A DNA stretch of 47,341 nt, from the IMG/VR virus record IMGVR_UViG_3300042465_004617, positions 1 to 47,341 of that record; one strand, 5' to 3'. The notes under the pieces are model-generated. The model made no database searches and was not told the DNA's origin. It was given only the letters and a program-made list of their open reading frames with translations. A program made the translations under genes and the position numbers. Below, piece after piece: positions 1 through 47,341 of this stretch; position 1 is the stretch's first letter, and every line of letters starts with the position of its first letter. This DNA comes from a virus.

Positions 1-276
1 TAGAAAAGATGATAGTTGACCTCTTGATTGATCTGAGGCCGCACGATACATTCCTGCTTGCTGAGTGGCAAATTGCTGACCCATAGCAGAACGCTCTTCT
101 GGAGAAATTCCCTGTCTGAATCTTTGCTCATACATCGATACATTTTGCTGCGAAGGCTGCAAATTATATTGAGGTAATGACTGTTTCTGTAAATCTTTTA
201 ATTTTTGATATGAGGATATCGCCTGTATTCCTCCTAGCGCAAGTTGTGGTATGTATGCTAATGCCTGAATTGCCAT
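1..276 (-). CDS. Virion-operon protein, C-terminus cut by window edge
   Basis: The gene starts with ATG at 276 and runs off the left edge; 92 codons are visible. The N-terminus is hydrophobic and glycine-containing (MAIQALAYIPQLALGGIQAI), followed by a Gln/Ser-rich stretch with coiled-coil character (KLKDLQKQ, then SPEERSAMGQQFATQQ). This composition is common in internal virion or ejected proteins of podovirus-like phages, but I do not recognise the family. It has its own well-formed promoter at 283-314, so it may be expressed separately from the large protein upstream. Function unknown; the position at the end of the structural operon is the only firm clue. Confidence 0.75.
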   Translation of the reverse strand, partial: MAIQALAYIPQLALGGIQAISSYQKLKDLQKQSLPQYNLQPSQQNVSMYEQRFRQGISPEERSAMGQQFATQQAGMYRAASDQSRGQLSSFL

Positions 277-282
277 GTTTTA

Positions 283-314
283 CAAAGTTACGTTATTATT
301 ATTGGTTATACAAA
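283..314 (-). promoter_or_regulatory. Bacteroidota-type promoter
   Basis: On the minus strand TTTG (311-314) lies 20 nt upstream of TAACTTTG (283-290). This fits the TTTG-N19-21-TAnnTTTG consensus of Bacteroidota primary sigma factors. It overlaps the stop of the 1374-residue gene and lies just before the ATG at 276, implying a start point at or very near that ATG and so a very short or absent leader. Confidence 0.72.
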
Positions 315-3300
315 CGAGGACTCAATCTAAATTTTGCAATTAAATTAATTAATTTTTGTCCCCCTGTCAAGTTTTTTAAATTAAATTTTATTTTGAGCCA
401 TCTTCCCCATAGTCTAGATGTGTCTGCATCATTAACTCCTGGAGTAACTTCATGATTCTTTATAGTACTGTAGTAGAAATCTTCTCTCAATTCTAAATCC
501 GAAGCGTCTAAAAATGATGAATGATTTTTTGTATTGAAAAAAACAGAACGTGCTAAAGATAAACTTGCTGGTGCTTTTTCGCATGAAACCTGAATGGCTT
601 CAAATATCTTTGTCGCATTCGGTTCGTAGTTCATGACCATCTGTATTGTTGGATCTACTGCGGTACCATAATAAGAACACTCACTTCCTGAGTCATGTAA
701 CCAAAGAGTGTTTGGACTGCTTGGGTTAGGGCTGAAGAAAGTATTGTTGTAAGATAAGAATATGTTTGGATAATAAGAGTGAAAGCATATAAATCCGTTT
801 TTAATCTCATCGTACACTAGTGTAAATTTATCACTGGTGTTATACTTAAATGTAAAGATAGCCTCTGAGTATCTGTCGTTCCATATTCCATGTATTCCTT
901 TACCTGTTAATGGATGTTGTTCGTTAGATACGTATTTACCGTTATTTAACAAATATGAGAATAATCCCTTATCGCTAAGTACTCTAACTCCATCTTGTCC
1001 AAATCTCATTATTTTCTGAGACCGGTCGTTATACCAATAAACAGCGTCTTTTCCCTGTGGGGTTTTACCCTTTATAACTGACCATTTTTTAGATGTTCCG
1101 ATTGCACTAAGTTCTACACCCGGTGCTCCAAGAATAGATCCTGAACCAACAACAACATCTGTTCCTTCTTGAGCCCCAACCAATGAGGCATCTCTAAAGT
1201 ATTGACGCTGAAAACTTCTTTCTTGAAATGTGTATAGTGTATTGTTTATAACTTCATGATGACTAATTTCTCCGAATGTTAAATCTAAATCAGCAAAGTC
1301 TAAAGGTTTAAATATTCTATATCCATCTATTGGAGAGTTTAATATCTTTTTAGCTGACCAAGTCATTCGTGTAGGCAAGTCTGAAATCACCGCTTTATTT
1401 GTATCAAAGCCTTGTTCGACAATAGTGCCATCTCTGAAATCGTAAGATCTTTCGTATGTATTATTATTTGATACAGTAAGCCATTGTTGAAGGTATCTCG
1501 CAAGTCCTGACCCTATCGATCCTTGTTTTATAACCGCTGAAGTTCCTCCCAGTGTGCGTGTGTTTATGCTTGCGGTTATTGAGCTGTTTATTGTTTTATC
1601 TACATATTGAGGAAAAGCAAATCCGCTACCTGTATCTGTATTATCCCATTCTTCGTAGTTAAACATTTGGGTATTTAGTGTATTTTGAGAATACATGGCA
1701 ACTAAATATCCAGCACCTCCTACATAATCTGCTATACGATCTCCCATTCTCAAAAGCGTGTATGTTTTTTGATTAAATACATCTCCTCCAAACACACCTT
1801 GTGTTATTGGAGTAGTTAAATTAGAAGGTATTATATATAAATGACCAGTGCTTTGATAAACTGTTAATTCTTTATTGATTGGATATTTTTTATTTCCTCC
1901 CAAATCTCTAAATAACTGCCCATAAAAATAACCATTTGTTTTACTATTTCTATTGGCTGCAGACCATTCAGCATAACCGTTCTGATTTGTTGCAGTTTTA
2001 AATACATTTACCGCTCTGCAATTTTTTCCCACCAAAGAACCGGGCGGTAAAAATTGAGCATCTGCTCTAGCTCGAACCGTATTTCCATCTAAGATTTTTT
2101 CTTGACCGTCATCCAAATATTTATGATGAGTAATAGGAAAATCAAAAAAGCCGTTATTTGTCGGAGTTCCTATGTTTCCATCCAATTCTAAATAGGTACT
2201 ATAAAAAGCAGCATCAAAATCGAATCTTCTCATATTACTAGTTCCGGGAACACCCAGTAGTTTTATTTTATCAGACGCAATAAACTCATAAGAAGATCCG
2301 TTTTTATTAAAATAATAATCAGCAGAATAAAAAAATAAATAATTAGAATAATCATAATTTGTCAACTGTTGATCAACAGCCGCACCATTTGAACCGTCTC
2401 CTTTATTCGCTACAGAATAAGGAAAAGACAACCTGCTAGAAGTAAACGTATTAAAATAAGGCTCAATGTTTGGGTTGATGTTTGAATAAGCAGCTCCCAT
2501 AAAAAATAAACCTGTAGCTAATACTTCAGGTATTCTTTCTGCTCTAACAAATCTAAAACTACTAATTAGATTTTTAATTGGTTTGCTTGTTCCAGTACCA
2601 ATCACATTTAAATCTATATTTGAAAATTCTACATAATAAATATGAACATTATTACCGTTTGCAAAACTTTCGGTTATATTGGCATCTGTGAAAGTAGGAG
2701 CTACCCTTCTAAGAGATCCGCCAATCACATTGGATGTTGACGTATCTATTCGAATATCGTCTACCCAATAAGGAGAACTCCATTTTCCAGTATCTTTCCA
2801 CTGTACTTGAACTCCAAAACGATAAGTATCGTTGTACATATATGAAGTATTATTTAGTACGTTTTCTGGGTTTAAATATTCATTAAGATTAAAGGATATA
2901 TTTTCACCGTCTTGATTATCTAAATAACCAACGAAAGGGATCTGCTTTCTTTTTATTTGATGTTTAAATGTTTGAGCCCATGCCGATAAATCTAAATCTG
3001 CTTGTTCTACGAGATTACTCATTGTCATTCTATTGTCAAACAATTTAATTGTTTTTGCCGCAACGTATTTTTGAGTAATTGCAACTAACTCATTAGGTCC
3101 TAGTTGAATGTTTTCTTGTCCTCGTTCTGTATGTTCTACAGTTATCTGTGTAGTATCTAATGGAATTGAAAAACGCTGTACAATCTTACTTGTAAATGTT
3201 TCTCCGGCATATTCAATCACAATTAACTCAAAATACTTATAAATATTTTTAGGAATATTTTTTACATTTATTCTAACTGCTTTAGCTGTAATTACTGTGC

Positions 3301-4423
3301 TAAGATTACCAGTAATTAAATGTGGTTTATTTAATTCAACATTAAAAATATTAACGGGGTTTGTCGGATATAAAAAATCAGTAGGTACAAAATCCTCAGA
3401 TAAAAATCTTCCACTGTATCTTTTATTTCCTGCGGTAAGTGATCCGGCACCATCTACCACTTCAACATCTTCTAAATAAGAAGAAGGGGCTGGAAAAAAC
3501 AATGCCGTTTCAATATCGATATTATCTAATTCGTATCTTCCTCCTTGTGGAAATAATAATCCATCCGCTGTTCTTTTGTTTGCGTATTTTAAATAAATAA
3601 CCTTGGGCTTACTCTGATCATCGGTCAAATAAAAACTAATCTGATCGGTTGTTTTTTCAGATTGAGATTCTATTCTTCTGTTTTTTGAGAACTCTAATTT
3701 TTTACTTCTAATTAATCTGGTGTAAGTAAATGTAGAATCATTATCTGTAGAATACAAAACCCCGATTTCACTAACCAATGAGTAGTTTCCTGCCATTGTC
3801 TCACTGGCTAAGAATAAAAATAAATCATCATCTATTTGTTCTGAGCCCACAACTACAAAATTACCACTGCTTGTTAAATATTCATCAAGTAAATATACTG
3901 AAGCATATGTACCCTGAGTGTTTTCAACAGCCACTGTAAAATCATTACCTGTCCAAAACATATCAAAAAATGCAGTATTTCCAACATAACCTCCCACAGG
4001 AGCTACGCTGAATGTGATACCGGTTAGGGGAGAAACTAAAGATGTGATTGAACTCTGTATCGTTGATACAACTCCAGAAATACTTGTGCCAGCATAATTT
4101 ACAGATCCGCTATATGTTGCTGGTATAGGACCACTACCACTATAAACAAAAGAAATAGTCAAATTGGCAACATGACTAGTAAGTTCTCCACTAACTAAAT
4201 CTGAAATATCAACATAGAATCTATATCTTTTCTCACCACTCGTATAACCACCTATTGTATTTTTTAACGCATTGCCTTTAATTGGCATAATACCAGTAAA
4301 GTTATTTCCATCAGCCTGTCTATGTCTGATGTCATTTGCGTCAATATAATTACCACCACCCACATATGATAACTCGGTGTCTTTATCCATTATTCCGCTA
4401 GGGGTTATTCTTACGTGTGCCAT
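299..4423 (-). CDS. Large virion protein, stabilization/tail-tubular type
   Basis: This 1374-residue protein is the largest in the window. It begins MAHVRITPSGIMDKDTELSY followed by VGGGNYIDANDIRHR, an N-terminal signature I associate with the stabilization or tail-tubular proteins of crAss-like and other Bacteroidota podoviruses. The rest is rich in Ser, Thr, Asn, Gly and aromatic residues with many short beta-strand-like stretches, as expected for a beta-rich tail/neck protein. Its ATG overlaps the stop of the upstream connector gene (TAATG at 4423), indicating translational coupling. No enzymatic motif is visible. It probably forms part of the neck or tail tube; the family call is from memory, the virion role from context. 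Confidence 0.7.
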   Translation of the reverse strand: MAHVRITPSGIMDKDTELSYVGGGNYIDANDIRHRQADGNNFTGIMPIKGNALKNTIGGYTSGEKRYRFYVDISDLVSGELTSHVANLTISFVYSGSGPIPATYSGSVNYAGTSISGVVSTIQSSITSLVSPLTGITFSVAPVGGYVGNTAFFDMFWTGNDFTVAVENTQGTYASVYLLDEYLTSSGNFVVVGSEQIDDDLFLFLASETMAGNYSLVSEIGVLYSTDNDSTFTYTRLIRSKKLEFSKNRRIESQSEKTTDQISFYLTDDQSKPKVIYLKYANKRTADGLLFPQGGRYELDNIDIETALFFPAPSSYLEDVEVVDGAGSLTAGNKRYSGRFLSEDFVPTDFLYPTNPVNIFNVELNKPHLITGNLSTVITAKAVRINVKNIPKNIYKYFELIVIEYAGETFTSKIVQRFSIPLDTTQITVEHTERGQENIQLGPNELVAITQKYVAAKTIKLFDNRMTMSNLVEQADLDLSAWAQTFKHQIKRKQIPFVGYLDNQDGENISFNLNEYLNPENVLNNTSYMYNDTYRFGVQVQWKDTGKWSSPYWVDDIRIDTSTSNVIGGSLRRVAPTFTDANITESFANGNNVHIYYVEFSNIDLNVIGTGTSKPIKNLISSFRFVRAERIPEVLATGLFFMGAAYSNINPNIEPYFNTFTSSRLSFPYSVANKGDGSNGAAVDQQLTNYDYSNYLFFYSADYYFNKNGSSYEFIASDKIKLLGVPGTSNMRRFDFDAAFYSTYLELDGNIGTPTNNGFFDFPITHHKYLDDGQEKILDGNTVRARADAQFLPPGSLVGKNCRAVNVFKTATNQNGYAEWSAANRNSKTNGYFYGQLFRDLGGNKKYPINKELTVYQSTGHLYIIPSNLTTPITQGVFGGDVFNQKTYTLLRMGDRIADYVGGAGYLVAMYSQNTLNTQMFNYEEWDNTDTGSGFAFPQYVDKTINSSITASINTRTLGGTSAVIKQGSIGSGLARYLQQWLTVSNNNTYERSYDFRDGTIVEQGFDTNKAVISDLPTRMTWSAKKILNSPIDGYRIFKPLDFADLDLTFGEISHHEVINNTLYTFQERSFQRQYFRDASLVGAQEGTDVVVGSGSILGAPGVELSAIGTSKKWSVIKGKTPQGKDAVYWYNDRSQKIMRFGQDGVRVLSDKGLFSYLLNNGKYVSNEQHPLTGKGIHGIWNDRYSEAIFTFKYNTSDKFTLVYDEIKNGFICFHSYYPNIFLSYNNTFFSPNPSSPNTLWLHDSGSECSYYGTAVDPTIQMVMNYEPNATKIFEAIQVSCEKAPASLSLARSVFFNTKNHSSFLDASDLELREDFYYSTIKNHEVTPGVNDADTSRLWGRWLKIKFNLKNLTGGQKLINLIAKFRLSPRLYNQ

Positions 4424-4917
4424 TATCCGTTAGCTGCTTTTTGTTGTGCAAATTCTTTCTTATAGTCTTGAATGATATAAGCAGGGTAGTCTTTATGAAA
4501 TCTCCTAGAGTATTTGTATCCAATGTACGATACTAACATTCTTTCCCAACGATCTGGTAAATATACTTCACCGTCATCATCTAAAGCTAAACCTTTATAT
4601 CTTAAAACTGTAATTAATCCGTTTGGAATATCCAATCTAGATGCAAAAATAATATATCTACCTTGAATCGAATAGTCTAATCCTTCTATCCAACAGCTAC
4701 CATTCTTATTACCAAATACAATTAATCTTGAAAAGTTCTTAGGTAATAAAACTCTACTGTCTTCAACGGTTAAACACTCTTCGTAAATATCAAATTTTGT
4801 AGATGTATTAAATGTCTCAACTGCTTGATTTATAAGTAGTTCAAACCACAAGGCGTTATTCTCGTAGCTAACTCCTAATTCTTCGCAAGCTGCTGCTATT
4901 ACTTCTTGTTTTTTCAT
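4423..4917 (-). CDS. Connector/ring-type virion protein
   Basis: The product is 164 residues. Its N-terminal half (EELGVSYENNALWFELLINQAVETFN) looks alpha-helical, as in head-tail adaptor proteins that scaffold a dodecameric ring below the portal, and a beta-rich middle (RVLLPKNFSRLIVFG) follows. It is the last of three consecutive overlapping genes of similar kind and directly precedes the large neck/tail protein, an order that matches ring-protein clusters of crAss-like phages. Assignment rests on size, predicted fold and order; no specific motif proves it. Confidence 0.55.
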   Translation of the reverse strand: MKKQEVIAAACEELGVSYENNALWFELLINQAVETFNTSTKFDIYEECLTVEDSRVLLPKNFSRLIVFGNKNGSCWIEGLDYSIQGRYIIFASRLDIPNGLITVLRYKGLALDDDGEVYLPDRWERMLVSYIGYKYSRRFHKDYPAYIIQDYKKEFAQQKAANG

Positions 4918-5555
4918 TTAGTTGTTGGTTTATCTTGACTGTCTGAAATATAATCTGGAGCAGTTCTGCCTTTTTTCAACATGTCCATACTTACCATTTC
5001 TACAATATCTCTTCTGAGATTAGAATCAACAGGATACCAATCAGTATCTTTTCTAAAACCAGGAACAATTGTTGGAACATTAAATATTGCTCTTACTTGT
5101 AAAAATTCTAATTTAGAATTGTTATAAATAAGAAGAGATTGTTTGTTAAGTTCTAGATTTTTCCAATCCCACATGATCTGCTTAGAATTTTTAAATATAC
5201 TATGCATCGTTAAGGTTGTAAAACTTCTTCTAGCCCTGATGAATGGCTTTATTCCATTTGCATGACCTACGTAAATAAAACCATCATTATGCATGTCTAT
5301 CGTAATTACTGAAGGGCACTCGAAAGAAACGACATCACATGTCTTATCTCTATCTACATAATTAAGATCTAAAGTCTGAACCCAACTGTCGTTTATCCAC
5401 TCTAATCCTTTCTGTAGGTAATTTGCTATAATAACGGCTCTAGCTGAATGTATTTTTCCTTCTAGGTATAAATCATCAAAACGTGAATCATCGTTGCTTA
5501 CACCACCGCTAATGTCTTTTTTTATTTCATCAATGATTTCACTTAATAATATCAT
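4914..5555 (-). CDS. Connector/ring-type virion protein
   Basis: The product is 213 residues, with an acidic helical N-terminus (MILLSEIIDEIKKDISGGVS) and a mixed alpha/beta remainder. It overlaps the next gene by 4 nt (ATGA) and is itself overlapped by the upstream gene by 4 nt, so the three connector genes are translationally coupled. No enzyme motif is visible. Probably a neck or ring component beside the portal; an unrelated tail protein is not excluded. Confidence 0.55.
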   Translation of the reverse strand: MILLSEIIDEIKKDISGGVSNDDSRFDDLYLEGKIHSARAVIIANYLQKGLEWINDSWVQTLDLNYVDRDKTCDVVSFECPSVITIDMHNDGFIYVGHANGIKPFIRARRSFTTLTMHSIFKNSKQIMWDWKNLELNKQSLLIYNNSKLEFLQVRAIFNVPTIVPGFRKDTDWYPVDSNLRRDIVEMVSMDMLKKGRTAPDYISDSQDKPTTK

Positions 5556-6337
5556 GGATTCTCAATTATTGTCTGTTGTACAGATTGTTTCTGTGGATAG
5601 TCTCTTGTTTGTTCAGCTATTCCAAAAACACATTCGTCCATTAATCTATACAAAAACTTCTCAGTGTATGTATCATTCAAATTAATTGAACTGTCACTAA
5701 CATTTATATTAACCGGAGGTACTAAGATGTAGTCGATTAATACTTTTTTAGGTGAGGGCTCTAAGAACCAAACCTTATTTGTTGAAGAAGATCCCGTCCA
5801 ATACTTAGGGCTTTCTTTTATACCCTTAGATAATATTCCTTTCTTTCTATCTGATTGGCTCGGAGACCCCTCGAATGTTCTAACTAAATATAATTCGGTA
5901 GGTATTGGAGAGTAAACAGAATCCACAGTTACTGTTGTAGATGTAACTTTGGTAACTGTTTTAAAAGTTCCTGATCCATCGTTTACAATTCCTATTTTAT
6001 CTCCTTTACGTAATCCGTGTTTTGATGTTGTAATAACCTTTCCAGACACACTAGTAAATGTAATCTGGTCTACAAATGTAAACGCCATTCTCATAAGATG
6101 GTAGTAGTCAGCAGGTATTGCTGCAGTATCTGTAGAAGCTGTAATTGAATGATTGTATTTTAGCAATTCTGATAACTCGTCGTATTCTTTCTGAGTATCA
6201 AGTAACATAGATAATTTATCAACCAGGCGATACATGGCTTCTTTAATAAGGCGATTAGCCTTCGTAGCATCTAAATACGAACTGTAAGCCTTGTCGTATT
6301 TTTGCTGCAAATAAAGATAAAATTCTGCGCCAGTCAT
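5552..6337 (-). CDS. Connector/ring-type virion protein
   Basis: The product is 261 residues. The first 70 are strongly helical (YLYLQQKYDKAYSSYLDATK, then NRLIKEAMYRLVDKLSMLL), like phage head-tail adaptors. A central segment around residues 90-140 is beta-rich (ITTSKHGLRKGDKIGIV) and may be an SH3-like barrel insertion. It is the first gene of the coupled connector trio and has a promoter -7 element 5 nt upstream of its ATG (6342-6349), so it can probably be expressed independently of the nuclease gene upstream. Role inferred from position and predicted fold. Confidence 0.55.
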   Translation of the reverse strand: MTGAEFYLYLQQKYDKAYSSYLDATKANRLIKEAMYRLVDKLSMLLDTQKEYDELSELLKYNHSITASTDTAAIPADYYHLMRMAFTFVDQITFTSVSGKVITTSKHGLRKGDKIGIVNDGSGTFKTVTKVTSTTVTVDSVYSPIPTELYLVRTFEGSPSQSDRKKGILSKGIKESPKYWTGSSSTNKVWFLEPSPKKVLIDYILVPPVNINVSDSSINLNDTYTEKFLYRLMDECVFGIAEQTRDYPQKQSVQQTIIENP

Positions 6338-6341
6338 AACG

Positions 6342-6349
6342 CAAATATA
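6342..6349 (-). promoter_or_regulatory. Promoter -7 element (TATATTTG)
   Basis: A perfect TATATTTG on the minus strand lies 5 nt upstream of the ATG at 6337. The best TTTG upstream is about 27 nt away, outside the usual 19-21 nt spacing, so only the -7 half is convincing. If used, the transcript would start at or just before the ATG (leaderless). Confidence 0.45.
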
Positions 6350-6369
6350 CGAAATTTAAATGAATATTC

Positions 6370-6927
6370 TTAATCCCAAACGTTGAGTTTCTTTCTTAGC
6401 TTATTTACTGCATTGTCGTAATGCTCTATGAGTTGATTTAACTCTTCAGATGTAAACTTCTTGATTTCCTTAGAGAGTGAAACCATTTCATCAGCGGTAC
6501 CCTTCTTAAATGTTTTATCTAGATTTAAACCAAAAGCGTACTGATTTCCACTAAGGCCGATATTACAAGCATAGCATTGCGGTCTACAATTAGTTACGTG
6601 AAATCTAGTAGACATAAATCTTCTAGACTGAAAGTGACCGCATTGTATTTTACGCCAATACTCTTTTCTACTACAAGTGAAACAAGTAGTATATCCTTCA
6701 CAATCTGTAGACTCTAATCTAATAAATACACTAAATATTTTGTCCAGTTTTTTTACTAAAAAGCTGGACGATTCAGTTTTCTTTTTCTTCTTTAACTCTC
6801 TGGTTTCTTTATCTTTCTGACGCTTTCTAATAGATACGCAGGTAGTACATAACTTCTTGCTTTTATTAGCTAGAAATTTTAATTTGCCACAGTCTGTGCA
6901 AGTGTCTTTTACTACTTTTCCTATCAT
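6370..6927 (-). CDS. ninG: NinG/Rap-type recombination nuclease
   Basis: The 185-residue product has an N-terminal zinc-binding set (C-x2-C near residues 10-13, C-x2-C near 27-30), a highly basic linker (KKKKKTES), then a cysteine/histidine core: CEGYTTCFTC, CGHFQSRR and CRPQCYACN. This arrangement of Cys pairs with the GHF(Q)SR motif is characteristic of the lambda NinG/Rap family, which resolves branched DNA and is distantly HNH-like. Its location inside the virion operon rather than with the replication genes is unusual. It lies downstream of an intrinsic terminator (6931-6954), so it may be expressed only by read-through. Resolving branches before packaging is an inference. Confidence 0.82.
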   Translation of the reverse strand: MIGKVVKDTCTDCGKLKFLANKSKKLCTTCVSIRKRQKDKETRELKKKKKTESSSFLVKKLDKIFSVFIRLESTDCEGYTTCFTCSRKEYWRKIQCGHFQSRRFMSTRFHVTNCRPQCYACNIGLSGNQYAFGLNLDKTFKKGTADEMVSLSKEIKKFTSEELNQLIEHYDNAVNKLRKKLNVWD

Positions 6928-6930
6928 AAT

Positions 6931-6954
6931 GAAAAAAGGGGGTCAGTGACCCCC
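6931..6954 (-). terminator. Intrinsic terminator
   Basis: On the minus strand a GC-rich perfect inverted repeat with arms GGGGGTCA/TGACCCCC (6938-6954) is followed by six T. It follows the 292-residue gene and precedes the NinG gene. The centre leaves almost no loop, so the inner pairs must open. The same GGGGTCA/TGACCCC arms recur in a hairpin at 27082-27103. Confidence 0.75.
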
Positions 6955-6960
6955 GTTAAA

Positions 6961-7839
6961 TTAAGCTTTTTTAGGTCTTCCTTTGTTTGTTTTTTCAGAA
7001 GGAATATTGGATGGATTAGCAGATAACTCTTCTGATTTCTCAGAAATTGTTTCTGAAATAAGTGTATTACTTACTTCGTAATCATCCCCAATAATTAATG
7101 AATTGTCAGCAATTCTATCAACCTCTGGAACAATAAATCCGCTGAAAAATTCTTTGTCGCTTAAGCATAAGTCAACAACATCTTTTTCAATAGCCCCAAT
7201 TGTTCTACCACCTACTGAGAAGTAACCGTTATTGTAAGAAATAATACCAGCCCTGATTGCTTTTTGTGCATATACCATTGCTTTCTTATTACTTTCAATA
7301 CCGTTGTAGAAAATGTCAAACGTCTTAGTGTCGATGTATGAAGCCCCTGTTAAGTTTGCTCCAATTAATCTAACTGTCAACTCTCTATGTGTCAATCCTC
7401 TAGGATCTAATCCTAAAGCGAAAGCCAGTTCGTGTTTGTTTTCAAACGACATGGACAACACCTTGAGCGCGATCTCGATATTTCTTTCTAGTTTATCGAT
7501 TTCAATATCCGTTTTTTCATGTGATAAATGAACCCTGAAAATACCACGAGCAAAGTTTGGATTAGAATGTCCTTCAGTACTACATAGTGGATGATTTTTA
7601 AAGAAGTCTACTACTGCTAATTCTTTTTTGTTTTTCTCATCATACTCAACAGTAACAGGCTGTCCGTCTGTAATTACAATGTTGTGTACTCTGTGATCAT
7701 CATATTCATAATCAGTAATTACTGCTTTTCCATCATTAACCAAATAAAGGTTTTTTCTAGTTGCTTTGTCTCGGTATTCACCGGGAAGTGTAAATGATCC
7801 TTTTGGAATAATCGGATCAATAATGAGTTTTCTTATCAT
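6961..7839 (-). CDS. Virion-operon protein with AT-hook-like C-terminus
   Basis: The product is 292 residues and of a family I do not recognise. Residues about 1-60 are beta-rich. The middle is helical (EIDKLERNIEIALKVLSMSF; ELAFALGLDPRGLTHRELTV). The Ser/Glu-rich C-terminal tail ends in TNKGRPKKA, whose GRP core flanked by lysines resembles an AT-hook minor-groove binding motif. The gene is bounded by two intrinsic terminators (7857-7885 upstream, 6931-6954 downstream), suggesting separately controlled dosage. A DNA-binding head protein or a regulator acting at packaging would both fit; neither is shown. Confidence 0.6.
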   Translation of the reverse strand: MIRKLIIDPIIPKGSFTLPGEYRDKATRKNLYLVNDGKAVITDYEYDDHRVHNIVITDGQPVTVEYDEKNKKELAVVDFFKNHPLCSTEGHSNPNFARGIFRVHLSHEKTDIEIDKLERNIEIALKVLSMSFENKHELAFALGLDPRGLTHRELTVRLIGANLTGASYIDTKTFDIFYNGIESNKKAMVYAQKAIRAGIISYNNGYFSVGGRTIGAIEKDVVDLCLSDKEFFSGFIVPEVDRIADNSLIIGDDYEVSNTLISETISEKSEELSANPSNIPSEKTNKGRPKKA

Positions 7840-7856
7840 GGTTTTATTTTATTTTT

Positions 7857-7885
7857 AAAAGAAGGGCCCCTCCGTAGAGAGGCCC
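7857..7885 (-). terminator. Intrinsic terminator after the capsid genes
   Basis: Reading the minus strand, GGGCCTCTC and GAGGGGCCC form a 9-bp stem (one G-T pair) with loop TACG, followed by TTCTTTT. It lies 10 nt past the stop of the 257-residue virion gene. It is a strong candidate end for the portal-scaffold-capsid transcript. Confidence 0.8.
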
Positions 7886-7894
7886 ATTAGGAGA

Positions 7895-8668
7895 TTATGC
7901 TCCTGTAGTTTCATCTAAGTCATACTGACCAGGAGAAGCAAAAGGATTTGCAATAAATGCATCTAATGCAGTGATAACATCAGAACCAGCAGCACAGTAA
8001 AGTGTTACAGGTACGTTATCAATTTTACTAGATACGGCACCACTATTTACTGGATTTCCTACGAAACCTTCATAGATAGTGTAAAGAGTACTACCAACAG
8101 CACCGGTAATACCTTGAGCAACTAATTCAGTTCCTTTACCAACTGCTGGAGCAAATACCGCAGTTGCGTTATTTACACCCAACAAAGCACCAACTAAGCT
8201 AGAACCTTTGAAATCATATTCAGCAGTATTAACAGTGGTGATAGTGAAAGAAGTCCAAGTTGGACCAGTACCTACTTTAGATACAGTCAAACCATTAGCT
8301 GAACCACTTGTGCTAGCAGCAGGTAAACCTGGTACTAAAGCTGCACATAAACCATCAACGATTTCAGGAACTGAACCTGAAGCGTCTGAAGTAAATACAG
8401 CCAAACGGTTATCAACTGCTGGTCCGAAAGGAGCAGACAATTCATTCTTGATTGATGTGATAAGAAGTCTGTATTCAGTGTTATTTCCTGCAACCGGAGT
8501 TACAGTGATTTGACGTGAAGTACCGTTACTTCCAGCATATTTAACCAAGTTATTTACCAACGGAATATTTAAACCGTTGAATTGGTTGTTAACAGAACCA
8601 GTGATGTACAATTTGCCATTGGCAGTTGTAGCTGTTCCGTTACCATTCCATAATGCAATTACTTCCAT
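7895..8668 (-). CDS. Virion protein, possible head decoration protein
   Basis: The product is 257 residues, very rich in Gly, Ala, Ser, Thr and Val, almost lacking Cys and strongly beta-rich (GNGTATTANGKLYITGSVNN; ITVTPVAGNNTEYRLLITSI). It follows the capsid gene after 11 nt and ends at a strong terminator, so it probably shares the high expression of the capsid. Abundance, composition and position suit a head decoration or auxiliary capsid protein; a tail-tube-like role is an alternative. No diagnostic motif. Confidence 0.6.
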   Translation of the reverse strand: MEVIALWNGNGTATTANGKLYITGSVNNQFNGLNIPLVNNLVKYAGSNGTSRQITVTPVAGNNTEYRLLITSIKNELSAPFGPAVDNRLAVFTSDASGSVPEIVDGLCAALVPGLPAASTSGSANGLTVSKVGTGPTWTSFTITTVNTAEYDFKGSSLVGALLGVNNATAVFAPAVGKGTELVAQGITGAVGSTLYTIYEGFVGNPVNSGAVSSKIDNVPVTLYCAAGSDVITALDAFIANPFASPGQYDLDETTGA

Positions 8669-8679
8669 TTTATATTTAA

Positions 8680-10023
8680 TTAAAGAACTAATTCAATCAG
8701 ACCCATTTTGTCTGCAGCGCAATACAAACCACAATCAGAAAGAACGTGGAAGTCAACTCCGTCTACATCGCTAGTACCTAAAGATACCAACTGAGAACCA
8801 GCAATAGTTTGCTTAATAGATGAAGGATCAGAACCTTCTAAGCCAATCATACCAGGAACGTAGTTAGCGATCATCTCGTCATTGTTGAAGTGATACTTCT
8901 GCAATGGAGACAAAGAGCCACTACCGTCAGCAGCAGGAAGCGGAGTCATATCCAACACGTAGATTGAATGTGATTGTTTTGGTTTACCAGTGATTGTAGA
9001 TAATTCACTTCTGAACATCTCGTCATCCAACAAAGCCCAACGTACAAACTCAATGCTCATACCAGCATAAGCGTAAGTCATTACATTCAAACCTTCTACA
9101 GCTACACCGCCCAAAGTGTTTTGAACACCTGCGTATTTGATATAGTCACCTAAGATTGTTTGTAAACGAGCCATTGCAGCAGAACCCATCATGGCTACTA
9201 ATCTACGACCGTTATCAGCACTCTTACGAACAAGAGTTTCGATGAAATCGTTGAAAGCAGTTTGAGTCAATTCAGAAGTCAAAGGAAGGTAAGTACCACC
9301 ATTGTTGATGATAGACCAACGAAGACCTGAAGTTGAATAAGTTTCACCGTTAGGACCAGCAAAAACACCACGCTCAGCAAAAGCATATTTGTACTCTAAA
9401 CTCTTAGCGAATCTACGCAAAGTTAGATCGTCATAAGAACGATACCAGAAATCACCTTGCCATTTAACGAAAGAAGCAGTTCTATCTCTACGAGCTTGAG
9501 TTGAGCTTTCACGAGTTACAGATGTATAAGTGAAGTCAGTGTTAGGTATTACGTTCAAGCTAGGTTTACCATAAGATAAACGGTTAGCAGAAGCGTCAAA
9601 CATTACTTTTGCAATGTGACCTGCTAAGAAGTGCAATGTAGAAACCAAAGTGGTTGTTACACTCTTAACACGAATTTGATTTGCAGTTCCTGTTTTCTCA
9701 ATAACGATACCTTGTACCAAGTTGCTATCAGCGATGATATCACCTGGACGGAAGTTTTCAGAGTTGCTTAATGTAACCAACAATTCGCCAGTTCCACCAG
9801 CAGCAACCGCAGTTACTACAGAAAATACAGATAAGTTACCCAATGAGCTAATTTCAACCTTCGCTTGAGGAGTTGAAATAGACGGTCCTAATTTAGAACT
9901 TAATTGAGTCAAGACATTATACCCATAATCTTGAGCATAAACCATTGCCATTTTATTAGGCAATGAGAGACCCTTTAACAATAAACTTTTATTGAGGTCA
10001 AGGGTTGTTACATTTCCAGCCAT
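8680..10023 (-). CDS. Major capsid protein
   Basis: The product is 447 residues. An N-terminal helical arm (LNKSLLLKGLSLPNKMAMVYAQDYGYNVLTQ region) is followed by long alternating alpha/beta sequence without an enzymatic motif, the usual look of an HK97-fold capsid protein without a separate delta domain. It sits between the scaffold-like protein and a second abundant virion protein, the canonical position, and its codons are comparatively regular, as expected for the most highly translated gene. No protease gene was recognised nearby, so maturation cleavage cannot be judged. Fold call is from size and synteny. Confidence 0.78.
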   Translation of the reverse strand: MAGNVTTLDLNKSLLLKGLSLPNKMAMVYAQDYGYNVLTQLSSKLGPSISTPQAKVEISSLGNLSVFSVVTAVAAGGTGELLVTLSNSENFRPGDIIADSNLVQGIVIEKTGTANQIRVKSVTTTLVSTLHFLAGHIAKVMFDASANRLSYGKPSLNVIPNTDFTYTSVTRESSTQARRDRTASFVKWQGDFWYRSYDDLTLRRFAKSLEYKYAFAERGVFAGPNGETYSTSGLRWSIINNGGTYLPLTSELTQTAFNDFIETLVRKSADNGRRLVAMMGSAAMARLQTILGDYIKYAGVQNTLGGVAVEGLNVMTYAYAGMSIEFVRWALLDDEMFRSELSTITGKPKQSHSIYVLDMTPLPAADGSGSLSPLQKYHFNNDEMIANYVPGMIGLEGSDPSSIKQTIAGSQLVSLGTSDVDGVDFHVLSDCGLYCAADKMGLIELVL

Positions 10024-10025
10024 TT

Positions 10026-11030
10026 TTATTTATTTTTCAAATAATTATTAAAAGCATCTTCAACTGCACTACCAGTGCCAAACCCAGGATTTTGGTTCGA
10101 AGATGTCATACCTGTTGATGGATTCAGGGTAGCCTTAAGAATTTCTTCTCTTCCTTCATTCTTTGCTCTAGTTACATTAGCACGAACAATATCTTTTCCG
10201 TACTTCTTCCAAAGAGCAAACTCTACCATTAAGTCAACATCGAATGTCCCATCTTTACGTTGTAGGTTCATATCTTCTGCAATATATTTCTTAATCTCTT
10301 TTGACATTTCGCCTGTGATCTTAATACCATATCGCTCGCTATCAGCCATACTCGTAGTTGTTTGGTCCAACTCTGTCTGAAAATGATTCATGATTACATT
10401 CTCTTTTTCAACCGATTTTGTTGTTGATGAAGTAAGTTCTTTCAACTTACCTTCGTTAACTTGATTGAATTGAGATCTATATTCTTGAATCAATTTTTTC
10501 TTTTGAAATAAAGGCATTTGGTCTATCTCATCTTTTACTTGTTCTGCTTCATCCGAAGAGAAGTTTTCCAAGTCTCTGAGAGCCAATTCGATAATCTTGT
10601 TATCGTCCATTGAAGAATAGTCAACAACCTTATAGTCGTTAACAAAGTCTTTCAATGTTTTACCTTGTTTTTTATACTCCATAATTAACTTGATGTCTTC
10701 ATCATCAAATTCAACTGGAGCATCAGTTTTTGTTTCCTGTGGTTTAGGTTCGTTACTATTATTGATTTGCGTAACTGAATCTGTAATCTGATCATTTATC
10801 GTAACAGCAGGCTCATCATCTTCATACCACTCTTTTTGAGTAGGATTAGAATTAGTTTCTGTTGTGGACGTTGGATCAGGACTAGGAGCCGGTGTAGGTT
10901 CCGGAGTAGGTGTAGGTTCTGGAGTAGGTGTTGGATTGGGTTCCGGTGCTGGATTATTTGCAGCAGATTGGCTTGCAATCTTTTCTTCCTCAAGAATCTG
11001 ATCTACAATAGATTTGTAAGTTTCTGACAT
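10026..11030 (-). CDS. Scaffold-like protein with Pro-Glu-Thr repeats
   Basis: The product is 334 residues, acidic and mostly helical. Residues about 25-55 are a low-complexity Pro-Glu-Thr tract of alternating PTPEPTPTPEP units. A long coiled-coil-like region follows (DEAEQVKDEIDQMPLFQKKK; LIQEYRSQFNQVNEGKLKEL). It lies between portal and capsid genes, where scaffold proteins are encoded. It has its own promoter (11051-11081), consistent with a need for more copies than the portal. Scaffold is the best call; an internal core protein is the alternative. Confidence 0.65.
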   Translation of the reverse strand: MSETYKSIVDQILEEEKIASQSAANNPAPEPNPTPTPEPTPTPEPTPAPSPDPTSTTETNSNPTQKEWYEDDEPAVTINDQITDSVTQINNSNEPKPQETKTDAPVEFDDEDIKLIMEYKKQGKTLKDFVNDYKVVDYSSMDDNKIIELALRDLENFSSDEAEQVKDEIDQMPLFQKKKLIQEYRSQFNQVNEGKLKELTSSTTKSVEKENVIMNHFQTELDQTTTSMADSERYGIKITGEMSKEIKKYIAEDMNLQRKDGTFDVDLMVEFALWKKYGKDIVRANVTRAKNEGREEILKATLNPSTGMTSSNQNPGFGTGSAVEDAFNNYLKNK

Positions 11031-11050
11031 AAAATTTTAGTATACTTTTG

Positions 11051-11081
11051 CAAATATAGTGTATTTGTTTGATATGTGCAA
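11051..11081 (-). promoter_or_regulatory. Bacteroidota-type promoter for scaffold and capsid genes
   Basis: On the minus strand TTG (11079-11081) is 20 nt from TATATTTG (11051-11058), a near-perfect match to the phylum consensus. It lies in the 53-nt gap between the portal stop and the scaffold ATG at 11030. It would raise scaffold and capsid expression above that of the portal. Confidence 0.78.
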
Positions 11082-11083
11082 CC

Positions 11084-13264
11084 TTATGTGTTAGGTTCTT
11101 GTACCGGTGTCTCTGGAGAAGCTTGTTCAGGAGGAGCCGATTTAACTAAATCAGTACCTGCTTTCAATTCTGTTCTATAGTTTTCGCCTTCTTGTTGAGC
11201 AGCCATTGCTTGTTGTTGAATCTGTTGCTGTTGTTCCATTTGGGCTTGTTGCATCATTTGTTGTAACTGCATTTGCTCTTCTGCCTTACGTTGTTTTTTC
11301 TCAATAGAAAACTTAAGATGATTGTAAAGTTCAGTATATGTTTTGCAAGTTTCAATAGTTAAGTAATCAAGCATGTCGATAGCTTGGTTTTGCATAGCCG
11401 CTTGTGCAATAAACAATAATCTTTCTTTAGCCTGATCATCAATAAAGTCTTTTACTTTAACGTAGATACCGAAGTCTTCAAACTTAAACTCGTCAGTAAC
11501 CTTCAAGTAGTTCATGCCTCTATCCCCAATTACTGGAATATCATTGTCTTCATTAGCTAACAATGAAATCTTGTATTGGTTAAGTGCATACTGTAAGTCT
11601 TTTTCAATAAATTGAATGAAGCCCTGATATAAGTAAGAAGTACCTAAGTTAGACTGGGCGATTGTTCCTGCCTGGGTTTTAGCACCAACATAACCTTGTT
11701 GTTGACCCAATGCAATTTTAGGAACATTCACAATCTCTTCCATGATTCTTTCTTCTTCTCTTTTAAGAGCCAGTAATTGTTGTACGTTCGGATCAAGAGT
11801 CATATCAACAACTTCAACAACTCTATTGCTATCCGTCATCAATTGATCTTCTCCTGTTGCATTACCATCCGTAATGTGAATACCCATTCTTTCAAAGTCG
11901 TTAAGAACTTCTTTTGCTGTGGCACTCCCTAACTTGTGTTTGTTTAAAACAAATACTTTTCCTTTAGCTCTTGTAACAGCTTTAGTTATTTCATTGTTTA
12001 AAAAATCAATTTTATCTTGGTGTTTATGTAATCTAGAAGCAATAGATCTAGACTCTCCCATTACCATATTAGGTATAAATACACTAATTGGTAATTCTAC
12101 TGAGTTCATGTCGTCTTGCTTACGTACTATATTAGGAACCTCGCCAAAATCAACAACATATTTATTAGCGAGTAGTGTAGCCTTATATATAGTCTTAACC
12201 CAGTATTCAGAAGTTGTTGCGCCTTTAATTTTGCCCAAGTGCATATTTCCGTATTTATCTTTGGTTTTCTCATATCTTAACTCCTTATAACCAATCCAAT
12301 AACTAGTTGTTGCTGCCAAAGACGGAACACCGTTGTTGTTCCAATACCATTTTAATTTATTAGTTGTTATATTATCTTCTCCCAATAACTTGTCGATGTT
12401 ATCTGGAGTAAGTGTTTTAATTTCAAAAATATCCTGATCAGATAACTGTCTGGTATAGTATGGATTAGAAATAATCTCACCAGGTGTTACCCAATCTACC
12501 TTACCTACAAATCTAGCACCCTCATTAAAATCATCATCAAATGAATTATCCCAAATCAAATTATAAGGAAGTACTACATTCTTTACTTGTTTTTTGTTTA
12601 TGATTTTGTTCTCGATACCGATAACTCCACCCAACAAAGTATAAAAGAAAGCCTGTTTGTATTTATTAATAAACTTATTTCTGTGCAATATGTCAATAAC
12701 CATAGCGTATGCAATTTCTTCGCCATACTGCTTATAGTCTAATTGCATATACTTAGCTACTTCTTCTGGTAATTCAAATTCTTTTTTACCTAGAGGATTC
12801 ACACTTACACCAAACTCATTTTCCATTTGGTCAAAGATGTTTTGAAATTCAACTTTTAATAGAGCCAATTCCATATCTCTGGTCTTTTTATTGATCGCTG
12901 CTTTGGAAACTGCTTTTGTAGATGGTTCAATGTTTTCAATCATCTTCATAGCAGTACCTAACATGAAGTCAATCATAGACGTTAACTTCTGTCCGTTAAT
13001 CCAAACGTTCGGCAAAGCGCAAGAGTCTTGGTCCTGAGTAGTGTAGTAGTAATCTCTATTCTCTTGTTTACCAAGATAATACGAGAACATACGCAACATT
13101 TCATCTACCGGTTTATCAAAAGTCTGGTCTGTTCTATAGCCAAGACTATTCATCTGAGTGTTATACTTAGATGCCACGTATCTAGCGTTTTCTATATACC
13201 AGAATTGATCTTTTTTATTTTCTGGTATAAACTGGTTTGGTTGTTCACGTAAAGATGGCCTCAT
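11084..13264 (-). CDS. Portal protein
   Basis: The product is 726 residues. It begins MRPSLREQPNQFIPENKKDQ and has the long mixed alpha/beta body of podovirus/crAss-like portals, with a helical stem-like region (RLHKHQDKIDFLNNEITKAV) and a Gln/Met-rich C-terminal coiled coil (EEQMQLQQMMQQAQMEQQQQ, about residues 655-695). It is the first gene of the virion operon and follows a strong divergent promoter (13275-13304). The scaffold and capsid genes come next, the canonical order. A promoter for those two genes starts just past its stop. The portal forms the dodecameric DNA channel in the capsid vertex; assigned from size, order and general character. Confidence 0.8.
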   Translation of the reverse strand: MRPSLREQPNQFIPENKKDQFWYIENARYVASKYNTQMNSLGYRTDQTFDKPVDEMLRMFSYYLGKQENRDYYYTTQDQDSCALPNVWINGQKLTSMIDFMLGTAMKMIENIEPSTKAVSKAAINKKTRDMELALLKVEFQNIFDQMENEFGVSVNPLGKKEFELPEEVAKYMQLDYKQYGEEIAYAMVIDILHRNKFINKYKQAFFYTLLGGVIGIENKIINKKQVKNVVLPYNLIWDNSFDDDFNEGARFVGKVDWVTPGEIISNPYYTRQLSDQDIFEIKTLTPDNIDKLLGEDNITTNKLKWYWNNNGVPSLAATTSYWIGYKELRYEKTKDKYGNMHLGKIKGATTSEYWVKTIYKATLLANKYVVDFGEVPNIVRKQDDMNSVELPISVFIPNMVMGESRSIASRLHKHQDKIDFLNNEITKAVTRAKGKVFVLNKHKLGSATAKEVLNDFERMGIHITDGNATGEDQLMTDSNRVVEVVDMTLDPNVQQLLALKREEERIMEEIVNVPKIALGQQQGYVGAKTQAGTIAQSNLGTSYLYQGFIQFIEKDLQYALNQYKISLLANEDNDIPVIGDRGMNYLKVTDEFKFEDFGIYVKVKDFIDDQAKERLLFIAQAAMQNQAIDMLDYLTIETCKTYTELYNHLKFSIEKKQRKAEEQMQLQQMMQQAQMEQQQQIQQQAMAAQQEGENYRTELKAGTDLVKSAPPEQASPETPVQEPNT

Positions 13265-13274
13265 ATTATTTTTA

Positions 13275-13304
13275 CAAAGATATGAATAAATAAATAAAAT
13301 ACAA
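13275..13304 (-). promoter_or_regulatory. Divergent promoter, virion operon
   Basis: On the minus strand TTG (13302-13304) is 19 nt from TATCTTTG (13275-13282), matching the Bacteroidota consensus. The start point would be within a few nt of the portal ATG at 13264. Its -33 box lies only 5 nt from the -33 box of the plus-strand promoter, so the two are truly back to back and could share one regulator. Confidence 0.8.
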
Positions 13305-13309
13305 CATAC

Positions 13310-13340
13310 TTGCTTTTTAAAAAAATGTTATTTATATTTG
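13310..13340 (+). promoter_or_regulatory. Divergent promoter, structured RNA and early genes
   Basis: TTG (13310-13312) is 20 nt from TATATTTG (13333-13340), an excellent match to the Bacteroidota consensus. It fires rightwards into a gene-free structured region (13341-13760) and then the genes from 13816. The predicted start lies inside the first stem of a terminator-like hairpin, so most transcripts may stop within about 60 nt. Confidence 0.8.
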
Positions 13341-13404
13341 TAACCGAAAAGCAGATGAGGTGCTACTTACGCTTCTCATCTTACCCCTCGGTTATATTTT
13401 TTTT
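13341..13404 (+). terminator. Terminator/attenuator at the transcription start
   Basis: Two nested perfect stems, TAACCGA/TCGGTTA (13341-13347 with 13388-13394) and AGATGAG/CTCATCT (13353-13359 with 13375-13381), are followed by TATTTTTTTT. This is an intrinsic terminator placed immediately after the promoter. The same 5' strands can pair with second copies further on: CTCATCT at 13412-13418 and TTCGGTT at 13453-13459. That allows an alternative, anti-terminator-like fold. Exact position relative to +1 decides whether the outer stem is complete. Confidence 0.62.
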
Positions 13405-13760
13405 CTTTAATCTCATCTACTTTTCACCTCCGGGGGGTTTTTTTACCCCTCATTCGGTTCTAACTGGTCACTGTGGTGGTGTTCGACAAGCAAACATCGT
13501 TAAAAAAATGCTTTAAAGCCATACCTAGTTAGTAACAGTCATAGAGAATGGTCTAACACAAAAATCCTAGGATGAAACCCTAGGGGGTAAAGCACGAAAG
13601 TGGTAAATGATGTTAAACTAAGGTACAAATAGATGCAATACTAAGTTCACCAGAATACGTATTGTAGTCGGCCCCTACGAAGTGTCTCTTTGGCTTCTTG
13701 CTTCCGGAAGAAAATAGGTCTAAAGGGTTGTGTTTCTCCTCTTTACCCCTATAAGAAATA
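13405..13760 (+). ncRNA. Structured non-coding RNA candidate
   Basis: There is no credible gene for about 410 nt after the attenuator. Exact complementary segments include CTAACT/AGTTAG (13460-13465 with 13527-13532), a long-range 9-bp pair GGGGTAAAG/CTTTACCCC (13584-13592 with 13741-13749), CAATAC/GTATTG (13636-13641 with 13659-13664), and CAC-GAAA-GTG (13593-13602), a GNRA-tetraloop hairpin directly beside the long-range helix. The block (T)TTACCCCT occurs three times (near 13381, 13442 and 13742). The strong promoter upstream supports transcription. I recognise no known RNA family; an intron is unlikely because no split gene flanks it. Confidence 0.5.
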
Positions 13761-13815
13761 AGTGTGTCTAAATCAAAAAAAGTACAATAGTTAAAACACT
13801 AATAAACAGTAACTT

Positions 13816-14313
13816 ATGGCATACATAAAAAAACCAAGAACTAAGAAATTAACAGCAAAAGAAATTCTCGCATTGCCAGTAAAAGAAATGTTTCCAGCCG
13901 TAAAAAAACAAGGGTTTGGAACAGGCATACATAAGACAATCATGGACCGTGTCAAAAAACGTGTTTTCTTTGACTCTAGAGAGAACTTCTACCGTTCTAT
14001 GGCACGTAACCTCAAAAACAACGTAGAGTTCCTACAAACGCACCATAAGATGACTGAGGGCGAATTTACAACTCGGGTTATTCAAAAAACATCATTCTCC
14101 AATTCTCCTAGACACGGTTCTAATTTTTTATTAGAGGGAACATACGATTACAATAGTTTACACGATATGGCATTTTCAATCGGTTTTGCTTTTAATATAA
14201 GCCTATATGAATTGCTTCATTTCAATCTCGAATTGTTATACATGAAGGATTTTCGAGAAGGTTTTGAATTTTATGCGTGTGAGCCGTATGATATTATTAG
14301 TTTGCACGAGTAA
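13816..14313 (+). CDS. Basic early protein, unknown
   Basis: The product is 165 residues, with a lysine-rich N-terminus (MAYIKKPRTKKLTAKEILAL) and a more ordinary C-terminal half containing aromatic helical sequence (FNISLYELLHFNLELLYMKD). It is the first gene after the structured leader region, so it is probably expressed very early. No recognised domain. The basic N-terminus would suit nucleic-acid binding, but that is only a compositional hint. Confidence 0.7.
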   Translation: MAYIKKPRTKKLTAKEILALPVKEMFPAVKKQGFGTGIHKTIMDRVKKRVFFDSRENFYRSMARNLKNNVEFLQTHHKMTEGEFTTRVIQKTSFSNSPRHGSNFLLEGTYDYNSLHDMAFSIGFAFNISLYELLHFNLELLYMKDFREGFEFYACEPYDIISLHE

Positions 14314-14378
14314 TGTCACAGAAATGTCATAAAAATATAAAAATCGAAAATAAATCACACCACCATCACTAAAACATT

Positions 14379-14386
14379 TAAATTTG
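14379..14386 (+). promoter_or_regulatory. Possible -7 element (TAAATTTG)
   Basis: TAAATTTG matches TAnnTTTG and lies 18 nt before the ATG at 14404, in the 90-nt gap after the first early gene. No TTG/TTTG is found at the expected distance. Two TGTCA direct repeats lie in the same gap (14314-14331). Weak candidate. Confidence 0.33.
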
Positions 14387-14403
14387 TAGAATAAATTAAT
14401 ATT

Positions 14404-14694
14404 ATGGAATTAAAAGGTAAGGTTGACTCTAAAAAAGCAGAAGCGATAGTAAAAGAACTTGCTGACGGTTTAGAAGAAAAAGCCAGGAAAGAATTAAATG
14501 TCTTTAAGTGTGCGGAACACATTAAGGATATGCTTTTGTTTGGTCTGTATGATGAGGCCGTAAATATGGCAAATATAATGTATCATGAAAATACACTAGA
14601 TCCAATCTCAGAAAACTTCACAGACATTAAAAGTAGAAAGATCGCAGAGATCAGATATATTATCAGAAACTTTAAAAATAACATTAAAAAATAA
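14404..14694 (+). CDS. Small helical protein upstream of ssb, unknown
   Basis: The product is 96 residues, mostly charged and helical (DSKKAEAIVKELADGLEEKA), ending in a basic tail (RNFKNNIKK). Only 3 nt separate its stop from the SSB gene, so the two are very likely co-translated and it may be a partner of the replication/recombination proteins. No domain recognised. Confidence 0.7.
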   Translation: MELKGKVDSKKAEAIVKELADGLEEKARKELNVFKCAEHIKDMLLFGLYDEAVNMANIMYHENTLDPISENFTDIKSRKIAEIRYIIRNFKNNIKK

Positions 14695-14697
14695 AAT

Positions 14698-15330
14698 ATG
14701 GCTTTAGGAAACAAAGAAAATGCTGTTTATTTAAGCATTCGTAATGGCAAAGTGAGTCGTTACAGCAAAACAAAAGAAGAAGGTACAACAACCGTAAAAA
14801 CACAAGCAGGTGAAGAAAGATATTACTTTTTTTACGACTATGTGGATGGTTTGATTACTGGATTAAAAACAAAGCAAACTGAGTTTGCAGGACAAAACAA
14901 AACTTACTTGGTTGTTAGTTTGAATGACGAAGGTGAAACCTATCAGATGGAAATTGACTTAGTATCAAATTATTTCCAGTCATTTGCCAATGCGGTATTA
15001 AATGCAGACGTAAATGCGCCAATTAAAATCATTCCTACTATGAAAGAAGTAGACGGTAAGAAGAATACCGGCATGATTATTATGCAAAACGGTCAAGCCA
15101 TGAAATGGAAGTTCACTAAAGAAAATCCAGGTGGAATGCCAGACATCGTAGTTACAAGAAATAAGAAGAATGAAGTTGTTGACGTTGATCGTGACGATAG
15201 AAATAACTTCTTGTTTGCTGAACTTGATAAGTGGTTAAGTGGTGCAGTTTCTGCTAGCAAGGCTCCACTTCCAGTAACTGCAGTTTTTGAAGAAGCTAAC
15301 GACTTGGATATTAATGATTTACCTTTCTAA
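14698..15330 (+). CDS. ssb: Single-stranded DNA-binding protein
   Basis: The 210-residue product ends in an acidic tail, EEANDLDINDLPF, matching the C-terminal tip of SSB proteins (acidic residues then [I/L]PF) that recruits replication and repair partners. The body is beta-rich (VYLSIRNGKVSRYSKT; YLVVSLNDEGETYQMEIDLV), compatible with an OB-fold. It precedes a YqaJ-type exonuclease by one gene, a common pairing in phage recombination modules. The family cannot be confirmed by motif beyond the tail, so a distinct phage SSB clade is assumed. Confidence 0.75.
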   Translation: MALGNKENAVYLSIRNGKVSRYSKTKEEGTTTVKTQAGEERYYFFYDYVDGLITGLKTKQTEFAGQNKTYLVVSLNDEGETYQMEIDLVSNYFQSFANAVLNADVNAPIKIIPTMKEVDGKKNTGMIIMQNGQAMKWKFTKENPGGMPDIVVTRNKKNEVVDVDRDDRNNFLFAELDKWLSGAVSASKAPLPVTAVFEEANDLDINDLPF

Positions 15331-15349
15331 TTTATAATCATTCTAAATA

Positions 15350-15649
15350 ATGAGAAAATCTAAAATTAAAAATTCAACATTGGCTGAAGAGATCGCCAAT
15401 TCAGTTAACAAAGAGGCGGTTGTTCAGGAAATTCTTGAGCAAGTATCTACTACTGCTCCTGCTCCATTAAATCACATCAGACACTACAATAACGAGCAGA
15501 CATCTATTATTAGACAGTCTTCTTTAAAATCGGCTGTTACTTTTATGGGAATATTATTACCTCGTTTAGAAATTGAAAGTGCTGATGAAGTATTGGCACA
15601 TACTGTTGCTGTAGCAGAGGAATTTGAAAGATGGGTTATCAGATCATAA
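15350..15649 (+). CDS. Small protein between ssb and exonuclease
   Basis: The product is 99 residues with a helical N-terminus (STLAEEIANSVNKEAVVQEI) and a hydrophobic helical C-terminus (SADEVLAHTVAVAEEFERWV). It overlaps the exonuclease gene by 19 nt, so the two are tightly coupled. No domain recognised. A small accessory factor of the exonuclease or annealing step would fit but is not shown. Confidence 0.65.
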   Translation: MRKSKIKNSTLAEEIANSVNKEAVVQEILEQVSTTAPAPLNHIRHYNNEQTSIIRQSSLKSAVTFMGILLPRLEIESADEVLAHTVAVAEEFERWVIRS

Positions 15650-16617
15650 ATATCAACAAGGACACACACTATGAAGATTGGGTGAATTATCGCTCTAGTG
15701 GAATAGGTGCGTCTGAAGTTGGTACTGTTATGGGTTTGAATCCTTGGAAATCTTCAGTGGAGTTGTTCTATCAAAAGATAGGGCAGCTCCCAAGTAAGAT
15801 TGATGAGAACGTAGCCATGTTTATGGGTACTAGATTAGAGCCGGTTGTTGCTAATTTATGGGAGCATTATGATAATGATGAGACCCAGTTCATTAAAAAT
15901 TACAACGAAGGTGTTAAGACTAGAATCGGTGGAGAGGTTGTCGGATATATCTTAAACGAGAAATATCCTCATTTGTTTTTATCTCCGGATCGACTAATTC
16001 TGAAAAAGAAGGGAAGATTGGTGTATAATGGGAAATTATCGATGAATAACGTCACCGGGGTGTTGGAAATAAAAACGATTAGTGGTTTTGCATCCAAGCA
16101 ATGGGACGGTGGTATTCCTCCGAGTTATGTGGTGCAGTTAACTACTTACTTGCTTGGCTTAGGTTTAAAGTACGGTGAGATTGCATTTTTAGAGGATGGA
16201 AGAAAGCTCAATGTAGTTCCTGTTAATTATTCTGAGTCTTTGGGTAATCAAATCATTGAAAAGACAACCGAGTTTTGGGATAGAGTGTTAGCGGCAAGAG
16301 CTGATATGGAAAATGCTCACTTATATGAACCAGAACCAGATGGTACTAAATCATATTCTGATTTCTTAAACAAGAAGTATTCTCAGAGCGAGGCAAATAC
16401 CATTCAAGGGGCAGATGATCTAAAACATAAAGCCATTGCTCATAAGATGATCACTGAGGAGATTAAGGACAAGGAAGATGAAGCCAGAGAGTTGAGTAAT
16501 TACCTTAAAAACGAAATGAAAGACTTCGATACCATTTCATTTGGCACAAGTGGTAAAGTTACTTGGAAAACAGACTCAAGAGGATACAGAACATTTAAAA
16601 ACGGAATTAAGATATGA
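15631..16617 (+). CDS. YqaJ/lambda-type exonuclease
   Basis: The 328-residue product carries YRSSGIGASEVGTVMGLNPW (about 20-39), the N-terminal signature of YqaJ/lambda Red-alpha nucleases. The catalytic core of the PD-(D/E)xK fold is visible as D120 (FLSPDRLI) and E146-I-K148 (GVLEIKT). Such enzymes degrade the 5' strand of duplex ends to prepare annealing. A separate annealing protein is not obvious; the SSB gene two places upstream may stand in for it. The stop overlaps the next ATG (ATGA at 16614). Confidence 0.9.
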   Translation: MGYQIININKDTHYEDWVNYRSSGIGASEVGTVMGLNPWKSSVELFYQKIGQLPSKIDENVAMFMGTRLEPVVANLWEHYDNDETQFIKNYNEGVKTRIGGEVVGYILNEKYPHLFLSPDRLILKKKGRLVYNGKLSMNNVTGVLEIKTISGFASKQWDGGIPPSYVVQLTTYLLGLGLKYGEIAFLEDGRKLNVVPVNYSESLGNQIIEKTTEFWDRVLAARADMENAHLYEPEPDGTKSYSDFLNKKYSQSEANTIQGADDLKHKAIAHKMITEEIKDKEDEARELSNYLKNEMKDFDTISFGTSGKVTWKTDSRGYRTFKNGIKI

Positions 16618-17003
16618 GAAAAAATTCTAACTTTACTCTCGATGTTTTAAAATACGTGATCTATGAAAAAGAGACCGACAATGATTATATCCAGTGTATT
16701 TTGGTAAATGCTGGGGTCTCAGAACATCTTATTATCAAAACCCCAAGTCTAATACTAACAGTAGAGGTAAAGACAAACATAAATAACTTTAATCAAGAAA
16801 GAAAAGGATTTAAATCATCTCTTCTATCAATAACCTGTGGAGAGTATAAGATAGGAATAACAACATTCTTATCGAACATAAGAATCATTTCTAAGTTCTT
16901 TAAAGCCATTAAACTACTTATGTCAATACCTAAGTTCACTCCTATACAGTTTTACAGCGTAGAGTACCAGGATGTGATAATATACCACCACAATAAAGAA
17001 TAA
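16614..17003 (+). CDS. Unknown protein downstream of exonuclease
   Basis: The product is 129 residues, predicted mixed alpha/beta with a basic centre. The N-terminal half contains repeated hydrophobic beta-like segments (DYIQCILVNAGVSEHLIIKT), the C-terminal half a helix (IRIISKFFKAIKLLMSIPKF). It is coupled to the exonuclease by a 4-nt overlap and is among the last genes before the terminator at 17129. Not recognised. Confidence 0.65.
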   Translation: MRKNSNFTLDVLKYVIYEKETDNDYIQCILVNAGVSEHLIIKTPSLILTVEVKTNINNFNQERKGFKSSLLSITCGEYKIGITTFLSNIRIISKFFKAIKLLMSIPKFTPIQFYSVEYQDVIIYHHNKE

Positions 17004-17004
17004 T

Positions 17005-17100
17005 ATGTACGGATACGACTTTCTCATAATCATGGTTACCGCATCAATAGTCCTTCTTGTTTGGGACTGGTGTTTTCCCCCGAATAAGAATAAGAAATAA
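17005..17100 (+). CDS. 31-residue single-pass membrane microprotein
   Basis: ATG lies one base after the preceding stop. The product has one hydrophobic stretch (FLIIMVTASIVLLVW, about residues 6-20) and a short basic tail (NKNKK), so it would sit in the inner membrane with the tail in the cytoplasm. It ends 28 nt before the terminator. Phage microproteins of this form often inhibit host or superinfecting phage functions, but nothing identifies a target. Confidence 0.5.
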   Translation: MYGYDFLIIMVTASIVLLVWDWCFPPNKNKK

Positions 17101-17128
17101 AAGCCATTTTATTGTTTCATAGGTTAAG

Positions 17129-17173
17129 GCCACACTTCGGTGTCTAATTTATTGGACAGGGTGTGGCTTTTTT
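17129..17173 (+). terminator. Intrinsic terminator carrying an operator-like palindrome
   Basis: GCCACAC (17129-17135) pairs with GTGTGGC (17161-17167) and six T follow. The 25-nt loop holds one copy of the 18-bp palindrome family (17141-17158) seen again at 17.6 and 18.1 kb. It ends the SSB-exonuclease operon. Protein binding to the DNA site, or pairing within the RNA loop, could modulate termination. Confidence 0.7.
17141..17158. promoter_or_regulatory. 18-bp palindromic site, copy 1
   Basis: TGTCTAATTTATTGGACA. It matches the family consensus TGTCYAATTTATTRGACA, in which the outer eight bases on each side are inverted repeats. Located in the terminator loop. Confidence 0.6.
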
Positions 17174-17290
17174 AGTTTATAACCCCCCTCAGAAGCACTA
17201 CCAAGGTCATTAAAGTGTTAAAAAGATGTGGATAGTCTCAAAAATTACGGGGGTAAGACCCTGAGTTATCCACAAAACGTCAAAAATAAG

Positions 17291-17320
17291 CATAAATTGG
17301 CTCAAATTAGCTCAAATTAG
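17291..17320. repeat. 10-bp tandem repeats
   Basis: Three consecutive 10-mers: CATAAATTGG and two exact CTCAAATTAG. Related units (GCTAAATTT, GCTTAAATTGG) follow at 17347-17366. One unit per helical turn would present binding sites on one DNA face, as iterons do. Confidence 0.6.
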
Positions 17321-17384
17321 CAAAACGTGCAAAATTTACAAGTTTCGCTAAATTTGCTTAAATTGGAATCGAGAGACTGGGTAT

Positions 17385-17433
17385 AAAAAATGTACTCACA
17401 TTTAAAAAATGTACTCACATTTAAAAAATGTAC
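17385..17433. repeat. 19-bp tandem repeat, 2.6 copies
   Basis: The unit AAAAAATGTACTCACATTT occurs exactly twice (17385-17403, 17404-17422), then a third partial copy runs to 17433 before a C-run. Each unit contains a small inverted repeat (AATGT-ACTC-ACATT), so each is itself a potential dimer site. Confidence 0.75.
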
Positions 17434-17573
17434 CCCCCTGTGATAAAAATACCCCCCTGGTTTTATTCAATCCCCCCCTCCCTAGGGAAAGGTTCAAAAA
17501 ACTAATGGTAACGCGGGTGTGGTAGGTAAGCGCTAGCAGATCCCAAACCCCACCCCGTAAAAAAAATACCCCC

Positions 17574-17591
17574 CGTCCATTTTAGTGGACA
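17574..17591. promoter_or_regulatory. 18-bp palindromic site, divergent copy
   Basis: CGTCCATTTTAGTGGACA keeps the GTCCA/TGGAC arms of the family but has a different centre. It abuts the next site at 17596. Confidence 0.4.
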
Positions 17592-17595
17592 GTGA

Positions 17596-17613
17596 ATTCT
17601 AATTTATTAGACA
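17596..17613. promoter_or_regulatory. 18-bp palindromic site, copy 2
   Basis: ATTCTAATTTATTAGACA matches 16 of 18 positions of the consensus; the first two bases differ. Confidence 0.5.
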
Positions 17614-17625
17614 CAATGCCTAACA

Positions 17626-17643
17626 TGTACAATAAATTAGACA
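17626..17643. promoter_or_regulatory. 18-bp palindromic site, copy 3
   Basis: TGTACAATAAATTAGACA is the family in opposite orientation (reverse complement TGTCTAATTTATTGTACA). A more degenerate copy may lie at 17658-17675. Confidence 0.55.
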
Positions 17644-17810
17644 AAAAAAATTCGCTCTGTCCTGTTTATTGGTGTGCAGTATAGTGTACAAACTTTTGTT
17701 AGTTAACACAGCACAACCCATAAGGAAAAACAATCACAATTGCAAATTTAGTTTGTCACTTTATTGTCAGATTTTTTTTATTCCATTCCAAAAGACAAAC
17801 AATACAAGGA

Positions 17811-17833
17811 ACGCACACGCACGCACGCACGCG
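17811..17833. repeat. ACGC microsatellite
   Basis: A short run of ACGC units with one interruption, alternating purine and pyrimidine, ending in ACGCGT. It is GC-rich inside an AT-rich region, so it stands out. Possibly a slippage-prone tract; no function evident. Confidence 0.6.
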
Positions 17834-18035
17834 TATAACTATTTAATCTTACATTACCACTATTCATTTGTCTGTTTTGTGTCACATTTTTACGTTATTA
17901 CTTATAGTTATTTAGAATCATTCTAAATTTCATTTTTTTTAATTTGTAATTCATTGAATATCAGTAACTTAAAAAATACTTTTATATTTATTCAAAAATA
18001 ATTCAAAAAGTATTTTTTTATCTGAATGTTAAAAC

Positions 18036-18043
18036 TATCTTTG
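18036..18043 (+). promoter_or_regulatory. Promoter -7 element before the 193-residue gene
   Basis: TATCTTTG, with T-rich sequence (TTTT) at the expected 20-nt distance upstream instead of TTTG. Transcription from here would run through the two palindromic sites at 18112-18147 before reaching the gene at 18219. Confidence 0.48.
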
Positions 18044-18111
18044 TATTGCGTTCTAACATTATTAACATTATAAGTTCAAAAATAAGCCAATTTTTGAAGG
18101 TGTACCAGGTG

Positions 18112-18129
18112 TGTCCAATTTATTAGACA
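18112..18129. promoter_or_regulatory. 18-bp palindromic site, copy 4
   Basis: TGTCCAATTTATTAGACA is the fullest match to the palindrome consensus. It directly abuts copy 5 with no gap, in the leader of the 18219 gene. Confidence 0.65.
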
Positions 18130-18147
18130 TGTCCAATTTATTGTACA
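18130..18147. promoter_or_regulatory. 18-bp palindromic site, copy 5
   Basis: TGTCCAATTTATTGTACA, in exact 18-bp register with copy 4. Two abutting dimer sites in a leader suggest cooperative binding and roadblock-type autoregulation. Confidence 0.62.
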
Positions 18148-18218
18148 CTAATGTTTTAGCGTCGTTCTTTGACATATTAAATGGGGTAAATTAAACCTAT
18201 CAAAACAATTTACCAAAC

Positions 18219-18800
18219 ATGAAAAACACTAAAAATGTGGTACAGGTTACAGAAGTAACAACCACGCAGCAAAACAAACTATCTATAACAATATTTCAAG
18301 AAGGCACAATTTCAAAAAGCCAAAAGGACGGCAATATTACTATAGATACAATAAAAAGAAGTGACAACGAAGTGACAATAAACACCGAATTAAGCAATGA
18401 TAAATTTAGTTTGCAAATCGGTAACTTTTTAAACTTACTCTTAAGTTCGAATGAATTCTTAAGACAACAAAAGTTTTTTAGTTCTAAATTAGATTTGTGC
18501 TTTGAAATTACTTTTAACAATGTAGAGTTAAAACAGGACGCAAATATTAATTTAAATGTACGTCCTAACTTCTTTAATAGTCCAAAAAGTTTACGCAAAT
18601 TTGCACATAATTTAACTTTATTATTTGCGAGATTTCAAGGCATATACACTGAATTTAAGTTTTTAGAAAGTAACGTTAATACAATTATCGAAGGCAAATT
18701 GAGTGAAGTATTAACACCTAAAAAGCAAAAAGAGAACACAATTAAAAACGTTGCATTTAAGCCTTTAAATTTAGAATTAATTCAACAAGCAAGTAACTAA
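18219..18800 (+). CDS. Unknown protein beside palindromic sites
   Basis: The 193-residue product is rich in Asn, Lys and Leu. The N-terminal third is Thr/Gln-rich and polar (VVQVTEVTTTQQNKLSITIF), the middle is beta-like (KLDLCFEITFNNVELKQDAN), and a helical segment follows (SLRKFAHNLTLLFARFQGIY). It stands alone between the candidate origin and a terminator, with two palindromic sites in its leader. That context suits an origin-binding initiator or a self-regulating repressor, but I see no HTH or other DNA-binding motif, so this is inference only. Confidence 0.65.
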   Translation: MKNTKNVVQVTEVTTTQQNKLSITIFQEGTISKSQKDGNITIDTIKRSDNEVTINTELSNDKFSLQIGNFLNLLLSSNEFLRQQKFFSSKLDLCFEITFNNVELKQDANINLNVRPNFFNSPKSLRKFAHNLTLLFARFQGIYTEFKFLESNVNTIIEGKLSEVLTPKKQKENTIKNVAFKPLNLELIQQASN

Positions 18801-18843
18801 AACAATTAACCAAAAAACACACCCCATTTAATATGTCAATTTT

Positions 18844-18872
18844 AACCCTTGATTCATTTCAGGGGTTTTTTT
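18844..18872 (+). terminator. Intrinsic terminator
   Basis: AACCCTT (18844-18850) pairs with AGGGGTT (18861-18867, one wobble) around a 10-nt loop, followed by a run of T. It closes the single-gene unit 18219-18800 and isolates the structured region that follows. Confidence 0.75.
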
Positions 18873-18929
18873 ATGAATTTTTTGGAATGGGTTTATACCT
18901 ACCTATTCCCTATTCCCTAAAGTTCAAAC

Positions 18930-18937
18930 TATATTTG
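18930..18937 (+). promoter_or_regulatory. Promoter -7 element before structured RNA
   Basis: A perfect TATATTTG lies 58 nt after the terminator. There is no TTG at the standard -33 distance, so the promoter is either weak or activator-dependent. It would start the structured region at about 18944. Confidence 0.48.
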
Positions 18938-19216
18938 ATATTGTCCTATCCTATATAGTGCCATGAGTGAACTAAAGATATTTCTTGAGGGTTCTGAGTC
19001 CCCACCAATTGGGGAACTTACTTGCACATTATAAGCCATTTTGTGCCTGCCTATTCACTCAACACAGACAATAAACTGTGTGGCTGTTATGTTTGCCTTA
19101 AGTAGAGAAAACTACGTTGAGAAAACTTTCACGTTGTACTGATAAGTACATTAAAAAGCGGTCGATTCTGCAACACAGAGGAAACCCAGCAAACAAATGC
19201 CGAATAAATTACCGTT

Positions 19217-19255
19217 GTGCCTATAGTCGATGGCTTCAAGTGTAAACGCTTACAC
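19217..19255 (+). repeat. Two-hairpin RNA module, copy 1
   Basis: TGTGCCTATAGTCGATGGCT contains a GCC/GGC mini-stem, followed by GTGTAA-ACGC-TTACAC. Copy 2 at 19414-19454 keeps the primary sequence GTGCC-n-ATAGTCGA-n-GGCTT and the hairpin, whose loop again contains AACGC or ACGC. Confidence 0.6.
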
Positions 19256-19413
19256 GCAATTCGCATACAAATCAATGTCAGCCTGTTTGGGGCAGACCGT
19301 CCGCCTCAGGAACGAGTGTGTTATATCGTAATGCACACCTATGGCTTAGACTAACTACATTCATTTTGTTTTAGCCTATCCATAAATACCAAACAAACCT
19401 TTATTCCTTTTAC

Positions 19414-19454
19414 GTGCCAATAGTCGACGGCTTAATATGTGCAACGCTCACATA
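19414..19454 (+). repeat. Two-hairpin RNA module, copy 2
   Basis: GTGCCAATAGTCGACGGCTT is followed by a TATGTG/CACATA stem with loop CAACGCT. The stem bases differ from copy 1 but pairing is kept, which is compensatory variation and good evidence for RNA-level selection. Confidence 0.6.
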
Positions 19455-19539
19455 CGGGATCTATTCTACCATCAGGGCAAGGACTATTCATGTAGTTATG
19501 CTTCAATGCAACCTTGCCCTCCACCTAAATTATAAAACT

Positions 19540-19692
19540 ATGAAATTCATTATCAAATCAGAATGCAAAAAGATCTTAGACGCTAAAACTATTGCCAGAA
19601 TGGAAAACCAACGTAAATTAAATGTTTACCGTCCCTCTAATGGTAAGTTAAGTAAAACTAAATTTGGTTATAGAGATTGTTCTTTCCTATAA
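19540..19692 (+). CDS. 50-residue basic protein, unknown
   Basis: Chosen start MKFIIKSECKKILDAKTIAR at 19540; the frame is open further upstream but that part lies in the structured RNA region and is not protein-like. The product is basic (Lys/Arg-rich) and short. It sits between the RNA and a terminator at 19726, so it may be translated from the 3' end of the same transcript. Not recognised. Confidence 0.55.
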   Translation: MKFIIKSECKKILDAKTIARMENQRKLNVYRPSNGKLSKTKFGYRDCSFL

Positions 19693-19725
19693 GATTTCAA
19701 TAATATTCTGAGACCACGCCCATTC

Positions 19726-19753
19726 AGCCCTATCTTAATCGGTAGGGCTTTTT
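19726..19753 (+). terminator. Intrinsic terminator
   Basis: A perfect 7-bp stem AGCCCTA/TAGGGCT (19726-19732 with 19743-19749), loop TCTTAATCGG, followed by TTTTT. It separates the structured RNA and 50-residue gene from the early-gene cluster starting at 19771. Confidence 0.82.
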
Positions 19754-19770
19754 CTATTTTAAAATAAACC

Positions 19771-20019
19771 ATGAACTATACTAAACTAATCGACTTAGAT
19801 CCTACATCGTTTGGGATCATTACTAATTCAAAAGGTCAACAGATAGAATTTGTTGAACATCCTAGACTAGGAGATGAGTATCCTGTTATCTGTGTGTGTC
19901 ACGAATTAGAATTGGCTGAGTGCTCAGACTTTTTTGATACTGATGACATGGTTGCTGACCACAAAGAGTACGAACCTTGGTTCGATGAAACTAACACATT
20001 AAGATTTGGAACATTATGA
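19771..20019 (+). CDS. Small acidic early protein
   Basis: The product is 82 residues and acidic (CHELELAECSDFFDTDDMVA). First gene of the long early cluster, 18 nt after a terminator, with no clear promoter between. The next gene starts inside its stop (ATGA). Function unknown. Confidence 0.7.
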   Translation: MNYTKLIDLDPTSFGIITNSKGQQIEFVEHPRLGDEYPVICVCHELELAECSDFFDTDDMVADHKEYEPWFDETNTLRFGTL

Positions 20020-20492
20020 AAGACACAATAGAAAACTTATCGGTGCATTATGACCACTTCGCTGACAATCCATTATTGTTAGATGAGAACATTACACCGG
20101 TTATGTTTCACAAGAGATATGACTTACCGAATCCATCAGGTGTAGTAAATTCTGACTTTACATCTTGGGACGCATTAGAAACCTATCTCAAGAAACAATT
20201 CGAAAATGTACAAAAAGTATATATGTATGATCATTCCGGATTAGCATTTAGAACAGAACCTTTCCCTGATCAGTGGGACTCAGGTGTGGTTGGCTTCTTG
20301 TGTTCACATAGATATGAAGATATGTCTGAAGACTTGCAGTTGTTTGAACATTATATGAATGGAAGTTGCTATCTCATAGAAGTTAATGAGGATTTCTATA
20401 GCATATACGGATATGGTGAGATGTTAACTGAACTTGAAGAAGTACATGAATGTACTGATGAAGAAATAAAAGACTTAATAAACAAATTATGA
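20016..20492 (+). CDS. Conserved phage protein with WDSG motif
   Basis: The product is 158 residues and acidic. It contains VYMYDHSGLAFRTEPF, then QWDSGVVGFLCS (about residues 80-96). The HSG...WDSG-x-VGF pattern is shared by a protein family found in many phages and mobile elements, for which I know no established function. Both ends overlap neighbours by 4 nt. Probably a host-interaction or anti-defence factor by location, but that is a guess. Confidence 0.75.
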   Translation: MKDTIENLSVHYDHFADNPLLLDENITPVMFHKRYDLPNPSGVVNSDFTSWDALETYLKKQFENVQKVYMYDHSGLAFRTEPFPDQWDSGVVGFLCSHRYEDMSEDLQLFEHYMNGSCYLIEVNEDFYSIYGYGEMLTELEEVHECTDEEIKDLINKL

Positions 20493-20722
20493 AAACCACA
20501 AAGAACAAAACAAACGAAGACATCCTTAAACAATTAGTTAAAGAACTAAACATGTTTGAAATGGCTCTAATGAGAGAGCGTATCATGTGTATTATGGAAG
20601 CCACTGAAGTGTGGGCAAAGAAAGAACTTGAAGACCCTAACCACAAATTGCAGATAGTAGATCCACAACTATACATTAATCTATCAACCAAAGTAAAAAA
20701 GATATTAAGTTTTAACGAATAA
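20489..20722 (+). CDS. Small charged early protein
   Basis: The product is 77 residues and largely helical (NEDILKQLVKELNMFEMALM). Its stop TAA (20720-20722) sits exactly where a TGA/ATG overlap with the next frame would be expected (see the following entry). No domain recognised. Confidence 0.68.
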   Translation: MKTTKNKTNEDILKQLVKELNMFEMALMRERIMCIMEATEVWAKKELEDPNHKLQIVDPQLYINLSTKVKKILSFNE

Positions 20723-20946
20723 ACGCAGCAAATCAAGAACTTGCAACTTGGCAAGCCTATATTGAAGGTGATACTTTCTGTTTTGATATACAGATAGACG
20801 AAGAACCTGTAGAAGATAGATTTTGCTCTGGCTTCTATGGATATGATCATGAAGAAAGTGGATTGGTTGACTGCTTAAAGGGAGAACTTCATATCTGTGA
20901 TGTAACACCCGAACAAATTGATAAACTAATAGGACAAATATTATGA
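20719..20946 (+). pseudogene. Early gene whose ATG start appears lost (ATA)
   Basis: The frame is open from 20716 to TGA 20944-20946 and encodes protein-like sequence (NAANQELATWQAYIEGDTFC; FDIQIDEEPVEDRFCSGFYG), acidic like its neighbours, and its end overlaps the next gene by the usual ATGA. No ATG, GTG or TTG opens it. At 20719-20722 the sequence is ATAA where neighbours have ATGA. One G-to-A change at 20721 would turn both the upstream stop TGA into TAA and this gene's ATG into ATA. Either an ATA start gives weak translation (75 residues) or the gene has decayed recently. Confidence 0.62.
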
Positions 20947-21314
20947 ATAGAGAATTTATACCATACGAACTTGCTTTAGAGTTAAAACAACTCGGATTTG
21001 ATGAACCTTGTTTGGCTTACTTTAGTAAATTACAAATCCTACATTTATGTGGATACGAAAACATGTCAGATAGAGGATTTGTATCAGCTCCCACTTACCA
21101 AAAAGCATTTAGATGGTTTAGAGAGAAGCATAATTTGTACCATATGCTCAATCCATTTACCCGTGATGAAATCATAAAAGGGGATTTGGTAGAATTCATA
21201 TGTTTTGGTTATGCAATACAGGATGAAGTTGTAGGAAGAACAGATTTCAAAACCCACGAAGAAGCCGAACTTGAATGTCTTAGACAATTAATTGAAATAG
21301 TAAAACTAAAATAA
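20943..21314 (+). CDS. Early protein, unknown
   Basis: The product is 123 residues with a conserved-looking N-terminus (REFIPYELALELKQLGFDEP) and an aromatic-rich middle (YQKAFRWFREKHNLYHML). Proteins beginning with this ELA-x-x-LKxLGFDEPC theme are common in Bacteroidota phages and conjugative elements, without known role. Starts within the preceding stop (ATGA). Confidence 0.7.
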   Translation: MNREFIPYELALELKQLGFDEPCLAYFSKLQILHLCGYENMSDRGFVSAPTYQKAFRWFREKHNLYHMLNPFTRDEIIKGDLVEFICFGYAIQDEVVGRTDFKTHEEAELECLRQLIEIVKLK

Positions 21315-21320
21315 AAACAT

Positions 21321-21965
21321 ATGACAACAAAAGAATTAGTTTACTCTATGCTTATAGAGAACACAGGCTCACACATGTTAGACAGTGGTGGTGCTTATGG
21401 ACGTGCTTGGGAACGTAACCAAGGAAAGACCATTGAAGACTTCGAACGTGAACCAGAGGAACGTATTGTTTGGACTGGGAACTATTTAGAACGTAGTGTG
21501 TCTGTCTTTCATTACCTATCACAATTAGATACTGATGCCCTATGTGATGACTTTAATAGTATGCCATGTTTAGATTGGGATGCGGTTGCTGATGTTTATG
21601 GGGTATCTGAGGCCCAATGGAATTGGCTGAGAGAATTTCGAGATGTTAAAGTTACTCAAACATTTAACACATATAACGGGGACTCAGACCTATCTCAAAT
21701 CCTCCAAGGGTCATGGCTTACAATTGATGACGAACAATATCTACTTCTTCAAATTCATGGTGGATGTGATGCACGTGGTGGATACACCGATGCAAAACTA
21801 TTCAAGCCACGAGAAGAATATTATATACACGAATATCTAAGAGAGTACATGGATAGTCGTGACCTTACAGATGACATCGAACAAGATTGTGCCTATGTGT
21901 ATGATCAAGAAGGTAATGTTATGGACAACAAAGAACTATTAGAACTATTAAATAAAGTAAAATGA
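21321..21965 (+). CDS. Widespread phage protein (DSGGAYGR family)
   Basis: The product is 214 residues and acidic. The N-terminus ENTGSHMLDSGGAYGRAWER (about 13-32) is the signature of a protein found across many unrelated tailed phages. The C-terminal half has a conserved QIHGGCDARGGYTDAKLF segment (about 150-167). No enzymatic function is established to my knowledge. The gene after it starts within its stop. Broad conservation suggests an early takeover function. Confidence 0.8.
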   Translation: MTTKELVYSMLIENTGSHMLDSGGAYGRAWERNQGKTIEDFEREPEERIVWTGNYLERSVSVFHYLSQLDTDALCDDFNSMPCLDWDAVADVYGVSEAQWNWLREFRDVKVTQTFNTYNGDSDLSQILQGSWLTIDDEQYLLLQIHGGCDARGGYTDAKLFKPREEYYIHEYLREYMDSRDLTDDIEQDCAYVYDQEGNVMDNKELLELLNKVK

Positions 21966-22225
21966 AAATAGAAGAAATAACTACGAAACTAAACGAGCAA
22001 GGATATGTATATCCCGATTGTTTAAAATGGACTACTGGAGATATCAATCTCCGGTTATCAGCAATAGATAGACAAGATGATTTAAAGCTTATGACTGAAG
22101 ACGATAAGATGATGTTATTAGAAAATTTCTTTGACGCATATGCTGATGACATTATGGAATTCATTAACCAAAAATTAGAACAAGACCTTGAGTCTTATAC
22201 AGATTATCAAACAAAAAACAATTAA
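21962..22225 (+). CDS. Small acidic early protein
   Basis: The product is 87 residues and acidic (TEDDKMMLLENFFDAYADDI), probably helical. Coupled to the previous gene by a 4-nt overlap. No domain recognised. Confidence 0.68.
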   Translation: MKIEEITTKLNEQGYVYPDCLKWTTGDINLRLSAIDRQDDLKLMTEDDKMMLLENFFDAYADDIMEFINQKLEQDLESYTDYQTKNN

Positions 22226-22240
22226 ACAAATAAATAAAAC

Positions 22241-22600
22241 ATGGGACGTTATTATTCAGGGGACATCGAAGGCAAGTTTTGGTTTGCTGTCCAATCATCA
22301 GATTGTGCTGACCGTTTTGGTAGCATTGGTTATGAACCTTCTTACATTGAATACTATTTTGATACCGAACATTTATCGGGAGTAAAAGAAGAAATTCAAA
22401 ACATAGAAGAAAATTTAGGAGACAAGAAACAAAAGTTAGATGACTTCTTTGCAGAAAGAGATAGTTATACCGATTCTATGCTCGAAGAATCAGGGATCAC
22501 TAAACATGATATGTCAGAGTATGCTGATTTACTGATGGGTTATAAAATTAGAGATTGTATTGAAGACACGGGAGCGTGTAGTTTTACTGCTGAGACATAA
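22241..22600 (+). CDS. Conserved phage protein (MGRYYSGDIEGKF family)
   Basis: The product is 119 residues. The N-terminus MGRYYSGDIEGKFWFAVQSS is a strongly conserved opening shared by early proteins of many phages, followed by a coiled-coil segment (KEEIQNIEENLGDKKQKLDD). Function unknown. Neighbour of the DSGGAYGR gene, with which it often co-occurs from my recollection of phage genomes. Confidence 0.75.
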   Translation: MGRYYSGDIEGKFWFAVQSSDCADRFGSIGYEPSYIEYYFDTEHLSGVKEEIQNIEENLGDKKQKLDDFFAERDSYTDSMLEESGITKHDMSEYADLLMGYKIRDCIEDTGACSFTAET

Positions 22601-22604
22601 AGAT

Positions 22605-22913
22605 ATGAACAAACTAACAAACACCCAAAAGAGAAATCTAAACTTGCCATCTTGCGAAACGTATTATGACATGGACGGATTCATTTACCAACAAGTATCG
22701 CCATCAGAGGTGAGCGATTTGATGAACATGAGCAAGGAGGTGTACGAACTACACGATGACAACACCGAGAGTTTGGTAGACGGCATTATGAATGAGTCAT
22801 CAACCTATGGAATCGAGGTCGGATTTTTGGATAAATTAGAGGCAATGGCAATGTTCCTAGGTATCAACAAAGGTCTTGGACTGCCGAATCAAAGCGACGA
22901 GCGTTCCAATTAA
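22605..22913 (+). CDS. Early protein, unknown
   Basis: The product is 102 residues from ATG at 22605, chosen because an earlier in-frame ATG overlaps the previous gene by 41 nt. Acidic and helical (DLMNMSKEVYELHDDNTESL). Not recognised. Confidence 0.62.
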   Translation: MNKLTNTQKRNLNLPSCETYYDMDGFIYQQVSPSEVSDLMNMSKEVYELHDDNTESLVDGIMNESSTYGIEVGFLDKLEAMAMFLGINKGLGLPNQSDERSN

Positions 22914-22925
22914 AAAACTAAAACT

Positions 22926-23105
22926 ATGAACATAACAATTAATATTGTTGAGGCAGCAAGTGAACTTGCTCACAAGAAACTAATCGACCTGTATGACTTT
23001 GATGACATTTACAACGGAGAAGTTTATTCAGACGAGGTACAAAAAATATTCGACAATTTTTATGACGAATACTATGAACTATTAATAGATCTACACACAA
23101 TCTAA
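22926..23105 (+). CDS. 59-residue acidic protein
   Basis: ATG at 22926, TAA at 23103-23105. The product (MNITINIVEAASELAHKKLI, then acidic/aromatic DNFYDEYYELLIDLHTI) is protein-like, with the same acidic composition as neighbours, and fills an otherwise empty gap between two genes. Not recognised. Confidence 0.6.
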   Translation: MNITINIVEAASELAHKKLIDLYDFDDIYNGEVYSDEVQKIFDNFYDEYYELLIDLHTI

Positions 23106-23109
23106 AACT

Positions 23110-23379
23110 ATGAACAAAAATAACACTATCATGAAAATTATAAACGACCTCAAACACTCAAATGAATTTGCATTCTTAGTTGGTAAAAAAATATCATCAG
23201 TAAGATATATGAGCAAAGTAGAAGCCGACCATTTTGGATGGCACAAACGACCATTGATAATTCGATTCACTGATGGTACTTTTTTGTTACCTCAGAGTGA
23301 TGATGAAGGTAATGATGGAGGTGCTATGTATTACAATGACGGAAATTTAGAACAACAAAAAACAATTTATACAATATGA
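23110..23379 (+). CDS. Early protein, unknown
   Basis: The product is 89 residues. A second ATG at codon 8 (MKIINDLKHSNEFAFLVGKK) may be the true start. Beta-like C-terminal half (PLIIRFTDGTFLLPQSDDEG). Overlaps the next gene by 4 nt. Not recognised. Confidence 0.65.
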   Translation: MNKNNTIMKIINDLKHSNEFAFLVGKKISSVRYMSKVEADHFGWHKRPLIIRFTDGTFLLPQSDDEGNDGGAMYYNDGNLEQQKTIYTI

Positions 23380-23579
23380 TAACTAAACTACAGTACTTCA
23401 AACAACAAATTCAGGAGGCTCTCAGAGAATATCCTGAATTAAGACAACGGATTCTTGACATTCATGACATATGTATGTTAGATCTAAGCGATGATCGATT
23501 CAAAAATATAACTTTGGATGAATCTATCTCTGAGTTAGAACAACTAACAGGAATTAATAAACAAACAATAAACCCATGA
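23376..23579 (+). CDS. Small helical protein upstream of GP88-like gene
   Basis: The product is 67 residues, helical and acidic (QYFKQQIQEALREYPELRQR). It is coupled at both ends by ATGA overlaps, so it is made with the GP88-like protein and may act with it. Not recognised. Confidence 0.65.
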   Translation: MITKLQYFKQQIQEALREYPELRQRILDIHDICMLDLSDDRFKNITLDESISELEQLTGINKQTINP

Positions 23580-24271
23580 ACATCAAAACATTACTATCCG
23601 ATGGCAAGACCAATGCCAAAACGAAAAAGAACTTACGCCCTACCGGGATATTGTATCTTCACCCCTCTGTTGTAGACGGTAAAGATATGTGTCCATTTGC
23701 TACACCTAATTGTAGGGCTGCTTGTCTTAACACGGCAGGTAGAGGTGCATTCAGTAACGTACAAACATCACGTCTCAATAAGACTAAGTACTATGTATCC
23801 GACAAAGATGCATTCTTATTTCAGTTGGCTTTAGAGATTAACAAGAAGGCTTTGAAGTCTGAGACCCTGGCAATACGACTTAATGGTACAAGCGATCAAC
23901 CATTAGTAGAAAGCCTTCTCAAAGATTATAACATAGAAGATAATGTAGTGTTCTATGACTATACTAAGAATCACAAGAAAGCAGGAGTGCGTACATTTAC
24001 AAGTGGTCACAAGTATGTAGTTACTTATAGTCTTCACGAAAGTAACTTAGAATCATTTAAGTATATGTTAGACAATAAGTTATGTATCGGTGCAGCAGTA
24101 TTTAACATCAAGTCAGATGGTCCAATGATTACAGAATGGAATGGCTTTCCTGTAGTTGATGGTGACGAGCGTGATGATCTCATGTTAGATATACCAATGG
24201 GTACAATCTTAGGACTTAGAGCCAAGGGTAAAGCGAGACAAGATAAATCTGGCTTTGTAATTCAACTATAA
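23576..24271 (+). CDS. GP88-like phage protein
   Basis: The product is 231 residues. It contains ILYLHPSVVDGKDMCPFATP followed by NCRAACLNTAGRG (about residues 24-58). The CP-x-A-x3-C-x2-AC-x-N/Y-TAGRG pattern is characteristic of the gene-product-88 family first named in mycobacteriophages. The spaced cysteines suggest metal or redox chemistry, but biochemical function is not established. The C-terminus (GTILGLRAKGKARQDKSGFV) also fits the family. Clear family match, unknown role. Confidence 0.85.
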   Translation: MNIKTLLSDGKTNAKTKKNLRPTGILYLHPSVVDGKDMCPFATPNCRAACLNTAGRGAFSNVQTSRLNKTKYYVSDKDAFLFQLALEINKKALKSETLAIRLNGTSDQPLVESLLKDYNIEDNVVFYDYTKNHKKAGVRTFTSGHKYVVTYSLHESNLESFKYMLDNKLCIGAAVFNIKSDGPMITEWNGFPVVDGDERDDLMLDIPMGTILGLRAKGKARQDKSGFVIQL

Positions 24272-24314
24272 TATTCAAATATAAAAAACCTTAAACAATT
24301 AAAAAATCAAACAA

Positions 24315-24860
24315 ATGAACAATCTAACTAAAAATCAAGAAAAATTAATCGAACAAATCAAGAATGAATTCTTGGCTATGAATCAATCTGAAACCTCATC
24401 CTCTTTTGCAGATTTAATATTGAACGAAATCGATGATACTCGAATAGAGTTTGCTTCAATTAATTCAAAGAGCTATGCTTTGTTCGAAGAACTACACGCT
24501 CAGCATCTCAAAAATTTAGAATATCTTAAAACAGAGTGTGCTAAATTGAGAATCGGTGTAGAAGATAAAGGTTTATCTTTTAAAGATACGTCCCAATATT
24601 GTACATCAACAATTACACTCTTACATCCTAGTATCAGAGACTATGATATATCTATTAGTGTAAGAATTCCAACCCGTTATCACTCTAAGAGTGGACTGCG
24701 CACATGGGAATTGTATTCTACAATTAAATATGGTATTAGTGTAACAAGTGATTTAGACCATATGTATGAGTTTAATATGTTTATAAATAAAGATAATTTT
24801 AAAGAAAGAGTCACAACATTATATCACAGAATAAACCAGCCTCTTTTTGTGTCGTTGTAA
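24315..24860 (+). CDS. Early protein, unknown
   Basis: The product is 181 residues, with a helical N-terminal half (NQEKLIEQIKNEFLAMNQSE; LHAQHLKNLEYLKTECAKLR) and a beta-rich C-terminal half (RDYDISISVRIPTRYHSKSG). The 43-nt gap upstream is longer than usual in this cluster. Not recognised. Confidence 0.68.
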   Translation: MNNLTKNQEKLIEQIKNEFLAMNQSETSSSFADLILNEIDDTRIEFASINSKSYALFEELHAQHLKNLEYLKTECAKLRIGVEDKGLSFKDTSQYCTSTITLLHPSIRDYDISISVRIPTRYHSKSGLRTWELYSTIKYGISVTSDLDHMYEFNMFINKDNFKERVTTLYHRINQPLFVSL

Positions 24861-24874
24861 ATAAAAATAAAAAC

Positions 24875-25093
24875 ATGAAACTAATTAAATTAACAACATT
24901 CCACTTACGTAAAGAAGAAGCACTTTATGTGAATCCTTTGCACATCGGACATATGTACCATGTACCCGAAAAAACAGAACATAGCATAACAAAACGAGAG
25001 CATACAAGAGTCGGAATTACTACCCATAACAATGGTGGCTTTGAAGTATTAGAAACACTTGAACAAATCAATAAATTAATTGAACAAATATGA
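24875..25093 (+). CDS. Small basic protein, unknown
   Basis: The product is 72 residues with many His and Thr and a compact beta-like pattern (REHTRVGITTHNNGGFEVLE). This VNPxHIxxM-like arrangement resembles small phage beta-barrel proteins, without known function. The stop overlaps the next ATG. Confidence 0.62.
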   Translation: MKLIKLTTFHLRKEEALYVNPLHIGHMYHVPEKTEHSITKREHTRVGITTHNNGGFEVLETLEQINKLIEQI

Positions 25094-25266
25094 ACGAAGA
25101 AACTTTAGAAAACGCAAAGCATTGGTTTGAATCGATGGGATATCATGCCGACATTGCTTATGGTAGTTTACATCTTTACCTAGACGGTATGAGTGTAGAA
25201 CTTTCTGAATCAGAGATTGAAGCAAGAGCAGAACAATGGATCAACAACTTAAACAGACAAGATTAA
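25090..25266 (+). CDS. 58-residue acidic protein
   Basis: ATG at 25090 inside the preceding stop, TAA at 25264-25266. The sequence MNEETLENAKHWFESMGYHA and the acidic LSESEIEARAEQWINNL tail are protein-like, and the ATGA overlap supports translation. Not recognised. Confidence 0.62.
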   Translation: MNEETLENAKHWFESMGYHADIAYGSLHLYLDGMSVELSESEIEARAEQWINNLNRQD

Positions 25267-25267
25267 T

Positions 25268-25891
25268 ATGGCAAACAATTGTTACAATCACGCTAGCCTT
25301 TGCGGAAGCAAAGAGGCGTTAGACTTAATTGAACTTAGAGTAAAAGAAGCAACACAAATAGTAGATCATTTATGGTACGAAACTTTTTATCAAGTTCTTG
25401 GCTTACCATTACCCGAAGAAAGTAAAGATACCTATGATGAGTTTGGATCTAAATGGTTTCAGATTGATCTAGATAGAAATAGTGACGATATGCTTATCAT
25501 GAGTGGTGATTCTGCATGGTGTCCGGTCTCAGAATTCTTTCTTAAACTTAGTGCGATTTATAATTTAGAAATAGAAAGCTGTTATGAAGAATGCGGTAAT
25601 GATATTGCAGGGTGGTTCGAGTGTAATAACGGTGAAGTATGGAGAGAAGAAGATGTAACATTTGACGAATTTAGTTACAGAGAAGACACAGCGGCATTCC
25701 TGGAAAATAAAAAAGACGCTATTAACTTTGGTGACTATGATGATGAATTAGATAACCCATCCTCAATTGGAAAGGTGTGGCAAATGATGTCAGAATCTGA
25801 CAAAGATTGTATTAGAGAAGAATTAAACGAAAGAAAAGAATACCTATCTGAAGAAGGTAGACCAGATACATTAGAAGAATTAGAAAACTAA
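25268..25891 (+). CDS. Api92/YubB-like ferredoxin-fold protein
   Basis: The product is 207 residues and strongly acidic. It opens MANNCYNHASLCGSKEALDL and contains GDSAWCPVSEFFLKLSAIYN followed by ESCYEECGNDIAGWFE (about 79-115). The W-C-N start, the GDSAW-x-P motif and the AGWFE stretch are shared with the Api92/YubB-like ferredoxin-fold proteins of plasmids and phages. Function in that family is unknown; acidity is compatible with DNA mimicry, an inference only. Confidence 0.75.
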   Translation: MANNCYNHASLCGSKEALDLIELRVKEATQIVDHLWYETFYQVLGLPLPEESKDTYDEFGSKWFQIDLDRNSDDMLIMSGDSAWCPVSEFFLKLSAIYNLEIESCYEECGNDIAGWFECNNGEVWREEDVTFDEFSYREDTAAFLENKKDAINFGDYDDELDNPSSIGKVWQMMSESDKDCIREELNERKEYLSEEGRPDTLEELEN

Positions 25892-25906
25892 AAACCATAT
25901 AACGAT

Positions 25907-26179
25907 ATGAAAACAGTAATAATTAAAACCCGTGCTATTTATTATAAGGTAGCAGAAGTAACGATTGAAGTTCCTGATGATCTTAACAATGAAGACGTTA
26001 GGGATTGGGTTTGGAATAATGAAAATATGTTTGTAGACGAATTAGATCAAAACTTACACGATGCTCCACTAACCTATGGTTTTGGATTAGATGATGATTT
26101 CGAAGAGATAGATTCTGCTTCTGAAACAAGATATGATGTATATGAGAATGGACAAATAACTTTTGGAGGACATTGCTAA
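25907..26179 (+). CDS. Small acidic protein, unknown
   Basis: The product is 90 residues, very acidic (ETRYDVYENGQITF preceded by a DDDFEEIDSA stretch). An N-terminal beta-strand (KTVIIKTRAIYYKVAEVTIE) may be part of a small alpha/beta fold. TAATG overlap with the next gene. Not recognised. Confidence 0.65.
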   Translation: MKTVIIKTRAIYYKVAEVTIEVPDDLNNEDVRDWVWNNENMFVDELDQNLHDAPLTYGFGLDDDFEEIDSASETRYDVYENGQITFGGHC

Positions 26180-26505
26180 TGGAACTAACAACACAAATGA
26201 GAAATAGAATTGTTGATATAACATTAGGTTATACCGACATAACAAGAGCTGACTTCTTTCTATTAAAGAATAAAAAGAAATACGCCAGGATTAGAAATGT
26301 GTGCATTGCTCTAATGATGAAGAAGGGCGTGCACTATTCCGATATTGCCACCACGTTTAAGATGTCATTTCAAAATGTATATTATCAGATGGCTCAGTGT
26401 GCCAAGTGGGGTGACAATCCATTCAAATACGATTTTGAATTAAATCTTTTATCTGAATTAGAAACAGAATACCACAACAAAGAATCAGAATTATCACTTT
26501 ATTAA
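26179..26505 (+). CDS. DnaA domain IV-like helix-turn-helix protein
   Basis: The product is 108 residues from ATG at 26179, which overlaps the previous stop (TAATG); an upstream TTG is less likely. Residues about 30-75 (RIRNVCIALMMKKGVHYSDI, ATTFKMSFQNVYYQMAQCA) follow the layout of DnaA domain IV: a helix, then an HTH in which the animal of the pattern is G-x-x-Y-x-D-I-A-x-x-F. It could bind double-stranded DNA at an origin or promoter. The family is inferred from pattern; a simple phage regulator is the alternative. Confidence 0.62.
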   Translation: MELTTQMRNRIVDITLGYTDITRADFFLLKNKKKYARIRNVCIALMMKKGVHYSDIATTFKMSFQNVYYQMAQCAKWGDNPFKYDFELNLLSELETEYHNKESELSLY

Positions 26506-26512
26506 TATAGAT

Positions 26513-27031
26513 ATGATATACATAGACAAGGACTTAAGACGATATGAGGGATCCGAATTAAAAAAGATTCCTCTTGTTAAAAAATGGAAAATATTATTTT
26601 ACATTTCCATGACATTTAATTTATTGCTGATATTATATTTGCCGTATAACTTTACGACTAAGGTAAAAATAATGTATCGTACTTTAATTCATCACGACAC
26701 TTTGAAAGATATTACACTGCATGATAGTGCAGTCATGAAGGAACTTATAAACAACGGTTGCGTTCTTCCAGGTGTGGCATTAGCACAGTTTAAAATAGAA
26801 AGTAGTCATTTTAAATCAAAGATAGCAATAGAAAATAAAAATATAGCAGGAATAAAAACAAGCAGAAGTAAGTATGTAATGGGTATGAAGAATGAACATT
26901 GCGCTTACAAATCATATACTGACTGTATTAAAGATTATATATTAATACAAAATAGATATTTAAAAAACATCGATGGAAAATATGCAGCGGCAGGACCGTA
27001 TGTTGAACTAATTAAAACATTTAGAAGATGA
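26513..27031 (+). CDS. Membrane-anchored glucosaminidase-like protein
   Basis: The product is 172 residues. One membrane span at about 25-45 (WKILFYISMTFNLLLILYLP) follows a basic N-terminus, so the rest faces the periplasm. The soluble part contains GVALAQFKIESSHF (E96 the likely catalytic acid) and NKNIAGIKTS, the motifs of FlgJ/Atl-type glucosaminidase domains that cut glycan strands. Encoded with early genes rather than the lysis cluster on the minus strand, so it could remodel the wall early or act as a signal-anchor endolysin. Fold call fairly safe; timing inferred. Confidence 0.75.
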   Translation: MIYIDKDLRRYEGSELKKIPLVKKWKILFYISMTFNLLLILYLPYNFTTKVKIMYRTLIHHDTLKDITLHDSAVMKELINNGCVLPGVALAQFKIESSHFKSKIAIENKNIAGIKTSRSKYVMGMKNEHCAYKSYTDCIKDYILIQNRYLKNIDGKYAAAGPYVELIKTFRR

Positions 27032-27297
27032 GAAAAATAATGAACAAGATTGGTACTTGTTTTTTAGGTTTTTTGGGCAATAAGGGGTCAGAAATGACCC
27101 CTTTGTTAGACTATCCGGAATTAGGAAAACCTAGAGCAATGAGTACTTGTTATCCAGATCAAACTCTGGAATATAATGACGTATTTAAATACTTAAATAA
27201 CGAAATCAGAAAACAATATCAAACATATGACAGCACTCGAAGCGAATATGCTCGTAACGCATATCCAAAAACTAGAAAAAGAAAATCAAGAGCTTAA
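27028..27297 (+). CDS. Small protein with internal RNA hairpin
   Basis: The product is 89 residues; a second ATG is at codon 5. The middle is polar and aromatic, the C-terminus strongly basic (RNAYPKTRKRKSRA). A perfect 9-bp GAAA hairpin lies inside its coding sequence (27082-27103). Its 3' end overlaps the next gene by 71 nt in another frame, longer than elsewhere in the cluster. Not recognised. Confidence 0.58.
   Translation: MRKIMNKIGTCFLGFLGNKGSEMTPLLDYPELGKPRAMSTCYPDQTLEYNDVFKYLNNEIRKQYQTYDSTRSEYARNAYPKTRKRKSRA
27082..27103 (+). promoter_or_regulatory. GAAA-tetraloop hairpin
   Basis: AAGGGGTCA-GAAA-TGACCCCTT is a perfect 9-bp stem with a GNRA loop. No T-run follows, so it is not an intrinsic terminator. 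The arms share GGGGTCA/TGACCCC with the terminator at 6938-6954. It may set mRNA stability or translation of the overlapping gene. Confidence 0.55.
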
Positions 27298-27472
27298 ATC
27301 GCAAGCAATTGACTTTAAGTCTATTACAAGATTTGAATTGATTAATCACACTGGCGGAGACATATCGGTGACTCAAAAACAAGGCACGGTGATTGTCTTG
27401 TTTCCATCTCCTGTAGTTGAGGCCAGCGTTCAAGATGAAAACAGAACACTAAAAATATTTTTAACAAGATGA
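27227..27472 (+). CDS. Coiled-coil small protein
   Basis: The product is 81 residues; an N-terminal coiled coil (MLVTHIQKLEKENQELKSQA) is followed by beta-like sequence (DISVTQKQGTVIVLFPSPVV). Starts within the preceding gene. A later ATG at codon 8 would reduce the overlap to about 50 nt. Not recognised. Confidence 0.6.
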   Translation: MTALEANMLVTHIQKLEKENQELKSQAIDFKSITRFELINHTGGDISVTQKQGTVIVLFPSPVVEASVQDENRTLKIFLTR

Positions 27473-27717
27473 CATTAAGAGAAGCAATCAGTTTCGGTTT
27501 CCAGAAGGTAACGGTTACTACAGAAAACAGTGGATGCGGTGATATATATCACTACTTCATTAAGAAAATTAATAACGTTGATCTAATGATTGATGTAGAC
27601 AAAGAAGGAAATTGGTTTGGTACCATATTTGACATGGGTGTTAAATTTTATCCGGTTAATTTATTTAGAGATGTTGTCTCTACTGTAGAGAAAGGGCAAT
27701 GGGATGCTGAAATTTGA
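27469..27717 (+). CDS. Small early protein, unknown
   Basis: The product is 82 residues, mixed composition, beginning MTLREAISFGFQKVTVTTEN. Coupled to both neighbours by short overlaps. Not recognised. Confidence 0.63.
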   Translation: MTLREAISFGFQKVTVTTENSGCGDIYHYFIKKINNVDLMIDVDKEGNWFGTIFDMGVKFYPVNLFRDVVSTVEKGQWDAEI

Positions 27718-28114
27718 TTACACCAATCGCTACAACGATACCATTTCTTTTGTTCAATCTGGGGATTTTACAATTAGGATGATAGGTGGTGAGTATTACA
27801 GATTTGGTTGGAGTACTAAAGAGCAAGCAGACAATAAACAATATACTATGGCTGATCCTAGCGGTGGACCATATATTGCTTCGGGCTCAGACATGGGAAG
27901 ATTCATGAAAGAATGGAACGGACTAATTGTTAAGCACCTGACTCCGGACTCAGTCACTAATGAAATCATCATTCACTTACACCAAGGAAGAATAATGAAG
28001 GGTAAAACAAATGACGAAGAAGAACTTAGATGGTATAAAGCTGGAGATTCTTCTGGACAATTTGAAAGATACAATGACATGGAACAATTTTTAGTAGCAC
28101 AGAATGACCGATAA
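27704..28114 (+). CDS. Early protein, unknown
   Basis: The product is 136 residues, acidic in its C-terminal half, with beta-like N-terminus (YNDTISFVQSGDFTIRMIGG). Overlaps the previous gene by 14 nt. Not recognised. Confidence 0.63.
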   Translation: MLKFDYTNRYNDTISFVQSGDFTIRMIGGEYYRFGWSTKEQADNKQYTMADPSGGPYIASGSDMGRFMKEWNGLIVKHLTPDSVTNEIIIHLHQGRIMKGKTNDEEELRWYKAGDSSGQFERYNDMEQFLVAQNDR

Positions 28115-28125
28115 AACAAACAAAA

Positions 28126-28263
28126 ATGAACGATAAAAAGTTTTCTATTAGTAAATTAAATTTCAAAGAACCAAGCGAAGCGAAACGTCAGTTAAACCCA
28201 GTTGCAAAGCGTAGCAATCAAGCACTTAAGAAAATGTACAGAGGGAGGGCTTGGAATGACTAA
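28126..28263 (+). CDS. 45-residue basic protein
   Basis: ATG at 28126, TAA at 28261-28263. The product (MNDKKFSISKLNFKEPSEAK, then RQLNPVAKRSNQALKKMYRG) is basic, opposite to most neighbours. Its coding end carries a GGGAGGG stretch just before the next gene's ATG at 28256, an unusually purine-rich, Shine-Dalgarno-like leader. Not recognised. Confidence 0.58.
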   Translation: MNDKKFSISKLNFKEPSEAKRQLNPVAKRSNQALKKMYRGRAWND

Positions 28264-28429
28264 GTTTTTAGAAATTAAAACGGTTCACGGGAATATTGTT
28301 TTAATTAATATTGATAAAATTGTACAAATAACTGAAGGCATTGAATTAGATTTTCATTTTATATGGCTACATAATGGAGAAAGTATTAAAACATACGAAA
28401 CAATCGAAGAAATAAAAGCAAAACTATGA
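28256..28429 (+). CDS. 57-residue protein, unknown
   Basis: Start chosen at ATG 28256 (MTKFLEIKTVHGNIVLINID) because the part upstream of it overlaps the basic gene. Contains alternating hydrophobic beta pattern and ends in a lysine-rich helix. Short beta-barrel proteins with this start are common in bacterial and phage genomes (resembling DUF-type flagellar-like FlbD regulators in layout), but I would not name it. Confidence 0.6.
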   Translation: MTKFLEIKTVHGNIVLINIDKIVQITEGIELDFHFIWLHNGESIKTYETIEEIKAKL

Positions 28430-28659
28430 CAAACAATAAACAACAGACGGCAGTAGATTTTTACAGGGAACATATACACGCTTTGAGCATAGATGGAAAA
28501 ACTCATTTTACCACTACAAAACAAGTTTATGAACAAGCCAAAGAAATGGAGAAAGAACAAATAATAAAGGCTATTGATTCAAATTATACATATAATGACA
28601 ATCAAATTTTAACAATAGGTGAACAATACTACAACGAAAAATACGGAGGCAACAAATGA
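28426..28659 (+). CDS. Small early protein, unknown
   Basis: The product is 77 residues, helical and charged (TTTKQVYEQAKEMEKEQIIK), ending NEKYGGNK. The opening (TAVDFYREHIHAL) and the EMEKEQI segment recur in many Bacteroidota phage and prophage proteins of unknown function. Both ends overlap neighbours by 4 nt. Confidence 0.68.
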   Translation: MTNNKQQTAVDFYREHIHALSIDGKTHFTTTKQVYEQAKEMEKEQIIKAIDSNYTYNDNQILTIGEQYYNEKYGGNK

Positions 28660-28781
28660 AAAAACTATTTATAATATTCCTATTCTTAGGATGTTCTGAG
28701 AAACAGCCTGAGCACAGTCTTAAAGTTACAGATTCTATAATTTATTACGATTCGATGATTTTAATTAACGAAACGCCATGA
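28656..28781 (+). CDS. 41-residue lipoprotein
   Basis: ATG at 28656 in the preceding stop, TGA at 28779-28781 containing the next ATG. The product begins MKKLFIIFLFLGCSEKQPEH: a basic start, a hydrophobic core and a lipobox LFLGC with Cys 13 as lipidation site. The mature peptide is under 30 residues. An outer-membrane peptide of this size could be a superinfection-exclusion factor or an o-spanin fragment; nothing decides. Confidence 0.62.
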   Translation: MKKLFIIFLFLGCSEKQPEHSLKVTDSIIYYDSMILINETP

Positions 28782-29083
28782 GTAATAAAATAATAAAATA
28801 TCTCAAGAATTTTGGAAATATCTATGCTGAGAATAGGCATTGTGAAATACCAACGACTTGGTGTGCAGATCCAATGATGCGAAAAATAATAATAAAAGAC
28901 AAGACTTATGTTGGTGTTCCATATAAAAATAAATATTTATACGTGTTTGAGTTTTGGACAATTATACTTATTACTACTTCTCCGGTCTGGTTAATCATAC
29001 TTTACTTTAAACAAATAGAACCTTATGCGCAATACGCAATGAAAAAGGGCATGTGTTTTATTTTAAACATATTTTTTAAATGA
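28778..29083 (+). CDS. Membrane protein next to the lipoprotein
   Basis: The product is 101 residues with one strong membrane span (WTIILITTSPVWLIILYF, about 59-76) and a weaker hydrophobic C-terminus. Coupled to the tiny lipoprotein by an ATGA overlap, so the pair may act together at the envelope. Not recognised. Confidence 0.62.
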   Translation: MSNKIIKYLKNFGNIYAENRHCEIPTTWCADPMMRKIIIKDKTYVGVPYKNKYLYVFEFWTIILITTSPVWLIILYFKQIEPYAQYAMKKGMCFILNIFFK

Positions 29084-29772
29084 AAAAGGCAGCAATCTAT
29101 ACAAGAGTATCTACTATTATGCAGGTAGAAGATGGATCATCAATTGACAACCAGATAGAAAAACTAGAGGCGTTTTGTAAGTACAATGACTATGAAATTG
29201 TAAATAGGTTTTCGGATCCAGGAGTATCGGGAAGAAAGTTTGAAAACAGACCGGAGTTCATGAAGATGATAAACCTGGCTGAAAAAAAGAAAATCGATGT
29301 GGTTGTCGTTTACTCTTTATCTCGTTTCGGTCGTAACCTAAAAGATACTCTTAAGTGGATTGAATTTTTAGAAAAGAATGGCGTTTCTTTCTACACACAA
29401 GATTTTCAAGCAGACACGTCTACATCTCACGGAAAGCTAATGATGCAAATGGTAGCAGCATTTGCTGAGTTTGAATCCAATCAACGTAGCGAACTAATCA
29501 CAAGCGTTATGGGTCATCTTAAAGATCAGGAAAAAGTTTACTGTGGTCCCACACCACTGGGTTTTGAGAAGCTAAACGATCAATTAATAATTATTCCAAA
29601 AGAAATGGAAGTTATTCAATGGGTTTTCGAAAAAAAGAACAACGGAGTATCTTACTTCAACATTGCTACGACTCTAAACAACAGAGGTATTGCAGGAAAG
29701 AAGGGAGGAAAGTTTACACAAAGTACAATTAAGAAAATAATAGACAACTCACTTTATCAAAAATATTTATGA
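29080..29772 (+). CDS. Serine recombinase, short form
   Basis: The product is 230 residues. The resolvase domain is clear: YTRVST with nucleophile S11, DPGVSGRKFENRPEF, YSLSRFGRN, and the helix MMQMVAAFAEFESNQRSE. After about residue 150 comes a short Recombinase-type domain (GPTPLGFEKL; VSYFNIATTLNNRGIAGKKG). It stops there, without the zinc-ribbon and coiled-coil parts of large serine integrases (usually above 400 residues). It could be an integrase, a DNA invertase or a remnant. No att-like core was found beside it. Confidence 0.88.
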   Translation: MKKAAIYTRVSTIMQVEDGSSIDNQIEKLEAFCKYNDYEIVNRFSDPGVSGRKFENRPEFMKMINLAEKKKIDVVVVYSLSRFGRNLKDTLKWIEFLEKNGVSFYTQDFQADTSTSHGKLMMQMVAAFAEFESNQRSELITSVMGHLKDQEKVYCGPTPLGFEKLNDQLIIIPKEMEVIQWVFEKKNNGVSYFNIATTLNNRGIAGKKGGKFTQSTIKKIIDNSLYQKYL

Positions 29773-29773
29773 C

Positions 29774-30094
29774 ATGAGTAACCCAGAAGTAATCACACAT
29801 CTTGCAAGAATCATATTCAAATTAAAAGATGTTAGCAAAGAAGATAAAGATTTATTGGTATCACTGATGAAAAAACACACAAAAAGTAGTAACTTTGTTC
29901 CCCCCTCTATAGAAGAGGTTGAAGAGTATTTAAAGAATGAAGGTTATCTGAGACCGCGTGTGTGTGCAGATCAGTTTGTAAGTTTCTATGGATCAAAAGG
30001 TTGGATGATCGGTAAGAACAAAATGAAAAACTGGAAACTCGCAACCAAGCAGTGGAAGGAATGGGAAAAGAAAAATAAAAACATTATCGTATGA
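29774..30094 (+). CDS. DnaT-like/replication accessory protein
   Basis: The product is 106 residues. The C-terminal half contains FVSFYGSKGWMIGKNKMKNW followed by KLATKQWKEW, a domain often found at the end of phage and Bacteroidota replication-initiation or helicase-loading proteins. N-terminal part is helical. It directly precedes the primase-helicase (ATGA overlap), supporting a loader role. Function inferred from domain and context. Confidence 0.65.
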   Translation: MSNPEVITHLARIIFKLKDVSKEDKDLLVSLMKKHTKSSNFVPPSIEEVEEYLKNEGYLRPRVCADQFVSFYGSKGWMIGKNKMKNWKLATKQWKEWEKKNKNIIV

Positions 30095-31779
30095 GTTACC
30101 AAAGTGAATTATCAAAATTAGGAATAGATACTAAAGGACAATTTAGTGGTCTAATAAAAACAAAATGTCCTAAGTGCTCAAGTACTAGGAAAAAACAAAA
30201 TGATCCTTGCCTGTCGGTAAATATCGACACGGGATTATACAAATGCCACAATTGCCAGTGGAGTGGTTCAGCTGCAGCTAGACAGTATAACACACCTGAA
30301 CCGAGAAAAGAGGGCCCTGATGGTAGAATACAGGCATATTTTAGTGGTCGGGGGATTCTTCCTAAGACGGTTGAATCCTTCCGCATCACTATGTCTGCAG
30401 AAACCATGCCGCAAGACGGTCAAAAACATCTAACAGTTTGCTTTAACTATTATGATGATGACAATCTTGTGAATATAAAATTCAAAACCTCCAACAAACT
30501 ATTTAAAATGGTTACCGGAGCTAAGAAAATTGCTTACAATTTAAATTCAATTAAAGAATCCGAGTACGTTATAATTTGTGAGGGTGAGGAAGAATGCATG
30601 GTTTGGCACCAAGCAGGATTTCCTCACGCTGTTTCCTGTCCAAACGGAGCCAGCGTTAACACAAATAATTTGGAATGGTTAGATAATTCATATCAGTACT
30701 TTGAAAACAAAAAAATAATTGTAGCCACTGACAATGACTCTCCCGGTAGAAAGCTGAGAGATGACCTTAGTAGACGATTCGAACAATCAGATGTTTATGT
30801 TGTTTCCTTCCCTGATGATTGCAAGGATGCGAACGATGTATTAAAAGCATATGGCTCTGAGGTGCTAGGTAATATCTTTAAGGAAGCTAAGTTGTTACCT
30901 ATTAAAGAGTTGTCTGAGGCCTCAGACTATAGAGATTTAATTCTGAATTATAGATCAGAAGGTTATCCCAAAGGAGCCGCTGTAGTTATGCCAGAAACGG
31001 ATAAGTTACTGAGTTGGAGTAGAGGAGAACTTGTTGTGGTTTCAGGTGTACCAGGTTCAGGAAAGAGTACACTTATAGATTACTACTACATGCGATTAGC
31101 AGTTATTGAAGGATGGAAGTTTGGAATATTCTCTCCTGAGAATGCGGCACCATTAAAGATTACGAGATTGATTGAACAACTAATGGGAGAATCAATCAAT
31201 GCGTTAAACGAGGATCAGATTAAATACGCTATAAACTTTGTCAATGATCACTTCTACTTCTACAACATAGAAGAGATGGAAAATTATAAAATCAATCACA
31301 TATTAACCTTAGCAAAAGGAATGATTAGAAGATACGGAATTACCTGTCTTTGCTTAGATCCTTTTAACTATCTTGAACTTGAGGGTAGTAAAGATAATAC
31401 TCACGAGAACATCGGAGAACTATTGAGAAACTTTAAGAAATTTAGTATTAAATATGACATTAATGTGACAGTTATCGCTCATCCTAGAAAAATGGATAAG
31501 TTAGGAGCCGAGTACAAAGTCCCAACGCTTTATGATATTTCACAATCAAGTCACTTCTTTAATAGTTCTGACGTTGGTATTGTTGTGCATCGAAGATTCC
31601 AAGGAGAACCGGATGAGCAGAACATTACACTGCACGTGCAAAAAATGAAGTATCACTTTCGTGGACAATTAGGCAATGTAGATTATTACTTCGATAAGAA
31701 AACAGGAAGGTACTCTGAGAACGGTAAGTTCGATGTTCTATCAGATTCTCTTTTGAACCAATTTAATATAGGTCTATGA
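30091..31779 (+). CDS. Primase-helicase (T7 gp4-like)
   Basis: The 562-residue product joins a primase and a helicase. A zinc ribbon is visible as C26-x2-C29 and C52-x2-C55. The TOPRIM part shows E164 (IICEGEEECM) and D214-x-D216 (VATDNDSPG). The helicase part has Walker A GVPGSGKST (319-327), Walker B-like LCLDPFNYLE and a sensor DVGIVVHRRF. This is the layout of T7 gp4: synthesis of short primers and 5'-3' unwinding ahead of the polymerase. It is a complete chain with no missing core motif. Coupled to genes on both sides. Confidence 0.92.
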   Translation: MSYQSELSKLGIDTKGQFSGLIKTKCPKCSSTRKKQNDPCLSVNIDTGLYKCHNCQWSGSAAARQYNTPEPRKEGPDGRIQAYFSGRGILPKTVESFRITMSAETMPQDGQKHLTVCFNYYDDDNLVNIKFKTSNKLFKMVTGAKKIAYNLNSIKESEYVIICEGEEECMVWHQAGFPHAVSCPNGASVNTNNLEWLDNSYQYFENKKIIVATDNDSPGRKLRDDLSRRFEQSDVYVVSFPDDCKDANDVLKAYGSEVLGNIFKEAKLLPIKELSEASDYRDLILNYRSEGYPKGAAVVMPETDKLLSWSRGELVVVSGVPGSGKSTLIDYYYMRLAVIEGWKFGIFSPENAAPLKITRLIEQLMGESINALNEDQIKYAINFVNDHFYFYNIEEMENYKINHILTLAKGMIRRYGITCLCLDPFNYLELEGSKDNTHENIGELLRNFKKFSIKYDINVTVIAHPRKMDKLGAEYKVPTLYDISQSSHFFNSSDVGIVVHRRFQGEPDEQNITLHVQKMKYHFRGQLGNVDYYFDKKTGRYSENGKFDVLSDSLLNQFNIGL

Positions 31780-32081
31780 ACGTAAGTTTATTATACTTCG
31801 GTAGGATTGTTCAGTTTTGTGAATTGGCAGGAAGAGAGATTGATTTCGTCAATTTAGATGATATGTCTTACCTCTCTCTAAGACACGGACTGAAGGGTAA
31901 AAAGTTCTGCGATGTTCTGTCGGATGATGGAACAAACATGATAGTGCAATACGGTCAGATAAAAATAAGAGTCATTTCAAGAAATTGGAAACTCCTTCCA
32001 GGAACACGAATGTCATTTCACGGCTTTGATTACGGTAACGATGAGTATCTCACAACTGGACCAATAGTAAAATTAATTTAA
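31776..32081 (+). CDS. Small protein between helicase and polymerase
   Basis: The product is 101 residues, beta-rich (NMIVQYGQIKIRVISRNWKL; LLPGTRMSFHGFDYGNDEYL), possibly an OB-like fold. Coupled to the helicase by a 4-nt overlap and 4 nt before the polymerase. A replisome accessory would fit. Not recognised. Confidence 0.65.
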   Translation: MNVSLLYFGRIVQFCELAGREIDFVNLDDMSYLSLRHGLKGKKFCDVLSDDGTNMIVQYGQIKIRVISRNWKLLPGTRMSFHGFDYGNDEYLTTGPIVKLI

Positions 32082-32085
32082 AAAT

Positions 32086-33948
32086 ATGAAAGTAGTATAC
32101 GATATTGAAACACTGAGTAACTTCTTCTCATACACTGACATTGACGAAAATGAAAATGTAAGCGTATTTGTTGTTTGTGCTTGGAGAAATGACTTGCCTG
32201 ACTTACTGGGTCACCTAAGCAAGAGATTAATTCAGATTGGCTTTAACAATTTAGCATTTGACTCTATTGTATTAGCGTATATGATAGAAAACAAATCAGA
32301 GTTCTTAAAAAAGACCGGAGATCAAGTTGCGGCTCGTGTTTATTCCTTTGTACAAAATCTCATTAGGGATAGAGAGACAGCAAGTAATCATGGTCTGAGA
32401 CCCAAGCATAAGCAGATTGACCTTTTCAAGATTAATCACTATGATAACAAGGCTCGTAGCACGTCATTAAAAGCCCTACAGTGCCATATCTATTGGCCAA
32501 ACGTACAAGACATGCCCTTTGGTCATGATCATGCGGTACAGCCCTCAGAAATGGATGAGGTATTGAGTTACAACCTAAACGATGTCTTGTCTACAAAGGC
32601 ATTCTATGAATTATGTCACGAAAAAATAAATATCCGTGACACTTTTACTAAGTTGTATGGTAAAGATTTCACAAACAAATCAGATGTTTCGATTGGTGAG
32701 GAGATTTTTGTCAACTATATCAAGCAGGAAAGTGGTTTTACCAAGAATGATTTGAAAGAAAGAACTGTCAAGTACGATGCCGTTAACTTAGGTAGATGTG
32801 TTCTTCCTTATATTAAGTTTAATAGTCCTCAGTTCTCTGTAATGCTTGAAGAAATCAAGAAAACAATAGTAACTCCATTTAGAAAGTTTAAGCAGAGCAT
32901 TCGATATAAGGATTTTATTTATGACTTTGGTGTAGGTGGTATTCATGGATGTGCTCCAGCAGGAGTTTATGAAGCCGGAGATGGATTGATCATTGATTAT
33001 GACGTGAAGTCTTACTATCCTAACTTGTCTATTCAGAATGATTTTCATCCAGGACACATACCAAAAGAAGTATTCTGCAAAGTATACAACAATATCTTTG
33101 AAGAACGTGTACGTAAACAAAAAGAAGGCAAAGATGCAGAGCAGGCAGGATTAAAATTATCACTCAATGGTATTTTTGGTAAGAGTGGTGAAGAAACTAG
33201 TGCGTTCTTTGATAGGTATTTCTTCTATAAAATCACACTAAACGGACAACTGTCTCTTGCAATGTTAGCCGAAGCATTTGTTGATTTTGTGCCGGGTCTC
33301 AGAGTATTACAAATTAACACGGATGGTCTAACTGTTTGGATACCAAAAGATCAGGAAGTTAAGTGTGAGCAGATTTTGGAAAAATTCATGCAGCGCACGA
33401 AGCTAATAATGGAAAAAGTGTACTACAACAGGATGTTCATCAGGGATGTAAACAATTATATTGGTGAATATGTTGATAAAAAGTTAAAGAAAAAGGGTAT
33501 CTTTGAAACTTCTAAGGAATATCACAAAGACAATAGTTTTCTTGCTGTACCAAAAGCATTAGTTGACTATTTTGTAAGTGGAATTCCTATAGAGCAAAGT
33601 TTAAAAGCCAACACAAATATTTATGATTTTTGCGGAAGATATAAAGCGACTTCGGGATGGTATGCAGAATACCACACCACCAAAAAGAAAGGTGAGGATA
33701 TTGTTTTGGCAACAACGAACTATGGAAAAATACTTCGATTCTACCCGACAACAGATCAGGGTGGGACCGCAATCAAAAAGAACAAAGACGGAAGGATAAT
33801 AAACTTGTTATCTGGATGGCCAACAAAACCGTTTAATAAATATGAAGAAAAGAATATTGAAGATTACAAAATTGATTACGATTACTTCATTGTTGAATGT
33901 GATAAGATCATTAACGAAATTGAACCAAAACAACTAACCTTATTTTAA
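32086..33948 (+). CDS. Family B DNA polymerase with 3'-5' exonuclease
   Basis: The product is 620 residues. Exonuclease motifs: D6-x-E8 (VVYDIET), NNLAFDS and YNLNDV. Polymerase motifs: A with D306 (DYDVKSYYPNLS), B with K357...N361 (KLSLNGIFG) and C N411-T-D413 (QINTDGL), where the usual first Asp of DTD is Asn. It is shorter than cellular PolB and has no visible terminal-protein insertion, so a compact phage PolB clade is likely. The phage polymerase works with the T7-like primase-helicase upstream, a mixed pairing of families. Confidence 0.93.
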   Translation: MKVVYDIETLSNFFSYTDIDENENVSVFVVCAWRNDLPDLLGHLSKRLIQIGFNNLAFDSIVLAYMIENKSEFLKKTGDQVAARVYSFVQNLIRDRETASNHGLRPKHKQIDLFKINHYDNKARSTSLKALQCHIYWPNVQDMPFGHDHAVQPSEMDEVLSYNLNDVLSTKAFYELCHEKINIRDTFTKLYGKDFTNKSDVSIGEEIFVNYIKQESGFTKNDLKERTVKYDAVNLGRCVLPYIKFNSPQFSVMLEEIKKTIVTPFRKFKQSIRYKDFIYDFGVGGIHGCAPAGVYEAGDGLIIDYDVKSYYPNLSIQNDFHPGHIPKEVFCKVYNNIFEERVRKQKEGKDAEQAGLKLSLNGIFGKSGEETSAFFDRYFFYKITLNGQLSLAMLAEAFVDFVPGLRVLQINTDGLTVWIPKDQEVKCEQILEKFMQRTKLIMEKVYYNRMFIRDVNNYIGEYVDKKLKKKGIFETSKEYHKDNSFLAVPKALVDYFVSGIPIEQSLKANTNIYDFCGRYKATSGWYAEYHTTKKKGEDIVLATTNYGKILRFYPTTDQGGTAIKKNKDGRIINLLSGWPTKPFNKYEEKNIEDYKIDYDYFIVECDKIINEIEPKQLTLF

Positions 33949-33962
33949 CTTAATTTAAAACC

Positions 33963-34367
33963 ATGAATATAAATAATTTAATTAGAGCAAGCCACGGAAT
34001 GGCAGCAGGGAACGGCTTCTGGGATGAAGAGCGTAACGTATCAGAAATGTTAATGTTGATTGTGAGTGAAGTTGCCGAGGCTCAAGAAGCCTTGCGCAAG
34101 AACTTTAACGCAGACAAATTTATGGTTCATGATTTAAGTCACGATTTAGATTTAAATAACCAAGATGAGGAATTTACTTACGATGTGGAAGATTGGAAAC
34201 AACACTTTGAAAAACACATTAAGAGTTCTTTCGAAGATGAATTGGCAGATGTGGCAATTCGTTTATTTGATTTGTGTGGTGGTCTTAACATCGATCTAGA
34301 GAAGCACATTGCCTTAAAGATGCACTACAACAGCACGCGTCCACGTAAACACGGAAAGGCTTTTTAA
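33963..34367 (+). CDS. MazG-like nucleotide pyrophosphohydrolase
   Basis: The product is 134 residues and helical. MLMLIVSEVAEAQEALRK (about 30-47) and EDELADVAIRLFDLCGGLNI (about 93-112) contain the E-x2-E and E-x2-D metal-binding pairs of the MazG superfamily. These enzymes hydrolyse NTPs or dNTPs to monophosphates. It lies in the same operon as the ribonucleotide reductase (1-nt overlap), so pool adjustment for phage replication is the likely role. Substrate is unknown. Confidence 0.85.
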   Translation: MNINNLIRASHGMAAGNGFWDEERNVSEMLMLIVSEVAEAQEALRKNFNADKFMVHDLSHDLDLNNQDEEFTYDVEDWKQHFEKHIKSSFEDELADVAIRLFDLCGGLNIDLEKHIALKMHYNSTRPRKHGKAF

Positions 34368-36223
34368 TGGAACAGAGTCACAAAATATTATCTGATGTTG
34401 TGGTATGGTCTAAGTATGCAAAATATAAAGACGCATTACAACGCAGAGAAACCTGGGAAGAGATTATTACTCGTAATATGGACATGCATATTCGCAAGTT
34501 TCCTCAACTCGAAAAGTTAATCAGAACAAATTACGAATTAGTTTACGAAAAGAAAGTACTTCCCTCAATGCGTTCGCTTCAGTTTGGTGGTAAACCCATT
34601 GAGGTTAACAATGCCAGACTTTTTAACTGCTCTTACTTACACATCGATGACTACAGAGCATTCAATGAAACAATGTTCTTGCTTCTTTCAGGTACTGGTG
34701 TTGGGTATAGTATTAGCAAGAATCATATTTCTAAACTTCCGGTTATATCTAGAGCAACTAAGACAAGACGTTACCTTATTCCGGATAACATCGAGGGATG
34801 GGCAGATACAATTAAGGTATTAATGAAATCTTACTTCGGCCTCAGCACATGGAAACCAAACTTTGATTATCGTGCTATTAGAGCGAAGGGTGAAAGACTA
34901 ATTACAAGTGGTGGAGTAGCACCAGGACCAGAACCATTAAAGATTTGTGTTGCTCATATTGAAGCGGTTTTAGAACGCAAAAAAGATGGCGAACAATTAA
35001 CTTCTGTAGAGTGTCACGATATCCTATGTCACATTGCTAATGCGGTATTGAGTGGAGGAATTCGTAGATCAGCAATGATTGCTTTGTTCGATGAAGACGA
35101 TGAGGAAATGTTGACTTGTAAGTCTGGACAGTGGTACGATCTTAATCCTCAAAGAGGAAGAGCTAACAATAGTGTTAAATTAAAACGTGGATCTGTAGAT
35201 AAGCAATTGTTTTTGAATCTATGGAAAAAGGTTGAAGATAGTAACGCAGGGGAACCGGGTTTCTTCTTTACAAACGATTTAGAACTTGGAACAAATCCTT
35301 GCGCTGAAATTAGTTTGAATTCACATCAGTTCTGTAACTTAGTAGAAATCAACGCGTCAGATATAACTGACCAATTTGATTTTGAAGCTAGGGCTGAGAC
35401 CGCAGCATTTATCGGAACTCTTCAAGCATCTTACACAGACTTTCATTACTTGAGACCTATCTGGAAAGAAGTAACAGAACGTGAAGCACTATTGGGTGTA
35501 GGTATGACTGGTATTGCTAGCGGTAAAATATTTAATTTAGATATGGCTGAGGCCGCTGAGGCCACAATGAGAGTTAATTCATTTACTGCTGCTGCTATTG
35601 GAATCAATCCTGCTGCTCGTATCACAACAGTTAAACCTAGTGGAACTTCATCTTTGGTTCTAGGTACTTCATCTGGTATCCATGCTTGGCATGATGAGTA
35701 TTATGTTCGCAGAATGAGAATTGGTAAGAACGAAGCAATTCATACTTATCTTTCAATTTATCATCCTGAGCTTCTTGAGGATTGTGTATATCAACCCACT
35801 ATTAATTCAGTAGTAAGTATTCCAGTAGCTGCACCTAAAGGAGCTATTACTAGGAGTTCAGAAAGTGCTATTGAATTTCTTGAGCGTGTTAAACTTATTC
35901 ACGAGAAATGGATTAAGCCTGGTCATATCTATGGAGATAATACACATAACGTTTCAGCAACGGTTACCGTTAAGAAAAACGAGTGGGCAATGGTTGGAGA
36001 ATGGTTGTGGGAAAATCAAAATCATTACAACGGCTTATCTTTCTTGCCTGAAGATTTAGGTTCTTATCCACAAACACCATTCGAAACAATTACGAAGGAA
36101 GAGTACGATGAGATGTCTAAAAACATTCATCAGATTGATGTCACAAAAGTTATCGAAATTAGTGACAATACAAATCTAATGGGCGAAGCTGCATGCTCTG
36201 GAAATAATTGTGAGGTAGTTTAA
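34367..36223 (+). CDS. nrdJ: Class II ribonucleotide reductase
   Basis: The product is 618 residues, shorter than the 739-residue Lactobacillus enzyme. All five functional cysteines are visible: redox C88 (FNCSY), C323 (FCNLVEI), thiyl C312 in TNPCAEI, and C-terminal reductant pair C610/C615 (ACSGNNCEVV). LLSGTGVGYSISKNHISKLP and VKPSGTSSLVLGTSSGIHAW are class II hallmarks. It converts ribonucleotides to deoxyribonucleotides using adenosylcobalamin, which the host must supply, and works with or without oxygen. No cobalamin riboswitch is seen upstream. A structured RNA and tRNA follow its stop. Confidence 0.93.
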   Translation: MEQSHKILSDVVVWSKYAKYKDALQRRETWEEIITRNMDMHIRKFPQLEKLIRTNYELVYEKKVLPSMRSLQFGGKPIEVNNARLFNCSYLHIDDYRAFNETMFLLLSGTGVGYSISKNHISKLPVISRATKTRRYLIPDNIEGWADTIKVLMKSYFGLSTWKPNFDYRAIRAKGERLITSGGVAPGPEPLKICVAHIEAVLERKKDGEQLTSVECHDILCHIANAVLSGGIRRSAMIALFDEDDEEMLTCKSGQWYDLNPQRGRANNSVKLKRGSVDKQLFLNLWKKVEDSNAGEPGFFFTNDLELGTNPCAEISLNSHQFCNLVEINASDITDQFDFEARAETAAFIGTLQASYTDFHYLRPIWKEVTEREALLGVGMTGIASGKIFNLDMAEAAEATMRVNSFTAAAIGINPAARITTVKPSGTSSLVLGTSSGIHAWHDEYYVRRMRIGKNEAIHTYLSIYHPELLEDCVYQPTINSVVSIPVAAPKGAITRSSESAIEFLERVKLIHEKWIKPGHIYGDNTHNVSATVTVKKNEWAMVGEWLWENQNHYNGLSFLPEDLGSYPQTPFETITKEEYDEMSKNIHQIDVTKVIEISDNTNLMGEAACSGNNCEVV

Positions 36224-36239
36224 ACTATTTATGATATTA

Positions 36240-36359
36240 GCCCCGTTGATCAGGGGATCGTAAAACACAGATCGGCCTATTAACAATGCCCAAAACATCT
36301 GTTCTCATCGTATAGGAGATAGGGTTAGCCTTCCCAACGTCGTTCAAAAAGGCAAATAT
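36240..36359 (+). other. Structured gene-free sequence after nrdJ
   Basis: Hairpins CCCC/GGGG (36241-36256) and ACAGAT/ATCTGT (36267-36272 with 36297-36302) are visible, and no gene. It leads into the tRNA-like element. Perhaps part of one long processed transcript. Confidence 0.4.
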
Positions 36360-36506
36360 TAGGGAGTGGCGGAAGGTTAGGGATATCCCTGACGTGGTAG
36401 ACGCTAAAAAACTGCAATGAGGTATGTCCGAACCTCACGTTAAACAAAAAAGGTTTCGGCGCAGGAGTGCGGTAGTCTTGTGGGTTCGAGCCCCACCTCC
36501 CTGACC
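36360..36506 (+). other. tRNA-Leu-like element with large insertions
   Basis: A 7-bp acceptor-like stem TAGGGAG/CTCCCTG (36360-36366 with 36497-36503), a perfect T arm GTGGG-TTCGAGC-CCCAC (36480-36496), and Leu-type D-arm sequence GGCGGAA...TGGTAGACGC are present. But about 20 nt with an AGGGATATCCCT palindrome interrupts the D loop, and about 55 nt lie between the ACTGC/GCGGT anticodon-stem-like strands. No clear anticodon is found and the 3' end reads ACCG, not CCA. Either a broken tRNA, an intron-bearing one or a tRNA mimic. Confidence 0.45.
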
Positions 36507-36514
36507 GTACCAGA

Positions 36515-36560
36515 TGCAACAATAAGAATGACGGACGTGTTGCATATGATGGTTGTCCGT
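36515..36560 (+). ncRNA. H-type pseudoknot candidate
   Basis: Stem 1 TGCAACA/TGTTGCA (36515-36521 with 36538-36544) interlocks with stem 2 ACGGAC/GTCCGT (36531-36536 with 36555-36560). Both are perfect, and loop lengths (9, 1 and 10 nt) suit a classical H-type pseudoknot. It lies between the tRNA-like element and the true tRNA. Possibly a processing or protection element. Confidence 0.5.
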
Positions 36561-36622
36561 ACCTATGTGCTACAGGTCGAACTGGGTTAAACAATAACTC
36601 GAGGAAGCATAAAAATAGTGAC

Positions 36623-36641
36623 TGCTCGGAAAGTACGAGCA
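36623..36641 (+). other. Hairpin before tRNA-Met
   Basis: TGCTCG-GAAAGTA-CGAGCA is a perfect 6-bp stem ending 3 nt before the tRNA. It may help 5' processing. Confidence 0.45.
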
Positions 36642-36644
36642 CAT

Positions 36645-36721
36645 GGATCCTTAGCTCAGTTGGTCAGAGCACCCGGCTCATAACCGGTAGGTCGGAGGTT
36701 CAAGTCCTTCAGGATCCACCA
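36645..36721 (+). tRNA. tRNA-Met(CAT)
   Basis: A complete cloverleaf with 7-bp acceptor GGATCCT/AGGATCC, D arm GCTC/GAGC, anticodon loop CTCATAA (anticodon CAT at 36679-36681), T arm GGAGG-TTCAAGT-CCTTC and an encoded CCA end. The fully paired first base and lack of three GC pairs in the anticodon stem argue against an initiator. One C-T mismatch tops the anticodon stem. An Ile2 tRNA modified at C34 would have the same anticodon and cannot be excluded. The following gene starts 1 nt after CCA. Confidence 0.95.
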
Positions 36722-36722
36722 G

Positions 36723-37091
36723 ATGAATATAAGAATAGATAATATTGAATGTCGCTTAACGGGTTCACAGTATGAGATTGTTAAGTGGTTTCCTAATACG
36801 TACTATGGGGCTGAGGCCCGACTAGAAGCGGAAGGTTACGAAAGAGTAGATGCTACTTATAGTGGATTTGCATACAGAAAGGGCAACCATACAATCAATG
36901 GTTCTTGCTTTCAGGGTAAAGAGAGTTGTTATGTGATTGCTCTTGTTGATGATGACTCAGAAGAGGGTTTAGAAATAAGACCGATTGGACCCAGACTGCT
37001 TAATTTGAGCAAAGAGGAAAGGGATATCTTCTTTGATATCTATAAATACATAAATGACAAGGCTTTGAATGATGAGGGAGTTACTGAATAG
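36723..37091 (+). CDS. Early protein, unknown
   Basis: The product is 122 residues. ATG begins directly after the tRNA, so processing by RNase Z or exonucleases at the CCA end would leave a leaderless mRNA. Mixed alpha/beta with an acidic C-terminus (KALNDEGVTE). Not recognised. Confidence 0.68.
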   Translation: MNIRIDNIECRLTGSQYEIVKWFPNTYYGAEARLEAEGYERVDATYSGFAYRKGNHTINGSCFQGKESCYVIALVDDDSEEGLEIRPIGPRLLNLSKEERDIFFDIYKYINDKALNDEGVTE

Positions 37092-37401
37092 GGATGGGTC
37101 TCCGATGAGGGAATACCATTCTCCACTAATAGAAGAATTACTTAACGAAACAGAAAACATGAAACAATATATAGAGTTGCCTATTTTATGGAAAGATGGT
37201 GACGCAGCTATGCTAGAAGATCTTGGTATTGAACTTACATACGAACAAACAACCACGAAACAGGTTTTGTTTAGAGTTGATTCGATTCATTATTTTTATG
37301 CTGATAAAGATTTAAGATATACTTGTATAAAAGCGGCAAACGAAGAAATGGTTGTTGATTTACCATTAAAAGATTTCACAAATTTATTAAATTCAATATG
37401 A
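37069..37401 (+). CDS. Early protein, unknown
   Basis: The product is 110 residues as drawn; a later ATG (37159, MKQYIELPILWKDGDAAMLE) would avoid a 23-nt overlap with the previous gene and may be the true start. Beta-like C-terminus. Not recognised. Confidence 0.62.
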   Translation: MMRELLNRDGSPMREYHSPLIEELLNETENMKQYIELPILWKDGDAAMLEDLGIELTYEQTTTKQVLFRVDSIHYFYADKDLRYTCIKAANEEMVVDLPLKDFTNLLNSI

Positions 37402-37622
37402 AAGCTGTCTTAGAATTTAATCTGCCAGAGGATCAAATGGAATTTGATCTTGCTATAAATGGTAGTAAGTGGTCACTATGTATGTGGGAGCTAGACCAAC
37501 ACCTTCGGTCTCAGACCAAGTACGCATCAGACACAATATCAGCAGATACTTATCAAGCACTAATAGACACAAGAGATAAACTCCACGAAATAATGAATGA
37601 AAATGGTCTTAAGTTTGATTAA
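37398..37622 (+). CDS. Small acidic protein, conserved type
   Basis: The product is 74 residues. The opening (MKAVLEFNLPEDQMEFDLAI) with LPED, then WELDQHLRSQTKY, is a pattern I recall in many phage proteins of unknown role. ATGA overlap with the preceding gene. Confidence 0.72.
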   Translation: MKAVLEFNLPEDQMEFDLAINGSKWSLCMWELDQHLRSQTKYASDTISADTYQALIDTRDKLHEIMNENGLKFD

Positions 37623-37625
37623 ATT

Positions 37626-37820
37626 ATGATGACACCTAAAGAAAAAGCAAGGGATTTGATACAAAAATTTAATTTGATTGTTTTAGATACGGCACTAGGA
37701 GGCTCAAATACTAGAGTTAAAAAATGCGCATTAATTTGCGTTGATGAGATTATAAGTGTAATGCTTGGATATGAAATTATATATTGGCAAAAAGTAAAAG
37801 AAGAAATACAAAAGTTATGA
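37626..37820 (+). CDS. Small helical protein
   Basis: The product is 64 residues, amphipathic helices throughout, opening MMTPKEKARDLIQKFNLIVL, with a Cys-containing middle (CALICVDEIISVMLGYEI). This type of protein recurs in flavobacterial phages and bacteria, without known function. It ends at a 300-nt regulatory gap. Confidence 0.68.
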   Translation: MMTPKEKARDLIQKFNLIVLDTALGGSNTRVKKCALICVDEIISVMLGYEIIYWQKVKEEIQKL

Positions 37821-37963
37821 TTTTGTGATTTTTTCACAATAAAGTGTTATATAAGGCACAAAAACGCATCCTTAAGTAACTTTTAAGGGATATAAGGCTC
37901 TAAACTTATATTGAGCAATTATAAGTCAGTAAACTAATAGGTACTCAATAAACCTATTGAGTT

Positions 37964-37987
37964 TATTATACCTAATTAGGTATAATA
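37964..37987. repeat. 24-bp perfect palindrome
   Basis: Half-site TATTATACCTAA, mirrored without error. Length and symmetry are typical of a homodimeric repressor operator; there is no T-run, so it is not a terminator. Confidence 0.75.
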
Positions 37988-38105
37988 TATTTCTACTATG
38001 GATATTTTATTACCGATAGGGTATAAATGTGGAATATACCCAACATTAACTCGGTTTATTACCGATAAGGATTATTATATTCAACATCTTGTAACAATTA
38101 TTTGC

Positions 38106-38113
38106 TATATTTG
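38106..38113 (+). promoter_or_regulatory. Promoter -7 element, probably leaderless
   Basis: TATATTTG ends 4 nt before the ATG at 38118, so transcription would begin at about the start codon. The -33 box is weak (TTG at 38089-38091 gives short spacing). Confidence 0.5.
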
Positions 38114-38117
38114 TGAC

Positions 38118-38558
38118 ATGAAAAAAACAACCTTTTATTTTATTTTAATTATGAGCTTATTCTTTGTAGCATGTAAGCCTTCTTATCCTGTAGCTAAAAA
38201 AAGATACAACAGATTAACTACTTTATATCCAGAGTTGGTTCTTACAGATACGGTTACTGTTAAAGATACAATCATTACAGAGAACGAAGTCATTGTTCCT
38301 GAGTACGTTGAGACTTTCTTAATTGCTTACGATACAATCATAGAGACTAAAAAAATATTTATAAGAAAAGATAAAGATAAATTTACAATTACTGTAAAGC
38401 CAGATACCATAACATTCAGAGATACAATACCTTACAGTTTTAGTGTTCCTGGTAAATTAGTAATAAAGAAAGAAAATAATTACACATTGGTATTATTTTT
38501 TTCAATCATTAGTTTTATTTTAGGTTTCTTTTTAGGTAAAGCTGTCTTTAAGGATTAG
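38118..38558 (+). CDS. Candidate unimolecular spanin
   Basis: Start chosen at 38118 because it yields a proper lipoprotein signal: MKKTTFYFILIMSLFFVACK with lipobox FFVAC and Cys 19. The 146-residue product then has a beta/Thr-Asp-rich periplasmic stretch (repeated DTITxxDTI-like units) and a C-terminal membrane span (YTLVLFFSIISFILGFFLG, about 122-140). Lipid anchor at one end and inner-membrane anchor at the other is the u-spanin design, which fuses the two membranes at lysis. The earlier in-frame ATG at 37998 would bury the signal. Encoded apart from the other lysis genes. Confidence 0.72.
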   Translation: MKKTTFYFILIMSLFFVACKPSYPVAKKRYNRLTTLYPELVLTDTVTVKDTIITENEVIVPEYVETFLIAYDTIIETKKIFIRKDKDKFTITVKPDTITFRDTIPYSFSVPGKLVIKKENNYTLVLFFSIISFILGFFLGKAVFKD

Positions 38559-38578
38559 GTTTTATCGCCTTAATGCGT

Positions 38579-38586
38579 TATATTTG
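38579..38586 (+). promoter_or_regulatory. Promoter -7 element
   Basis: TATATTTG, 20 nt before the metallophosphoesterase ATG at 38607; no clear -33 box at the expected distance. Moderate candidate. Confidence 0.4.
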
Positions 38587-38606
38587 TATAACCATTAAAT
38601 ATTCTC

Positions 38607-39614
38607 ATGAGTACAATTAAGCAAAAGGTAGTTTTGGACTACATTGCAAAGTATCCAGAACTCCCCAACAGAACGCTAGCACATTTAATCTTTTCAAAAG
38701 AAGAGGGTTTATTTAAAGATCCAGAAGCTGCTAGACAAGGAATCCGTTATTACAAGGGGGCTCTCGGAGAAAAACGTGCTAAACACGCAATTAGCGCAGG
38801 TCACATAACAGAGGTTAAACACTCTACTGTAAAAGAAGGCTTAAAGAAATTAGGAATTATTTCTAGAGCTGAGGCCCCAGAACACGTGATTTTAGGTAAG
38901 GGAAGGTACTTAATTCTTTCCGATATTCACTTACCATTCCACAACGAAGAGGCTTTGGCTGCTGCGTTGGAGTGGGGAAAAGAAAACAACATTACAGATA
39001 TTATTCTAAATGGTGATATACTAGACTGTTACGATGTTTCTAGGTTCTCTAAAGAAATCAAAAGACCTAAGATCAGCGAAGAGTTAGAAATGGGTAGACA
39101 GTTCTTTGGTTACTTGAGAGAATTATTTCCAACTCAGAACATTATATACAAGTTGGGTAACCACGAGGAGAGAATGAGAGCCTACGTTATAAGAAACGCT
39201 AGAGAGTTTTCTGATCTACACCAAATTGGTTTAGAGGCATTACTTAAACTAGAAGACTATCGCATCAGCTTGGTTAATAGAGAGATGATTAAGATAGGAA
39301 AGCTGATTGTTTTACATGGTCATGAGATGGGAGAATCCGTTTTCTCACCGGTAAATCCAGCGAGAGGAATGTTCTTAAAAGCTAAGGCTTCAATCTTATT
39401 TGGTCACAATCACCAGGTGTCTCATCACTCAGAAAACAATTTAAATGGAGATCAGGTTGGAGTATGGTCTACAGGTTGTTTGTGTGAATTAACTCCAGAG
39501 TACAGAATGTACGCCTATACTAAATGGTCACATGGCTTTGCGTTTGTCGAAGTATTAGAAGATGGAACGTTTCATGTGAACAATATGAAAATATTAAACG
39601 GAAAGATTATCTAA
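38607..39614 (+). CDS. Metallophosphoesterase with N-terminal DNA-binding-like part
   Basis: The product is 335 residues. Residues about 100-310 carry every calcineurin-type motif: SDIHLPFH (D106, H108), NGDILD, LGNHEER, LHGHEMG and FGHNHQ, binding two metals. The first 80 residues are helical and look like an HTH (VVLDYIAKYPELPNRTLAHL). Such phosphoesterases occur in many phages of Bacteroidota; a nuclease-like or nucleotide phosphatase role is possible. It begins the packaging-side gene block and overlaps nothing upstream. Confidence 0.88.
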   Translation: MSTIKQKVVLDYIAKYPELPNRTLAHLIFSKEEGLFKDPEAARQGIRYYKGALGEKRAKHAISAGHITEVKHSTVKEGLKKLGIISRAEAPEHVILGKGRYLILSDIHLPFHNEEALAAALEWGKENNITDIILNGDILDCYDVSRFSKEIKRPKISEELEMGRQFFGYLRELFPTQNIIYKLGNHEERMRAYVIRNAREFSDLHQIGLEALLKLEDYRISLVNREMIKIGKLIVLHGHEMGESVFSPVNPARGMFLKAKASILFGHNHQVSHHSENNLNGDQVGVWSTGCLCELTPEYRMYAYTKWSHGFAFVEVLEDGTFHVNNMKILNGKII

Positions 39615-39615
39615 T

Positions 39616-39939
39616 ATGAGTAACACGCAAGACAAAATCACACGAGTTTGTGATGAAATTAAACAGTTATTACTGGAAAAGAACCGCAAATACGGAGACT
39701 CGGCTCTTAATCCAATTCGTATACTCAGCAGAGCTGATAGCACAGAACAACTTAAGGTCAGAATTGATGACAAATTAAACAGGTTGAGAAATCTACAATC
39801 TGATGAGACAGAAGATACAATAACCGATTTGATTGGTTATCTTATTTTGCTTAAAATAAATACAACCAGTGAACCTGTATCTAGTGATCGCGTGGCCGTT
39901 ATTTCATTAGCAGACAATATAAGTTTCAGTAAACTATGA
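39616..39939 (+). CDS. Nmad1/DUF1599-like protein
   Basis: The product is 107 residues. EKNRKYGDSALNPIRI, then LKVRIDDKLNRLRN and EDTITDLIGYLILL (about 22-88) form the conserved core of the nucleotide-modification-associated domain 1/DUF1599 family, which is common in phages. Function is uncertain; a link to modified nucleotides has been proposed for the family. The stop overlaps the next ATG. Confidence 0.8.
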   Translation: MSNTQDKITRVCDEIKQLLLEKNRKYGDSALNPIRILSRADSTEQLKVRIDDKLNRLRNLQSDETEDTITDLIGYLILLKINTTSEPVSSDRVAVISLADNISFSKL

Positions 39940-40079
39940 AAGAGAGAATTTTACAATTAGAAAAGTTGTTTTGCTGGTTTGAATTTTATCAGCAAAACAA
40001 CGACGAGATATCGGCTAATAAATGCCAAAAACAAATCGAAGCTAAAAAGCGAGAGCTGAAAGCGTTAAGACAAAAGTAA
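39936..40079 (+). CDS. 47-residue basic coiled-coil protein
   Basis: ATG at 39936 within the preceding stop, TAA at 40077-40079. MKERILQLEKLFCWFEFYQQ then a Lys/Arg-rich helix (QIEAKKRELKALRQK). Fills the gap before the terminase genes. Not recognised. Confidence 0.62.
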   Translation: MKERILQLEKLFCWFEFYQQNNDEISANKCQKQIEAKKRELKALRQK

Positions 40080-40083
40080 TTTT

Positions 40084-40404
40084 ATGGAAAAAATAATTAA
40101 GTACATGAAGGATAATAACTTATCTGAGGAAGATGTATTGAATAGACTTCAGGTAGTTGAGTTAGATCCTGCTAAAGATTTGTACGTTACAATGATTGAT
40201 GCATCTAAGGATTTAACTAGAGCAGTAAAACTTAAAACATTAGATTTAACAGATGACATTTATCAAAAAAGTTTATTTCAGCTTTTGCAGGCTGGCGATA
40301 AAGTATCAAAGTCTTTACGCTTGGCTAAATTAGAAGCGTTTCCAGAAGAACAGGATGATGAGGAAGGTGTATCATTCTTAGATAGAACAGCAAGAAAAAA
40401 ATAA
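40084..40404 (+). CDS. Possible terminase small subunit
   Basis: The product is 106 residues. It opens with helical sequence (KYMKDNNLSEEDVLNRLQVV), contains a second long helix (DIYQKSLFQLLQAGDKVSKS), and ends in an acidic linker plus basic tip (EEQDDEEGVSFLDRTARKK). It lies 3 nt before the large terminase gene. That position, size and helical oligomer-like layout fit a small terminase, but no HTH is certain. Confidence 0.5.
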   Translation: MEKIIKYMKDNNLSEEDVLNRLQVVELDPAKDLYVTMIDASKDLTRAVKLKTLDLTDDIYQKSLFQLLQAGDKVSKSLRLAKLEAFPEEQDDEEGVSFLDRTARKK

Positions 40405-40407
40405 AAA

Positions 40408-42252
40408 ATGATCATACTACCTAACGCAGCAAACTCACATTCTAAATTCGAATACGACATCTGGAGTAGAAAATTTGGATTAAATCCAAACGCCACAAAA
40501 AAAGAAAAAGATTTGTGGTGGGGAAAAGAAGGAGAATACTGGCACGAGGGTAGGTTTGGTCTAACAGGTGCTCATTACTTCTCTCTGACTCAGGCTACAA
40601 TTAAAGACGCTACTGGTTACAGAATGAAACCGGTATGGAGGGATTTGGACGATCTGATCTATGGTGCCTATGATCAAGCAAGAAGAACATCTTGGGATTT
40701 GATGGTAACCAAAAGACGTGAAGCTGGTTTGTCTCTTACATTCGGAGGAATTATTCCAATGTGGATTGCGCTGACTAATCCAGGATCTACTTCTTTGATG
40801 ACTTCTGCCGATAAGACTCGTTTGGAGGAAATGTACAAGGATAAGTTACGTGTAGTTTATGATGGACTGGATGAGTATATAAGACCAGGAGTCGTTGCTA
40901 CTCGTCAAGCAGGTTACTTACACTTAGGTAAGTTAGATGTAAAAACTGGTAGAGTAGACGGTTTAGATTCTAAAATCATTACTCGTGAAACTGTTGATCA
41001 GCCAACGTCTTTAGAAGCGTTCCGTGCTATGCATATTTTCTTGGATGAGTTCTTCTTACATCCAAAGGCTGACATTGTGCACAGATCAGCACAGGCATCT
41101 GTTAAAAAAGGTTTCGTAAAGGTTGCTCCTATTGTTATGGGAGGAAGTGCTGGGGAATCTTCGGTTGTTGGTCAAAAGAAAGGAGCTGAACTTTGGAAGA
41201 ATGCTGAAGCTATTCGAATGCTTACTGTATTTCTTCCTGGTTGGATGGGAATTAGTCAGGCACCAGAGCTAGACGCAAAGGGAAAAGAAACCGGAAAGAT
41301 TCTTGACTTTTGTCCTAATGGTATCTCAGATGAGAAAGCAGCCAGAGAGTGGATCATGAAGACTAGAGATCTGTATGATAAGATGGATGACAAGTCGTAT
41401 CTTGACAACTTCATTAAACAGTATCCTCTAGATATTCAAGAAGTATTTAGTGCCAATGCAAAGGGAGCCCTTCCTCAAGATGTGGTTACAAAACTAAACG
41501 AACAGGAAAGAATACTCTTAGCTAACCCTGCACCTATAGAAAAAGCTGATATTCAACGCGATGTAGATCGAAAATTCAACATCATACCTAACTCAAAAGG
41601 TAAATTTTCAATTCTAGAGCGTTTCAATCCGGCCCATCAGTACATTGCCGGGATGGATCCAATACCATTTATCAGTGCAAAGCTAAACGATGGTTCTCAA
41701 AACTGCATAACAGTAAAAGACATTGATGCAAATAGATATGTGGCTTATTATATGGAAAGAGCTATTGACCCTGACATTATTGTGACAAACTGTATTAACT
41801 TACAAGATTATTACGGACAAGCTAAGATGTTAGTCGAAGCCAACCGAGGAGGTGTTATTATAGATCAGTACAAGAATAGAGGCAGACTTGATCTTTTGGC
41901 TCGGAGACCCAGCACATTAGGAAAAACATTCTTAGCCACGAAGGAGGATTTAAAATCATACGGTTGGTATAAAAATGATCACACGGCTGAAAGAGCAAAC
42001 GCATATCTCATTGACTACTTAAGACACAACTGGGACAATATTTATTTTCCTTTAATAATTGAAGAAGCTAAAAACTATCTCGTGGATAATACGGATTTAC
42101 TGGATGCTATTGTTTCCTGTGAAATCTATCACAAACACATAGCTGAAAAAAACAAAGTAATTGTTATGGATCAACCCATCAAAAGACAAATTCCGGTTAT
42201 AGAATATATAAACGGCAGAGCGGTAAAAACATGGAAAGAGGTTAAGTTATAA
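40408..42252 (+). CDS. terL: Terminase large subunit
   Basis: The product is 614 residues. The ATPase part has a deviant Walker A, VTKRREAGLSLTF (about 100-112), where the lysine precedes the GxS turn, and Walker B IFLDEF (D213, E214). The C-terminal nuclease part begins near YIAGMDPIPF (about 411), the first catalytic Asp of the RNase H-like fold. It drives DNA packaging through the portal and cuts the concatemer. Its end overlaps the end of the minus-strand HNH-like gene by 6 nt, marking convergent transcription. Confidence 0.9.
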   Translation: MIILPNAANSHSKFEYDIWSRKFGLNPNATKKEKDLWWGKEGEYWHEGRFGLTGAHYFSLTQATIKDATGYRMKPVWRDLDDLIYGAYDQARRTSWDLMVTKRREAGLSLTFGGIIPMWIALTNPGSTSLMTSADKTRLEEMYKDKLRVVYDGLDEYIRPGVVATRQAGYLHLGKLDVKTGRVDGLDSKIITRETVDQPTSLEAFRAMHIFLDEFFLHPKADIVHRSAQASVKKGFVKVAPIVMGGSAGESSVVGQKKGAELWKNAEAIRMLTVFLPGWMGISQAPELDAKGKETGKILDFCPNGISDEKAAREWIMKTRDLYDKMDDKSYLDNFIKQYPLDIQEVFSANAKGALPQDVVTKLNEQERILLANPAPIEKADIQRDVDRKFNIIPNSKGKFSILERFNPAHQYIAGMDPIPFISAKLNDGSQNCITVKDIDANRYVAYYMERAIDPDIIVTNCINLQDYYGQAKMLVEANRGGVIIDQYKNRGRLDLLARRPSTLGKTFLATKEDLKSYGWYKNDHTAERANAYLIDYLRHNWDNIYFPLIIEEAKNYLVDNTDLLDAIVSCEIYHKHIAEKNKVIVMDQPIKRQIPVIEYINGRAVKTWKEVKL

Positions 42253-42504
42253 CTTACCTCTATTCCTTGCTCTATTTTTTGAACTTTTTTCAAGCACCAT
42301 ACTGCCATCTTTTTTATGGCTAAGATCTACACCTTTAGCGTTTCTCTTTCCATAGATACCTCGTTTCTTAGCTTCACCATTTAGTTCAGCTCTGTACTTC
42401 TTACGAGGAGCGGTTGCTTGATATTCCTTATCATAGGAATAATCTCTTCCTGTGGCCTTATTACTCTTAGGTCGAGTATTTTTTCCTACGATTTTATTTT
42501 TCAT
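42247..42504 (-). CDS. Small basic HNH-like protein
   Basis: The product is 85 residues, very basic, opening MKNKIVGKNTRPKSNKATGR. The segment KYRAELNGEAKKRGIYGKRN then KGVDLSHKKDGSMVLEKSSK resembles small phage proteins with a VDHKDG...NLR..S.NR core, which look like degenerate HNH units. Here the second half is poorly conserved, so nuclease activity is doubtful. HNH-type proteins next to terL often assist packaging. Ends inside the terL stop region. Confidence 0.6.
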   Translation of the reverse strand: MKNKIVGKNTRPKSNKATGRDYSYDKEYQATAPRKKYRAELNGEAKKRGIYGKRNAKGVDLSHKKDGSMVLEKSSKNRARNRGKL

Positions 42505-42779
42505 TTTTGTATTATTTCTGTGTATCCCTCAATCGCGTTGAGATAAAACTTTACTTCGTATCTATAAACCGCCAAAAGTGAATCACTTTGTTTGTTTTGG
42601 CGAATCATAGCTTCAATGCGGTTGCTCATTTTAGCATTGTCGCTTTCACATTTTCTAAGTATTGCTTGTTTAGTATTCTCACTATCATAGTATAAATAAC
42701 CAACAACCATCAACATACAAAACGTTACTGCAGCAATAGGGTTTTTCTTGAATTCGGAAAATGAAATTGGTAGTGTCAT
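42501..42779 (-). CDS. Membrane protein with coiled coil, i-spanin-like
   Basis: The product is 92 residues. One N-terminal membrane span (IAAVTFCMLMVVGYLYY, about 15-31) and a periplasmic helical coiled coil (AKMSNRIEAMIRQNKQSDSL) form the layout of an inner-membrane spanin or a structural membrane protein. No outer-membrane partner is coupled to it. It overlaps both neighbours by 4 nt. Confidence 0.55.
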   Translation of the reverse strand: MTLPISFSEFKKNPIAAVTFCMLMVVGYLYYDSENTKQAILRKCESDNAKMSNRIEAMIRQNKQSDSLLAVYRYEVKFYLNAIEGYTEIIQK

Positions 42780-42892
42780 ATTCTTCCCTGTCCTCTATAA
42801 CGCTTTACTGGTTTATTATTCTTAGAATGAACACCTGGTTTTCTAGATTTAGGTTTTGGAGTCCACTTTTTAATCTCTTTTGTTTTTGCCAT
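42776..42892 (-). CDS. 38-residue basic protein (KSRKPGVHSK type)
   Basis: ATG at 42892, TGA at 42776-42778 overlapping the next ATG. Sequence MAKTKEIKKWTPKPKSRKPG then VHSKNNKPVKRYRGQGRI. The KSRKPGVHSKxxxSK-type motif occurs in short basic proteins of very many Bacteroidota phages, and presence near virion genes suggests a DNA-associated or virion peptide. Function unknown. Confidence 0.68.
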   Translation of the reverse strand: MAKTKEIKKWTPKPKSRKPGVHSKNNKPVKRYRGQGRI

Positions 42893-43055
42893 TTTTTAAA
42901 CGATTTTTAATTGCTATATAAATTCCAATGCAGGACAATAGTCCTGCACTAGCAAATGAAAACCACTGCAAAAGAGGTAATGTTTGAGCTGCCATTGCTG
43001 ACAACCATATAATCCATGAACCTACTAAAGAATCCGTTTCTGTTAAATTTTTCAT
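42870..43055 (-). CDS. Small membrane protein, holin candidate
   Basis: The product is 61 residues with two hydrophobic spans (VGSWIIWLSAMAAQTLPLL and FASAGLLSCIGIYIAI) and a basic C-terminus (KNRLKNGKNKRD). This is the class II holin shape. A second holin-shaped gene lies beside the lysin at 45812, so one may be an antiholin. Overlaps the next gene by 23 nt. Confidence 0.6.
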   Translation of the reverse strand: MKNLTETDSLVGSWIIWLSAMAAQTLPLLQWFSFASAGLLSCIGIYIAIKNRLKNGKNKRD

Positions 43056-43060
43056 TATTT

Positions 43061-43450
43061 TTATTTACTACCTAAAAACATAATGGTATTATTCAAAGCC
43101 TTTTTAAACTTTTCACGTCTTTGAATCTTTTTACTAACCTTTTTAGGTCCTCCTAAAGCAGCTTCTCTTTTTATTAAGTTCTGAAAGTCTCTTTGATTTA
43201 AACGTTTTTCATATTCGTTTCTTAGCCCTTGATCTATGCCTTCATAAAGACGCAGAGTTTTACGATCCTCTTCTTCTCCTTCTCTAAAAGCAGAAAGTTC
43301 TTTTATTGGCTCAACGGTATTCTTTTTACCTTTAATTTCTTCTTTTGGATAAGAAAGAGATTTTCGAACAGGATTTTCTCCTCCTTTTTTACCAAGAGAC
43401 ATCGCTGAACGCTGATACATATGATTAATTAAAGATTTTTGTTTTTTCAT
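43061..43450 (-). CDS. Basic protein, shared N-terminal motif family (A)
   Basis: Start at 43450 because the ATG overlaps the preceding stop (TAATG); the longer frame from 43492 lies inside the upstream gene. The 129-residue product opens MKKQKSLINHMYQRSAMSLG and then KKGGENP, the motif shared with three neighbours. The rest is Lys/Arg/Glu-rich and helical (NEYEKRLNQRDFQNLIKREA), ending in a short hydrophobic NTIMFLG. Possibly an internal virion protein carrying a targeting or processing peptide. Confidence 0.65.
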   Translation of the reverse strand: MKKQKSLINHMYQRSAMSLGKKGGENPVRKSLSYPKEEIKGKKNTVEPIKELSAFREGEEEDRKTLRLYEGIDQGLRNEYEKRLNQRDFQNLIKREAALGGPKKVSKKIQRREKFKKALNNTIMFLGSK

Positions 43451-44040
43451 TAGAATTGACCCCCTAAGGTTGGATTTTTTCGTGCCGTACAAGAACCTTT
43501 CTTTTTACGTTCACATGCCTTTGCAATAGCTTTACCAACTCGCTTAGCCCCAGCTACAACACTTTTTGCACCTTTCTTTACAGCTCTGCCAGCATCAATA
43601 GCAACGTTTTCAACACTTCCCCCTACTTTATTACGAACAATTTGTCTAACTTCTTTTCTTGTTGTACCCGGTGATTGTAATGTCATCATTGAATCTTTAT
43701 ATGCACCTCTAGAAATTTCTCCTTCGTTGTACATTTTTGTAAACTTTTTCTCCAACCCTTTGTTTTCTTTTTTAGCGTCGGCAATTGGTGTTTCACTTGT
43801 ACTTGCCTTGTATCTTTTTTTAATATCAACGTAGTTATAGTTTTTGTTAGTCTTAAACTTAGCACTCGTTGATTTTATTGATTCAGCTTTTACAGCTTCT
43901 TGAGTAGGAGTTGATAATTTCGTGTCTGAAGCCGGAGCTCCAAATGGCGAACGCTTTGTTGGTGGATCTTCGCCTCCATTCTTTTTGGTTGTAGCCATTG
44001 CATTTCTCTTTTGCATGTGCTGATACATTGTCTTTTTCAT
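43450..44040 (-). CDS. Basic protein, shared N-terminal motif family (B)
   Basis: The product is 196 residues. The N-terminus MKKTMYQHMQKRNAMATTKK then NGGEDP is a diverged family motif. Its middle has NYVDIKKRYKA and later KFTKMYNEGEISRGAYKDSM, which align with YVNIKNK and WNKMASQGKLTKGQVSDSM in member C. The C-terminal half is Ala/Lys-rich (AGRAVKKGAKSVVAGAKRVG) like a DNA-binding tail. Largest member. Confidence 0.65.
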   Translation of the reverse strand: MKKTMYQHMQKRNAMATTKKNGGEDPPTKRSPFGAPASDTKLSTPTQEAVKAESIKSTSAKFKTNKNYNYVDIKKRYKASTSETPIADAKKENKGLEKKFTKMYNEGEISRGAYKDSMMTLQSPGTTRKEVRQIVRNKVGGSVENVAIDAGRAVKKGAKSVVAGAKRVGKAIAKACERKKKGSCTARKNPTLGGQF

Positions 44041-44052
44041 AGTTTTTATAGT

Positions 44053-44433
44053 TTAATAAAACGGACTATCTCCTCCTCTAATTTTCCATTTAGTTTTAGA
44101 CTTTGATTTTGTCGGCTTAGGAAGTTGTTTTAAATCTGCCTTATCGGGTTTGTAATAATTCATGGAATCGCTAACTTGACCCTTGGTTAATTTACCCTGA
44201 CTGGCCATTTTATTCCATTCTTTTTGCTTAGGACCTAAAACATTTTTCTGATAGTCTTGAATTTCAGGAACAGTTAAGCCACCAATAGCACGAGGATTTT
44301 CTTCAATCTGCTTATTCTTGATGTTTACGTATCCTTGGTTTTTAGCGGCCTTTTTAGGCTTAGTTGGATCCTCTCCTTTAGAAAGAGAAGCACGCTTGTA
44401 CATGTGTTCAATTAGCTTTCCTTGCTTTTTCAT
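44053..44433 (-). CDS. Basic protein, shared N-terminal motif family (C)
   Basis: The product is 126 residues. The N-terminus MKKQGKLIEHMYKRASLSKG then EDP belongs to the family. It also shares the second module with member B (a YVxIK stretch, then KxWNKMASQGKLTKGQVSDS). The C-terminus is basic (KPTKSKSKTKWKIRGG). Evidently a paralogue of B by duplication. Confidence 0.65.
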   Translation of the reverse strand: MKKQGKLIEHMYKRASLSKGEDPTKPKKAAKNQGYVNIKNKQIEENPRAIGGLTVPEIQDYQKNVLGPKQKEWNKMASQGKLTKGQVSDSMNYYKPDKADLKQLPKPTKSKSKTKWKIRGGDSPFY

Positions 44434-44434
44434 A

Positions 44435-44815
44435 TTACTCGCTTTTCCATCTCCAAATACGTTTCTCAGGTGTTTTTCCTGTTACACGTCCAGAGTAGTC
44501 CTTTTGTTCTTTACCACCAACTTTTTTAGTCAACGCATAATAACCACCAACAAGTGTAGCAGCACCTCCACCAACAATTGCTCCAAATTTCTTCAAGTTT
44601 CTAATAGAAGCATTACGTCTACCTTTTTTATCGGTATCAGTAACATATTTTTTATACTCTTTAGATTCATTTCCTAAATCTCCTTTGAAGCTAGAAGGTG
44701 TCTCCATTTTAGTTGGCTTTGCTTCTAGTTTCTTAGACTTGATTGGATCTTCTCCGCCTGTACCCATAGCTGCTCTGCTGTACATATGATTAATTAAACT
44801 TTTTTGCTTTTTCAT
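44435..44815 (-). CDS. Basic protein, shared N-terminal motif family (D)
   Basis: The product is 126 residues. The N-terminus MKKQKSLINHMYSRAAMGTG then GEDP is almost identical to member A, though the remainder differs. A glycine-zipper-like hydrophobic stretch (FGAIVGGGAATLVGGYYAL, about 82-100) could insert in a membrane. This would suit a protein ejected into the host envelope. One base separates its stop from the start of C. Confidence 0.65.
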   Translation of the reverse strand: MKKQKSLINHMYSRAAMGTGGEDPIKSKKLEAKPTKMETPSSFKGDLGNESKEYKKYVTDTDKKGRRNASIRNLKKFGAIVGGGAATLVGGYYALTKKVGGKEQKDYSGRVTGKTPEKRIWRWKSE

Positions 44816-44825
44816 AATTTAAATG

Positions 44826-45038
44826 TTATTTCTTTTTAGTTAAGTTTTTCCACATTGATTTAGCAGCAGTAGCTTTACCAACTTCTTTGGCTTTAGCTGC
44901 TGACATTCCTTTTTTCATATAAGAAGCGGCAACTTTTTCAGCCATAGGCTTGAATTCTTTACCTTTACCTTGTAAATCTACACCAGCTCTGGCTTTTTTT
45001 ACAATCGTGCTTCTTTGTTTTTTAGTTCCGTATGCCAT
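44826..45038 (-). CDS. Lys/Ala-rich small protein (MAYGTKK type)
   Basis: The product is 70 residues and very basic (KVAASYMKKGMSAAKAKEVG), repetitive Ala/Lys helix of histone-like character. It lies just upstream of the four-member motif family but lacks that motif. Possibly a DNA-condensing or internal protein. Confidence 0.6.
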   Translation of the reverse strand: MAYGTKKQRSTIVKKARAGVDLQGKGKEFKPMAEKVAASYMKKGMSAAKAKEVGKATAAKSMWKNLTKKK

Positions 45039-45047
45039 GATTATGGT

Positions 45048-45431
45048 TTACATGTATCGATTTAGACCAGTCTTTTTAGGCCCCTTAGCCACTTTTTTTA
45101 GAAGACCTGTAGCTTTCTTCATAGTCTTTCCGAAACCAAACTCTTTTTTAGGAGGTTTTGACATGCTGCTAGTTGGCTTCTTTTTTGGATCCATGGAGTT
45201 TGTTGAAGACATTGAGTCACGAGATGTGGTCTTAGTTCCTACTTTGTAGGACTTACCTTCAGCCATTTCTTTTGATTTAGGTTCTGCTTTTTCATGTTTC
45301 ATCATTGCTGATTTTGATGCATATTTCTCTAACCCTCCGTACTCAAATACTTTTTTTCCGGTGGTTTTCTTAGGTGGAAATGGTTTTTTCATATTATTTA
45401 TAGTTTTTTTAAGTGTTTTCTTAGGAGTCAT
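45048..45431 (-). CDS. Basic protein with YGGLEKYASK motif
   Basis: The product is 127 residues; an internal ATG at codon 14 (MKKPFPPKKTTGKKVFEYGG) may be the true start. It carries YGGLEKYASKSAMMKHEKAE, a motif recurring in small Lys-rich proteins of Bacteroidota phages, and a Lys/Ser/Pro-rich tail. Function unknown, most likely virion-associated. The 100-nt gap upstream holds a -7 element at 45514-45521. Confidence 0.6.
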   Translation of the reverse strand: MTPKKTLKKTINNMKKPFPPKKTTGKKVFEYGGLEKYASKSAMMKHEKAEPKSKEMAEGKSYKVGTKTTSRDSMSSTNSMDPKKKPTSSMSKPPKKEFGFGKTMKKATGLLKKVAKGPKKTGLNRYM

Positions 45432-45513
45432 TTCTTTGGTTTGTTTTGTGATACCTTTACCTTGCCAATTGTCTTGGTAGGTTTTGTGTTGTTGTGCTCT
45501 AGCTTCTTAGCTA

Positions 45514-45521
45514 CAAAGTTA
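45514..45521 (-). promoter_or_regulatory. Possible -7 element (TAACTTTG)
   Basis: TAACTTTG on the minus strand, 83 nt upstream of the gene starting at 45431, without a -33 match. Its sequence equals that of the strong promoter at 283-290. Confidence 0.35.
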
Positions 45522-45531
45522 CAGTTATACA

Positions 45532-45828
45532 TTAGCACTTCCATCTTTTACGAGCCTGTCTCAGTCTTGAATTAGGATCTGAGGCCGCCTTAGGAAAATC
45601 TGCCATTTGGCCAGCACTACGAGCACAAAATGATTTGCGTCTCTTAGCGTCTGCACTACCTGCTTTTACCTTACCAGTAACTGCTGTTTTTAATTTACTG
45701 CCTGGGTTGGCTTTACGATAAGCAGCAACACCTTTAGCAGTCATACCCGCCCCACTTTTAGTAGGTAGGTAGTTAGCATTTTTACCTTTTGTGGTTTTAG
45801 CTATCGGTTTGTCATTCTTGCTTGCCAT
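45532..45828 (-). CDS. Conserved basic phage protein (FCARSAGQM...RKRWKC)
   Basis: The product is 98 residues. It contains MTAKGVAAYRKANPGSKLKT, then RRKSFCARSAGQM and the C-terminal RKRWKC. This combination, with conserved Cys at both ends of the second half, is a widespread protein of marine and other phages, of unknown function (I believe it has a DUF number). It overlaps the holin candidate upstream by 17 nt. Confidence 0.78.
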   Translation of the reverse strand: MASKNDKPIAKTTKGKNANYLPTKSGAGMTAKGVAAYRKANPGSKLKTAVTGKVKAGSADAKRRKSFCARSAGQMADFPKAASDPNSRLRQARKRWKC

Positions 45829-46057
45829 TTTTCTTTGAGTTAACGTATTTGTCTACTGACCCGATAGCAAGTGATGCAGCTGCAAAAAGCAACAGACCTT
45901 CGAAAATCCATCTGTGAACAGGCAATTCTCTTTGCATTAATCCGCTAACGATATCTGCAAGAGTAATTAACCCAATAAGAGCAAACGCAATAAAACCAAT
46001 AAACGCTTTTTCGTTTAAATTGTTGTTATCGCTTATTAGTTCTCTAAAGAATTTCAT
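45812..46057 (-). CDS. Holin candidate beside lysin
   Basis: The product is 81 residues with two membrane spans (AFIGFIAFALIGLITLADIV, about 18-37; WIFEGLLLFAAASLAIGSV, about 50-68) and a polar, basic C-terminus. It immediately follows the lysin gene and has its own strong promoter (46062-46091), the arrangement expected for a holin. Function by topology and neighbourhood. Confidence 0.7.
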   Translation of the reverse strand: MKFFRELISDNNNLNEKAFIGFIAFALIGLITLADIVSGLMQRELPVHRWIFEGLLLFAAASLAIGSVDKYVNSKKNGKQE

Positions 46058-46061
46058 ATAA

Positions 46062-46091
46062 CAAATATAAGTATTTTTATACTTATATCAA
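46062..46091 (-). promoter_or_regulatory. Bacteroidota-type promoter for the holin
   Basis: On the minus strand TTG (46089-46091) is 19 nt from TATATTTG (46062-46069). The -33 half overlaps the lysin stop. The spacer includes an inverted repeat ATAAGTA/TACTTAT (about 46067-46086), which could be an operator. Confidence 0.76.
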
Positions 46092-46676
46092 AATGAAGTC
46101 AATCACTTCACCGTTCTTGAAATATTTAACTACGTTAAACCAATACTTGTCTGGAACCACTTGACATCCTGCGCTCCAACGATCAACAAATGACCCTAAG
46201 CCTGCTCTGTGCAAATTGATTCCGAATAGACCTTCTGTTACGATGTTCTTATCGATAATGTTATCTTTGTTTCCGTCTCTGTAAATCTTGATTGATTTAG
46301 TTTGTTGAAAATAAGGAGCACCTAACCATAAAGATTTCCAATTTGAGTTTGTATGGAATGTGTGAGACCCAACCACTTTTTGACGGCAAGCAATCGCAGT
46401 TCCTGTAATTCCTGCATAGGTAATTGGATTCTTGACGTAGTGAGAACCTGCTGTTGTTGAACAAGGGAATACAGATGTTACTCTTCCTCCTACGAACAAA
46501 ACTCCAAAATCATCATAGGTATTTGTTAACCTTTCGTCACATCTTACCCATACAATTCCTTTTTGTGGTTTTTCTGGTAGATATTTTTCTAACGCAGCAA
46601 TGGTCATTGGGCCAACAACACCGTCTGGTTCTAGTTTGGCCCCTAATGTGTTTAGGTAGATTTGTACTTGTTTCAT
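46083..46676 (-). CDS. Lysin: peptidoglycan-binding plus YkuD-like domain
   Basis: The product is 197 residues. Residues about 1-35 are a peptidoglycan-binding repeat (LNTLGAKLEPDGVVGPMTIA). The catalytic part ends in GINLHRAGLGSFVDRWSAGC followed by QVV, the H-x(n)-S-x-GC motif of YkuD/L,D-transpeptidase-fold proteins with a Cys nucleophile. In phages such enzymes act as endolysins that attack peptide cross-links, but the domain could also add links. There is no signal peptide, so export relies on the holin. No lysozyme is seen in this cluster. Confidence 0.8.
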   Translation of the reverse strand: MKQVQIYLNTLGAKLEPDGVVGPMTIAALEKYLPEKPQKGIVWVRCDERLTNTYDDFGVLFVGGRVTSVFPCSTTAGSHYVKNPITYAGITGTAIACRQKVVGSHTFHTNSNWKSLWLGAPYFQQTKSIKIYRDGNKDNIIDKNIVTEGLFGINLHRAGLGSFVDRWSAGCQVVPDKYWFNVVKYFKNGEVIDFILI

Positions 46677-46684
46677 TATTAAGT

Positions 46685-46912
46685 TTATATATTTGATGGG
46701 AATGGTGGTGATGGTTTAGGTATGTATTCGCCCTCAGGTAAATCTAAAATCCAAGACCACTCTGTGTTTTCAATTTGAATCTTATCTTCATCAGATAAAA
46801 ACAAAAACCATATATCGTTAATATCTTGTACACAATTGAAAAATTCATAAGGCGTGTAAAATTGACCTTGTACTTGGTCGTAGTTTTCTTGAGAAAGTTT
46901 ATATCCTATCAT
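46685..46912 (-). CDS. Small acidic protein, tail-associated (paralogue 1)
   Basis: The product is 75 residues, opening MIGYKLSQENYDQVQGQFYT, rich in Trp and Asp, ending SPPFPSNI. It shares the general form, with a GYK start, central W-rich stretch and PPFP end, of its neighbour at 46916-47158. Sits next to the tail-fibre gene. Possibly a fibre chaperone or fibre-bound protein. Not recognised. Confidence 0.62.
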   Translation of the reverse strand: MIGYKLSQENYDQVQGQFYTPYEFFNCVQDINDIWFLFLSDEDKIQIENTEWSWILDLPEGEYIPKPSPPFPSNI

Positions 46913-46915
46913 AAT

Positions 46916-47158
46916 TTATAATGGAAATGGTGGTTGTATTACTTCAAATTCAATTGGCTGCCCAAGTACTTGCAAAAGTGATTCGTCAAATGTGATATAC
47001 CAAAATTGTGGTGTGTTTAATTCTGCAAAATTATATCCTACCCAATGTTGTGTTATATCTTCAGGTGTTTTTGGAATGCCGTAAAAAGTATCGCATTGCT
47101 TTTGTGCTGCAATGGCTTCTTCTTCTGTTGTATATTTATATCCGTTAATAAATTGCAT
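46916..47158 (-). CDS. Small protein, tail-associated (paralogue 2)
   Basis: The product is 80 residues, opening MQFINGYKYTTEEEAIAAQK and ending EFEVIQPPFPL. The FWYITFDESLLQVLGQPIEF stretch is typical of short proteins next to phage tail-fibre genes. It overlaps the fibre gene's end by 14 nt, so it is probably produced together with it. Likely a fibre-assembly partner. Confidence 0.65.
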   Translation of the reverse strand: MQFINGYKYTTEEEAIAAQKQCDTFYGIPKTPEDITQHWVGYNFAELNTPQFWYITFDESLLQVLGQPIEFEVIQPPFPL

Positions 47159-47341
47159 AGTAAGAGTTTATGTTAGATTCTATTCCCGTACGATTAGAAG
47201 ATTGATTTGATGTATACATAATTATTTCTTGTATGTTACCATCATAATAAGTTGTTAGTGAGCCTGATTTTTTATAACTTCCTATAGATAAATTGTCGGT
47301 ATTCAATGTCGTTGTTGCAGATGTTATTTGTGTACTTGCAC
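47145..47341 (-). CDS. Tail fibre C-terminus, LamG/lectin-like (partial)
   Basis: The 5' part lies beyond the right edge; about 65 codons are visible with stop at 47145-47147. The end of the product (GSYKKSGSLTTYYDGNIQEI, then IMYTSNQSSNRTGIESNINS) is the typical last strand pair of concanavalin-A-like/LamG domains in Bacteroidota phage receptor-binding proteins. This implies a carbohydrate-binding adhesin. Family from pattern. Confidence 0.75.
   Translation of the reverse strand, partial: ASTQITSATTTLNTDNLSIGSYKKSGSLTTYYDGNIQEIIMYTSNQSSNRTGIESNINSYYAIY

Follow-up and report, generated by a model that had tools for sequence, protein, structure and literature searches.

What is the stretch of nearly 600 nt that lies ahead of a run of small phage genes and appears to encode no protein? 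The stretch occupies positions 18944-19539 (+ strand) of a 47,341-base window, which is IMG/VR virus record IMGVR_UViG_3300042465_004617. The window encodes primase/helicase, DNA polymerase, and RecE-like proteins, each with a match among phage families. Its genes have their nearest named relatives in Cellulophaga phages and other Bacteroidetes phages, and a Flavobacterium genome holds one relative of a neighbouring 82-amino-acid gene; because of these relatives, the host of this virus is probably a flavobacterium. The stretch sits between an intrinsic terminator (terminator 1, 18844-18867, + strand) and an open reading frame of 50 amino acids (ORF50, 19540-19692, + strand). The 82-amino-acid gene (19771-20019, + strand) is the first of an operon that, judged by its position and content, is likely to be expressed early. 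We also used this gene as the anchor for finding relatives.

An initial annotation had proposed that the stretch is a gene-free, structured RNA, perhaps of an undescribed class. Coding potential was scored with a model of codon usage learned from the long genes in the window. The ten open reading frames of at least 30 amino acids inside 18944-19539 scored from -0.26 to +0.17 bits per codon, whereas eleven of the window's small genes scored 0.16-0.40 bits per codon; this supports the gene-free claim. The GC content of the stretch is 0.41 (0.35 genome-wide), and a promoter element of the TAnnTTTG type (18930-18937) lies just ahead of its left edge. Evidence for structure is more mixed. The stretch as a whole folds with a z score of -3.1, but 300-nt tiles of leaders folded no better than coding controls (mean z of -1.1 versus -1.0), so we rejected tile folding energy as evidence of RNA structure. 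Similarly, the "at least eight exact helices" that had been described do not by themselves exceed what chance would give. Considering these results together with the repeats and conserved elements described below, 18944-19539 is a genuine gene-free element and most likely a structured RNA of about 600 bases that belongs to no catalogued family; that it is RNA at all is likely.

The initial annotation had also reported a two-hairpin module that is present twice, 197 nt apart, with covariation between the copies. Both copies are indeed there. The module GTGCC-N-ATAGTCGA-N-GGCTT is found at 19217 and again at 19414 (a spacing of 197 nt), and the copies agree at 18 of 20 positions; in 150 dinucleotide shuffles, the best internal match was 17 of 20, and this was reached only once. 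Module 1 (19217-19255, + strand) consists of GTGCCTATAGTCGATGGCTT and the hairpin GTGTAA-ACGC-TTACAC, and module 2 (19414-19454, + strand) consists of GTGCCAATAGTCGACGGCTT and the hairpin TATGTG-CAACGCT-CACATA. Both copies have this following hairpin (19240-19255 and 19436-19454), but the first hairpin is weak: it is GCC/GGC, with just three pairs around a 10-nt loop. Module 1 folds no better than its shuffles do (z = -0.3). If the second hairpins are aligned by their common AACGCT loop and read outward, then two of five pairs have changed on both sides and still pair (A-U/G-C and G-C/A-U), so covariation between the copies is genuine, though limited in extent.

The strongest structural element of the leader is one that was missing from the initial list: a three-way junction at 19474-19520 (+ strand). 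Its outer stem (AGGGCAAGG/CCTTGCCCT) has nine pairs and encloses two small hairpins, ACTAT/GTAGT and TGC-TTCAAT-GCA (the latter with the loop TTCAAT). The junction has a z score of -4.15, and none of 1,000 shuffles folded as well. A gap of 19 nt separates it from the ATG at 19540.

Among 2.9 million viral contigs, only one (L002) contains the exact module. The comparison with L002 divides the RNA into two parts. Its last 128 nt (19410-19537, + strand), which include module 2 and the three-way junction, have 93.8% identity to L002, and the conserved block has sharp edges, beginning just ahead of the module-2 sequence. The first 466 nt or so have no similarity to the L002 leader that BLAST can detect. 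For comparison, the upstream intergenic DNA is 72% identical, the terminator after the RNA is 95% identical, and the nearest early genes are 86-94% identical. Since the last 128 nt are 94% identical and the rest has no detectable similarity, module 2 and the junction are a unit that is retained while the remainder of the leader is exchanged. The cassette has five differences from L002. Two of these together convert a C-G pair to a U-A pair in the junction's second hairpin, which is a compensatory change; of the others, one turns the loop TTCAAT into TTCGAT (A to G), one falls on a base of the junction, and one on a base of the linker. The L002 counterpart of the junction has a z score of -3.4. 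Covariation among homologues, which had been suggested as a check, thus amounts to one compensatory pair in L002, and even with the internal repeat the support is thin because only one close relative carries the cassette.

Two other features of the comparison bear on how the RNA relates to its neighbours. In L002, an extra gene is placed between the RNA and ORF50, so the RNA is not bound to one downstream gene. Another close relative, L082 (78% identity in a neighbouring protein), has protein genes at this place instead of such an RNA, and the leader RNA is therefore accessory. Outside the cassette, a hairpin in the GTGTG...CACAC region (19316-19336, + strand) has a similar hairpin at the aligned place in L002, and a TTCTGAGTCCCC motif with a hairpin (18992-19020, + strand) is followed by a second instance of the motif at 19706, before the terminator; the motif also occurs twice in L002. 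In the form TTCTGAGWCCMCRCCMATT, it is found at 18992-19010, at 19706-19724, and on the minus strand at 16706-16724 of the window, and in L002 it is in the leader and before the terminator. These three sites compare with 0.12 expected by chance, but the pattern was derived from the sites themselves. We did not accept a 16-nt long-range pairing of 19022-19037 with 19429-19444; no counterpart was seen in L002.

Is the RNA a member of a known family? At the gathering score, the only Rfam match across the whole window is a tRNA at 36645. With a relaxed threshold (E <= 5) over 18800-19780, there were weak matches around the two terminators and nothing inside 18944-19539. The description of the RNA as unrecorded was therefore borne out: no Rfam family, including the riboswitch and leader families, matches 18944-19539. 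A BLAST search against phages matched only a terminator hairpin, and a looser gapped search for the module gave three added matches, all of them within protein genes, which we dismissed as chance. The size of the RNA had been compared to that of ROOL and GOLLD, which are likewise large structured phage RNAs, and GOLLD's conserved 3' part and less conserved 5' part parallel the contrast seen here (PMC12286853). Kinship with these families was not upheld. Their models match neither the window at the gathering score nor 18800-19780 at E <= 5; furthermore, ROOL and GOLLD are often in or near phage tRNA islands, whereas this RNA is an operon leader with a smaller conserved core and lies outside any such island. 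The phage's single tRNA gene, a tRNA-Met (CAT) at 36645-36721, is 17 kb away.

Right before the RNA is the candidate -7 element TATATTTG (18930-18937, + strand), which is of the Bacteroidetes type; no clear -33 element was seen. Farther upstream, a palindrome-rich intergenic stretch (17531-18048, + strand; 72% identical in L002) includes a promoter shared with L002, whose -7 element TATCTTTG (TAnnTTTG) is at 18036-18043 (+ strand). The L002 counterpart of this element directly precedes its leader RNA. After the RNA and ORF50 comes a strong intrinsic terminator (terminator 2, 19726-19749, + strand; AGCCCTATC-TTAATC-GGTAGGGCT-TTTTC), which is 95% identical in L002 and separates the RNA from the operon. 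A stricter scan of the window identified three intrinsic terminators on the + strand, of which two flank the RNA and none are in the early operon. The operon begins at 19771, which leaves just 22 nt for a promoter after terminator 2 (in L002, fewer than 20 nt). Outside of coding regions, the next TAnnTTTG seen is at 29890. Because a strong terminator precedes the operon and there is little room for a promoter between them, the operon seems to need read-through.

These observations suggest that the RNA is a structured, modular leader of the early operon that acts in antitermination, in the manner of put or nut sites. We put this forward tentatively, at somewhat less than even odds, although antitermination is probably the likeliest single mechanism for such a leader. 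The RNA would be transcribed from the promoter at 18930, the one at 18036, or both. Its functional core would be the 3' 128-nt cassette (the two-hairpin module and the three-way junction), and its modules would be exchangeable. Working in cis, either alone (as HK022 put does) or with the upstream rRNA-like boxA and the small basic ORF50, the RNA would act on the host's RNA polymerase during elongation; the polymerase, modified by the RNA, by ORF50, or by both, would then pass terminator 2 and reach the operon.

One close parallel is with the put RNAs, which are about 70 nt long, form two stem-loops, and lie behind early promoters; in phage HK022, put RNA modifies the elongating polymerase so that terminators are passed (PMC9378689). 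By description, putL and putR resemble the RNA studied here in that they are two-stem-loop modules in a phage's early-operon leader, ahead of terminators (PMC9378689). The location is of the put type, with a promoter element at 18930, a terminator at 19726-19749, and an operon, probably an early one, from 19771. There are also differences: put is about 70 nt with one copy per early promoter, whereas this leader is about 600 nt and has two copies of its module plus a three-way junction, and the window's host, unlike that of HK022, is probably a flavobacterium.

In phage lambda, a promoter (PL) is followed by an RNA site (nutL), a small basic gene (N), and a terminator (tL1). The window has the same order of promoter, RNA site, small basic gene, and terminator, and then the rest of the early operon. 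ORF50 is strongly basic (net charge of +9, pI 10.1) within a protein set that is otherwise mostly acidic, and it is suitably placed before terminator 2. Its L002 homologue is 53% identical and similarly basic (+9, pI 10.6). ORF50 has no match in Pfam, and its AlphaFold prediction was uninformative (pLDDT of 55).

As in lambda, there is also a boxA-like site: GTTCTTTGACATATTA (18164-18179, + strand) departs by a single mismatch from the boxA consensus of flavobacterial rRNA operons, GTTCWTTRACATATTG. In Flavobacteriaceae, this consensus fits sites upstream of the 16S gene as well as sites in the interval from 16S to 23S (the latter placement was read from distance), and GTTC[A/T]TT[G/A]ACATATTG is common to phage leaders and host rRNA operons. 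The exact sequence GTTCTTTGACATATT is absent from the 31 flavobacterial genomes searched because host sites directly upstream of 16S genes read GTTCATT. In the window and the related loci, + strand sites are enriched, with 10 at two or fewer mismatches as compared to about one for permuted patterns, and some leaders of other phages bear rRNA-type boxA sites as well. But a boxA is a short linear site and does not account for a structured RNA of 600 nt. Also, the site at 18164 precedes another gene (ORF193; 193 amino acids, 18219-18800, + strand) and terminator 1 rather than the RNA itself, so linking it to this RNA requires read-through of terminator 1. ORF193 is absent from L002, and neither ORF193 nor ORF50, used as a query, retrieved any relative beyond the L002 homologue of ORF50. 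Inverted 19-nt copies of TTGACATATTAAATGGGGT lie on both sides of ORF193 (18169-18187 and 18821-18839), and the first of them overlaps the boxA-like site; together with the gene, they look like an inserted unit or a stem that sequesters boxA.

Starting from the 82-amino-acid gene, we identified 47 viral loci, and many of them have a gene-free leader of 250-600 nt ahead of the early genes. Nine loci (L025, L029, L030, L041, L047, L050, L051, L054, and L059) share leader modules in varied combinations. The leaders in this set end in a three-way junction, which is followed by CTAAC in eight of the nine (CGAAC in L050). This junction has double changes in 5 of 15 pairs, and all cells of the alignment that contain letters are paired; if the neighbouring hairpin, which resembles a T-arm, is included, then the count of doubly changed pairs becomes 10 of 26. 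When eight of the loci were used to build a covariance model, it retrieved the ninth (L047) with E = 6e-13. These leaders and others (including those of L035 and L056) share with the window the neighbouring gene, a gene-free mosaic RNA, and a multi-branched junction at the 3' end before the first gene, but not sequence: they have no similarity to the window's RNA. A covariance model of the 3' junction and CTAACCA tail of the set of nine (R1) had no significant match in window positions 18800-19800 even with filters off, so the model gives no support for placing the window's RNA in the R1 family. The window's junction resembles the R1 junction in position and topology, a likeness that falls short of demonstrated homology. 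None of the other phages' leaders that we tested had a match in Rfam. Given these comparisons, the window's RNA is better regarded as belonging to a mosaic set of leaders that head the early operons of flavobacterial phages, rather than as a single class of giant RNA. Read-through as a purpose suits the window and L002, but in the loci that we examined, there was no intrinsic terminator downstream of the other leaders; antitermination is therefore not a need that they have in common, unless it acts against Rho.

If the RNA is not an antiterminator, it could be a leader of the attenuator or riboswitch type, in which a switch of fold in response to a ligand, a protein, or the state of the host would control either how far terminator 2 is read through or how well the first gene is translated. 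The leader does precede a conserved terminator, and there are competing pairings: ATAGTC in module 2 can pair with GACTAT in the junction, and in the minimum-energy fold of the whole L002 leader this pairing takes the junction's place. But the terminator lies about 200 nt downstream of the RNA, with a gene in between, so that a simple anti-terminator cannot form between the two. The window and L002 have different genes adjacent to the RNA, and the 5' 466 nt are unconserved, unlike known aptamers. We consider this explanation unlikely. We give the same low weight to a trans-acting accessory RNA (a decoy, a sponge, or an anti-host RNA) that is made early from swappable, partly tRNA-like modules and put to a use comparable to that of ROOL or GOLLD. 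Such a role would fit with the mosaic exchange of modules among phages, with the tRNA-like cloverleaf that ends the leaders of L035 and L056 and the T-arm-like hairpin in others, and with the replacement of the RNA by protein genes in L082. On the other hand, the RNA shows no sign of a 3' end of its own (the window has no terminator between it and the first gene), and its position is always that of an operon leader.

The remaining explanations dispense with a functional RNA. The stretch might be what is left of decayed genes, or structure that arose by chance, and its conserved 128 nt might code for a short peptide. Both phages keep one frame of the cassette open (MCNAHIR[D/Y]LFYHQGKDYSCSY[A/V]S[M/I]QPCPPPK) and three of the five differences are at third positions; the lack of excess folding in the 300-nt tiles would also be expected. 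However, this frame scores -0.02 bits per codon, as compared to 0.16-0.40 in real genes, three of the five differences alter a residue, and two of the five make a compensated base pair. We view this explanation as improbable. It is more improbable still that the stretch is a DNA-level element, such as part of a replication origin or an operator, whose palindromes merely resemble RNA hairpins. The palindrome-rich intergenic DNA directly upstream does also fold well (17100-17700, z of about -3.2 to -3.4). But the stretch is directional and starts at a promoter element, and L002 keeps the upstream palindromic DNA (72%) and not the 5' part of the RNA. The minimum of the cumulative skew is near 14000, where divergent gene blocks meet, and at 18-20 kb the curve has no more than a shallow secondary dip. 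The compensatory change in the junction, and the RNA-type covariation in other phages' leaders, also argue against this explanation.

More broadly, it is conceivable, but in our view rather doubtful, that an unrecognised and widespread set of mosaic leader RNAs heads the early operons of flavobacterial phages, with domains (two-hairpin modules, T-loop and tRNA-like elements, boxA, and three-way junctions) that are swapped as cassettes and that serve as RNA-based tools for taking over host transcription or translation. If so, then phages shuffle RNA domains by leader exchange much as they do small early proteins, and phage control of flavobacterial RNA polymerase would become directly testable with reporters. 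To our knowledge, antitermination by RNA alone or led by RNA occurs in few phages, chiefly HK022; in the open-access literature that we searched, we found no example from the Bacteroidetes.

Some other elements of these loci may be of interest. In the leaders of L030 (5079-5276), L025, L041, and L050, modules recur in differing orders and combinations. In L035 (5908-5988) and in L056, the 3' domain of the early leader, directly before the first gene, is the tRNA-like cloverleaf, which has an acceptor-like stem of seven pairs and a TTCGAGT loop; ARAGORN did not call a tRNA at either cloverleaf. Downstream of leaders, between small early genes, a simple pattern identified elements that resemble hammerhead ribozymes (GGTTAA-CTGANGAG-stem-GAAAC-stem-GTC/GTA-TTAACC), while a strict scan gave nothing. 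They are at L028:6269 and 6669, L029:2906, L041:5494, L059:4977, and L062:881 and 1962. Rfam gave only a sub-threshold match for these elements, to RAGATH-1-hammerhead, on L029; their stems vary in sequence yet stay paired. Finally, just upstream of the leaders in three loci (L008:2040-2130, L009:2950-3020, and L010:2800-2860), there are tandem repeats of the CTACGTAGTTNTACGTAG type, which are operator- or origin-like.
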